From Flavobacteriales bacterium (GTDB lineage: Bacteria; Bacteroidota; Bacteroidia; Flavobacteriales; Flavobacteriaceae): a stretch of DNA of 43,335 nucleotides. The notes beneath the pieces are model-generated. The model was not told the origin of the DNA and made no database searches. It saw nothing but the letters and a program-made list of their open reading frames with translations. The DNA lies in contig WTIP01000109.1 in assembly GCA_011525195.1 (NCBI GenBank), forward strand, positions 1 to 43,335. The letters are read 5' to 3'. Position numbers and translations under genes: made by a program. This document shows positions 1 to 43,335 of the stretch, piece after piece. The number at the start of each line of letters is the position of its first letter. Within the stretch, counting starts at the first letter, position 1.

Positions 1-300
1 GCATAAATGACCTGAGTCTAGGTACTCCTCTATCCCGAAATCTAAGGCTTCATTAGGATGGTCAAGGCGGTAAAAATCAAAATGATAAAAAAGAGCCTTA
101 TTATTTTTATAACAGTTTACCAAGGAAAAAGTTGGACTACTAACTGTATCAGAAGCACCTAAAAGCTTTAACACCTCTGCTATTAGGGTAGTTTTTCCTG
201 CGCCCATTTCTCCATCAATTCTGATTACAAAAGTAGAACTGTGATCGAGTAAAAGCTGAGCTGCTGCCTTTATTTCATCGAGTTTGAAGCGAAATTCCAT
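1..300 (-). CDS. tsaE: TsaE, tRNA threonylcarbamoyladenosine biosynthesis ATPase (partial)
   Basis: Only the first 100 codons are inside the window; the gene runs off the left edge. The translation starts MEFRFKLDEIK and carries the P-loop GEMGAGKTTL at about residues 30-39, followed by SSPTFSLVN and YHFDFYRLD, the conserved blocks of the TsaE (YjeE) family. TsaE is the small ATPase that works with TsaB and TsaD to make t6A37 on tRNAs reading ANN codons, in the cytoplasm. It lies 15 bases downstream of porX on the same strand, so the two are probably co-transcribed. The start is the only in-frame ATG ahead of the P-loop and gives the usual short N-terminus. Confidence 0.9.
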   Translation of the reverse strand, partial: MEFRFKLDEIKAAAQLLLDHSSTFVIRIDGEMGAGKTTLIAEVLKLLGASDTVSSPTFSLVNCYKNNKALFYHFDFYRLDHPNEALDFGIEEYLDSGHLC

Positions 301-315
301 TGCGTAAAAATAGTA

Positions 316-1866
316 CTATCGCCCTTTTAAAACAACAAAAGGAATAATCATTTCTTCAAGTGAAATCCCTCCATGTTGAAAGGTATCCTTAAAGAGTTTG
401 GCGTAGTAATTAAAATTATTTTTATAAACAAAATAAGCGTCGCCTCTCGCAAAAATATAGCGACTATTGATTCCATAAAATGAAGGCAATTCAAATGCTG
501 AGGGGTTTTCACAGCACAAAACATCTTTCGCTTCAAAAGTCAAACTTTTCCCTGACTTATAGCGTAGATTGATGCTGGTTTCTTTATCTCCTATCACTTG
601 ACTAGGAGCGCCGACATTTACAGTGCCGTGATCTGTTGTCAAAAGAATTTGAAATCCAAGTTCACTTGCTTTTTTGAGTAATTCTTTTAGAGGGCTGTTC
701 TTAAACCAGGTAGCAGTTAATGAACGATAGGACTTGCTATCAGAAGCCAACTCCTTAATAACTTCCATTTCGGTTTTGGCATGAGAGATCATATCCACAA
801 AATTATAGACAACAGTAGTAATCCCCTCATGGGTGTGGTTTACTAAATTTTTAATAAGCTGATGACATTGCTGGAGTTGAGTGATTTTATGAAAACTTGA
901 AGTTCGTGTGATCCCTAGGCGCTTGAGTTGCACCTGAAGTAAATCGTACTCGTGTAAATTTTTACCGCCCTCATCATTGTCATTTTTCCACCAATGAGGA
1001 AATTTTTCGCTAATCTTTTGAGGGGTTTCTCCAGCAAAAAATGCGTTTCGGGCATATTGCGTTGTCGTAGGCAAAATACTGAAATAAGCTTTTTCACTAA
1101 CTAGAGAGAAATATTCATTTAGCTGTGGAGCAAGGATTTTCCATTGATCATAACGTAGGTTATCTATCATCAATAGTAGAGTAGGTTGCTGTGTTTTGAG
1201 CTCGGGCAGCACCAATTTTTCAAAGGCATTATGGGAAAGCACAGGACCGTCAGAATTTTGCAGCCAATCGGAATAATTTTCAGCAATAAACTTTGCAAAC
1301 TGATGATTAGCTTCTTTTAGTTGAATCTCAAACGCCTCAAGCAGACTCTTGTCATCAAGGGTTTCGAGTTCTAATTCCCAATAGATTAATTTTTTAAAAT
1401 AGGCCACCCAATCCTGGTAGGAATCTAGTCCTGCTAAAGAAAGGCTGATCTCTCGAAACTCTTTTTGATAATTCTGGGTAGTTTTTTCAGCGATTATGTT
1501 TTTGTGATTGAGGATTTTTTTAAGAGAGTGTAATATTTGATTCGGATTGACAGGCTTGATTAAGTAATCAGAGATTTTTGCCCCTATGGCCTCATTCATG
1601 AGCTGTTCTTCCTCATTTTTAGTGATCATAATGACAGCTAAGTTAGGACGTATATTTTTAAGTTCACCTAAAGTTTCTAAGCCATTGAGACCCGGCATAT
1701 TCTCATCTAAAAGAACAATATCAAAGTCCTTATTTGTCAGTAATTCTAGGGCATCTCTTCCATTGGAACAAGGTGTTGTTTGGTAGCCGCGTTCTTTGAG
1801 AAATAAAATATGTGGTTTTAGTAGATCGATTTCGTCATCTACCCATAAAATATTGATCCAATTCAT
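316..1866 (-). CDS. porX: PorX-type response regulator with PglZ domain
   Basis: The 516-residue protein begins with a CheY-like receiver (about residues 4-125). D10/D11 form the acidic pair, D54 in VLLDENMPG is the phospho-acceptor, and K103 in LIKPVNP is the conserved lysine. A linker follows, then a PglZ domain of the alkaline phosphatase superfamily (about 200-516) with metal-site motifs MIDNLRYDQW, PTTTQYAR and TTDHGTVN. This architecture and length are those of PorX, which with the histidine kinase PorY controls type IX secretion genes in Bacteroidota; the PglZ domain of characterised PorX hydrolyses phosphodiesters of oligonucleotides. The order porX then tsaE is familiar in flavobacteria. 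PorY is not in the window. The ATG start is close to the divergent HD-domain gene. Confidence 0.93.
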   Translation of the reverse strand: MNWINILWVDDEIDLLKPHILFLKERGYQTTPCSNGRDALELLTNKDFDIVLLDENMPGLNGLETLGELKNIRPNLAVIMITKNEEEQLMNEAIGAKISDYLIKPVNPNQILHSLKKILNHKNIIAEKTTQNYQKEFREISLSLAGLDSYQDWVAYFKKLIYWELELETLDDKSLLEAFEIQLKEANHQFAKFIAENYSDWLQNSDGPVLSHNAFEKLVLPELKTQQPTLLLMIDNLRYDQWKILAPQLNEYFSLVSEKAYFSILPTTTQYARNAFFAGETPQKISEKFPHWWKNDNDEGGKNLHEYDLLQVQLKRLGITRTSSFHKITQLQQCHQLIKNLVNHTHEGITTVVYNFVDMISHAKTEMEVIKELASDSKSYRSLTATWFKNSPLKELLKKASELGFQILLTTDHGTVNVGAPSQVIGDKETSINLRYKSGKSLTFEAKDVLCCENPSAFELPSFYGINSRYIFARGDAYFVYKNNFNYYAKLFKDTFQHGGISLEEMIIPFVVLKGR

Positions 1867-1870
1867 TTAG

Positions 1871-1878
1871 TATCTTTG
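1871..1878 (+). promoter_or_regulatory. Bacteroidota -7 box for the HD-domain gene
   Basis: TATCTTTG matches the consensus TAnnTTTG exactly. A TTG at 1853-1855 is a possible -33 element, with a spacing of 15 that is a little short. The box overlaps the first possible TTG start codon (1876) of the downstream reading frame, so translation must begin further on. Confidence 0.55.
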
Positions 1879-1896
1879 TCGCTCACAAATATTATC

Positions 1897-3126
1897 TTGG
1901 CCCACCAAAAAAATACGTTGTTCAATGATCCAATTTATGGATTTATTTCCATAGAAACCCCATTGCTTTCTGAACTTATTAATCACCCGTTCTTTCAACG
2001 CTTGCGTAGAATATCTCAAATGGGCTTGTCCAGTCTGGTCTATCCTGGGGCCCACCATACACGTTTTGAGCATGCCTTAGGGGCCATGCACATCATGCAA
2101 AAAGCAATAACTGTTTTAGAAGGAAAAGGAGTTAAAATCAGTAAGGCTGAACAGGAAGCCATGCAAATCGCGGTACTTCTTCACGACATTGGTCATGGTC
2201 CTTTTTCTCATGCAACAGAAAATATCCTCCTTCAAGGTGTACACCATGAAAAAATATCGCTTCAAATAATTGCGCTACTTAATACAAATTTTGATGGGCA
2301 GTTAGATCTAGCTTATCAGATTTTTACCAATCAGTATCCTAGAAAATTCATGCACCAACTCGTCTCTGGACAAGTAGATGTAGACCGCCTCGATTATTTA
2401 AAACGAGACAGTTTTTACACGGGTGTAACAGAGGGAAATATTAATACTGATCGGATTTTAGCAATGATGAATGTGCATAATGAAGAATTGGTATTTGAAG
2501 TTAAAGGGATTCATCCCTTGGAAAAATTCCTTTTAGCCAGGCGATTAATGTATTGGCAGGTATATCTACACAAAACCAGTCTGGCTGCCGAACTTCTTCT
2601 CATCAAAACGCTAGGGCGTTTTAAAAATTTAATTTCTTCAGGGAGCGAACCATTAGCATCTTCACATTTTCTTTATCCCTTTTTCAAATTAAATACGACA
2701 AATACGCTTGATGAATCTATTTTAAGACATTATTTAAGCCTTGATGACACTGATATTTACCAACTCCTAAAATCTTGGCAGCAGCATCCAGATTTAGTTT
2801 TATCTAGACTTTCTAAACAATTAATCCAGCGACAATTGCCCAAAATAAAAATGAGTGATACTCCTTTTACCCAAGAGCAAATCTATAAAAAGCGAATACG
2901 CTTGGAAAGGGCTGAAAATCAGCCAGATGTTTATAATTATTTTGTTTTTGAGGGCAGTATTTCGAACCAAACATACAGATCAGATGATGCTCAACTGCTC
3001 TTATTGGATAAAAACAACCATGTTTTTCCTATTTCTAAAGCCATCAATTATTTAGATTTCAAACAATTTTCAGCACCATTGACCAAGTACTATCTCTGTT
3101 ATCCAAAGTCACTTAATTCCCTATAA
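1897..3126 (+). CDS. HD domain phosphohydrolase (dNTPase-like)
   Basis: The protein (409 residues from the chosen TTG) has the HD-superfamily signature LLHDIGHGPFSHATE and the upstream block FQRLRRISQMG...HTRFEHALGAMH. The later VDVDRLDYLKRDSFYTGV block is typical of SAMHD1-like or dGTPase-like HD proteins. These are metal-dependent phosphohydrolases, often acting on dNTPs; the substrate here cannot be told. No ATG precedes the conserved NDPIYGFI block. TTG codons lie at 1876, 1897 and 1918. The first falls inside the -7 promoter box, and 1897 gives nine residues before NDPIYGF, as I recall for homologues, so I chose it. The next gene, lpxD, begins 18 bases downstream and may share the transcript. 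Confidence 0.85.
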   Translation: MAHQKNTLFNDPIYGFISIETPLLSELINHPFFQRLRRISQMGLSSLVYPGAHHTRFEHALGAMHIMQKAITVLEGKGVKISKAEQEAMQIAVLLHDIGHGPFSHATENILLQGVHHEKISLQIIALLNTNFDGQLDLAYQIFTNQYPRKFMHQLVSGQVDVDRLDYLKRDSFYTGVTEGNINTDRILAMMNVHNEELVFEVKGIHPLEKFLLARRLMYWQVYLHKTSLAAELLLIKTLGRFKNLISSGSEPLASSHFLYPFFKLNTTNTLDESILRHYLSLDDTDIYQLLKSWQQHPDLVLSRLSKQLIQRQLPKIKMSDTPFTQEQIYKKRIRLERAENQPDVYNYFVFEGSISNQTYRSDDAQLLLLDKNNHVFPISKAINYLDFKQFSAPLTKYYLCYPKSLNSL

Positions 3127-3144
3127 AATTTCTACTTTTACTTT

Positions 3145-4167
3145 ATGAATTTTACAGCCTTAGAGATCTCTGAAAAATTTAGCGGTAGTATTCAGGGTAA
3201 TGGTGAAGTACTCATTTCCAGGCTTTCAAAAATTGAAGAAGCTGAAGTGGGCGCACTCAGCTTTATAGCACATCCTAAATACATTCCTTTTTTAGCTTTA
3301 ACTAAGGCAAGCGCTGTATTGGTTGCTCATGATCTTGAGACTTCTTACCAGGGGCCGGCTACACTTATTCGCGTTACTGACCCTTATATTGTTTTTACAC
3401 AGTTAATGAGGTCCTGGGCTGAATTCAATAAAACGGAACCACCCAAGGGCATACATGCTACGGCACTTATTGATCCAACAGCGACTGTTGCTAAAGGAGT
3501 GGCTATCGGACCTTATGTTACTATAGGACCAAAGACGAGAATCGGAGAAGGGGCACTCATACAAGCGCACTGTATAATAGGTTCACAGGTGACTATAGGA
3601 AAAGGAACTATTCTCAATGCAAGAGTAACCGTTATGGATGAAACAGAAATAGGTTCAGCCTGTATAATTCACTCAGGTGTCGTTATAGGAAGTGATGGAT
3701 TTGGTTTTGCGCCTCAAGAAAATAACACTTATCTAAAAACACCACATCTCGGAAAAGTAATTATTAAAAATAAGGTAGAAATAGGGGCGAATACCACTAT
3801 AGACCGAGCGACACTTGGCGCGACACTTATTGAGGAAGGGGTAAAACTGGATAATTTAGTCCAAATTGCCCATAATGTAGAAATTGGGCCACATACTGTA
3901 ATTGCTGCGCAAACAGGAATTGCTGGATCCTCAAAAATTGGATCACAATGTATAATTGGGGGACAAGTAGGTATTGCGGGCCATCTCACTATAGGAGATA
4001 ACGTACGTATCCAAGGACAAACAGGAGTAGTGAGCGATCTATCTGCTGGAAGTACAGTGCAGGGAACGCCTGCTTATGATTATCGTTCTTATTACAAATC
4101 CTACGCCTTGTTTAAACGCTTTCCTGCAATTGAAAAAAGACTGAGTAGCATAGAAAAAAAGAACTGA
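3145..4167 (+). CDS. lpxD: LpxD, UDP-3-O-acylglucosamine N-acyltransferase
   Basis: This 340-residue protein has an N-terminal uridine-binding domain (about 1-100), then a left-handed beta-helix of isoleucine-patch hexapeptide repeats. The catalytic histidine is H243 in QIAHNVEIG. The C-terminal helix ends in the basic stretch FKRFPAIEKRL. LpxD adds the second 3-hydroxyacyl chain (N-linked) to UDP-3-O-acylglucosamine in lipid A synthesis, on the cytoplasmic side of the inner membrane. The following lpxC-fabZ gene starts one base after its stop, and lpxA follows, so three lipid A acylation and deacetylation steps are encoded consecutively. Confidence 0.96.
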   Translation: MNFTALEISEKFSGSIQGNGEVLISRLSKIEEAEVGALSFIAHPKYIPFLALTKASAVLVAHDLETSYQGPATLIRVTDPYIVFTQLMRSWAEFNKTEPPKGIHATALIDPTATVAKGVAIGPYVTIGPKTRIGEGALIQAHCIIGSQVTIGKGTILNARVTVMDETEIGSACIIHSGVVIGSDGFGFAPQENNTYLKTPHLGKVIIKNKVEIGANTTIDRATLGATLIEEGVKLDNLVQIAHNVEIGPHTVIAAQTGIAGSSKIGSQCIIGGQVGIAGHLTIGDNVRIQGQTGVVSDLSAGSTVQGTPAYDYRSYYKSYALFKRFPAIEKRLSSIEKKN

Positions 4168-4168
4168 C

Positions 4169-5572
4169 ATGATAATAACCACTGAGAAACAACAAACTTT
4201 AGCAAAAATAGTAAGCCTTGAAGGGAAAGGGTTACACACAGGTGAAACTGTAAAGCTGGTCTTAAAACCTGCTCCCGAGGACACGGGTATTATTTTTCAA
4301 CGAATAGATTTAAATCCGCCGGTAGCACTCCCTGCATTAGCAACTCGTGTCAATGCCACTTCGCGGGGTACCTCACTCGAAATGGATGGGGTTAGCATAA
4401 TGACTACTGAGCACCTTTTGGCTGCGCTTTATGCCGCTAAAATCTCTAATTGTTTGATTGAAGTCAACAGCTCAGAAATTCCTATAATGGACGGCTCGTC
4501 AAAACCTTTTACTGAAGCAATTATTAAAGCGGGTATAAAAGTCCAAGAGGCCGATAGAGAGCTACTTGTAGTCAATGAAATGATTCAACACCATGACGCA
4601 GAAACTGGGAGTGAAATACTTCTACTCCCTGCTGATAAACTTTCTTATAGTGTTATGATTGACTTTGAAACCAAAGTCTTAGGCACCCAGAATGCACATC
4701 TTCATGATCTCGAAGATTTTCAGAAAGAGATTGCTTCTGCTCGAACATTTAGTTTTTTGCATGAATTAGAATCTCTGCTTGATCAAGGCTTAATTAAAGG
4801 CGGAGATTTAAGTAATTCGCTTGTTTATGTAGACCAACCAATTAAACCTGTTCAATTAGAAAAACTCAAAAAGGTTTTTGGAAAAAAAGAACTCAGTGTA
4901 AAAGCCAATGGACTACTTGACAACGCTAAACTTAATTACCCCAATGAAGCAGCACGTCACAAACTGTTAGACTTAATAGGTGATCTTGCTTTAATAGGAA
5001 TGCCCATTCAAGGAAAAATAATTGCCACAAAGCCTGGACATAAAATCAATACTGAATTTGCGAAAATACTTCTCAAGCATATTAAAGCAGAAAAAAAATC
5101 TATAGTGCCTAAGGTGGATCTATCAAAACCGGCTGTCATGGACATTAATCAGATAATGAATATGCTTCCGCATAGACCTCCTTTTCTTTTGGTTGACAAA
5201 ATTTTAGAATTAACTGACCAACATGTGGTAGGGTTAAAAAATGTGACAATGAATGAGTCTTTTTTTCAAGGTCATTTCCCTGGGGCACCTGTCATGCCTG
5301 GTGTTTTACAGATTGAAGCCATGGCCCAAGCTGGAGGAGTATTGGTTTTGAGTACAGTACCAGACCCTGAAAATTATTTAACATTTTTTATGAAGATAGA
5401 CGATGTTAAATTCAAACGCCCAGTTTATCCTGGGGATACATTAATTTTTAAACTCGAACTTTTAACCCCAATTCGAAGAGGGATTTGTAATATGAGAGGA
5501 TACGCCTTTGTAAATGATCAGTTGGTCAGTCAAGGTGATTTGATGGCTCAAATTTCAAAACGCACTACCTAA
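4169..5572 (+). CDS. lpxC/fabZ: LpxC-FabZ fusion: UDP-3-O-acyl-GlcNAc deacetylase / 3-hydroxyacyl-ACP dehydratase
   Basis: At 467 residues this is two enzymes in one chain. Residues 1 to about 310 are LpxC, the zinc deacetylase that commits UDP-GlcNAc to lipid A; the zinc-site pieces are TTEHLLAALYA and RHKLLDLIGD. Residues about 325-467 are FabZ, the 3-hydroxyacyl-ACP dehydratase, with MLPHRPPFLLVD and the catalytic-site block GHFPGAPVMPG. The fusion is characteristic of Bacteroidota. It joins the enzyme that sends 3-hydroxyacyl-ACP into fatty acid elongation to one that commits to lipid A, two pathways that compete for that acyl pool. Flanking genes lpxD (1-base gap) and lpxA (9-base gap) indicate an operon. 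Confidence 0.97.
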   Translation: MIITTEKQQTLAKIVSLEGKGLHTGETVKLVLKPAPEDTGIIFQRIDLNPPVALPALATRVNATSRGTSLEMDGVSIMTTEHLLAALYAAKISNCLIEVNSSEIPIMDGSSKPFTEAIIKAGIKVQEADRELLVVNEMIQHHDAETGSEILLLPADKLSYSVMIDFETKVLGTQNAHLHDLEDFQKEIASARTFSFLHELESLLDQGLIKGGDLSNSLVYVDQPIKPVQLEKLKKVFGKKELSVKANGLLDNAKLNYPNEAARHKLLDLIGDLALIGMPIQGKIIATKPGHKINTEFAKILLKHIKAEKKSIVPKVDLSKPAVMDINQIMNMLPHRPPFLLVDKILELTDQHVVGLKNVTMNESFFQGHFPGAPVMPGVLQIEAMAQAGGVLVLSTVPDPENYLTFFMKIDDVKFKRPVYPGDTLIFKLELLTPIRRGICNMRGYAFVNDQLVSQGDLMAQISKRTT

Positions 5573-5581
5573 AAGACCCCA

Positions 5582-6367
5582 ATGAAAACAAACTTAACTC
5601 ATGTTCACCCCAATGCGAATATAGCACCCAATGTAACGATCGATCCTTTTACAACGATTCAAAATAATGTTGAAATAGGGGAGCACACTTGGATTGGCTC
5701 AAATGTAACCATAATGGAAGGCGCACGCATCGGCGCACATTGCAAAATTTTTCCAGGTGCAGTTATTGCTGCTATTCCTCAAGATTTAAAATTTCAAGGA
5801 GAGGATTCATTGGCACTCATCGGAGACTATTCGGTAATTCGTGAATGTGTAACAATTAATAGGGGGACGGCTGCTTCTGGTAAAACAGAGGTAGGGGCAC
5901 ATTGCCTGATTATGGCCTATTCCCATATAGCCCATGATTGTAATATAGGAAACCATTGCATATTTTCTAATAATACAACACTAGCAGGGCATATTAATAT
6001 AGGAAATTATGTCGTTTTTTCTGGGCTTACTGCCATTCAACAGTTTTGTCAAATAGGAGATTTTGCCTATGTTGCGGGAGGTGCACTCGTAAGAAAAGAC
6101 ATTCCTCCTTTCGCTAAAGTGGCGCGAGATCCTCTGGTTTTTTTAGGAATTAATACAGTCGGAATGGAACGCAATGGTGTATCCGCTTCGAGAATTGAAC
6201 AGGTCGAAGAAGTTTACCGCATACTTTTTAAGCGCAAACTTCATTTATCTCAAGCGATAGAAGTCGTTAAAAAGGAAGTAGCGACCAGTGCTGATCGAAA
6301 TCAAATTTTGGATTTCATAGAAAAATCAACATTGGGAATTGTTAGGGGGTACGGACAAAAAAGTTAA
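5582..6367 (+). CDS. lpxA: LpxA, acyl-ACP--UDP-N-acetylglucosamine O-acyltransferase
   Basis: This is a 261-residue trimeric left-handed beta-helix acyltransferase with repeated hexapeptides and the motif YSHIAHDC, in which H115 and H118 correspond to the substrate-site and catalytic histidines (H122 and H125) of E. coli LpxA. It performs the first acylation of lipid A synthesis. The length equals the family norm. It closes the lpxD, lpxC-fabZ, lpxA run. A candidate promoter for efp overlaps its stop codon. Confidence 0.97.
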   Translation: MKTNLTHVHPNANIAPNVTIDPFTTIQNNVEIGEHTWIGSNVTIMEGARIGAHCKIFPGAVIAAIPQDLKFQGEDSLALIGDYSVIRECVTINRGTAASGKTEVGAHCLIMAYSHIAHDCNIGNHCIFSNNTTLAGHINIGNYVVFSGLTAIQQFCQIGDFAYVAGGALVRKDIPPFAKVARDPLVFLGINTVGMERNGVSASRIEQVEEVYRILFKRKLHLSQAIEVVKKEVATSADRNQILDFIEKSTLGIVRGYGQKS

Positions 6368-6372
6368 ATTTG
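6365..6372 (+). promoter_or_regulatory. Possible internal -7 box ahead of efp
   Basis: TAAATTTG fits TAnnTTTG. TTG at 6339-6341 lies 23 bases upstream, at the long end of the accepted spacing. The box overlaps the lpxA stop and lies 9 bases before the efp ATG, which would give a near-leaderless efp mRNA. It would allow efp to be expressed apart from the lipid A genes. Confidence 0.4.
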
Positions 6373-6381
6373 CATAAAATT

Positions 6382-6948
6382 ATGGCGACAACATCAGATA
6401 TTAGAAAAGGACTGTGTATTAAGTACAATAATGACATCTATAAGATTATTGAGTTTTTGCACGTAAAACCTGGAAAAGGTCCTGCTTTTGTTAGAACTAA
6501 ACTGAAAAGCGTTACCTCAGGTAAAGTATTAGATAATACCTTCTCTGCAGGACATAAAATTGAAGACATCCGGGTAGAAACACACAAATATCAATACCTC
6601 TACAATGAAGGGGATCGTTTTCATTTTATGAATACAGAGGATTACAATCAAATTAGTTTAGAAAAAACCATTTTAGATAACCCAGGGCTTTTAAAAGAAG
6701 GGGAAATCGTAACTATTGCAATTAATTCTGAAGATGGTTTGCCCCTTTCTGCAGATATGCCCGCTAGTGTAGTTTTGGAAGTAACACATACTGAGCCGGG
6801 CGTTAAAGGGAATACTGCAACTAATGCCACTAAACCGGCTACCGTAGAAACAGGGGCTTCCATAAATGTTCCTCTTTTTATTAATGAAGGGGATAAAATT
6901 AAAGTGGATACCGAGAAAGGAAATTATCTGGAGCGCGTAAAAGAATAA
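6382..6948 (+). CDS. efp: Elongation factor P
   Basis: The 188-residue three-domain protein starts MATTSDIRKG and has the family loop PGKGPAF; K32 sits at the tip, where E. coli EF-P carries modified K34. EF-P binds stalled ribosomes between the P and E sites and speeds peptide-bond formation at polyproline. An in-frame TTG 12 bases upstream (6370) is rejected as the start because it is the end of a TAnnTTTG box and the ATG gives the standard length. No EF-P modifying enzyme is visible in the window. It lies between lpxA and sucD on the same strand. Confidence 0.96.
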   Translation: MATTSDIRKGLCIKYNNDIYKIIEFLHVKPGKGPAFVRTKLKSVTSGKVLDNTFSAGHKIEDIRVETHKYQYLYNEGDRFHFMNTEDYNQISLEKTILDNPGLLKEGEIVTIAINSEDGLPLSADMPASVVLEVTHTEPGVKGNTATNATKPATVETGASINVPLFINEGDKIKVDTEKGNYLERVKE

Positions 6949-6978
6949 CTACATCAAACTAAATTGAGAAATTAAACT

Positions 6979-7851
6979 ATGAGTGTACTTGTTAATAAAG
7001 CATCAAATATAATTGTACAAGGATTTACAGGAAGTGAAGGCACATTCCACGCCACCCAAATGATTGAATATGGAACCAATATTGTGGGTGGGGTTACTCC
7101 AGGAAAAGGAGGCCAACAGCATCTAGAGAAGCCCGTTTTTAATTCTGTGGCTGAAGCAGTGGCAGAAGTAGGAGCTGACACTACAATTATTTTCGTACCA
7201 CCTGCTTTTGCTGCTGATGCCATTATGGAGGCTGCTGAAGCAGGGATAAAAGTGATAATCACCATTACAGAAGGCATCCCAGTTAATGATATGACCAAGG
7301 CTTTCCATTATGTAAAATCGAAGGGAGCCACTTTAGTGGGACCCAATTGTCCGGGTGTTATTACACCCGAAGAAGCCAAAGTAGGGATCATGCCCGGTTT
7401 TGTCTTTAAAAAAGGAAAAGTAGGCATTGTCTCTAAATCAGGAACCCTTACCTATGAAGCTTCAGATCAAGTGGTCAGCCAAGGCTTGGGTATTTCTACC
7501 GCTATAGGAATTGGAGGAGATCCTATTATAGGAACCACTACTAAAGAAGCCGTAGAACTTTTTATGAATGATCCTGAGACCGAATGCATTGTTATGATTG
7601 GGGAAATTGGAGGCCAGTTAGAAGCTGATGCCGCGCAATGGATTAAAGCCTCTGGCAATAAAAAGCCAGTGGTTGGGTTTATTGCAGGAGAAACTGCCCC
7701 CAAAGGCCGTACAATGGGTCATGCAGGAGCCATAGTTGGTGGAAGCGAAGATACTGCTGAAGCCAAAAAAAGAATTATGCGTGAATGTGGGATTCACGTA
7801 GTTGATTCTCCCGCACAAATAGGAGCTAAAGTAGCTGAACTCTTAGCCTGA
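6979..7851 (+). CDS. sucD: Succinyl-CoA synthetase, alpha subunit
   Basis: The 290-residue protein has the N-terminal CoA-binding Rossmann fold ([20 protein letters not shown]) and the ligase domain. The phosphorylated histidine is H248 in [10 protein letters not shown], matching H246 of E. coli SucD. It catalyses succinyl-CoA + ADP/GDP + Pi to succinate + ATP/GTP + CoA as a heteromer with SucC. The beta-subunit gene is not adjacent and must lie elsewhere. fabG begins 7 bases after its stop. Confidence 0.97.
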
Positions 7852-7858
7852 TTCAATT

Positions 7859-8605
7859 ATGAAATTACTAGAAGGAAAAACAGCAATTATTACAGGAGCG
7901 AGTCGTGGAATTGGTCGTGGTATTGCTAAAGTTTTTGTAGAGCAGGGTTGCGCTGTAGCGTTTACCTATAGTAGTAACCAAGCGGCTGCAGAGGCACTAG
8001 TTGCAGAACTTTCAGGTCAGAGTGTGCAGGTTAGGGGGTATCAGAGTAATGCAGCTGACTATGAAGCTTCCGAGCAGCTTATAGCGGATGTGCTCAAAGA
8101 TTTTGGATCGATAGATATATTGGTCAATAATGCAGGTATTACAAAAGACAACCTACTCATGCGCATGAGTGAGTCAGATTTTGACCAAGTGATTGAGGTC
8201 AACCTTAAATCAATTTTTAATATGACCAAAGCGATACAGCGCACCTTTCTCAAGCAGCGCAAAGGATCCTTGATCCATATGAGCTCAGTAGTAGGCGTAA
8301 AAGGTAATGCAGGTCAAGCGAATTATGCCGCTTCAAAAGCAGGGATTATTGGCTTCTCAAAATCAATCGCGCTAGAGCTCGGTTCGCGAAATATAAGATC
8401 AAATGTGATTGCCCCTGGATTTATAGAAACAGAAATGACTGCTCAACTTTCTGAAGAGGTCGTTCAAGGGTGGAGAGATGGAATCCCTCTCAAAAGAGGA
8501 GGGCAACCGGAAGATGTAGCCAATGCCTGTGTCTTTTTGGCTTCTGATTTATCAAATTACATCACTGGACAAGTACTCCATGTTGATGGTGGAATGTTAA
8601 CCTAA
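7859..8605 (+). CDS. fabG: FabG, 3-oxoacyl-ACP reductase
   Basis: A short-chain dehydrogenase of 248 residues, with the NADPH-binding GASRGIGRG near the N-terminus, NNAGITKDNLLMRM, the Ser/Tyr/Lys catalytic set (SSVVG and NYAASKAG), and the C-terminus ITGQVLHVDGGM. The ITKDNLLMRM block is typical of true FabG, which reduces 3-oxoacyl-ACP in type II fatty acid elongation, rather than of other SDR enzymes. It follows sucD closely, a few kilobases from the lpxC-fabZ gene that carries the next elongation enzyme. Confidence 0.94.
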   Translation: MKLLEGKTAIITGASRGIGRGIAKVFVEQGCAVAFTYSSNQAAAEALVAELSGQSVQVRGYQSNAADYEASEQLIADVLKDFGSIDILVNNAGITKDNLLMRMSESDFDQVIEVNLKSIFNMTKAIQRTFLKQRKGSLIHMSSVVGVKGNAGQANYAASKAGIIGFSKSIALELGSRNIRSNVIAPGFIETEMTAQLSEEVVQGWRDGIPLKRGGQPEDVANACVFLASDLSNYITGQVLHVDGGMLT

Positions 8606-8621
8606 TTTTAATTTACATAGT

Positions 8622-9440
8622 ATGCAAAAATTACCCAAAATTGGCTTACCGGTCATCTTACTGATCGTTGTCATATTAATCTTTATCTCCAAGTCATCTA
8701 TTAATATTGGCTATGGAGAAGCAGGTGTTTTATTTAAAACTTTTGGTGGAGGTGTCGTAACAGATGAGCCCCCATTAGGAGAAGGATTTCATATTATCTC
8801 CCCTTGGAATAAAGTATATATCTATAATGTGAAGCAACAAGAGTTTTTTGAAGGAAATATGCAAGTACTCTCCTCTAATGGTCTTGAAATTTCATTAGAT
8901 GTATCTGTACTTTATCAGCCCAAATATGAAGAATTAGGACTCCTTCATAAAACAAAAGGTGAGAATTATGTCAATATAGTTTTAATCCCACAAATACGAG
9001 CTGTAGCCCGATCTGTAGTGGGACGTTATACGCCAGAACAATTGTATTCAACTAAACGCGATGCCATTCAGAATGAAATTTTTGAGGAAACACAAAAAAA
9101 TGTGGAATCACAACACATCCAATTGAATGCAGTGCTGGTTCGTGATGTTACCCTACCTGTAGCCATTAAAGAAGCGATTGAGCGCAAATTACGCCAAGAG
9201 CAGGAGGCCCTTGAATATGAATTCCGTATTGAAAAAGCCAGACAGGAAGCAGAACGTCAGCGAATTGATGCTGAAGGGAAAGCAACGGCAAACCGAATCT
9301 TAAGTGCTTCACTTACCGACAAGATTCTACAAGAAAAAGGAATTGAGGCTACGATTAAGCTTTCAGAATCACCAAATTCAAAAGTGATAGTAATTGGTAG
9401 CGGGAAAAATGGTTTGCCTATAATTTTAGGAAATCAATAA
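8622..9440 (+). CDS. Prohibitin-like SPFH domain membrane protein
   Basis: A 272-residue protein with one N-terminal transmembrane segment (about residues 8-25), an SPFH/prohibitin domain (about 28-200; blocks FKTFGGGVV, GFHIISPW and VVGRYTPEQLYSTKRDAIQ), and a charged alpha-helical, coiled-coil-like stretch (about 190-225) rich in Glu, Lys, Arg and Gln. Prohibitins form large membrane-bound rings that often associate with FtsH-type proteases; the role here is inferred only from the family. It starts 16 bases after fabG. Its stop is followed at once by the his promoter, so the transcript probably reads towards the his attenuator. Confidence 0.9.
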   Translation: MQKLPKIGLPVILLIVVILIFISKSSINIGYGEAGVLFKTFGGGVVTDEPPLGEGFHIISPWNKVYIYNVKQQEFFEGNMQVLSSNGLEISLDVSVLYQPKYEELGLLHKTKGENYVNIVLIPQIRAVARSVVGRYTPEQLYSTKRDAIQNEIFEETQKNVESQHIQLNAVLVRDVTLPVAIKEAIERKLRQEQEALEYEFRIEKARQEAERQRIDAEGKATANRILSASLTDKILQEKGIEATIKLSESPNSKVIVIGSGKNGLPIILGNQ

Positions 9441-9443
9441 AAT

Positions 9444-9472
9444 TTGAGTTTTAAAAAAAATAAATATATTTG
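9444..9472 (+). promoter_or_regulatory. Promoter of the his operon
   Basis: TTG (9444-9446, within TTTG) and TATATTTG (9465-9472) are separated by 18 bases, an exact match to the Bacteroidota TTG-N17-23-TAnnTTTG promoter. Transcription should start about 5 bases after the box, near 9477, only a few bases ahead of the leader-peptide ATG at 9481. Confidence 0.75.
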
Positions 9473-9480
9473 CTGCTCAA

Positions 9481-9537
9481 ATGAGAAAAACAAACTTACA
9501 TAGACATCATCTAAACACTCGATCAAACGAGTTGTAA
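9481..9537 (+). CDS. hisL: His operon leader peptide (attenuator peptide)
   Basis: This 18-codon reading frame encodes MRKTNLHRHHLNTRSNEL. Three His codons sit at 9499-9501, 9505-9507 and 9508-9510, with one Arg between the first two. It lies immediately after a consensus promoter and just before two alternative hairpins and an intrinsic terminator, all upstream of hisG. That is the classic arrangement of a ribosome-mediated attenuator: a shortage of charged His-tRNA stalls the ribosome at these codons. The product is presumably degraded and has no function of its own. By position, the mRNA would have almost no 5' untranslated region. Confidence 0.85.
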   Translation: MRKTNLHRHHLNTRSNEL

Positions 9538-9573
9538 TAGATTGTCTATGAAATTTATTACGAGCCCGTTTGA
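9499..9573 (+). promoter_or_regulatory. His attenuator: alternative pause and antiterminator hairpins
   Basis: Two mutually exclusive folds can be read directly. Fold A: 9499-9506 (CATAGACA) pairs perfectly with 9543-9550 (TGTCTATG), enclosing a 5-bp hairpin 9517-9521/9528-9532 (ACTCG/CGAGT). Fold B, the antiterminator: 9523-9529 (TCAAACG) pairs with 9567-9573 (CGTTTGA), and nested inside it 9532-9539 pairs with 9556-9563 (8 bp, one G-U). Fold B uses the left arm of the terminator, so both cannot form. A ribosome stalled at any of the three His codons would cover to about 9511-9522, breaking fold A and leaving fold B free. A ribosome at the stop codon (9535) would mask 9523-9529 and let the terminator form. 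Confidence 0.8.
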
Positions 9574-9594
9574 GCAATCAGACGGGCTTTTTTT
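9563..9594 (+). terminator. Intrinsic terminator of the his attenuator
   Basis: An 11-bp stem (9563-9573 with 9578-9588, one G-U pair) is closed by a GCAA tetraloop of the GNRA type and followed by a run of seven T (9588-9594). It ends 9 bases before the hisG start. Its left arm overlaps the antiterminator. Confidence 0.92.
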
Positions 9595-9603
9595 ATAAAA
9601 ACT

Positions 9604-10455
9604 ATGATACGAATAGCAATTCAAAAATCAGGCAGGCTTCACCAAGACTCTTTGAGTTTACTTAAAAGGTGTGGCATTTCAATTGATAATGGTAAAGATC
9701 AATTAAAAGCGGCTGCTCGAAATTTTCCTATGGAAGTCTTTTATTTACGAAATGGAGATATTCCACAATACTTAAGAGATGGCGTAGTAGATTTAGCCAT
9801 TATTGGCGAAAACCTTATTATTGAAAAAGGAGAAGACCTTGAAGTGATAGAACCCTTGGGCTTTTCAAAATGTAAGGTGTCTATAGCAGTGCCAAAAAAT
9901 CAAACTTTTAAGAGCCTAGAAGACCTTAACGGGAAGCGTATCGCGACCTCTTATCCGAATACGGTTACTAATTTTTTAGCCAAAAATAAAATAAAGGCTG
10001 AATTGCATATTATAAATGGATCAGTCGAAATTGCACCTAATATAGGATTAGCAGATGCTATTTGTGATATTGTATCAAGTGGTAGTACGCTTTTTAAAAA
10101 TAATTTAAAAGAAGTTGTAGAAATTGGGCGATCACAAGCTGTATTGGTTCAAGCGCCTGACATATCAAGTGAACTCCAGCAAACAATAGATAAACTTCGG
10201 TTTAGAATTCAAGCTGTTTTAAGAGCAAAGCAGTCCAAATACATCTTGCTTAATGCGCCCAATGATAAAATTAAGGCAATCAGTGCTATACTGCCAGTAT
10301 TGAAAAGTCCAACAGTATTGCCCTTGGCGCAAGAGGGATGGAGTTCGCTTCACTCTGTGATTAATGAGAGTGACTTCTGGGAGGTCATCGATCAGCTTAA
10401 AGCTGCTGGAGCGGAAGACATCTTAGTATGTCCAATTGAAAAAATGGTTTTGTGA
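9604..10455 (+). CDS. hisG: HisG, ATP phosphoribosyltransferase (long form)
   Basis: At 283 residues this is the long, hexameric, histidine-inhibited type, beginning MIRIAIQKSGRLHQDSLSLL and ending in the extra PII-like regulatory domain (about 210-283). The substrate-binding glycine/serine loop DIVSSGSTLFKNNL is intact. It joins ATP and PRPP in the first step of histidine synthesis. It is the first structural gene after the attenuator, so the committed step is controlled both by attenuation and, by family knowledge, by feedback inhibition. Its TGA overlaps the hisD ATG by one base. Confidence 0.97.
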   Translation: MIRIAIQKSGRLHQDSLSLLKRCGISIDNGKDQLKAAARNFPMEVFYLRNGDIPQYLRDGVVDLAIIGENLIIEKGEDLEVIEPLGFSKCKVSIAVPKNQTFKSLEDLNGKRIATSYPNTVTNFLAKNKIKAELHIINGSVEIAPNIGLADAICDIVSSGSTLFKNNLKEVVEIGRSQAVLVQAPDISSELQQTIDKLRFRIQAVLRAKQSKYILLNAPNDKIKAISAILPVLKSPTVLPLAQEGWSSLHSVINESDFWEVIDQLKAAGAEDILVCPIEKMVL

Positions 10456-11747
10456 TGCAGCAATTTATAAACCCCTCATTTGACGAATGGAATATTTTGA
10501 CTGAGCGACCTACAGCAAGTTATGAGGATCTAGAACCTTTGGTAGCTGAAGTTTTTGAAGCCGTAAAAAAAGAAGGCGATCAAGCCGTTAGGAAATATAC
10601 TGCTCAATTTGACAAAGTAGCACTCGAAGAAGTAAGAGTGGGTGCTCAAGCTATAAATAATGCCGAAAAGTTAGTTCCCGAAGCACTTAAAGCAGCAATA
10701 CAACAAGCCAAAGTAAATATTGAGTCTTTTCACAAGGCGCAGGACTATAAAATGCAGCAGCTTGAGACCCAAAAAGGGGTGGTTTGCTGGCAAGAGAAAA
10801 AACCAATAGAGAAAGTGGGTCTCTATATTCCAGGGGGCTCAGCGCCTTTATTTTCTACAATTTTAATGCTTGCGATTCCGGCTCAAATTGCGGGTTGTAA
10901 AGAAATTATTCTTTGTACGCCTCCCACTCAAGAAGGAACAGTTCCACCTGTAGTGCTCTATACAGCCCAATTGTGTGGGGTGGAAAAAATTTATACAATA
11001 GGAGGAATACAAGCCATTGCTGCTATGGCCTTAGGTACCGCTACAATTCCTAAAGTATATAAAATATTTGGCCCTGGTAATCAATATGTTACAGTTGCCA
11101 AACAGTGGGCCACACGCTATCAAGTTTCTATTGATATGCCTGCAGGTCCTAGTGAACTTTTAGTGGCTGCTGATGCCACTGCAAATCCTGCATTTATTGC
11201 GGCAGATTTATTGTCTCAGGCTGAACACGGTCCAGACAGCCAAGTACTTTTTGTAACCACGCACAGGTCTTTTTTGAGTGAAGTGACCGCTGCGCTTGAA
11301 GAGCAGCTTAATGCTTTGCCGAGAAAAGAGATAGCAGCACAGGCGTTGAAAAATTCTAAAGCTTTTTATTTTGAGACGAATCAGCAAGCCATTGACTTTA
11401 TTAATGCTTATGGTCCTGAACACTATATTGTTTGTGTTGAAAACGAAGCGCTTTATTTGGAGCAAGTGCGCAATGCAGGTTCTGTTTTTGTGGGGAATTT
11501 TACTCCAGAGAGTGCTGGAGATTATGCCTCGGGCACAAACCATACCTTACCTACTAATGGATATGCCAAGCACTATAGTGGGGTAAATTTAGATAGTTTC
11601 AGAAAGGCCATTACGTTTCAAAAAATCTCAAAAGAAGGAATTCAGTTGCTGGGCAATACGATTGAACTCATGGCGGAAGCAGAAGGTCTGCAGGCACATA
11701 AAAATGCAGTGCGTATTCGATTAAATACATTAGAGAATGAAATTTGA
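10455..11747 (+). CDS. hisD: HisD, histidinol dehydrogenase
   Basis: The 430-residue zinc enzyme oxidises L-histidinol to L-histidine with two NAD+. Visible family blocks are YIPGGSAPLFSTILMLAIPA, KIFGPGNQYVTVAKQ, DMPAGPSELLV, DLLSQAEHGPDSQV (zinc and catalytic region) and GPEHYIV. I start at ATG 10455 rather than the overlapping GTG at 10452. The ATG overlaps the hisG stop in a TGATG junction, pointing to translational coupling. The 3' end overlaps hisC by 11 bases. Confidence 0.96.
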   Translation: MQQFINPSFDEWNILTERPTASYEDLEPLVAEVFEAVKKEGDQAVRKYTAQFDKVALEEVRVGAQAINNAEKLVPEALKAAIQQAKVNIESFHKAQDYKMQQLETQKGVVCWQEKKPIEKVGLYIPGGSAPLFSTILMLAIPAQIAGCKEIILCTPPTQEGTVPPVVLYTAQLCGVEKIYTIGGIQAIAAMALGTATIPKVYKIFGPGNQYVTVAKQWATRYQVSIDMPAGPSELLVAADATANPAFIAADLLSQAEHGPDSQVLFVTTHRSFLSEVTAALEEQLNALPRKEIAAQALKNSKAFYFETNQQAIDFINAYGPEHYIVCVENEALYLEQVRNAGSVFVGNFTPESAGDYASGTNHTLPTNGYAKHYSGVNLDSFRKAITFQKISKEGIQLLGNTIELMAEAEGLQAHKNAVRIRLNTLENEI

Positions 11748-12789
11748 TGCCACTTCTTATTTGAGAAAGCGCCTGCTGGAACTAAAACCTTATCAATCTG
11801 CGCGCCAAGAATTTGTCAGCAATGGCGAATCCATGATTTTTTTAGATGCCAATGAGAGTCCGTATGAAACAGACCTCAATAGGTATCCCGATCCATTACA
11901 ACTTGAATTAAAAGCCTTAATCGCAAAATGGAAAGGGGTGCGTATCGAACAGTTGTATTTATCAAATGGAAGCGATGAATTTATTAGCCAAGTGATCATG
12001 GGCTGCTGTGAGCCTGATAAAGAGGCTATAATGATCGCCCCTCCTACATTTGGGATGTATAAAGTAGCAGCTGCGCTTCTTGGGGTCCAGGTGTGTGAAG
12101 TGCCGCTTACCCAAACCTTTGAATTGGATGTTGATGCACTGCTAGACAGGGCAGATGAGACGGTAAAAATACTTTTTATTGCAAATCCAAATAATCCTAC
12201 AGCGAATGCTTTTAAGCCCGAAGCCCTCGCGCGTATCCTCGATCACTTTCCAGGCTTAATTGTAATCGATGAGGCCTATTCAGAGTTTCATGATGCCCCT
12301 TCCTATATCAGTCAGTTAGATAAATACCCCAATCTTTTAGTTTGTCAAACCTTTTCTAAAGCCCAGGGTTTAGCTGGCGCTAGATTGGGAATCGCCTATG
12401 GACATCCCGATTTAATTTCCTTTTTTAATCGCATTAAAGCCCCCTATAATATTAATACTTTAACTTTAAGTACAGCAATTCAAAAAATTGATAAACAAGA
12501 AGTTGTAAAAAATCAAGTCAAATTAATTATTGAAGAGAGAAAGCGTTTAGAAGACGCTTTTTCAACCATCGAATGCATCCAAAAATGTTATCCTTCTGAT
12601 GCTAATTTTTTACTGATTCAAGTGGATGATGTGGCATTGCGCTATAAGCAACTCATAGATAAGGGGATTGTTGTGCGCAACACCTCTAAATACTTACATT
12701 GCGAAAATACGCTTCGGATTACTGTAGGTCTTCCAGAGGAAAATCAAGCCTTGATTAAGGCTTTTCAAAGTCTAAATCCAATAAAATGA
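11737..12789 (+). CDS. hisC: HisC, histidinol-phosphate aminotransferase
   Basis: A 350-residue fold-type I PLP aminotransferase. DANESPYE is near the N-terminus, [11 protein letters not shown] and NPNNPTAN line the cofactor site, VIDEAYSEF supplies the PLP-binding Asp/Tyr, and the Schiff-base lysine is in [15 protein letters not shown]. It converts imidazole acetol phosphate and glutamate to histidinol phosphate. The start lies 11 bases inside hisD and the stop overlaps hisB in ATGA. Confidence 0.96.
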
Positions 12790-13913
12790 AAAAAGTATTA
12801 TTTATAGACCGTGACGGAACATTAGCGCTAGAGCCTAAGGACTTTCAGCTTGACGCCTTTGAAAAACTTATTTTTTATCCAGGTGTATTTACTTATCTGG
12901 GTAAAATTGCCAAAGAATTTGATTATGAACTCGTAATGGTGACCAATCAAGATGGTTTGGGTACTTCCTCTTTCCCTGAGGAGACTTTTTGGCCCTTACA
13001 GCAGCTTCTAATTCAGTCTTTTGAAAATGAGGGTGTCGTATTTAGTGAGGTTTTGATCGATAAAAGTTTGCCTTCAGAACAAGCCCCTACGCGCAAGCCG
13101 CGTACAGGTATGTTAACCAAATATTTAAACAACCCAGAATACGACTTGAAAAACTCCTATGTCATTGGAGACCGAATGACAGATATGGAACTGGCAAAAA
13201 ATATAGGGTGTCAAGGGATCTTTCTAGCCAATAATCCCAATTTAGGTCTTGAAGAAGCTGATCCAGAGGACACATTTCCTGTAGTACTTTCTACTACTAA
13301 ATGGAAAGAAGTTTATGCCTTTTTAAAATTAGCGCAACGTCAAGTGGTCTATACACGTAAAACAAACGAAACAGCCATCGATCTTCAACTCAATCTGGAC
13401 GGTAGTGGGAAAAGTAAAATTCAAACTGGGATCGCTTTTTTTGATCATATGCTAGACCAATTGGCGCGCCATGGTGGAATGGATATAGAACTCAATGTCA
13501 AAGGTGATTTGGAAGTAGATGAGCACCATACGATTGAGGATACAGCCATCGCTTTAGGAGAAGCTTTTGCCCAAGCGCTGGGCTCTAAACTCGGCATAGA
13601 GCGCTATGGTTTTTGTTTGCCTATGGATGACTGCTTGGCGCAGGTTGCACTGGATTTTGGAGGGCGTAATTGGTTAGTCTGGGAGGCAGAATTTAAACGG
13701 GAGATGATTGGTCAAATGCCTACTGAAATGTTTATGCATTTTTTTAAGTCTTTCTCTGACGGTGCCAAGGCGAACTTAAATATACAAGCCAGTGGTACCA
13801 ATGAACACCATAAAATTGAAGCCATCTTCAAAGCCTTTGCTAAAGCCATAAAAATGGCGATTAAACGGGACCCTGATAATATGATTTTACCCTCTACTAA
13901 AGGCAGTTTATAA
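12786..13913 (+). CDS. hisB: HisB, bifunctional histidinol-phosphatase / imidazoleglycerol-phosphate dehydratase
   Basis: A 375-residue fusion. Residues 1 to about 170 are a HAD phosphatase, with nucleophile and acid D8/D10 in FIDRDGT, the TNQDG motif and [10 protein letters not shown]. Residues about 185-375 are the dehydratase, with its metal-binding histidines in [22 protein letters not shown] and [10 protein letters not shown]. In the phosphatase half, the E. coli zinc loop (C92, H94, C100, C102) aligns with [14 protein letters not shown] here, which has none of the four ligands; RKP is kept. The two activities are steps 6 and 8 of the pathway. hisH begins directly after its stop with no gap. 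Confidence 0.95.
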
Positions 13914-14498
13914 ATGGTTGCTATCATAGATTACGGGGCAGGAAATACAAAGAGTCTACAGTTTGCTTTAGAGCGACTGGGTGCCTCTCATATTCTTACT
14001 TCAGATGCCGAAATAATTAAACAAGCGGAGAGAGTTATTTTTCCGGGTCAAGGGGCAGCGGGGAGTGCAATGACCAAACTAATTGATACGGGTCTTGATC
14101 AGTTGATTCCTACTTTGAAACAACCCCTTTTAGGTATTTGTCTAGGGATGCAATTACTCTGTGAGTATTCTGAGGAAGGGGGAGTAGAAGGACTTGGTAT
14201 CATCAAAGGAAGTGTCAAACGGTTTGGTGGTACTGTTAAAGTGCCTCAAATGGGTTGGAACAGCATTTACGATCCCAAAAGCCCCTTATTTGAGGGTATA
14301 AATGAAGGTGATTTTATGTATTTGGTACATTCTTATTATGTACCACTATGCAAGGAAACTGTGGCCATCAGTCACTATAACGGGCCTTATAGTGTAGCCC
14401 TACAGAAAGCTAATTTTTATGGAGTTCAGTTTCATCCAGAAAAAAGCAGTCTCAAAGGGCAATTACTACTTCAAAATTTTTTAAAACTTCCCGCATGA
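13914..14498 (+). CDS. hisH: HisH, glutaminase subunit of imidazole glycerol phosphate synthase
   Basis: A 194-residue class I glutamine amidotransferase. It has [11 protein letters not shown], the oxyanion-strand block [11 protein letters not shown], the nucleophilic Cys in GICLGMQLL, and the His/Glu pair in [10 protein letters not shown]. It releases ammonia from glutamine and feeds it to HisF. The ATG follows hisB's TAA without a gap, and its stop overlaps hisA in ATGA. hisF is two genes away. Confidence 0.96.
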
Positions 14499-15223
14499 GA
14501 ATATGCCCAGCCATAGACCTTATAGAAGGAAAGTGTGTCCGCCTTTCTAAAGGAGATTATGCCACAAAAAAGATTTATAATGAATCTCCTTTAGAAGTAG
14601 CAAAGGCTTTTGAAGCGCATGGAATTGAGTATTTACATCTGGTAGACTTAGACGGCGCAAAGTCAAAACACATCGTTAATTACAAAGTTTTGGAAACATT
14701 GGCGAGCCAAACATCATTAAAAATTGATTTTGGGGGAGGGCTAAAATCAGATCAAGACATTAAAATTGCTTTCGAAAGTGGTGCTGCACAGATTACAGGT
14801 GGAAGTATAGCCGTTAAGGCACCTGAAATTTTTAACAACTGGCTCAAGCGCTATGGTACAGAGAAAATTATTTTAGGAGCAGATGTCAAAGGTTTAAAGA
14901 TAGCAACAGACGGCTGGTTAGAGACTTCAGATCAGTCACTTTTTGAGTTTATTGAATACTATAAAAGTCAAGGAATCGAATATGTAATATGCACTGATAT
15001 CAGTAAAGACGGGATGTTAGAAGGCCCTGCTTTTGCACTTTATCAAAAGCTACTTGCAAAAGTTCAGATCAAGCTGATCGCTTCGGGTGGGATTTCTAAA
15101 TTTGAAGAACTCCCTGAGCTCGCAGCTTTGGGCTGTGAAGGAGCGATTATCGGCAAAGCGATTTATGAAAACCGTATTTCATTAAAACAATTGGAAAATT
15201 ATATTATTGGAAATGGAAACTGA
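14495..15223 (+). CDS. hisA: HisA, ProFAR isomerase
   Basis: A 242-residue (beta-alpha)8 barrel starting [22 protein letters not shown]. The catalytic aspartates lie in PAIDLIEG and [12 protein letters not shown], and phosphate is bound by the two half-barrel loops DFGGGL and ASGGIS. It performs the Amadori isomerisation of ProFAR to PRFAR. Its last 11 bases overlap the start of the DinB-like gene. Confidence 0.96.
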
Positions 15224-15734
15224 GTTGATTACAGAATTTAAAAAACACAGTATTTACCGCTTGGAAGAAGGGCTGCGCATGCTCAAAAAAGCCTTGTCTT
15301 TTGTAGATCAGGAGCAGTTTTGGAAAATTCCTTATAAAAAGGGGATGTCTCTAGGGAATCAGTTGCTTCACGCCCAAGGAAATATGAGACAATACATCCT
15401 TTCCTCATTAGGCAAAGAACCTGATCTGAGGCATAGAGATAGAGAGTTTGTATACTCCCCCGAAATAGACAAGTCGCAACTACTTAGCGAACTGGAAGCC
15501 ACTGTAAAAGCTTCAATACAATGTATAGAAAATACGACTGAGGCAGAATTTCTTAAAATCCGCAAAGTCCAAGCCTTCACTTTCAGCGGTCTGGGTGCTG
15601 TGCTCCACGCGGTAGAGCATTTTTCTTATCATGTTGGACAAACGGCCTTTTGGGTAAAGTCGATGACAGCGCAACAGCTAGGTTTTTATGAGGGGGTGGA
15701 TTTAAATGAAAAAAACGAAAGCAATGCTGACTAA
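15213..15734 (+). CDS. DinB-like (DUF1572-type) four-helix protein inside the his operon
   Basis: A 173-residue helical protein of the DinB/YfiT-like superfamily. The His pattern [11 protein letters not shown] plus [13 protein letters not shown] is the usual three-histidine metal site. Members include bacillithiol- and mycothiol-dependent transferases and many proteins of unknown role; the function here is unknown. It overlaps hisA by 11 bases upstream and hisF by 11 bases downstream, so it is fully embedded and likely translated in step with the his enzymes. I start at ATG 15213; a TTG six bases earlier is less likely. Confidence 0.8.
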
Positions 15735-16485
15735 ACGAATCATACCCTGTTTGGACATCAAAGACGGACGCACTGTAAAAGGGGTTAATTTTGTCAATTT
15801 ACGCGATGCAGGAGACCCCGTAGCACTGGCGGCGCAATACGCCCAAGAGCAGGCAGATGAATTGGTTTTTTTAGATATCTCAGCTACTGAACAAAAGCGC
15901 AAAACACTGGCGAATCTTGTATTGAGAGTTGCAGCAGCCATTGATATTCCCTTTACTGTAGGGGGCGGAATCAGTACTATTGAAGACGTGGCTATTTTAT
16001 TAAAAAATGGAGCCGATAAAGTCTCTGTCAATTCTGCCGCAGTAAAAAACCCTAAATTGATTGATGCGCTGGCGGAGCAGTTCGGATCTCAGTGTATCGT
16101 AGTCGCCATTGATGCCAAGCAAATTGAAGGGCAATGGAAAGTACATTTAGTAGGTGGAAAAGAACCTACAGATAGAGACCTTTTTGAATGGGCCAAAGAG
16201 GTAGAACAACGAGGTGCTGGAGAACTACTCTTTACCTCTATGGACCATGACGGCACCAAACAAGGCTTTGCCAATGAGGCGCTAGCAAGACTTTCAGTAG
16301 AAACAAACTTACCTGTTATAGCCTCTGGTGGTGCTGGAAATATTTCGCATTTTAGTGAGGCTTTTACGATAGGCAAGGCTGATGCAGCCCTAGCAGCCAG
16401 TGTCTTTCACTTTGGTGAAATTGCGATACCTGAACTAAAGAATAAATTAAAACAACAGCAAATTGCTGTACGAATAGACAAATGA
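15724..16485 (+). CDS. hisF: HisF, cyclase subunit of imidazole glycerol phosphate synthase
   Basis: A 253-residue (beta-alpha)8 barrel. [20 protein letters not shown] carries the catalytic Asp in CLDIKDG, and the second catalytic Asp is in [10 protein letters not shown]. Phosphate-binding loops are VGGGIS and ASGGAG. It uses ammonia from HisH to convert PRFAR to imidazole glycerol phosphate and AICAR. I start at ATG 15724 because the standard HisF N-terminus begins there; an in-frame ATG at 15706 would add six charged residues. The start overlaps the DinB-like gene by 11 bases, and the stop overlaps hisIE in ATGA. Confidence 0.96.
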
Positions 16486-17081
16486 TGAAACCTGATTTTT
16501 CTAAAAACCCAGACCAGTTAATCCCTGCAATTATTCAAGATGCCATTACCCAAAAGGTCTTGATGCTAGGCTATATGAATGCCGAATCATTTGAGGCTAC
16601 ACAAAAACTTCAAAAAGTCACTTTTTTTAGTCGTTCGAAACAGCGACTTTGGACAAAAGGGGAGGAGAGTGGTCATTATTTAAATTTACAATCTATTCAA
16701 TTAGATTGTGACCAAGATTGCCTCCTCATACAAGCCCTACCCCAAGGACCAACTTGTCACAAAGGAACAGACAGCTGCTGGGGCGATGAGAATAATCATC
16801 CTTTGGCTACACTTTTAGAATTAGAGGCCGTTATTGATTTACGTAAAAAAGAAAATACGGCCGACAGCTATGTAGCTTCTCTTTTTCAAGCAGGGATCAA
16901 TAAAATTGCTCAAAAAGTAGGGGAGGAAGCTGTAGAAACTGTAATCGAAGCCAAAGACAATAATGCGGACTTATTTTTAAATGAAAGCGCAGACCTTTTA
17001 TTTCACTACCTTGTTTTACTTCAAGCCAAAGGCTATAAGTTGGAAGATGTGGCCCGTATTTTAGCAGCACGAAAAAAATAA
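16482..17081 (+). CDS. hisIE: HisIE, phosphoribosyl-AMP cyclohydrolase / phosphoribosyl-ATP pyrophosphatase
   Basis: A 199-residue fusion. The N-terminal half is the cyclohydrolase, with [26 protein letters not shown], the Asp/Cys metal-site stretch LDCDQDC, and CHKGTDSCW. The C-terminal half (about 110-199) is the MazG-like pyrophosphatase with [13 protein letters not shown]. Together they perform steps 2 and 3 of histidine synthesis. It is the last gene of the operon. I see no convincing terminator in the 58 bases before the DUF2461 gene. Confidence 0.96.
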
Positions 17082-17139
17082 GGAATACAGAAAAAGTAGA
17101 AAAAAATGTACCTTTAAAGGCATTAAATAGCAAGACTTA

Positions 17140-17811
17140 ATGAATCCAATCAACCCTGACCTTTTTACTTTTTATAAGCAGTTGAGTGAAAATAACAACC
17201 GCGAATGGTTTGATACACAAAAACCGCGTTTTAAGGCATTGGAAACAGAAATCAAAGCCTTTGCTGATGCCTTAAAAACAGAATTGAATCGCACAGACGA
17301 GATTGATCAAGTCAAAGTATTTCGTATTTACCGAGATGTCCGTTTTTCTAAAAATAAAGCACCTTATAAAACCCATACAGGCATCGCCTTTCACAGAAAA
17401 AAACCACAACTCAGAGGCGGCTATTATATTCATATTGCTCCAGGCGATGCATTTATTGCGACGGGCTTTTGGGATCCAAATAAAGAGGATCTCTTGCGCA
17501 TCCGCAAAGAAATAGAAGCCGATGCCGATGAGTTTCGCTCTGTAATCGCGCAACCTGATCTTAAAGCCCATTGGGGTGCGCTTGAGGGGGAGGAAGTTAA
17601 AACAGCCCCCAAAGGCTTTTCTAAAGAACATCCCGCGATTGACTTAATTCGAAAAAAGCAGTACCTGTTTATTAAGAAATTTTCCGATCAAGAGGTGTTC
17701 GCAACTGATTTTGAGAAGCAAGTTCGCGCTCATTTTAAGGCCGTAAGACCATTTCTCGATTATATGACCAGCGTATTAACCACTGATTTAAATGGAGTTT
17801 CACTCCTCTAA
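17140..17811 (+). CDS. DUF2461 family protein
   Basis: A 223-residue protein with the DUF2461 (TIGR02453) pattern: FTFYKQLSENNNREWFD at the start, then FRIYRDVRFSKNKAPYKTH, GGYYIHIAPG and GFWDPNKEDL. The family is widespread and of unknown biochemical function; no signal peptide or membrane segment is visible. It follows hisIE by 58 bases and precedes the M61 peptidase gene by 11, so it may be transcribed with either. Confidence 0.88.
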   Translation: MNPINPDLFTFYKQLSENNNREWFDTQKPRFKALETEIKAFADALKTELNRTDEIDQVKVFRIYRDVRFSKNKAPYKTHTGIAFHRKKPQLRGGYYIHIAPGDAFIATGFWDPNKEDLLRIRKEIEADADEFRSVIAQPDLKAHWGALEGEEVKTAPKGFSKEHPAIDLIRKKQYLFIKKFSDQEVFATDFEKQVRAHFKAVRPFLDYMTSVLTTDLNGVSLL

Positions 17812-17822
17812 ACTTATCCGAC

Positions 17823-19718
17823 ATGAAACCGATTATAACCCAATTTACCCTCATTTTTTTAAGCAGTACCTTACTGCTAAGCTGTGCCGCTTTAAAAACA
17901 AATGCTACTGCAGAAAACGCTTCCATACAAGCTGAGATCGACCTGATTTCGATTGCAGATGATAAAGTTAAAATTACAATTATGCCTCCTGCTATAAAAG
18001 CGGCTTCTACTGTATTTTATATTCCTCAAATTGTTCCCGGCACTTACGAATACTCAAACTTTGGGCGTTTTATTGAAAACTTCGAGGCGCTAGATAAAAA
18101 AGGAAATCCTTTAGAGGTAAATGCCTTAGATCAAAATAGCTGGGAGATATTAAACCCAAAGAAATTAGCCCAAATCCGTTATTTGGCCAATGACACTTTT
18201 GATGGTCCTGATGGGCAAGAAATCTACCCCATGGGAGGTACTGACTTTCAAGAGGATGAAGTCTATTTACTCAATTTACATTCCATGATTGGTTATTTTG
18301 AAGGAATGAAAGCGCGTTCCTATAAATTGAGCGTTCGCTCACCCAAAGAGTTAAAGCCTTTTACTTCTTTGCCTTTAATTTCAAGCTCTGATAGTTTAGA
18401 TATTTTTAATGCAGAACGCTATTTTCATATTATCGACAATCCCATACTGTATAGTAAACCCAATGCAGTTTCTTTTGATTTGGATGATATCAAAGTTGGG
18501 TTAGCGGTTTATTCCCCCTCAGACACACATCAAGCGACTGCCTACCAGCCCGCAATCGAGGAGATGATGAAAGCGCAAAAGGCCTTTTTAGGAGACGCCA
18601 ATGATACACCCAGCTATGATGTCTTATTACATCTTATGGATATGGAGGCCCTCCAGTATTTTGGAGGGATGATGGGGGCTTTAGAACACCACACTTCTAC
18701 AACTGTTGTTTTTGTAGATGCCATGAGTAGTGGTGAATTGACTCAAAGCTTAGTAGATGTCGTCTCACATGAGTTTTTCCATACGCTGACCCCCTTAAAT
18801 GTCCATTCTGAAGAGATCCATAATTTTGAATACAATAGACCTCTGATGTCACAACACCTTTGGATGTATGAGGGAACTACTGAGTATTTTGCCAATTTGT
18901 TTCAAATCAATCAAGGCTTAATAGATGCGCCTGATTTTTATAATCGTATGATGGAAAAAATCAATCTGGCACAGCGTTATGATGACAGTATGTCGTTTAC
19001 TGAAATGAGTGCAGGTATAGTAGAAGAGCCTTATCAAGCCAACTATGGCAATGTCTACCAAAAAGGCGCTTTGATTAATATGTGTCTCGATATTTTGATC
19101 CGTGAGCAGAGTGGGGGCGATAAGGGCATTTTGTGGGTCATGCAGAATTTAGCCCGACGCTATGGTAAAGACAAACCTTTTAAAGACGAAGAACTTATAG
19201 CAGAAATTGTGGCTTTGACCTATCCAGTGGTAGGCGCTTTTTTTGAAACGCATGTACAGGGTACTACGCCCATTGATTACAATGTCTATTTTGAAAAAGT
19301 AGGCCTGATTAGTGGTCAAGTGGAAGTTCCACTGCGTTCTATCCTTTTTGCTGGAAACAATCAGTTGTTTTTTGCCTCTGAACCCAATGAAGCGGGAGTA
19401 CTTCAGTTTGCAGTCAAAGCACTGAATCCTTCTTTAGAAGCCATGGGTATTCAAGTGGGAGATCTTGTATTGGGGATCGAAGGGGAGCTGTTTCCTGAGA
19501 TTAATCAAGAGAACGGAGCAAAAATAAACGAAATGCTAACCCAAACATTGGGTTGGGAAGCCGATCAAGAAGTATCCTTTACGCTCTCCCGTAATGGGGA
19601 GACCCTTGTGGTGAGAGGAAAAGTAGGAAACCCTACCACTATAGGGGAAGGATTACTTGAAGCACCAGACGCTTCAGATGCTGCTGTAGCACTTCGAAAT
19701 GCCTGGCTCTTTGAGTAA
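17823..19718 (+). CDS. M61 family (glycyl aminopeptidase-type) peptidase, predicted lipoprotein
   Basis: The 631-residue protein starts with a lipoprotein signal: a hydrophobic stretch ending LLLSC, with C21 as the lipidated Cys. It has an N-terminal beta-rich M61 domain and a zinc site of HEFFH (H316, E317, H320), with the downstream glutamate in MYEGTTEYF. A PDZ-like domain lies near the C-terminus (about 520-610; the block MGIQVGDLVLGIEG). M61 enzymes are metallo-aminopeptidases; anchoring in the cell envelope and a role in peptide use are inferred. The stop is one base from the convergent 137-residue gene. Confidence 0.9.
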   Translation: MKPIITQFTLIFLSSTLLLSCAALKTNATAENASIQAEIDLISIADDKVKITIMPPAIKAASTVFYIPQIVPGTYEYSNFGRFIENFEALDKKGNPLEVNALDQNSWEILNPKKLAQIRYLANDTFDGPDGQEIYPMGGTDFQEDEVYLLNLHSMIGYFEGMKARSYKLSVRSPKELKPFTSLPLISSSDSLDIFNAERYFHIIDNPILYSKPNAVSFDLDDIKVGLAVYSPSDTHQATAYQPAIEEMMKAQKAFLGDANDTPSYDVLLHLMDMEALQYFGGMMGALEHHTSTTVVFVDAMSSGELTQSLVDVVSHEFFHTLTPLNVHSEEIHNFEYNRPLMSQHLWMYEGTTEYFANLFQINQGLIDAPDFYNRMMEKINLAQRYDDSMSFTEMSAGIVEEPYQANYGNVYQKGALINMCLDILIREQSGGDKGILWVMQNLARRYGKDKPFKDEELIAEIVALTYPVVGAFFETHVQGTTPIDYNVYFEKVGLISGQVEVPLRSILFAGNNQLFFASEPNEAGVLQFAVKALNPSLEAMGIQVGDLVLGIEGELFPEINQENGAKINEMLTQTLGWEADQEVSFTLSRNGETLVVRGKVGNPTTIGEGLLEAPDASDAAVALRNAWLFE

Positions 19719-19719
19719 T

Positions 19720-20133
19720 TTAAACTAACCTTTGTAAGGGCCCTTCAAAAAGCTGTACTTGGTCTTTTAAACGTTCTATGACGAGATTCATCATCCGTTT
19801 ATTTAGCGAGGAAGAGTCGTTTTGATAGACGGTGTATTCCGCCACAGTAAAATGACCTATCAGCATTCCTTTTACAGAATTGCGAAATTTTTGGTCTTTT
19901 ATAAGACTGGACTCGATATAGGCCAATTTCTTTTCAAGACTCAATTCATAAAATACCCCTTTGCGCTTTTGGATATAGTTGCGAAAAACAGCAATAAGCA
20001 GGGGATTTTGCAATTTTAGTATGGGCCGCAGGGTCTCATTTTGAAAGCGCTCTTCTAGGCCCATCGTTTCAAAAGAGCGGGTCTTTTTGATCTCAGGGCG
20101 AATCCGTAACAAATCATTTGGACGGTCGTTCAT
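19720..20133 (-). CDS. Conserved flavobacterial protein of unknown function
   Basis: A 137-residue, charged, mostly helical protein with no signal peptide or membrane segment. The blocks ETLRPILKLQNPLL, FRNYIQKRK, EKKLAYIESSL and FTVAEYTVY...LNKRMMNLVIERL match, from memory, a small family common in Flavobacteriaceae and sometimes labelled glyoxalase in databases. I see no glyoxalase metal motif to support that label. It is convergent with the M61 gene. Its start at 20133 faces the tryptophanase operon across 188 bases. Confidence 0.75.
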   Translation of the reverse strand: MNDRPNDLLRIRPEIKKTRSFETMGLEERFQNETLRPILKLQNPLLIAVFRNYIQKRKGVFYELSLEKKLAYIESSLIKDQKFRNSVKGMLIGHFTVAEYTVYQNDSSSLNKRMMNLVIERLKDQVQLFEGPLQRLV

Positions 20134-20293
20134 CAGTATGGTTTTATTCTAAGATATTCTCTTTTTCTTAATAAAATACGGCTTCTGAGTTCATTTATCG
20201 ACAGGGTTTTTAACAGAGATCTAATTCTTTTGATAGTCTCTCAAAATTCACCTTTTGTGCCTAAAATCAGCGATTTTTTCATATATAAATTTC

Positions 20294-20301
20294 TATATTT
20301 G
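20294..20301 (+). promoter_or_regulatory. Probable -7 box of the tryptophanase-PTS operon
   Basis: TATATTTG matches TAnnTTTG exactly, 20 bases before the tryptophanase ATG. No clear TTG lies at the expected distance; only T-runs (20274-20279) are found there, which may mean a weak or activator-dependent promoter. The rest of the AT-rich 20134-20321 gap shows no gene, leader peptide or terminator. Confidence 0.5.
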
Positions 20302-20321
20302 AGAAGAACTAAATTGAAAAA

Positions 20322-21713
20322 ATGGAATTTTTAGATGCTGAACCTTTTCGGATTAAGGCTGTAGAGCCGATAAAAAAATCGACGCGCAAAGAGCGTGAGC
20401 AATGGATTAAAGAGGCGGATTTTAATGTATTTCGATTAAGAGCAGATCAGGTGTATATCGATATGCTTACCGATAGTGGTACTTCAGCGATGAGCAGTAC
20501 ACAATGGGCGGGTATTATGACTGGTGATGAATCTTATGCGGGGAGTAAAAGTTTTTTCCGCTTAGAAAAAGCCATCCAGGAACTTATGGGATTTCCCTTT
20601 ATACAGCCCACCCATCAGGGGCGTGCCGCTGATTTTATTATGTCTCAACTGTATGCCAAAAATGGCGGGTATATTCTTGGAAATATGCATTTTGATAGCT
20701 TTAAAGGGCATGCAGAAATCGCTGGATCTACGCCTGTTGACTTAATTATAGAAGAGGGGAGAACTGCCAATTCAAACCCCCACCCTTTTAAAGGGAATAT
20801 GGATATCGAAAAACTCAAGGATTTTATTGCCACACATGATACCCGTGAAATCCCCCTAATCATTATTACTGTTACCTGTAATGGTAATGGCGGGCAACCC
20901 GTTTCTATGGAAAATATCAGAACAGTAGCTTCCATTGCAAAAGCCCATAATATCCCACTAATGATTGATGCTGCGCGCTTTGCTGAAAATTGTTACTTCA
21001 TCAAACAACGTGAACCCGGTTATGCGGATAAATCAATTAAAGAAATTGTTTTGGAAATGTTTTCTTATGCGGAAGGCTGTGTAATGAGTTCTAAAAAAGA
21101 CGGTTTGGTTAATATAGGAGGCTTTATATGTACGCGTGATGAATCCTTATTTGCTCAAATTAACCAATTGGCTATTATTAATGAAGGTTTTGTTACCTAT
21201 GGAGGAATGAGTGGACGTGATTTAGAAGCCCTCGCAATAGGTCTTGAAGAGGGGGTAAATGAGGAATATTTGGCCTACCGAATTGCGCAAGTTGCCTATC
21301 TTGGAAATGAATTATCAAAAAGAGGAATTCCGATTATACAACCAGTAGGAGGACACGGTGTTTATGTAGATGCTCAAAAATTTTATCCTCATATCCCTCA
21401 GTCTGAATTTCCAGGGCAAGCTTTAGTCGTAGAGCTATTTAAGACAGGAGGTGTTCGTGGGGTAGAGCTGGGCTCCTGTGCTTTTTCTAAAAAGGACCCG
21501 AAGACAGGCGAAATAATTTTTCCAGAACTAGAATTGGTGCGCCTTACTGTTTCAAGAAGGGTCTATACCAATCGCCATATGGATGTAGTTGTCAACTCGC
21601 TGGCAGATGTGTATCAGCGACGTAATGAAATGAAAGGACTGCGAATAACCTATCAGGGACCTATTATTAGTTTACGTCATTTTACTGCAAAATTTGAACC
21701 CATTATCGATTAA
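20322..21713 (+). CDS. tnaA: Tryptophanase (tryptophan indole-lyase)
   Basis: A 463-residue PLP beta-eliminating lyase, with THQGR, K259 (Schiff base, in SSKKD) and the DAARFAEN block. The family contains tryptophanase and tyrosine phenol-lyase. Residues that separate them favour tryptophanase: D125 in NMHFDSFKGH (Asp137 in E. coli TnaA, Thr124 in tyrosine phenol-lyase); V381-E-L383 where tyrosine phenol-lyase has M-E-Arg381; and H453 in LRHFTAKF (His463 in TnaA, Phe448 in the other). It splits tryptophan to indole, pyruvate and ammonia, and may also act on serine and cysteine derivatives. There is no room for a TnaC-type leader. It is the first gene of the operon; the next starts 11 bases on. 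Confidence 0.88.
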   Translation: MEFLDAEPFRIKAVEPIKKSTRKEREQWIKEADFNVFRLRADQVYIDMLTDSGTSAMSSTQWAGIMTGDESYAGSKSFFRLEKAIQELMGFPFIQPTHQGRAADFIMSQLYAKNGGYILGNMHFDSFKGHAEIAGSTPVDLIIEEGRTANSNPHPFKGNMDIEKLKDFIATHDTREIPLIIITVTCNGNGGQPVSMENIRTVASIAKAHNIPLMIDAARFAENCYFIKQREPGYADKSIKEIVLEMFSYAEGCVMSSKKDGLVNIGGFICTRDESLFAQINQLAIINEGFVTYGGMSGRDLEALAIGLEEGVNEEYLAYRIAQVAYLGNELSKRGIPIIQPVGGHGVYVDAQKFYPHIPQSEFPGQALVVELFKTGGVRGVELGSCAFSKKDPKTGEIIFPELELVRLTVSRRVYTNRHMDVVVNSLADVYQRRNEMKGLRITYQGPIISLRHFTAKFEPIID

Positions 21714-21724
21714 TCCTCAACGCT

Positions 21725-22891
21725 ATGAGCAGCAGTTTGTTAAATAATCCTTTTACTTTTTTTGTTCCTACCCAAATTCGCTTTGGTGCGGGTAAGTTAA
21801 ATGAGTTAAAAACAATTGCTCCCGCTCTTGGAAATCGCGTACTCTTAGTAACAAGACCCCGAAAAGGATCGCTAAAAGCCACCTATGAGGTAGTCGAAAA
21901 ACTGCTAGAGAAAGTCGGATTAAGCTATACTTATTTTGATGAAGTGATTCCAAATCCTACCCTAGAAGGAGTAGAAAAAGGAATCGAACTAGCAGTCGAA
22001 AATCAAGTAGATTTTGTGATAGGAATAGGAGGCGGATCTGTATTGGATACCGCAAAACTTATTGCTTTTTTAACTACTCCCTCTGGAGCGATTGATTGGG
22101 AAGCGGCCCTGTCAAAATATTCCAATCCCTTTGCTGTAGGTCCTTCACCTGATTCGGCCCTCCCTTTTATTGCGGTCTCTACAACTTCAGGAACTGGATC
22201 ACACTGTACGCAAGCCGCTGTTGTGAGTGACACAGTTAAGCAAGAAAAAATAACTTTATTCCACTCGGGTCTTTTTCCATCTATTGCAATTGTAGATCCT
22301 GAGCTGATGTGTTCTGTACCACCAACAGTAACTGCCGCCACTGGCTTCGATGCCTTTACACATGCTTTTGAAAGTTTTTTAGGAGGACGAACGTCCCCAC
22401 TCACAGAGGCGATGTCTTTAGAAGCAATTCGATTAATTTTTGAAAATTTACCTGCTGTACTGAAAGATCCTCACAATACCAGCTTACGAACACGCCTCGC
22501 TTGGGCAGATACTCTTGCAGGCATGTGTTTGGCCAATGGTGGGGCAGATTTGCCACACCCCTTAGGAGAAATAATAGGAGGGATATGTCCCAGAATAGCA
22601 CACGGAGAAACCCTTGCGATGGTCTATCCTGACTTTTTGAAATACAAAGAACCGCTTAGTAGGGATTCTTTTAAAAAAATAACAAATTATTTAGGTTTAC
22701 CCGACCAAGAAGGCGTCTTTTCGCAAAAAGTTTTAGCGTTATTGGCTGTGACGGAACTCGATCAGTCCTGTAAAAGAGCGGCCCTCTCTGAAGAAGAAAA
22801 AAATCAAATACTTTCACATCCTTTATTGGACCAATTAAACCCAACAAATAAATCTCGTATTCATCAGATGATGAAAGCAAGCTTAGAATGA
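21725..22891 (+). CDS. Iron-containing alcohol dehydrogenase
   Basis: A 388-residue group III alcohol dehydrogenase. IRFGAGKLNEL is near the N-terminus, the NAD(P)-binding loop is GIGGGSVLDTAK, and the metal ligands Asp and His lie in GFDAFTHAFES, PHPLGEI and AHGETLAM, so all four are present. The family includes lactaldehyde/propanediol oxidoreductase, butanol and hydroxybutyrate dehydrogenases; the substrate cannot be told. Its place between tryptophanase and an epimerase-like gene, upstream of a phosphotransferase system, suggests it oxidises or reduces an alcohol group of an imported compound; this is inference. Confidence 0.88.
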   Translation: MSSSLLNNPFTFFVPTQIRFGAGKLNELKTIAPALGNRVLLVTRPRKGSLKATYEVVEKLLEKVGLSYTYFDEVIPNPTLEGVEKGIELAVENQVDFVIGIGGGSVLDTAKLIAFLTTPSGAIDWEAALSKYSNPFAVGPSPDSALPFIAVSTTSGTGSHCTQAAVVSDTVKQEKITLFHSGLFPSIAIVDPELMCSVPPTVTAATGFDAFTHAFESFLGGRTSPLTEAMSLEAIRLIFENLPAVLKDPHNTSLRTRLAWADTLAGMCLANGGADLPHPLGEIIGGICPRIAHGETLAMVYPDFLKYKEPLSRDSFKKITNYLGLPDQEGVFSQKVLALLAVTELDQSCKRAALSEEEKNQILSHPLLDQLNPTNKSRIHQMMKASLE

Positions 22892-22898
22892 ATCGATT

Positions 22899-23600
22899 AT
22901 GAAAAAAATTAAAATTGCAGCGGGTCTGGCCCATGTAGACTATGGGCATTTAGCAGAAATAGTAAAAGAAGCGAGTGCTGCTGGTGCAGATTATATACAT
23001 TCAGATGCTGCAGATATGCACGACCTTAAAAATATGCAATTAATGGGAGGACATCAGATTATAGAGGGAATTAGACCCCATACTGACAAACCGATAGAAT
23101 GTCATATCTATACTGAAACTTGTGATTTGCTATTTATAGACAAATTAGCTGCTGTGGGGACCAATATGCTCATACTTCCTGCTGAACATTTTATAGGAGC
23201 CCCTTTGGCATATATTATTAATTGGTGTCGCGAACGCCAACTCAAAGTAGGCTTAACAATAGGCTTATATACACCCTTGTCATTTGTAGAGGAATCTATT
23301 TATGATATTGATCGTTTGCATATCGTAGTTCATGGAGTCGATGAAACAGATGGTAAAGACAATTGGGGATGGAGGCGTTCATGTCTTGATCTGCTTAAGC
23401 GGGCACGTAAATTAGTAGACGAAAAAAATCCAAAGTGTGAAATCGCAATTGACGGAGGGATTCGTGCGGACAATTTAGAGCCGCTCATCGCCTGTGATCC
23501 AGATGTAGTTGTATTGTCATCGGCTATTTTTAAAGATCCAGAGGGGATCACTGCTGGGGTGCAACGTTGTCAAAAGGCCATAGCAGCAGCTCAAATGTAA
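22899..23600 (+). CDS. Ribulose-phosphate 3-epimerase-like TIM-barrel protein
   Basis: A 233-residue barrel that aligns with RPE through IKIAAGLAHVDYGHL, AAGADYIHSDAADMH and IRPHTDKPIECHIY. The four metal ligands of RPE appear conserved: H34, D36, H69 and D185 (in AIDGGI). However, the phosphate-gripping loop, VNPGFGGQ in true RPE, is replaced by GVDETDGKDNW (146-156), and the N-terminal SILSAD becomes GLAHVD. It is therefore probably a metal-dependent epimerase or isomerase for a different sugar phosphate than the pentose-phosphate enzyme. It sits 7 bases after the dehydrogenase and 11 before EIIA. Confidence 0.75.
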   Translation: MKKIKIAAGLAHVDYGHLAEIVKEASAAGADYIHSDAADMHDLKNMQLMGGHQIIEGIRPHTDKPIECHIYTETCDLLFIDKLAAVGTNMLILPAEHFIGAPLAYIINWCRERQLKVGLTIGLYTPLSFVEESIYDIDRLHIVVHGVDETDGKDNWGWRRSCLDLLKRARKLVDEKNPKCEIAIDGGIRADNLEPLIACDPDVVVLSSAIFKDPEGITAGVQRCQKAIAAAQM

Positions 23601-23611
23601 TAATTCCAATC

Positions 23612-24049
23612 ATGTCCGTTAAACAGCCTGTTTCTATTCAGCTCAATCTTAAAAGCGATTCTAAATTAGCCCTATTAGAGACGCTTTGCCAATCTTTTTG
23701 GGAAGCAGGAAAACTTTTTAATAGGAAGCAATTTTTAGAGGAGGTATTAAAACGGGAAGCTTTGCTTTCTACTTATTGTGGTGAAGGAGTTGCAATTCCA
23801 CATGCGGCCTCAACAGCAGTAAAAGAGCCCGCTTTTATTTTTGCCCGTTGTGCAGAAATAAACTGGGACGAGGAGGAGTCGCCAGTGCAATTTATTATTC
23901 TCTTAGCTATTCCTGAAGTGGCAGAGGGGGAGGAAAGCCCTCATATCGATATGATGTCAGAGATTGCTACACTGGCATTAGATGAGGAAATCAGAGCTGT
24001 ATGGGCTTCAGCCAGAGATGAGAAAACAATTTTAAAGACATTTATTTAA
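23612..24049 (+). CDS. PTS EIIA component, fructose/mannitol type
   Basis: A 145-residue EIIA of the fructose-mannitol class (PTS_EIIA_2). The phosphorylated histidine is H64 in GVAIPHA, preceded by FLEEVLKREALLSTYCGEG. It accepts phosphate from HPr and passes it to EIIB. I start at ATG 23612, which gives the usual N-terminus; an upstream TTG at 23567 would overlap the epimerase-like gene. It is one of five PTS genes in a row and is not fused to the other domains, unlike many fructose PTS proteins. Confidence 0.9.
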   Translation: MSVKQPVSIQLNLKSDSKLALLETLCQSFWEAGKLFNRKQFLEEVLKREALLSTYCGEGVAIPHAASTAVKEPAFIFARCAEINWDEEESPVQFIILLAIPEVAEGEESPHIDMMSEIATLALDEEIRAVWASARDEKTILKTFI

Positions 24050-24060
24050 TTTTTAGTGTA

Positions 24061-25119
24061 ATGAATTTTTGGAAAGAAACAGTATCAATTTTTAGAGAAA
24101 CAGGGGTTCACTTTAGAACAGGTGTTTCTTATATGCTTCCCGTTTTATTAATAGGAGGAATGTTAGGTAGCCTAGCTGTCCTTGGAGGTACTGATCTGGC
24201 TGAAGATTCAATATGGGGTGTATTTAAATCTGTAGGAACGATAGGGTTGACATACTTTGTTCCCATAATGGCAGCTTATACCGCCTACAGTATTTGTGAT
24301 ACTCCAGGTATTGCACCTGGCTTTATTGTGGGTATCTTGGCTCAACAGATAGATACAGGTTATTTAGGAGCCTTATTGGCAGGGATATTAGTCGGTTATG
24401 TAACCTATATGTTACTAAAAATAGAACTACCTGAAATGCTTCAAAGTACTTGGGGCTTTTTAGCCCCTGTCCTTGGGACGCTTATTATTGTGGTTTTTAT
24501 GGTCTATGTTTTAGGGCCACCCATCGCCTGGTTAATGGGTGTACTTTCAGATTTCCTTTCTAATTTAGGAGAACAAGGTTCTGCGCTTATGGGGGCTGTA
24601 ATGGGTTTTTTAGGAGGGATTGACTATGGAGGTCCTTTTAGTAAAACACAAAGTACTTTTGCCACCGCAGTAATGGACTTAGATCTTTATGTTCCTCTAG
24701 GCATTTGTGGGTCAATTGTAACAGTACCTCCTCTTGGATTGTGTTTGGCTACATATTTAAAGCCTAAGCTTTATACCAAATCAGAACGAGAATATGCAAA
24801 GAGTTCATGGGTCTACGCCATCGTTGGCGGATTTACAGAAATTGTTATTCCACTCGCTGTAGGTGACCTTCTGAGAGTGACTATCGCCACTGCGCTGGGG
24901 AGTACCATAGCAGGTTTAATTGCAGGGTTTTTTCTACTTGAGCTAAGTACTCCTGTATTGGGAATCGCTCAGTGGTTTTTCTATAATAAACCGCTTGTTT
25001 TTGTGGCTTGCGTAGTAATTGGCTCAGTAATTACAGCCCTTACAGTAAATCTTTTAAAAAGTATGAGCAATCGAGATATTGCAGCACTGGACGCCGCAGA
25101 TGCGCAAATGAATCAATAA
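24061..25119 (+). CDS. PTS EIIC permease, fructose type
   Basis: A 352-residue integral membrane protein with about 8-10 hydrophobic segments. Fructose-family EIIC signatures include TGVSYMLPVLLIGGM, YTAYSICDTPGIAPGF (the substrate loop), GGIDYGGPFSKTQSTF and GGFTEIVIP. It forms the channel that moves the substrate across the inner membrane while EIIB phosphorylates it. Sequence class alone does not prove fructose. No phosphofructokinase gene accompanies it, so the substrate is open. It begins 11 bases after EIIA and is followed by EIIB after 13. Confidence 0.92.
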   Translation: MNFWKETVSIFRETGVHFRTGVSYMLPVLLIGGMLGSLAVLGGTDLAEDSIWGVFKSVGTIGLTYFVPIMAAYTAYSICDTPGIAPGFIVGILAQQIDTGYLGALLAGILVGYVTYMLLKIELPEMLQSTWGFLAPVLGTLIIVVFMVYVLGPPIAWLMGVLSDFLSNLGEQGSALMGAVMGFLGGIDYGGPFSKTQSTFATAVMDLDLYVPLGICGSIVTVPPLGLCLATYLKPKLYTKSEREYAKSSWVYAIVGGFTEIVIPLAVGDLLRVTIATALGSTIAGLIAGFFLLELSTPVLGIAQWFFYNKPLVFVACVVIGSVITALTVNLLKSMSNRDIAALDAADAQMNQ

Positions 25120-25132
25120 ATAAAAGAATAAT

Positions 25133-25450
25133 ATGAGAATAGCTTTAGTAACAGCTTGTTTAGCAGGTGTAGCACATAGTAAAATGGCCTCGATGGCGCT
25201 AAAAAAAGAAGCTTTAAAGCGAGGCCATGAAATCGCTATTGAAGAGCAGGGCGGACATAAAGTTCCTGTAAAACTTTCCCCAGAAGACATCGCGCGCGCA
25301 GATGTAGTCATTATTGCCAAAATGGTCAATATTTCGGGTAAAAATAGATTTGAAAATAAACCTATTCTTGATGTGAGCGTTAATAAAGCGGTGATAAACC
25401 CAGCATTAATTATAGACCAGGCAGAGGCCTTATTATCTTCTTCTTCATGA
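25133..25450 (+). CDS. PTS EIIB component, fructose type
   Basis: A 105-residue EIIB. The N-terminal strand RIALVTACLAGVAHSKMA contains the phospho-accepting C9, where the family usually reads TACPTGIAHT. The block ADVVIIAKMVNISGKNRFENKPI also matches fructose EIIB. It takes phosphate from H64 of EIIA and gives it to the substrate bound by EIIC. Its stop overlaps the HPr start in ATGA. Confidence 0.9.
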   Translation: MRIALVTACLAGVAHSKMASMALKKEALKRGHEIAIEEQGGHKVPVKLSPEDIARADVVIIAKMVNISGKNRFENKPILDVSVNKAVINPALIIDQAEALLSSSS

Positions 25451-25710
25451 TTGAAAAAATAATAGCACTGCAAGATCAAGTGGGTTTTCATGCAAGGACT
25501 GCAGCCCTATTTGCTAAAAGAGCGGCTCAGTTTAAGGCTGAGATACAGGTAGGATTTAAAGAGAAAAAAGCCAATGGGAAAAGTACATTAGCCCTTATGA
25601 CCCTTGGCGTAAAATCAATGGAAGAGATTAAAATCATAATTCAGGGCCCCGATGAACAAGCTGCTATGGAGGCGCTGACTATATTAATTGAATCACAATT
25701 TAAAGTATAG
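25447..25710 (+). CDS. HPr phosphocarrier protein
   Basis: An 87-residue HPr. H15 in GFHARTAALF is the phosphorylation site charged by EI. S46 in NGKSTLALMTLGV is the site that HPr kinase modifies in other bacteria; no such kinase gene is in the window. Its presence between EIIB and EI means the operon supplies its own general PTS phosphocarrier. The stop is two bases before the probable EI start. Confidence 0.95.
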   Translation: MIEKIIALQDQVGFHARTAALFAKRAAQFKAEIQVGFKEKKANGKSTLALMTLGVKSMEEIKIIIQGPDEQAAMEALTILIESQFKV

Positions 25711-25712
25711 CC

Positions 25713-27341
25713 ATTAAAACAATAAAAGGGATATCGGCGGTAAGTGGAATTGCAATAGGCCCTGCTTTTATTGTAAAATCTAGCGGGTCTTTTCAATATA
25801 CACCCGAAAAAACAGAGGACCGCAAAAAAGAACAAAAGAAATTAAGTCAAGCACTCCAAAAAGGAGTAGAAAAAATAAGACAATTAAAGTCGCAATGGAT
25901 TGGAAAACTTCCTGAAGAAGAATTGGAAATCTATGAAGCGCATATTGAAATTTTAAATGATCCTGAGTTAATAAGTAAAACAATCCAATCTATAGAGGAG
26001 GAGGGCTGGTCTGCCCATACTGCCTTACATAAAGTAGCAACAGAATATTGTGAGGTATTGAAATCCTTAGAAGATTCTTATTTAATGGGACGCATTGAGG
26101 ATATTCAAATGCTAAGTCAAATGATTATTGGATATTTAGTGGGGTCAGAAAAGAATGAAATCAAATTAAATAAACCTTCAATACTTGTTGCTGAGAAGCT
26201 TACTACCAATCAATTCGCCGCTATTAAAAGTGAATTCATATTGGGAATCATCATGGCTAAAGGGGGTACAACAGATCACCTTATGATATTGGCTAAAGCA
26301 TTGGGAATTCCTTCACTTATCAATGCAGGACCGGTGATTGAAAAGATTGAAACAGGTGATAAGCTTGTTTTGGACACCTTGCAATCAACTGTTTATATTG
26401 AGCCAAGCCCTGCTTTTATTGAAACCTCAAAAAAGAGTAAAGAGAATTTAGAGCAAAAACAGCGGGAACAAATAGCTTCCAGCCATGAGCCTGCAATGAC
26501 TAAATCAGGAGTAAAAGTTGCGATTCATGCCAATATAGGATCAGTACTTGAAGCGCAAGCCGCCAAAACTAATGGCGCGGAAGGAATAGGTCTATTGAGG
26601 TCAGAGTTGTGTTTTATAGATTGTACTCATTTTCCTTCGGAAAACAAGCAATATGAAACCTATAAAGAATTACTTGATATACTGCCGAAGTCCTTACATA
26701 CAATAAGATTACTTGATTTTGGAACCGATAAGCCTCTAGAATTTCTTTCTCTGGATCAGGAAGAAAATCCAGCAATGGGTCTAAGAGCTTTGCGTTTGGG
26801 GATTACATACTACAACCAATTACTCAAACCTCAGATTAGGGCAATTTTACGCCTTTCCAAAGAATATGCTATTAGGATACTTTGTCCCATGATTGCGACT
26901 CCAGCAGATTTTAATCAAATTTATCAGTTGATTTATTCTGAGTATACACAGCTTAAAAAAGAGGGTGTACAGCTTAACAAATTAGTTCCTATTGGAATTA
27001 TGGTTGAAATACCCAATGTGGCTATTCACCCTGAATTATTTTTAGATAAAGTTGATTTCTTTTCATTTGGAACCAATGATTTGTCGCAATTCCTCATGGC
27101 AGCGGATCGAACAAATGAAAAAGTAGCCAATTATCTAATTGAAGCAAATGAAAGTTTGTTGATGCTTATCAATGAGTTTACTAAAAAAGCGTATAAAAAA
27201 AACAAACCCGTAAGTATATGTGGAGAACTAGCATCGGATACCAGCAGTATTAACAAACTTCTTCAGATGAATATAGACGCTCTAAGTATCGCACCCGCAT
27301 TAATCCCTGAAACTAAGGAATTTATTCGCTCTTTAGAATAA
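25713..27341 (+). CDS. ptsI: PTS enzyme I, apparent AUU start
   Basis: Enzyme I (542 residues from ATT at 25713) transfers phosphate from PEP to HPr. The N-terminus reads IKTIKGISAVSGIAIG, the standard enzyme I beginning. The active histidine in GGTTDH is residue 189 with this start, the same number as in E. coli. The PEP-binding domain has LLDFGTDKP, MVEIPNVA, SFGTNDLSQF and the Cys motif SICGELA. No in-frame ATG, GTG or TTG exists between the upstream stop (25701) and TTG 25923, which would remove about 70 essential residues. So initiation is at ATT 25713 or ATA 25722, or one base is mutated or wrongly read. Confidence 0.88.
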   Translation: MKTIKGISAVSGIAIGPAFIVKSSGSFQYTPEKTEDRKKEQKKLSQALQKGVEKIRQLKSQWIGKLPEEELEIYEAHIEILNDPELISKTIQSIEEEGWSAHTALHKVATEYCEVLKSLEDSYLMGRIEDIQMLSQMIIGYLVGSEKNEIKLNKPSILVAEKLTTNQFAAIKSEFILGIIMAKGGTTDHLMILAKALGIPSLINAGPVIEKIETGDKLVLDTLQSTVYIEPSPAFIETSKKSKENLEQKQREQIASSHEPAMTKSGVKVAIHANIGSVLEAQAAKTNGAEGIGLLRSELCFIDCTHFPSENKQYETYKELLDILPKSLHTIRLLDFGTDKPLEFLSLDQEENPAMGLRALRLGITYYNQLLKPQIRAILRLSKEYAIRILCPMIATPADFNQIYQLIYSEYTQLKKEGVQLNKLVPIGIMVEIPNVAIHPELFLDKVDFFSFGTNDLSQFLMAADRTNEKVANYLIEANESLLMLINEFTKKAYKKNKPVSICGELASDTSSINKLLQMNIDALSIAPALIPETKEFIRSLE

Positions 27342-27408
27342 TAAAATATTCACTATAATTTATGTTATGTAAAATAGAGTTTTTTAAATGAACAAATAGA
27401 TATTATTG

Positions 27409-27416
27409 TAAATTTG
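27409..27416 (+). promoter_or_regulatory. Possible -7 box for the DUF2911 gene
   Basis: TAAATTTG fits TAnnTTTG and lies 24 bases before the ATG at 27441. Upstream there is only a T-run around 27381-27385 in the -33 region, so the match is partial. The gap 27342-27440 is AT-rich and holds no visible terminator. Confidence 0.45.
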
Positions 27417-27440
27417 ATATCTCACAAAAACCTACTCCCT

Positions 27441-27974
27441 ATGAAAATTATCAAACTAAGTTTATTTGCCCTATTAGGACTTGTAGTAATAGCAGGTTTG
27501 TTTTTCGCCTATGGTTTATATATCAATCCTAAAAGTCCACTTGGTACTGCCGAGTTTAAAGCTGTCGATAAAGAAATTTCAGTACGCTACTACCGTCCCT
27601 ACAAAAAAGGACGGTTGATTTTTGGTGAAGCTACTGATGGCGCTTTGGTGCCTTTTGGATCTTACTGGCGTTTGGGTGCAAATCTTACAACTAAACTCAC
27701 GACAAATCAGGATTTGGATATTGCAGGACGCTTATTGCCCAAAGGGACTTATGGATTGTATGTATACCCCTATGCTGAAAACTGGGTACTTTATATACAT
27801 ACAAAAACGGGTGGATTTAGTGCTTCTGAGCCCGATTCGAGTGGTATACTGATGAAAATTAATCTTCCCGTACAACAACTTGAAACACCAGTCGAACAGT
27901 TTACTATGGATTTTGTAGGAAGTGCATTACGAATCCAGTGGGATACAACCAAAGTAGTTATTCCCCTTCAGTAA
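27441..27974 (+). CDS. DUF2911 family membrane-anchored protein
   Basis: The 177-residue protein has one N-terminal hydrophobic segment (about residues 5-24) followed by a DUF2911 domain: SVRYYRPYKKGRLIFG, VPFGSYWRLGANLTTKL and LPKGTYGLYVYP. The family is common in Bacteroidota, exported, and of unknown function. I start at ATG 27441, which places the hydrophobic segment at the N-terminus; an in-frame TTG at 27414 lies in the -7 box. Its stop shares one base with the ATG of the interrupted amidohydrolase gene. Confidence 0.85.
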   Translation: MKIIKLSLFALLGLVVIAGLFFAYGLYINPKSPLGTAEFKAVDKEISVRYYRPYKKGRLIFGEATDGALVPFGSYWRLGANLTTKLTTNQDLDIAGRLLPKGTYGLYVYPYAENWVLYIHTKTGGFSASEPDSSGILMKINLPVQQLETPVEQFTMDFVGSALRIQWDTTKVVIPLQ

Positions 27975-29098
27975 TGCGTAAATTTATTAGTTCGCTTTTT
28001 AAGGTGGCCTTTGCCCTCGTCTTTCTCGGAGGGCTCTCCTATTATATTTTAGATAAACTTCAGGAAAAAGAAAACTTGATGGATATAGAAGAATACAGCC
28101 CTAAGTCCACACTGGTGGTCAAAGAAACGCCACTCACCCGCTCTAAATATCCTTTTGTAGACGTACACAATCACCAATTTGATATGCCGCTGAAAAACCT
28201 CTCAAAACTTGTCGCGGAAATGGACAGTTTGAATATGGCTTTTATGATCAATCTGAGTGGCTTTCGAGGCATGTATTTAAGGCAGTCTTTAGAAAATATC
28301 CGAAAAAATGCGCCCAATCGCTTTGGTTTATTTTTAAATATCGATTTTGAAGCCATAGATGAAGCCGATTTTAAAAAAACCCAGTTAGCACTCATAGATT
28401 CTGCGGCGGCGGCGGGCGTGATGGGCTAAAAAGTTTATAAATCACTCGGGCTGACCAGCAGAGATTCGAAAGGAAACCGTATTGCAATCAATGACCCCCG
28501 TTTGGATCCCCTATGGGAAGCCTGCGGTTAGCATGAGATGCGTGTATTGATACATTCAGGTGAACCCGCCTCTTTTTGGGAACCCAAAGACCGCTTTAAC
28601 GAACGCTGGCTTGAACTTCGGCAAAAACCCAACCGCTACCGTGACCCTGCCTCCAACCCTTCTTTTGAAGAAGTCTTAGCAGAGCAGCACGCTATTTTTA
28701 AAAAACACCCCAACACTACTTTCATCAATGCACATCTGGGATGGATGGGTAACGACCTAGACCGGTTGGGCGCCCACCTTGACAGTTACCCGAATGTCAT
28801 GACTGAAATCGGGGCTGTTTTAGCGGAATTAGGAAGACAACCGAAGCGGGCGCGACAATTTATGATCGACTATCAAGACCGTATTCTTTTTGGCAAAGAC
28901 AGTTATAAACCCAGTGAATATTATACTTATTTTAGAGTACTGGAAACAGAAGATGAATATTTTGACTATTACCGCAAACGTCATGCCCATTGGAAACTGT
29001 ATGGACTTGCACTACCCGACACTGTTTTGCAAAAAATTTATTATAAAAACGCCTTAACTTTATTCCCAACATTAGATTCCACATTATTTAAAAATTAA
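27974..29098 (+). pseudogene. Amidohydrolase (amidohydrolase_2 family) interrupted by two in-frame stops
   Basis: One reading frame of 374 codons encodes a membrane-anchored TIM-barrel metal hydrolase. It has an N-terminal hydrophobic segment (about 9-25), H65-x-H67 in VDVHNHQF, VLIHSGEP, FINAHLGWM and FGKDSY. The frame carries TAA at codon 152 (28427-28429) and TAG at codon 186 (28529-28531), with no frameshift. Context suggests the lost residues were Leu (TTA to TAA, in GxKVYKSLGL) and Glu (GAG to TAG). Coding quality stays good on both sides of each stop. It is most simply a young pseudogene or carries base errors; readthrough is less likely. It sits between DUF2911 and ybjQ in an apparent operon. 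Confidence 0.8.
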
Positions 29099-29102
29099 AA
29101 CT

Positions 29103-29417
29103 ATGCTACTCGTTACCACCCCTACCGTCCCAAATAAAGCGATTACCGAAACCCTGGGTATTGCAAGAGGCAGCACCGTACGTGCGCGAAATGTAGGACA
29201 AGATATATTTGCAGGTTTAAAAAACATCATTGGTGGTGAAATTAGCGAATACACCAAATTACAAGCGCAATCTCGAGAACAAGCCCTTCAGCGTATGCAA
29301 GAAGACGCAGAAAAAATGGGCGCCAATGCCATTGTAAATGTCCGTTTAACGACTTCGATGGTGATGCAAGGCTGTTCTGAAATTTTGGCTTACGGCACCG
29401 CAGTAATTGTCAAATAA
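29103..29417 (+). CDS. YbjQ family (UPF0145) protein
   Basis: A 104-residue protein with the YbjQ/UPF0145 fold signature: VPNKAITETLGIARGSTVRARN, the middle block FAGLKNIIGGEISEYTKL, and DAEKMGANAIVNVR near the end. Members form small pentameric beta-alpha assemblies; the function is not established, although the family has been called heavy-metal-binding. No signal peptide. Its TAA overlaps by one base the ATG of the 35-residue membrane peptide. Confidence 0.9.
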   Translation: MLLVTTPTVPNKAITETLGIARGSTVRARNVGQDIFAGLKNIIGGEISEYTKLQAQSREQALQRMQEDAEKMGANAIVNVRLTTSMVMQGCSEILAYGTAVIVK

Positions 29418-29524
29418 TGATAGAATGGTTTCTTTTGATAGGTGCAGTTGGACTGGGTCTCTACTTTCTCTTTCAAAAGATAGAGACAGAAAAAGAGGAA
29501 GATTTTGAGGACAGAGACAATTAG
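29417..29524 (+). CDS. Small 35-residue single-span membrane peptide
   Basis: MIEWFLLIGAVGLGLYFLFQ forms one hydrophobic span, followed by a strongly charged tail, KIETEKEEDFEDRDN. The ATG shares its A with the last base of the ybjQ stop codon, a coupling geometry seen at several real junctions in this window. The stop overlaps the convergent DinB-like gene by 4 bases. There is no known family that I can name. It is likely real given the coupled start and clean span-plus-tail design, but short frames like this can arise by chance. Confidence 0.55.
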   Translation: MIEWFLLIGAVGLGLYFLFQKIETEKEEDFEDRDN

Positions 29525-30102
29525 TTTTTTATACCTAGAAAAACATTAACCCCTTTGGCTATAGGGTTTCCTGAAGTGCGCCGAAAACTCACAACTTGCC
29601 CTGTGTGGTAGAGTGCATCTGAAATCGGTCCGTTAATCAGATTCCATAGGGGAAAAGCAGACTGCTTCCCTTCTCTATCAAAAACAATTTTCATTCTTTC
29701 CAGACCCTCCTGGTCGGCTTGACTCAATACCTGAGCGGCTAGCTCTAAATTAGTTAATGTTTCAGCACGAAGGGATTCAAGTGTTACAGGCGCTTTGGTA
29801 TCAGGTCGTTTAGAGGGTATATTTTGAACCGCTTCCGCTATAGTTTTAGATAAACCGTAAAGGTGTTGTAAGGTTTCCAAACTACTCGATGCTTCCTGAG
29901 AGGGGCGGTAGTCTAGATCTTCCTTTCTAAGGCCCTCTGTGGCCCAATAATAACGAAATCCCAAACCTTGGACCATGCGCAAGAGTGTTGTTGAAGGAGT
30001 GAGCTGCTTAGGAGCTTCTGGAATTTGAGAAAAAGGAAGTGCTTGTGCCATAGCAAATGAAGATACAAAGAATAAAAGTGTAAGTGAATAGGCTGGTTTC
30101 AT
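29521..30102 (-). CDS. Secreted DinB-like protein
   Basis: The 193-residue protein starts with a signal peptide (MKPAYSLTLLFFVSSFAMAQA), predicted to be cleaved after about residue 19. A four-helix DinB-like domain follows, with LQHLYGLSKT and ISDALYHTGQVVSFRR, where the histidines fit the family's metal site. Most DinB proteins are cytoplasmic; this one is apparently exported to the periplasm. Function unknown. It is convergent with the small membrane peptide (4-base overlap) and divergent from the SUI1-family gene across 41 bases containing a palindrome. Confidence 0.8.
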   Translation of the reverse strand: MKPAYSLTLLFFVSSFAMAQALPFSQIPEAPKQLTPSTTLLRMVQGLGFRYYWATEGLRKEDLDYRPSQEASSSLETLQHLYGLSKTIAEAVQNIPSKRPDTKAPVTLESLRAETLTNLELAAQVLSQADQEGLERMKIVFDREGKQSAFPLWNLINGPISDALYHTGQVVSFRRTSGNPIAKGVNVFLGIKN

Positions 30103-30129
30103 CTGTTCTAAATTAGTATTTTCGTTCTA

Positions 30130-30143
30130 ATAAGTCGACTTAT
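30130..30143. repeat. Perfect 14-bp palindrome next to the SUI1-family start codon
   Basis: ATAAGTCGACTTAT is its own reverse complement. It occupies the end of the 41-base gap between two divergent genes and abuts the ATG at 30144. A one-mismatch -7 box (TATTTTCG, 30117-30124) lies just upstream, so the palindrome would fall at the very start of the transcript. It could be an operator for a dimeric regulator or a small hairpin at the mRNA 5' end; neither is proven. Confidence 0.5.
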
Positions 30144-30485
30144 ATGACCAAAAAACTTAATAGTTTCGAAGCACTTGCTAATATTCAGTTTGATAATTTG
30201 GCTCCTGACCCTGACCCCCTACCCGATTCAAAACTGGATTTTAGAGTACAGGAACTGGAAGCGCACTTTAGTACAAAAGGCCGTGCAGGAAAGACAGTTA
30301 CCCTTATCAAAGGTTTCGAAGGTTCAGATGAAGAGCTTAAAGCCTTGTCAAAACAGTTAAAAAAAGCAATAGGTGTAGGCGGCAGTATTAAAAATGGGGA
30401 AATTATTATTCAAGGAAACTACCGCGACCAACTGATGGCATTGTTGTTAGAAATGGGTCATCGAGTAAAGCGAATTGGGGGCTAA
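30144..30485 (+). CDS. SUI1/eIF1-like (YciH) translation factor
   Basis: The 113-residue protein ends in an eIF1/SUI1 domain: GRAGKTVTLIKGFEG, LKALSKQLKKAIGVGGSIKNGEIIIQGNYRD, GHRVKRIGG. Bacterial YciH resembles eukaryotic eIF1 and has been linked to start-site fidelity and stress translation; a cytoplasmic ribosome-associated role is assumed. Its stop overlaps the convergent ung stop by 4 bases. Confidence 0.92.
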   Translation: MTKKLNSFEALANIQFDNLAPDPDPLPDSKLDFRVQELEAHFSTKGRAGKTVTLIKGFEGSDEELKALSKQLKKAIGVGGSIKNGEIIIQGNYRDQLMALLLEMGHRVKRIGG

Positions 30486-31150
30486 ACCCATTGAATGGGG
30501 TCTTGTCCTTGTTTTTCTAAAAAGGCATTACATTGACTAAAGTGTTTATTGCCAAACCAATAACCCCGATTCGCACTCAATGGTGAGGGGTGACCACAGG
30601 TGAGTATACAATGTTTATTTTGGTCTATAAGTCGGGCTTTTTGTTTGGCATAGCCACCCCATAAGAGAAAAACCAAACCCGTTTTTTCTTTTGATAAGAG
30701 GCGAATGACTTGATCAGTAAAGACTTCCCACCCTTTTTTTTGATGACTTCCTGCCTGCTGAGCACGGACTGTCAAGGTTGCATTTAATAAAAAAACCCCT
30801 TGGGCTGCCCACTGTTCTAAATTGCCATTTTGAGGGGGAGAATAACCCAGGTCAGTTTTCAGTTCTTTAAATATATTTTGCAAAGAAGGAGGTGGCGTAA
30901 TGCCTTTGGGAACAGAAAAACACAGCCCGTGAGCTTGCCCAAAACCGTGGTAAGGGTCTTGGCCAAGAAGTATTACTTTAACTTGATCAAAAGGACAACG
31001 GTTAAAGGCGTTAAAAATTAATGGCCCAGGTGGATAACATTGCGTACTCTGGTATTCCTTTTTAATAAAAGTGATAAGGGCCTCAAAATAAGGCTGATCA
31101 AATTCAGATTGCAAGACCTTTTCCCAACTGGGATGTATTTGTACCTGCAT
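30482..31150 (-). CDS. ung: Uracil-DNA glycosylase
   Basis: The 222-residue family 1 enzyme has the water-activating loop GQDPYHGFGQAHGLCFS, the uracil-binding region VFLLNATLTV, and the DNA-intercalation loop HPSPLSANRGYWFG. It removes uracil from DNA produced by cytosine deamination or dUTP use. Length equals the family norm. It is divergent from the MutS2-like gene, 39 bases away, so two DNA maintenance genes share a promoter region. Confidence 0.97.
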   Translation of the reverse strand: MQVQIHPSWEKVLQSEFDQPYFEALITFIKKEYQSTQCYPPGPLIFNAFNRCPFDQVKVILLGQDPYHGFGQAHGLCFSVPKGITPPPSLQNIFKELKTDLGYSPPQNGNLEQWAAQGVFLLNATLTVRAQQAGSHQKKGWEVFTDQVIRLLSKEKTGLVFLLWGGYAKQKARLIDQNKHCILTCGHPSPLSANRGYWFGNKHFSQCNAFLEKQGQDPIQWV

Positions 31151-31166
31151 GATTTTATTACTTTTG
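31139..31166 (+). promoter_or_regulatory. Promoter of the mutS2-like gene
   Basis: TTG at 31139-31141 (within TTTG) and TACTTTTG at 31159-31166 are spaced by 17 bases, fitting TTG-N17-23-TAnnTTTG. The -33 element lies within the first codons of the divergent ung gene. The start codon is 24 bases downstream of the box. Confidence 0.6.
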
Positions 31167-31189
31167 CAAGGCTAAGTTAAGAAAAATCG

Positions 31190-33367
31190 ATGCCTAAGAT
31201 ACCTGAGAAAACTTTAGAAGACCTTGAATATAAAGACGTCTTACATCAGTGTGCCGCTTTTGCAATAACACCCTTGGGCAAAGCGGAAATTCTTGCTTTA
31301 AAACCACAAACAGACTCTGAGCATGTCCTTACTACATTAGAACGTACTTCTGAGTACCGCGCCTCATTTGATAATGAAAATAGAATTCCCAATCATGGAT
31401 TTGAGGATACAGCCCCCTATTTTCAACTCCTTAAAATTGAGAACAGCGTACTGGAATTAGAGGCATTTAGAATTTTAGCCCGTGCCACAGAGACCACCAA
31501 TACACTTTTAGCATTTTTAAAAAAATTTAAAACCTATTACCCTTCACTTTTTTTACTCACAGCAGATTTAGAGGAAGAAAATGAAATTAAGCTAGCTGTA
31601 GACCGAGTCATAGATCGCTTTGGAGAAGTTCGAAATGATGCCTCAGAGGCCCTTTTTCAGATAAGAAAGCAGATGCAGCAGTTGAGGGGTAAAATTAGCA
31701 GTAGTTTTAATAAAGCGCTCAGTCACTATAGCGGTGCAGATTATTTAGACGACATCAGAGAATCAGTAGTCGACAACCGACGCGTATTAGCGGTAAAGGC
31801 AATGCATAGAAGAAAGGTTAAAGGCGCTATTTTGGGTAGTTCTAAAACAGGAAGCATTGTTTTTATTGAGCCTGAAGCTACCCATATTCAAACAAGAGAA
31901 CTTAATAATTTGACGTTTGAAGAAGGAGAAGAAATCAAAAAAATTTTAAGTCAACTTACAGATTTATTTCGTCCTTATCTCCCCTATTTTAAGCTGCAGC
32001 ACGCTTTTTTAGTAGAAATGGACGTAATATATTCCAAAGCCCGTTACGCCCAAGAAATCGAAGGTGTTCTGCCTAAGATAGATCAGGAGGAAAGAGTAGT
32101 AAGCTTTAAGAAAGCCTACCACCCCCTCCTACTCCAAGCCCACAAACTTGAAAATAAAGTAACCCACCCACAGGACATTACTTTAGATACTGAACACCGT
32201 ATTATTGTCATTTCAGGCCCCAATGCGGGCGGAAAAAGTATTACCCTCAAAACAGTAGGACTCCTACAATTAATGCTTCAAAGTGGACTTTTAATTCCCG
32301 TACACGAACGTTCTAAAGCGACACTCTTTTCACAAGTCCTAACAGATATTGGAGACAATCAATCGATAGAAAATCACTTGAGCACCTATTCCTACCGACT
32401 TAAGAATATGAAGCAATTCTTAAAAAAATGCGATGCCTCTACCCTCTTTCTCATCGATGAATTTGGGACGGGTTCCGATCCTGAACTGGGAGGGGCCTTG
32501 GCGGAAGTAATACTGGAAGACTTTTATGAGCGTAACGCCTATGGACTCATCACAACCCACTACTCCAATCTTAAAGCGCTCGCCAATGAACTTCCCGCGA
32601 TGACTAATGCGAATATGCAGTTTAACAATCAAACTTTAGAACCCGTTTTCAGGTTGATTATGGGTGAAGCAGGAAGCTCCTTTACCTTTGAGGTAGCCCA
32701 AAAAAACGGATTACCTTTTAATTTGATTAACCGCGCAAAAAAGAAAATTGAACGGGGTAAAGTGCGTTTTGATGCCACTATTGCCAAATTACAAAAAGAA
32801 CGTGCTACGATGATGAAAATCGAAAAATCATTAAAAGCGCAGGAAATCAAAATCAAAGGGGAATCGGAAAAAATGGAAAATCTCAATGCGAAACTGAAAG
32901 CCAAATTAAGCGGTTATCAAGAGCTTTTTGATCATAACCAACGGATGATTGTCTTGGGCAATAAATTGAATGAGGCGGCAGAACGCTTTTTTACTTCGAA
33001 TAAAAAGCGACCGCTTGTTGCCGAACTTCTTCGCTTGGTCGAAACCGAAAATGCGAAGCGCAAACGAAAAAGTGCAGCAGTAGCAAAAAAAGAAAGGGAA
33101 GAAAAGAAAAAATTAGATGCCCAGGTTAAAAAAGAATTAGTTCAAGTACGCAAAGAGAGGAAAAAAGAAAAAAAACAACCCCAGCAGCCTGAAAAGCCGA
33201 AGCCTATAATTGCAGTAGGGGATCAAGTACGCCTCTATGATGGACGGGCTGTGGGAACTATAGATGCAATAGAAAAGCAGAAAGCCATTGTCAATTATGG
33301 TGCTTTTACTACGCAAGTAAACCTTGACCTTTTGACACTTGTAAAAACGGCAAAAAAATCAAAATGA
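31190..33367 (+). CDS. MutS2-like ATPase without Smr domain
   Basis: The 725-residue protein has the MutS2 core: an N-terminal clamp and lever region starting KTLEDLEYKDVL, Walker A GPNAGGKSITLKT (from residue 343), Walker B FLIDEFGTGSDP (about 420), and a helical region ending in a Lys/Glu-rich linker (about 630-670). A small KOW-like segment follows (VGDQVRLYDGRAVGTIDAI). Canonical MutS2 continues for about 80 residues as an Smr nuclease domain; this one stops at the KOW-like part with a clean stop. MutS2 proteins act on recombination intermediates or collided ribosomes rather than mismatch repair. The DCC gene starts within its last codons. Confidence 0.88.
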   Translation: MPKIPEKTLEDLEYKDVLHQCAAFAITPLGKAEILALKPQTDSEHVLTTLERTSEYRASFDNENRIPNHGFEDTAPYFQLLKIENSVLELEAFRILARATETTNTLLAFLKKFKTYYPSLFLLTADLEEENEIKLAVDRVIDRFGEVRNDASEALFQIRKQMQQLRGKISSSFNKALSHYSGADYLDDIRESVVDNRRVLAVKAMHRRKVKGAILGSSKTGSIVFIEPEATHIQTRELNNLTFEEGEEIKKILSQLTDLFRPYLPYFKLQHAFLVEMDVIYSKARYAQEIEGVLPKIDQEERVVSFKKAYHPLLLQAHKLENKVTHPQDITLDTEHRIIVISGPNAGGKSITLKTVGLLQLMLQSGLLIPVHERSKATLFSQVLTDIGDNQSIENHLSTYSYRLKNMKQFLKKCDASTLFLIDEFGTGSDPELGGALAEVILEDFYERNAYGLITTHYSNLKALANELPAMTNANMQFNNQTLEPVFRLIMGEAGSSFTFEVAQKNGLPFNLINRAKKKIERGKVRFDATIAKLQKERATMMKIEKSLKAQEIKIKGESEKMENLNAKLKAKLSGYQELFDHNQRMIVLGNKLNEAAERFFTSNKKRPLVAELLRLVETENAKRKRKSAAVAKKEREEKKKLDAQVKKELVQVRKERKKEKKQPQQPEKPKPIIAVGDQVRLYDGRAVGTIDAIEKQKAIVNYGAFTTQVNLDLLTLVKTAKKSK

Positions 33368-33762
33368 AGCAACTCATTGTTTACTACGACGGCTATTGCG
33401 TGTTTTGTAATTTTTGGGTGCGTAAACTTTGCCAATGGGACCGAAAAGAGGGAATCAGATTTGCAGCTCTTGACAGTCCTTCTGCAGTACAGATGGTGAA
33501 AGTTACGGGATTTGACATAAGCACTGTAGATTCTCTGATTTGTTGGAATCAAAAATCAGCTCCTGAGACAGCCTCAGCTGCAGTATTCATGATTTGCCGA
33601 AAGCTGGGCGGGATTTTTAGACTGGTAACCCTCTTTGAGGTACTTCCCTATACCATTTTAAATTGGATTTACAAAGTTATTGCTTCCAATCGGTATCAAT
33701 GGTTTGGAAAACTAGGGACTTGTCCGCTTCCTGAGACAGAATATCGGCATAAGTTTTTATAG
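33364..33762 (+). CDS. DCC family (DUF393) thiol-disulfide oxidoreductase-like protein
   Basis: A 132-residue protein with the N-terminal motif YYDGYCVFC (D9, C12, C15) that names the DCC family. FAALDSPSAVQ and a C-terminal YKVIASNRYQWFGK region follow, both typical of the family. The CxxC near a thioredoxin-like strand suggests redox activity, not demonstrated for most members. It overlaps the mutS2-like stop by 4 bases. Its stop faces the convergent symporter gene 26 bases away. Confidence 0.88.
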   Translation: MKQLIVYYDGYCVFCNFWVRKLCQWDRKEGIRFAALDSPSAVQMVKVTGFDISTVDSLICWNQKSAPETASAAVFMICRKLGGIFRLVTLFEVLPYTILNWIYKVIASNRYQWFGKLGTCPLPETEYRHKFL

Positions 33763-33788
33763 AAATAAAGATTTTCCCGTTGCAAAAA

Positions 33789-35051
33789 CTATTTCAGTTT
33801 CCCTATAGACTTGCCTACTATCATAGAAACAGCGGCATCACCAGTGACATTGACAATGGTACGACACATGTCTAGGGGGCGGTCAATTGCAAAAATTAAA
33901 GCCAATCCCGCTTCAGGTATTCCGGCTTGGGCCAACACAATAACCAGCATTACGATACCCGCGCTAGGCACTGCAGCAGTACCTATAGAGGCCAGAGTAG
34001 CGGTAAAAACAATACCGAGCTGAGCGCTCAAACTTAAATCTAATCCAAAAGCTTGTGCTATAAAAACTGCAGCAACCCCTTGATATACTGAAGTGCCGTC
34101 CATATTGATCGTCGCTCCAATGGGAAGAACAAAACTAGCTACTTCTTCATCTACCCCTAGATTTTTTTCAACGCATTCGAGTGTTACAGGCAAAGTAGCA
34201 GCACTGGAGCTCGTAGAAAAGGCTAAAAGTTGGGCGGGGGCAATGCCCTTCATAAAGAAATCAATTTTTTTATTGGTAAAAACACGAACAATGATCATAT
34301 AGACTACTATCATTGCGGCTAGACCCAAAAGTAAAGTTACTGCATAAAGCGCGAGGGCTTGAAATAATTCTAAACTCGGCGCTTCAACCACTAGTGCGGC
34401 TAATAGAGCAAAAACCCCGTAAGGAGCGGCAAGCATAATCAAATCAATTAGTTTGAGGATAATTGCATTAAAAGAATCAAAGAATTTCTTGACCGGTTTT
34501 GTGTTTTTGGGGGGAAGTAAAATCATTCCAATACCAAAAAATAAAGCAAAAAAGATCACCTGTAACATATTGCGGTTATTCGATGCCGCAGAAAAAATAT
34601 TAGGCGGCACCATTTCTACCAGCGCATTTAAGGGTCCTGCTTCTTTTTGTTTGGCAGCTGCAGCTTGTTTTTCTTGGGTATCGGTAGAGTAAGCCTCAAC
34701 CAATTCGTTGCGCGTTTGTTCAGTAATGGATTTTCCTGGTTGAATGATATTGACCAAGACAAGTCCAATGGTAACGGCTGTTAGTGTAGTAATCAAATAG
34801 GTAATGATAGTACGTCCACCCATTTGAGAAAGTTTAGAGATGTCTTTTAAATCGGAAACTCCCTTTATGAGCGAGGCTAAAATCAAAGGAACAGCAATTA
34901 ATTTAAGCAGATTGATAAAAATGGTCCCAAAAGGTTTGATATAGTCTTTTATAAATTCCGAACCTTGAGGAATAAAGGAAAGGAAGACACCAAAAACAAC
35001 TCCAAGAGCCATTCCGATTAAAATTTTCCAGTGTAAGGCGAGTTTTTTCAT
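33789..35051 (-). CDS. Dicarboxylate/amino acid:cation symporter (DAACS family)
   Basis: The 420-residue membrane protein has the GltP/DctA-type signatures FSTSSSAATLPVTLECVEKNLG (hairpin loop 1), LPIGATINMDGTSVYQ (the transmembrane segment 7 NMDGT motif), and IPSAG-like hairpin 2 (AAVPSAGIVML), followed by AIDRPLDMCRTIVNVTGDA. Such carriers import glutamate, aspartate or C4-dicarboxylates with Na+ or H+. The exact substrate cannot be read. It starts 18 bases downstream of aroC on the same strand and is probably co-transcribed with it. Confidence 0.93.
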   Translation of the reverse strand: MKKLALHWKILIGMALGVVFGVFLSFIPQGSEFIKDYIKPFGTIFINLLKLIAVPLILASLIKGVSDLKDISKLSQMGGRTIITYLITTLTAVTIGLVLVNIIQPGKSITEQTRNELVEAYSTDTQEKQAAAAKQKEAGPLNALVEMVPPNIFSAASNNRNMLQVIFFALFFGIGMILLPPKNTKPVKKFFDSFNAIILKLIDLIMLAAPYGVFALLAALVVEAPSLELFQALALYAVTLLLGLAAMIVVYMIIVRVFTNKKIDFFMKGIAPAQLLAFSTSSSAATLPVTLECVEKNLGVDEEVASFVLPIGATINMDGTSVYQGVAAVFIAQAFGLDLSLSAQLGIVFTATLASIGTAAVPSAGIVMLVIVLAQAGIPEAGLALIFAIDRPLDMCRTIVNVTGDAAVSMIVGKSIGKLK

Positions 35052-35069
35052 GTAGAGAAGGATTTGGGG

Positions 35070-36134
35070 TTAAATTTTATTTGTTCTTTTTAAAAGTTTA
35101 AAATCGGCTAAAACAAGGGCAGCCATAGCTTCAACTATGGGTACAGCTCGTGGTACCACGCAAGGATCGTGTCTGCCTTTTCCTTGCATGGCCACAGATT
35201 CTCCTTTGGAGTTAATGGTTTCTTGATTTTGCATAATGGTAGCTACGGGCTTAAAAGCGACATTAAAGTAAATATCCATCCCGTTGGAAATTCCGCCTTG
35301 GACACCTCCAGATCGATTGGTTTTGGTACTGGCATCCGTATTAAAGAGGTCGTTGTGCTGACTGCCTTTCATTTGTGTGCCGGCAAAGCCACTTCCGTAT
35401 TCAAATCCTTTTACAGCATTAATTGAAAGCATTGCTTTTCCCAATTCAGCATGGAGTTTGTCAAAAACGGGTTCACCTAAGCCAACTGGAAGGTCTTTAA
35501 TGACACAAGTTACAATACCCCCTACTGTATCGCCTTCTTTTCGAATCGCTTTAATATAATTTTCCATTTCTGTTGCTACCGCAGCATCAGGACAGCGAAC
35601 AGGATTATTTTCAATTTGACTTAAATCTACCTTTGAAGGGTCGTGATCGAGTTGAATTGTCCCTACAGCTGAAACATAGGCGTTGATGGTTACGGGAGCT
35701 AAAAACTGCTTGGCAATGGCTCCAGCGACTACCCTACTTGCTGTTTCACGCGCCGAACTACGTCCGCCGCCTCGGTAGTCTCTTAGTCCGTATTTTTCAT
35801 CATATACATAGTCCGCATGTGATGGCCTGTAGCTGTCTTTAATATGGCTGTAATCTTTTGACTTCTGATTTGTATTGTGAATAGCAAATCCAATGGGAGT
35901 ACCTGTCGTTTGCCCCTCAAAAATTCCAGAAAAAAACTCGACTTCATCGGGTTCTTTACGTTGGGTTACAATTGCTGATTGACCTGGTTTACGCCGGTCT
36001 AAATCGTTTTGAATAGCGGTGATATCGAGTGTTAAGCCAGCGGGGCAACCGTCAATGACTCCTCCGATTGCTTTTCCATGAGATTCGCCAAATGTGGTCA
36101 GTTTAAAAAGTGTTCCGTGAGTATTCCCTGCCAT
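35070..36134 (-). CDS. aroC: Chorismate synthase
   Basis: The 354-residue FMN-dependent enzyme begins [20 protein letters not shown]. The family signatures [40 protein letters not shown] and [20 protein letters not shown] are all present. It converts EPSP to chorismate, the branch point to aromatic amino acids and quinones. The gene lies between the FAD/Fe-S dehydrogenase gene (42-base gap) and the symporter. Confidence 0.98.
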
Positions 36135-36152
36135 AGTTGTGGTTTCTGAGCG

Positions 36153-36180
36153 TAAAGATAAAATTTTGAATTGACTTCAA
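36153..36180 (-). promoter_or_regulatory. Possible promoter ahead of aroC
   Basis: Reading the minus strand, TTG (36180-36178) and TATCTTTA (36160-36153) are 17 bases apart. The second element differs from TAnnTTTG only in its last base. It begins at the dehydrogenase stop codon and lies 18 bases before the aroC ATG. Confidence 0.35.
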
Positions 36181-39086
36181 TCCTTATTATGAGATACTAA
36201 TGCTTGTTTTAAAATAATTAAGGGGTGATGACTCTCAGTGCCTGTCCCGTCCAATATTTGGTGTCTGCAGCTCGTTCCATTTGCTGCAAAAAGGGTATGT
36301 GCTTCTGCTTTACGTATTGCGGGGAAAAGCCGCTCCTCACCTATTTTCATACTTACTTCGTAGTGTTCTTTTTCATATCCAAACGAACCAGCCATACCGC
36401 AGCAGCCCGTATTGAGCAAGCTAACCTTATAATTTTTAGGAAGATTCAGTATTTTAAAAGTATCACTCGGTTGACCCAAGGCTTTTTGATAGCAATGGGC
36501 GTGAATTTTTATTTCTTTTTCTTCCAAATGAAATGAGCCTGCCTGAATATGTCCTAAATCAATTTCATTGGCGAGAAATTGATCGATAAGTAAGCAGTTT
36601 GATGCTAGTTTTTTTGCTAGCTCCGGATCAGACGCTAGTTTGGGGTATTCGTCTATAAAAGTATAAATCGCGGAGGGTTCTATACCTAATAGAGGCGTGT
36701 CATCACTAATCACCTGAGAATAAAGTGCAATATTTTCATCTGCACATCGCTGCGCTTCCTCTAAAAATCCTTTAGAGATATAGGTGCGGCCACTCTCTGT
36801 TGGAGGTAAGAATTTAACTTCATAACCCAGGGCATCAAGTAATTCTACAGCCGCTCTACCAACATGGGTTTCATTATAATTAGAAAACTCATCTAGATAT
36901 AAATAAACACTTTTAATAGGATTATTTAACTTATTGTTTTTTAATTTTTTATATAATGATTTATTCAAGACTGGGAACCTTCTTTTTGGACTGATTCCCA
37001 ACAGAGAAGCCATAAGATGGCGGGGTATTTTTTGCCTGAAAATATAGTTTTGAATTCCCCTTACAGGAGCTGTTAAAGCATTTAATTTTCCAATATGCGC
37101 AAAAACTTTAGCGCTGAGAGGGCTTCCATTTACTTTTTGGTATTGATATAAAAATTCTGCTTTGTAGGTTGCAATATCTACACTACTCGGACACTCTGTT
37201 GCGCAGGCTTTACAACTCAAGCACAAATCAAATACTTTTTTAAGGGCTTCACTGTCAAAAGCATTGGGCTGTTTGTTTTGGTTGAGGACTTCTCTCAAAA
37301 CATTTGCGCGTCCCCTTGTATTGTGCTGTTCGTCTCTTGTCGCGCGATAGCTGGGACACATTGTTCCGCTGGGTTTAACAGAACGACACTGCCCTGCCCC
37401 GTTACACTTTTCAGCTGCTCTCAATAAACCCTGATCTGCGGAAAAATCAAAGCGTGTTTCTTGAATCGGGGTTTCTTTGGTTTCGGTTCTCAATTTTTGA
37501 TCCATAGGATAGGGATCAACGATTTTACCTGGATTAAAAATTTTCTGCGGGTCAAAAACTGTTTTTATTGATTTAAAGCATTCGTAGTTATTTCTGCCTA
37601 CTACAAGTGGAATAAATTCTGAGCGTACAATACCATCTCCATGTTCTCCGCTTAAAGACCCCCTGTATTTTTTTACCAGTTTGGCCACAGCCAGGGTAAT
37701 GGCTCTAAAGTCTTGAAGGCCTTCTTTAGTCTTGAGGTTAAGAATAGGCCTAAGATGTAATTCTCCGGCTCCCGCATGGGCATAATAAACGACTTGCTGG
37801 TTAAATGTCTGCATGAGTTTTTGAAAATCATGGATATAATCCGCTAATCGATTTAGAGGCACCGCAGTATCTTCTATACAGGCTACGGCTTTGTGATCAC
37901 CGACTAAATTTCCTAAAAGACCTAAGCCTGCATGACGTAATTCATTGGCGTATCCAATAGATTCATTCCACAGGGGTACAGCAGCATACCCTAATTTATA
38001 CTGCTCTATCGTATCTTCTAGAGTCTGAAGTTGGGTTTTGAGCGCTTCCACTGTCTCATCACGAAGTTCTAATAGGAGTATTGCTTTAGGTTCTCCTTGT
38101 AAAAAACGTCTGTGTTTTTGATAACCTGGATGATTTTTTGTGCAATCCAAGATGGTTTTATCCATCAATTCGCAGGTATATAAGTTGTGCTGCATTACGG
38201 GAAGCACTGCTTGCATGGCTTGATCGATACTCTCAAAGTGAAGTGCCAGAATAACTGCTTCAGGGGGCGGCAGCGGGGCTAATTTTAAAGTGATTGCCGT
38301 GGTAAACGCCAAAGTACCTTCACTACCTGTAAGTAGTTTGGCGAGATTAAAGGGACTTCCGTCGCTTTTAAAAGGCTTTTGGTTAAGTAAAACATCAATG
38401 CCATAGCCTGTATTTCGACGGTGTATACTGGCTTCAGGAAATTCTTCTCTGATCTCATTTTGAATTTCTTTCTGGCTTAAAGTTTCTTCAAAAAAGCGAT
38501 AGATTTCCCCTTCTAATGTAGCTTCTTTTGATTTTTTACTTCTTTCCTCCTCTCCAACAGCTTTGAAGACAGTCTGCGTCCCATCAGCTAAAATGACTTC
38601 AAGTGCTTCTACACAGTCTCTGGTAACCCCATAGCGTATAGAAGTGGTTCCAGAGGAATTATTTCCCACCATACCCCCGAGCAAGCAGTAACTAGAGGTG
38701 GAAGTATTAGGGCCAAAAAAGAGGCCATAAGGTTTTAAAAAGTCATTCAGTGCATCGCGATTTACACCTGGTTGTACTTTAACAGTTTGTTCTTTTGCAT
38801 CAAAGTTCAAAATACGTGTAAAATATTTAGAAATATCGACGACAATACCCTCTCCCACGCACTGTCCCGCAAGTGAAGTTCCCGCAGCTCGGGGAATGAG
38901 GCTTGTACTTTCAGAACGGGCAAAATCGATGAGCAACAAGAGGTCTTTGTCGCTTTTTGGAAAAGCCACTGCTAGGGGCTGTATTTTATAGACAGAGGCA
39001 TCGGTTGCGAATAAGGTTTGATGTAATTCATCCCATTCCAGCTCACCTTCCATATTCTGTTTTAGTTGCTGAAGTTTTTCCTGCAC
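36177..39086 (-). CDS. FAD/4Fe-4S dehydrogenase, candidate D-2-hydroxyglutarate dehydrogenase (YdiJ-like)
   Basis: A 969-residue fusion. An FAD_binding_4 domain (about 30-240; FIPRAAGTSLAGQCVGEG-like block and GGMVGNNSSGT) is followed by an FAD-oxidase C-terminal domain (about 260-530; HAGAGELHLRP and SGEHGDGIVRSEF). A ferredoxin-like Fe-S part with CLSCKACATECP lies near 620-632, plus Cys residues near 560-580 (CNGAGQC, MCPSYRATRDE). Finally a CCG domain has NTGCCGMAGSFG near 890. The layout and size match E. coli YdiJ, a D-2-hydroxyglutarate dehydrogenase; D-lactate dehydrogenases are similar. The DUF1338 enzyme near the right edge would make D-2-hydroxyglutarate, favouring that substrate. 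The start is GTG; ATG at residue 12 is the alternative. Confidence 0.85.
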   Translation of the reverse strand: MQEKLQQLKQNMEGELEWDELHQTLFATDASVYKIQPLAVAFPKSDKDLLLLIDFARSESTSLIPRAAGTSLAGQCVGEGIVVDISKYFTRILNFDAKEQTVKVQPGVNRDALNDFLKPYGLFFGPNTSTSSYCLLGGMVGNNSSGTTSIRYGVTRDCVEALEVILADGTQTVFKAVGEEERSKKSKEATLEGEIYRFFEETLSQKEIQNEIREEFPEASIHRRNTGYGIDVLLNQKPFKSDGSPFNLAKLLTGSEGTLAFTTAITLKLAPLPPPEAVILALHFESIDQAMQAVLPVMQHNLYTCELMDKTILDCTKNHPGYQKHRRFLQGEPKAILLLELRDETVEALKTQLQTLEDTIEQYKLGYAAVPLWNESIGYANELRHAGLGLLGNLVGDHKAVACIEDTAVPLNRLADYIHDFQKLMQTFNQQVVYYAHAGAGELHLRPILNLKTKEGLQDFRAITLAVAKLVKKYRGSLSGEHGDGIVRSEFIPLVVGRNNYECFKSIKTVFDPQKIFNPGKIVDPYPMDQKLRTETKETPIQETRFDFSADQGLLRAAEKCNGAGQCRSVKPSGTMCPSYRATRDEQHNTRGRANVLREVLNQNKQPNAFDSEALKKVFDLCLSCKACATECPSSVDIATYKAEFLYQYQKVNGSPLSAKVFAHIGKLNALTAPVRGIQNYIFRQKIPRHLMASLLGISPKRRFPVLNKSLYKKLKNNKLNNPIKSVYLYLDEFSNYNETHVGRAAVELLDALGYEVKFLPPTESGRTYISKGFLEEAQRCADENIALYSQVISDDTPLLGIEPSAIYTFIDEYPKLASDPELAKKLASNCLLIDQFLANEIDLGHIQAGSFHLEEKEIKIHAHCYQKALGQPSDTFKILNLPKNYKVSLLNTGCCGMAGSFGYEKEHYEVSMKIGEERLFPAIRKAEAHTLFAANGTSCRHQILDGTGTESHHPLIILKQALVSHNKD

Positions 39087-39148
39087 GCCTTTGTTTTGTT
39101 TACTAAGCTAAAATAAGGATAAGTTTTCCATGTTCCTTTTCATTTGTG

Positions 39149-39156
39149 TAAATTTG
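39149..39156 (+). promoter_or_regulatory. Possible -7 box of the thioredoxin-like lipoprotein gene
   Basis: TAAATTTG matches TAnnTTTG and lies 18 bases before the ATG at 39175. The region 21 bases upstream has TTTT (39124-39127) instead of a clear TTG. It lies in the divergent gap between this gene and the FAD/Fe-S dehydrogenase gene. Confidence 0.45.
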
Positions 39157-39174
39157 TGCAATAGCATATATACC

Positions 39175-40284
39175 ATGAAAAAAATTATTTCTACGCTCTT
39201 AATTCCTACCCTCCTCTTGTTGTCCTGTCAAAATCCCACTGGATTGGCTGTAAAAGGTACGACAGACCTCCAAAATGGGAGTGCCCTATTACATATCATT
39301 GCAGATGCGAATAACCAACCCCAAGTTCTCGATACCCTTACTGTGAATCAAGGTGCTTTTGGTCTTGAAATTGAAATTGAAGAACCGAGTATACATTTTT
39401 TACAAGTCCGAGGAGCAAACGGAAATTTCCCATTTATTGCTGAAAAAGGCAGCTTAAAAATTGAATTATACAAAGACAGTTTGGGAGCATCCAAAGCAAC
39501 AGGCACTGTTTCTAATGATGATTTTATGAAGTATAAAAAAGAAACACAGGTCTATATTACTTCATTAAATTCAATTGGTAATGACCTGCAACAAGCGACC
39601 ATACTCAATGATACTCTTTTGGTTCAGGATTTGAGAGAGCAATATGAAGATGTGAGGGTGCAAATTCAAGATTATGAATTGAATTTTATCAAATCAGCCC
39701 CTAATTCTTTTATATCTATTCTCATTTTAGAGCGTTTTTTAGCGAGCAATATACTCTCACAAATAGAAGCCAAAGAGCTTTTTGACGGATTTACAGACCG
39801 GATAAAAAATACCGCCTCTGGACGCGCTGTAGGCGCCCGTTTAAGTGAGCCTCAAAAAGCAGAAGTAGGTCAAGTAGCGCCTTTTTTTGAGGGTCCTAAT
39901 CCCGAAGGAGGTATTTTTGATTTAGCATCTAATTTGGGCAAAGTAACGATTATTGATTTTTGGGCGAGTTGGTGCAGACCTTGTCGCGTTGAAAACCCCA
40001 ATTTAGTTCGCCTCTATAAGAAACACAAAGACCGTGGTCTACAAATCATAGGTGTTTCTTTAGATAAAACGAAACCCAAATGGGTACAAGCGATTGCCGA
40101 TGACGGTTTAATTTGGTCGCATGTCTCTCATCTCAAATTTTGGAATGACCCTATTGCTAAAATGTATCAAGTTTCTGCGATACCAGCCACTTTTATCTTG
40201 GATGATAAAGGGGTTATACTTACACGTGATTTGAGGGGTCCACAGCTTGAGCAAAAAATTGATGAACTTTTGGGCAAGCTCTAA
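39175..40284 (+). CDS. Thioredoxin-like (TlpA/ResA-type) lipoprotein with DUF4369-like N-terminus
   Basis: The 369-residue protein starts with a lipoprotein signal, MKKIISTLLIPTLLLLSC, with C18 lipidated. A beta-rich N-terminal domain resembling DUF4369 follows (about 25-125), then a helical linker, and a thioredoxin-like domain (about 235-369) with redox motif WCRPC (C267, C270), the cis-proline block SAIPATFILD and GVSLDK. Such proteins reduce envelope disulfides, for example in cytochrome c maturation; the target is unknown. I start at ATG 39175 because it begins the signal peptide; an upstream in-frame ATG at 39130 precedes the -7 box. The stop is one base from the convergent rhomboid gene. 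Confidence 0.9.
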   Translation: MKKIISTLLIPTLLLLSCQNPTGLAVKGTTDLQNGSALLHIIADANNQPQVLDTLTVNQGAFGLEIEIEEPSIHFLQVRGANGNFPFIAEKGSLKIELYKDSLGASKATGTVSNDDFMKYKKETQVYITSLNSIGNDLQQATILNDTLLVQDLREQYEDVRVQIQDYELNFIKSAPNSFISILILERFLASNILSQIEAKELFDGFTDRIKNTASGRAVGARLSEPQKAEVGQVAPFFEGPNPEGGIFDLASNLGKVTIIDFWASWCRPCRVENPNLVRLYKKHKDRGLQIIGVSLDKTKPKWVQAIADDGLIWSHVSHLKFWNDPIAKMYQVSAIPATFILDDKGVILTRDLRGPQLEQKIDELLGKL

Positions 40285-40285
40285 A

Positions 40286-40939
40286 CTACCTTTGATTTCG
40301 ATAGAGTAATATACCTGCAGTAACTACTGCGAGGCTCAAAATTCCGAGCATCATAATGCTATTATAAATTACCTCAGGGAGATAGAATAATGTTATCAAT
40401 ATCCCCCCTACAGCTCCTCCAAAATGGGCAGAATGACCAATGGTATCGCTTTGAGATTTCATTCCATAGAGGGTATACAGGATATAACCGATACCAAATA
40501 GATAGCCTGGTATGGGAATAGGTATAAAAAAGAGCATTAATTCTATATTGGGATATAAGAGCAATGCACTAAATAAAACCCCTGTTACCGCACCGCTTGC
40601 CCCTACGGCTGAGTAATTTGTGTCTTTAAAATGAAAATAATAACCAAAGAAATTACCTGCTAGTAAACTCGCTAAATAAAGAATAAGAAAGGAGGTAGTC
40701 CCCAATACCCCTACTACAATATTGACAAAAAAATAAAAGGTAACCATATTGAAAATAAGGTGGGTGGTATTGACATGAAGAAATCCAGAAGAAAGGAGTC
40801 TGAAATACTGTCCTGCTTTTATACTTCCAATGTGGAACCTATATTTTTCAAAAAAAGCATCGTTATTAAAGCCGATCAAGCTGATTATCACATTTAAGCC
40901 TAAAATAAGGACACCTATAAAGGGTAAATTTTCAAACAT
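40286..40939 (-). CDS. Rhomboid family intramembrane serine protease
   Basis: A 217-residue protein with six hydrophobic segments. The catalytic serine is S115 in VGASGAVTG, and the histidine is H172 in HSAHFGGAVGG. HVNTTHLIFNM, with the conserved His-Asn of segment 2, is also present, so the active site is complete. Rhomboids cut transmembrane substrates in the plane of the membrane. It starts 27 bases after the aldehyde dehydrogenase gene on the same strand and may share its transcript; a functional tie is not evident. Confidence 0.94.
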   Translation of the reverse strand: MFENLPFIGVLILGLNVIISLIGFNNDAFFEKYRFHIGSIKAGQYFRLLSSGFLHVNTTHLIFNMVTFYFFVNIVVGVLGTTSFLILYLASLLAGNFFGYYFHFKDTNYSAVGASGAVTGVLFSALLLYPNIELMLFFIPIPIPGYLFGIGYILYTLYGMKSQSDTIGHSAHFGGAVGGILITLFYLPEVIYNSIMMLGILSLAVVTAGILLYRNQR

Positions 40940-40966
40940 TTAAACTAGGGTTAAGGGGTATAAGGG

Positions 40967-42502
40967 TTAAAGTTCAAAAACAATACCTTGAGCAAGTGGT
41001 AAATCTTTGGAAAAATTAATAGTATTGGTTTGTCTTCGCATATAAGCCTTCCATGCATCAGAGCCACTTTCTCTACCTCCTCCCGTTTCTTTTTCTCCCC
41101 CAAAAGCACCTCCTATTTCTGCGCCTGAAGTACCGATATTGACATTGGCAATACCGCAATCACTTCCCCAGTGTGAAAGAAAAGTTTCTGTTTCTTGCAG
41201 ATTCAGCGACATAATTGATGAAGACAGTCCCTGTTTGACTTCATTTTGAATTTCTATCGCTGCTTCTAGATCTCCACTATATTCCATGAGATAAAGTATG
41301 GGTGCAAAAGTTTCTTCTTGAACGATGGGTGCATCATGTTTGATAATTGCAACCGCAGGTTTTACATAGCATTCGCTTTGATAAGGCGTTCCTTTTAATA
41401 CCCCTCCTTCTACCAACCAAGTCCCTCCTTGGGTTTCTACCTGTGCCAATGCATGTAAATAATTGGAAACGGCCTCTTTATCGATGAGCGGTCCCACATG
41501 ATTGTTTTCATCAAGAGGATTGCCAATGCGCAATTGTCCATAGGCTTTTTTCAATCGCTTAGTGAAATCTTCAAATAACTCCTTGTGAATGATTAATCGG
41601 CGTGTAGAAGTACAACGCTGTCCACAGGTCCCGACAGCGCCAAAAACTGCAGCACGGATGGCTGTATCTAGATCTGCACTGGGGGTAATAATAATGGCAT
41701 TATTCCCGCCTAACTCCAAGAGGGATTTTCCTAATCTTGCCCCTACTTTTTGCGCAACATCTTTTCCCATACGTGTAGAACCAGTAGCTGAAAGGAGTGC
41801 AATTCGGTGGTCCTCTGCCATCCACTTGCCTACCGCTGCTCCCCCATTGAGCAGGGTCGAGATACCTTCCGGAAGGTTATTTTCTTTTAATACGGCACTG
41901 ATGATTTGTTGGCAGGCGATGCTGCAGAGTGGAGTTTTTTCACTGGGTTTCCATAGGCAAACATTTCCACAAACCCAGGCTAAAGCCACATTCCAACTCC
42001 ATACCGCCACTGGGAAATTGAAGGCGGAAATGACCCCTACTACGCCCAAAGGATGGTATTGCTCATAAAGGCGATGGTTGGCACGTTCAGAGGTCATGGT
42101 AACTCCATGCAGCTGTCGAGATAAGCCTACAGCAAAATCACAGATGTCAATCATTTCTTGCACTTCCCCGAGACCCTCTTGTAAAGATTTACCCATTTCC
42201 CACGAAACTAATTGGCCCAGGGCTTCTTTTTTTTCACGCAGTCGGTTACCAAACTGACGCACTAATTCCCCCCTTCTGGGTGCCGGAATTTTACGGAAGG
42301 ACAAAAAAGCATATTCAGCTTTTGCTATTGCTTGTTCGTAATCTTCTATGTCCGCTGTTTGCAAGCTCCCTAAAAGCGAGCCTTCTACAGGACTAAAAGA
42401 TTGTATCATCTCCCCAGATCCATACCAGGATCCTCCTGAGTGACATCCTTTTTGGCCTGTATCCAGATTGAGTTCTTTACTTAGATTTTCAATTTTTTTC
42501 AT
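40967..42502 (-). CDS. ALDH7 (antiquitin)-type aldehyde dehydrogenase, probable aminoadipate semialdehyde dehydrogenase
   Basis: A 511-residue aldehyde dehydrogenase with catalytic C297 in GTCGQRCTSTRRL and general base E263 in LLELGGNNAI; NAD is bound by the ATGSTRMGK loop. The motifs ISAFNFPVAVWSWN and QRCTSTRR are those of the ALDH7/antiquitin branch, which oxidises alpha-aminoadipate semialdehyde (in equilibrium with piperideine-6-carboxylate) in lysine degradation. The DUF1338 gene lies two bases upstream on the same strand, which supports a lysine pathway. Other semialdehydes remain possible substrates. Confidence 0.88.
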   Translation of the reverse strand: MKKIENLSKELNLDTGQKGCHSGGSWYGSGEMIQSFSPVEGSLLGSLQTADIEDYEQAIAKAEYAFLSFRKIPAPRRGELVRQFGNRLREKKEALGQLVSWEMGKSLQEGLGEVQEMIDICDFAVGLSRQLHGVTMTSERANHRLYEQYHPLGVVGVISAFNFPVAVWSWNVALAWVCGNVCLWKPSEKTPLCSIACQQIISAVLKENNLPEGISTLLNGGAAVGKWMAEDHRIALLSATGSTRMGKDVAQKVGARLGKSLLELGGNNAIIITPSADLDTAIRAAVFGAVGTCGQRCTSTRRLIIHKELFEDFTKRLKKAYGQLRIGNPLDENNHVGPLIDKEAVSNYLHALAQVETQGGTWLVEGGVLKGTPYQSECYVKPAVAIIKHDAPIVQEETFAPILYLMEYSGDLEAAIEIQNEVKQGLSSSIMSLNLQETETFLSHWGSDCGIANVNIGTSGAEIGGAFGGEKETGGGRESGSDAWKAYMRRQTNTINFSKDLPLAQGIVFEL

Positions 42503-42504
42503 TA

Positions 42505-43335
42505 TTACTTTTTAAGTTGTGAGGTGAACGTACTTTCAAATATTTTATCTGCATTGGAAGCTTCAAAACCCTCTCTGCGGTGTTTTCGAAGTAATGCTGA
42601 AGGGTCAAGGTCTTTAAATTCAGGAAGTATACTGCGCTCTGCAAATTCGACATAGCTACCTGAAATCTTTTTTATTGCCCCCTCCGCAAACTGAGCCTCT
42701 ACTTGATTTGCAACAGAACTGCTTTGCCTCAAGAGTCCATCTCCACTGGTTTTAATTTCTCCTCCAGCATTATTTAATTGGATGCCTAGGGATTTCACAA
42801 ATTCATTAAAAGACTCCAATTGTGCATAGACTCCTGGTAAATCATGTACACTAATCGTATAGTGGTTTAAATAATAGCGGTTATAAATCACCCAGGCGGC
42901 ATATTCACTTTCATTTAGCAAAGCTTCATAATCTTCAAGTGCGGGTAAAGACCAAAGGGGTGTTTTAAAGAAAGCAGCCACCTCTTTACTATTATTCAAA
43001 TCTAATCGATCTACAGGGTCTGAGCTTACTGTATGGGTATATTTATAAATGATTTGTTGAACCTCAGGGGATAATAAATTCACTTTGAGTTCACTGATAA
43101 AAATACGCGGCAAATCTTCCCTTGGGGGTGCATACCAATAGGCATCTAATTTTTTGGCTTCAAAATGATAAAAGTCTTTTTTGGTATAGCCGTGTGCTAG
43201 AAATATTTTTTCAAAAGAAGCGATACCTAGGTTTGGAACACCCATCGTTCTGAATGCAATATGATCATTGATGATTTCTGTCTGGCTTTTCACCATTCCT
43301 GCTCTGATCATGCCTTGTGTGATTTTCCGCACATC
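42505..43335 (-). CDS. DUF1338 (HglS-like) 2-oxoadipate dioxygenase/decarboxylase, partial
   Basis: The 277 codons seen contain the DUF1338 metal-site motifs: NDHIAFRTMG, HYTISVHDLPG and SYVEFAERS, supplying two histidines and a glutamate. Characterised members (HglS/YdcJ) convert 2-oxoadipate to D-2-hydroxyglutarate and CO2 using Fe(II) and O2. The reading frame continues to the window edge. The GTG at 43332 gives only about 22 residues before NDHIAF, fewer than I expect for the family, so the true start is probably beyond 43335. It is two bases from the ALDH7 gene, forming a likely lysine-catabolic pair. Confidence 0.85.
   Translation of the reverse strand, partial: DVRKITQGMIRAGMVKSQTEIINDHIAFRTMGVPNLGIASFEKIFLAHGYTKKDFYHFEAKKLDAYWYAPPREDLPRIFISELKVNLLSPEVQQIIYKYTHTVSSDPVDRLDLNNSKEVAAFFKTPLWSLPALEDYEALLNESEYAAWVIYNRYYLNHYTISVHDLPGVYAQLESFNEFVKSLGIQLNNAGGEIKTSGDGLLRQSSSVANQVEAQFAEGAIKKISGSYVEFAERSILPEFKDLDPSALLRKHRREGFEASNADKIFESTFTSQLKK

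Follow-up and report, generated by a model that had tools for sequence, protein, structure and literature searches.

A probable ribosome-mediated attenuator of the his operon in Flavobacteriaceae, and a further strand that pairs with its terminator in many relatives

The his operon of the window (the whole stretch of 43,335 nt analysed here, a contig of a 1.82-Mb genome in 172 contigs) is preceded by an element that very probably acts as a ribosome-mediated transcription attenuator. It consists of a short leader ORF with His codons, a pause hairpin, an antiterminator and an intrinsic terminator, the latter two sharing one strand and excluding each other (Table 1). The leader ORF, the helix between strands X and 3 (X:3) and the terminator are conserved in relatives with compensatory changes, which argues for a classical attenuator of this kind.

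Architecture of the his leader

The genes behind the attenuator are those of histidine biosynthesis, as identified by NCBIfam matches. The genes hisGDCBHA, hisF and hisIE, together with an unnamed ORF, would form one transcript. The unnamed ORF (15207-15734, 175 aa), which separates hisA from hisF, matches no NCBIfam family; judged by eye, it may be DinB-like. The start of hisG lies at position 9604, 66 nt downstream of the leader stop codon and 15 nt downstream of the terminator. Among the best ten listed, the closest named relatives of its HisG share 83-87% identity and are records of uncultured Flavobacteriaceae or Bacteroidetes, which are marine or estuarine as judged from the isolate names.

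Table 1. Features of the his leader and operon in the window
Feature	Sequence	Position	Strand	Basis and remarks
Presumed -33 box of leader promoter	TTG	9444..9446	+	Sequence; N18 up to the -7 box
-7 box	TATATTTG	9465..9472	+	Sequence
Leader ORF, 18 aa	MRKTNLHRHHLNTRSNEL + TAA	9481..9537	+	ATG 9481, TAA 9535-9537
Leader His codons		9499-9501, 9505-9507, 9508-9510	+	Sequence
Strand 1, pause hairpin 5' arm	CATAGACA	9499..9506	+	Partner arm 9543-9550
Strand X, antiterminator 5' strand	TCAAACG	9523..9529	+	In the last leader codons; pairs with CGTTTGA 9567-9573
Inner antiterminator helix, 5' arm	TTGTAATA	9532..9539	+	Partner 9556-9563; folds in the window
Strand 2, pause hairpin 3' arm	TGTCTATG	9543..9550	+	Partner arm 9499-9506
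Inner antiterminator helix, 3' arm	TATTACGA	9556..9563	+	Partner 9532-9539
Strand 3, shared by terminator (5' arm) and antiterminator (3' strand)	AGCCCGTTTGA	9563..9573	+	
Strand 4, terminator 3' arm	TCAGACGGGCT	9578..9588	+	Sequence, family alignment A1
Terminator U-tract	seven T	9588..9594	+	Sequence; first T also paired
Operon hisG-hisD-hisC-hisB-hisH-hisA-(unnamed ORF)-hisF-hisIE		9604..17081	+	ORFs, NCBIfam matches

A preliminary description of this DNA had proposed a promoter of the form TTG-N18-TATATTTG, and inspection of the sequence bore it out at 9444-9472, with the TTG as the presumed -33 box. The consensus of the -7 box is quoted as TAnnTTTG (PMC9723704). The box TATATTTG is invariant in all 18 sequences of alignment A2, which represents the window's clade by 18 of 24 sequences considered; the other six have leaders resembling those of the rest of the family and were omitted, and their -7 box is identical by eye. 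Among the 98 family loci with a leader ORF, a strict TANNTTTG box occurs within 70 nt before the leader ATG at 43 (6.4% in shuffles), with no such box in that interval at 55. It lies 4-11 nt before the ATG at 20 loci (8 nt in the window) and 17-24 nt before it at 18, and is accompanied by a TTG at the window's spacing in 19 of the 43. Since the -7 box stops 8 nt short of the ATG, translation of the window's leader probably begins at a nearly leaderless 5' end. Bacteroidota rarely use Shine-Dalgarno sites, and a Shine-Dalgarno-like motif was found upstream of the leader ATG at only 3 of the 98 family loci.

Stability of the predicted folds was assessed against dinucleotide shuffles, with none of 200 shuffles equally stable in any case. 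The z scores are -9.5 for the whole leader (9478-9595), -7.6 for the antiterminator stretch (9521-9574), -6.2 for the terminator and -5.0 for the pause region (9478-9556). The terminator helix has 11 bp, ten of them Watson-Crick and one G-U, closed by a GCAA loop and followed by the seven T, just as initially described.

We propose that RNA polymerase would start a few nucleotides upstream of the leader ATG, as suggested by the -7 box, and that a ribosome, unaided by a Shine-Dalgarno site, would load at this ATG close to the 5' end and translate the leader behind the polymerase. With ample charged His-tRNA, the ribosome would reach the stop codon and cover strand X (9523-9529), whereupon strand 3 would pair with strand 4 and transcription would terminate at the U-tract before hisG. 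When charged His-tRNA is scarce, the ribosome would stall at one of the three His codons, which start 15-24 nt before 9523. Strand X and the next segment would then be free, and their pairing with strand 3 and the bases flanking it on the 5' side would form the antiterminator, block the terminator and allow transcription of the operon. Helix 1:2 would serve in pausing.

The spacing of these elements fits such a course of events, as the preliminary description had argued. In the window, the antiterminator strand has its aligned start at 9522; the three His codons begin 23, 17 and 14 nt upstream of this position and the stop codon 13 nt past it. At least two His codons are located at least 13 nt upstream of X in all 96 aligned family leaders, and the stop codon starts 11 nt past the start of X in 81 of the 96. 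Because the stop-to-X spacing is tight, a ribosome at the stop codon would cover X; the ribosome footprint assumed here is general knowledge, and the spacing test is purely geometric.

In addition, the segment CTCAAATG around the leader start codon (9476-9483) complements the 5' arm of the terminator. The pairing reaches at least the 95th percentile of shuffles in 10 of 18 clade members, and none of the 96 family leaders has it at score 18. It is possible that this segment forms an extra pairing specific to the window's clade.

Conservation and covariation in Flavobacteriaceae

HisG is present in 99 of 120 genomes of Flavobacteriaceae (labelled f1), two weak matches (E > 1e-4) having been left out before counting. 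At 98 of these 99 loci, the window included, hisG is preceded by a leader ORF holding two or more His codons, whose stop codon lies 66-178 nt before the gene; at the remaining locus, L075, the leader is cut by the contig end and the terminator is kept. At a stricter leader score of at least 6, a His-rich leader was found at 92 of the 98 loci, compared to 0.2% of dinucleotide shuffles and none on the reverse strand, and residues other than His attained it at no more than 7 of the 98. The leaders of six loci score below 5. A typical family leader reads MTFIQLHHHHFHTCTQAS, and the locus L231, a relative near the window, shows the same leader pattern, MKTRTLHRHHSTTRSNEM. Moreover, each of the 80 loci of named HisG relatives (the named loci) combines a terminator with an ORF holding two or more His codons, the leader score being below 3 in six of them.

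The family leaders contain 2-6 His codons with a median of 4 (361 CAT and 34 CAC in 96 leaders), three being present in 25 of the 96 and only two in 3. The 18-codon leader with three His codons holds as first described; the emphasis on only three sensing codons was right in number, but such a number is usual in the family.

Alignment A1 comprises 96 of the 99 family leaders, without L075 (contig end) and without L024 and L099, for which the scan gave no perfect terminator. All 96 leaders of A1, that of the window included, have a terminator with a U-tract. In A1, 98.0% of the terminator cells are paired, with 37 double-changed cells against a mean of 4.7 in shuffles, none of 500 being as high. 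Of the cells of the X:3 helix (consensus CTCAAGCG/CGTTTGAG), 95.0% are paired, and 14 are double-changed against a shuffle mean of 4.2 (0/500 as high); double changes are seen at three of its pairs, a number reached by 52 of the 500 shuffles. X:3 is also part of the minimum-energy fold in 95 of 96 antiterminator stretches. One position covaries across all three strands, a C in strand 3 of ten sequences being matched by G in both X and 4. The lack of a conserved leader frame or of conserved paired arms, which the preliminary description had named as refuting, was therefore not observed: the relatives keep the frame, the His codons, the antiterminator and the terminator, and the paired arms covary.

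The preliminary description had also claimed a two-part antiterminator and an 8-bp pause stem. The first antiterminator helix, X:3, is well borne out in the family; in the 18 sequences of A2 it is paired in 99.2% of cells but nearly invariant. The inner helix, by contrast, is paired in 67.4% of cells at the fixed columns of A2, with zero compensatory changes; each of the 18 members can form an inner helix of its own of at least 5 bp, a count made without chance control. The pause stem is present and stable in the window, but in the 18 sequences of A2 its covariation is not above that of shuffles (72.5% of cells paired versus 71.7%). Family-wide, the pause helix reaches at least the 95th percentile of shuffles in 46 of 96 leaders, with a mean score of 17.4 for own arms compared to 14.7 for swapped partners.

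Range beyond the family

Outside the family, we sampled 100 hisG loci from 30 families, hand-picked among the matches listed to spread families. A His-rich leader with a score of at least 5 was found at 83 of these 100 hand-picked loci, compared to 0.4% of shuffles and none on the reverse strand. At score 6, the same loci gave 79 for His and no more than 15 for any other residue, Ile being the highest. The terminator arms differ from family to family (GGCTTACC, CCCGGC and CGTCTGA, for instance), and the leader C-termini are unrelated to those of Flavobacteriaceae. At 43 of the 60 loci that were testable, part of the sequence separating the last His codons from the terminator complements the 5' arm of the latter (p<0.05, mononucleotide shuffles). 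As far as sequences can tell, the plan of the attenuator is kept across families and its letters are not.

At E <= 0.01, a covariance model of the leader matched 116 of 246 genomes in the order and 89 of 395 in the phylum, counts that include partial and reverse-strand matches. We also searched 22 genomes with divergent or otherwise unsampled HisG, of which 20 upstream regions were analysed. A leader score of at least 5 was reached at two of these 20 loci, both among the three whose HisG has E ~1e-70, and at none of the 17 with divergent HisG; presence throughout the phylum was rejected on these grounds. An open frame of more than 100 aa reaches hisG at 12 of the 20 loci, so hisG may be a non-first gene there.

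His-rich leaders were found at none of the three loci of family f16, which has genomes of 0.3-0.6 Mb. In families f17 (L164-L168) and f38 (L207-L212), no terminator above threshold was found (0/5 and 0/6, respectively) although His-rich leaders are present, and therefore the mechanism there may differ; possibly the two families use another form of attenuation. Five of the six f38 leaders are read with a GTG start.

Genome G173, assigned to another family, has two hisG loci on contigs C57 and C76 (L159). One hisG is 80% identical to that of the window and is preceded by the type of leader seen in the window's clade, which may reflect either contamination of the MAG or transfer. The window's own genome (G000) has a weak second match to the his leader model on contig C69 (3224-3340, E 0.003), which may be a chance match or another attenuator.

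A fifth strand ahead of hisG

The gap between terminator and hisG is bimodal, with 49 short gaps of 15-29 nt (the window's type) and 132 long ones. In relatives with a long gap, we found, ahead of hisG, a segment of up to 13 nt that complements the 5' arm of the terminator together with its loop, termed strand 5; it is absent from the window. A first scan detected it in 53 of 80 family loci with enough gap. Among distinct loci with a searchable gap of at least 22 nt it occurs in 79 of 134, distributed as 53/81 in f1, 12/38 in the named loci, 8/8 in f5, 3/3 in f15, 2/2 in f7, 1/1 in f13 and 0/1 in f14. Carriers include L017, L021, L022, L033, L097, L267, L296 and L308. In L017, L030, L037 and L059, where 33-47 nt separate strand 5 from the ATG, a small hairpin can be seen by eye in between.

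The comparison of sequences gives good support to strand 5 as a real pairing. When strand 5 was matched with partners having a different loop, the own partner won 2142 of 2400 swaps, with 110 ties and 148 losses. Variants are compensated by Watson-Crick partners at position 3 in 19 of 19 cases, position 8 in 27/29, position 9 in 14/15, position 10 in 14/20, position 11 in 13/26 and position 12 in 11/16, these being uncorrected counts from 79 interrelated loci preselected for pairing, with the register set without the tested position. Swapped partners from other loci compensate 8-30% at those positions. Because the loop takes no part in the terminator helix, this covariation is evidence in its own right.

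In 65 of the 79 loci, strand 5 stops 13-20 nt short of the hisG ATG; in 70 it stops 11-22 nt short, compared to 35% expected under uniform placement. Of 53 long-gap loci lacking a strong strand 5, moreover, 22 have a weak one at the same place, against 5.6% in shuffles.

Three readings of this strand were tried and rejected or found unsupported. The 3:5 helix is not supported as the dominant fold, lying below the energy of 3:4 in 5 of 53 loci only and being weaker by 4.1 kcal/mol on average. Strand 5 is not part of a second terminator, since the downstream spacer is A-rich (62% A) and has no U-tract. Pairing in trans with terminated leader RNA found no support in co-folding energies, which are -2.2 kcal/mol for own and -1.9 kcal/mol for different-loop partners (n=53) in a calculation blind to loop-loop contacts.

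As a guess, strand 5 perhaps exerts a second control, at translation. We tentatively propose, at rather less than an even chance, that the Flavobacteriales his leader forms a two-level switch, in which one ribosome-sensing event would set both termination and hisG translation. Three partners would then compete for strand 3, namely X under starvation, strand 4 for termination and, in many long-gap genomes, strand 5, whose end would mostly lie at the upstream edge of the hisG ribosome landing site. In the readthrough RNA, X:3 would keep the hisG start open, whereas 3:5, or 3:4 in compact leaders like that of the window, would hinder initiation.

A rival explanation would be a mainly translational attenuator of hisG, in which a partner of strand 3 near the start blocks initiation and termination is secondary. 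We consider this unlikely. The clustering of strand 5 ends at 11-22 nt before hisG in the long-gap loci would suit it, as would the 49 short-gap loci, where the core of strand 4 ends 15-29 nt before hisG; however, strand 4 near the start may simply be melted by 30S binding, and 3:5 is on average the weaker helix. The terminator with its U-tract, kept in the window and all 95 aligned relatives, also speaks against termination being secondary.

Comparison with known regulators

Rfam searches gave no match at the gathering threshold in the window, RF00514 (His_leader) and T-box included. The region 9400-9650 has 15 sub-threshold matches, none of them to RF00514 or T-box, the best being L10_leader with 27.8 bits versus a threshold of 44; in nine relatives, 10 sub-threshold matches likewise include neither RF00514 nor T-box. 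The sub-threshold matches to L10_leader, PyrR and Trp_leader were dropped as unrelated models.

That a metabolite- or tRNA-binding leader, such as a T-box or an unidentified riboswitch, governs the terminator while the His ORF is incidental would equally fit the terminator and the alternative helix taken alone, but is very improbable in view of the lack of any Rfam family at the gathering threshold in the window and, between families, of a His-rich ORF that persists while the stems change completely. Just as improbable is a small functional peptide, or translational coupling, with a constitutive terminator: the C-terminal residues QA(R/S/K) recur across many family leaders as a functional peptide might require, yet this ending would be explained by X consisting of the last leader codons, these same codons covary with strand 3, the C-termini in other families are unrelated, and a stop codon 66 nt from hisG in the window is, in our judgement, too far for simple coupling.

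The ribosome-mediated attenuator proposed here resembles that of enterobacteria (hisL, RF00514), as described in the passages compared, in its short His-rich leader ORF, which has 18 aa in both, and in the exclusive antiterminator and intrinsic terminator ahead of the same operon (PMC3896937, PMC9413887). They differ in that the enterobacterial leader has seven His codons in a row compared to 2-6 in the flavobacterial family. Unlike the enterobacterial element, moreover, the flavobacterial one has X inside the last ORF codons and rarely a Shine-Dalgarno-like motif (3/98), and that of the window has its ATG a few nucleotides from the predicted 5' end and no RF00514 match.

According to the parts of a 2022 paper compared here, his attenuators occur in Proteobacteria and some Firmicutes (PMC9413887). 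Those of Firmicutes, with leaders of three to five His codons, a terminator and an antiterminator, are similar to the flavobacterial element by description, and belong to another phylum. The string 'bacteroid' has no occurrence in the main text of that paper, and the compared parts of the two papers on his regulation (PMC9413887, PMC3896937) do not mention Bacteroidota. The trp attenuator rnTrpL/peTrpL of Sinorhizobium meliloti, as presented in the passages compared, also combines a leaderless RNA starting at the leader ATG with a leader peptide (PMC7298713). It serves another amino acid in another phylum, and its terminated RNA acts in trans on the mRNA of a second operon, trpDC, an action for which co-folding energies give no support in the flavobacterial his leader. 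Bacteroides sORFs reminiscent of leader peptides have been reported in a paper whose compared passages mention neither hisG nor histidine (PMC7366714), and term matching in the main text of two more papers gave nothing relevant (PMC2864571, PMC6429828).

The closest precedent is one paragraph of a 2021 paper (PMC9723704), which reports a structured hisG 5' element of Flavobacterium psychrophilum, conserved in Flavobacteriaceae and without an Rfam match, and clues for leader-peptide attenuation ahead of amino acid operons. It is very likely the same element as that of the window, and the remark in the preliminary description that no well-described version was known in Bacteroidota was nearly right, with this paragraph as the exception. 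Compared to the present analysis, the parts of that paper examined give no leader sequence, antiterminator, covariation, extra-family range or strand 5. Strand 5 would be new, as none of the literature passages compared mentions it. Altogether, the kind of switch is already known, and the flavobacterial member is new and better documented.

Implications

The comparison shows that his leader-peptide attenuation is common in the sampled Bacteroidota, and an Rfam family could be built from the alignment and the covariance model. With strand 5 comes the puzzle of why the terminator loop stays complementary to a site adjoining the hisG start codon. Such an attenuator works only if the first ribosome loads fast and trails the polymerase closely, and the his leader would thus offer a natural, testable read-out in this phylum both for the early coupling of transcription to translation and for near-leaderless ATG initiation.
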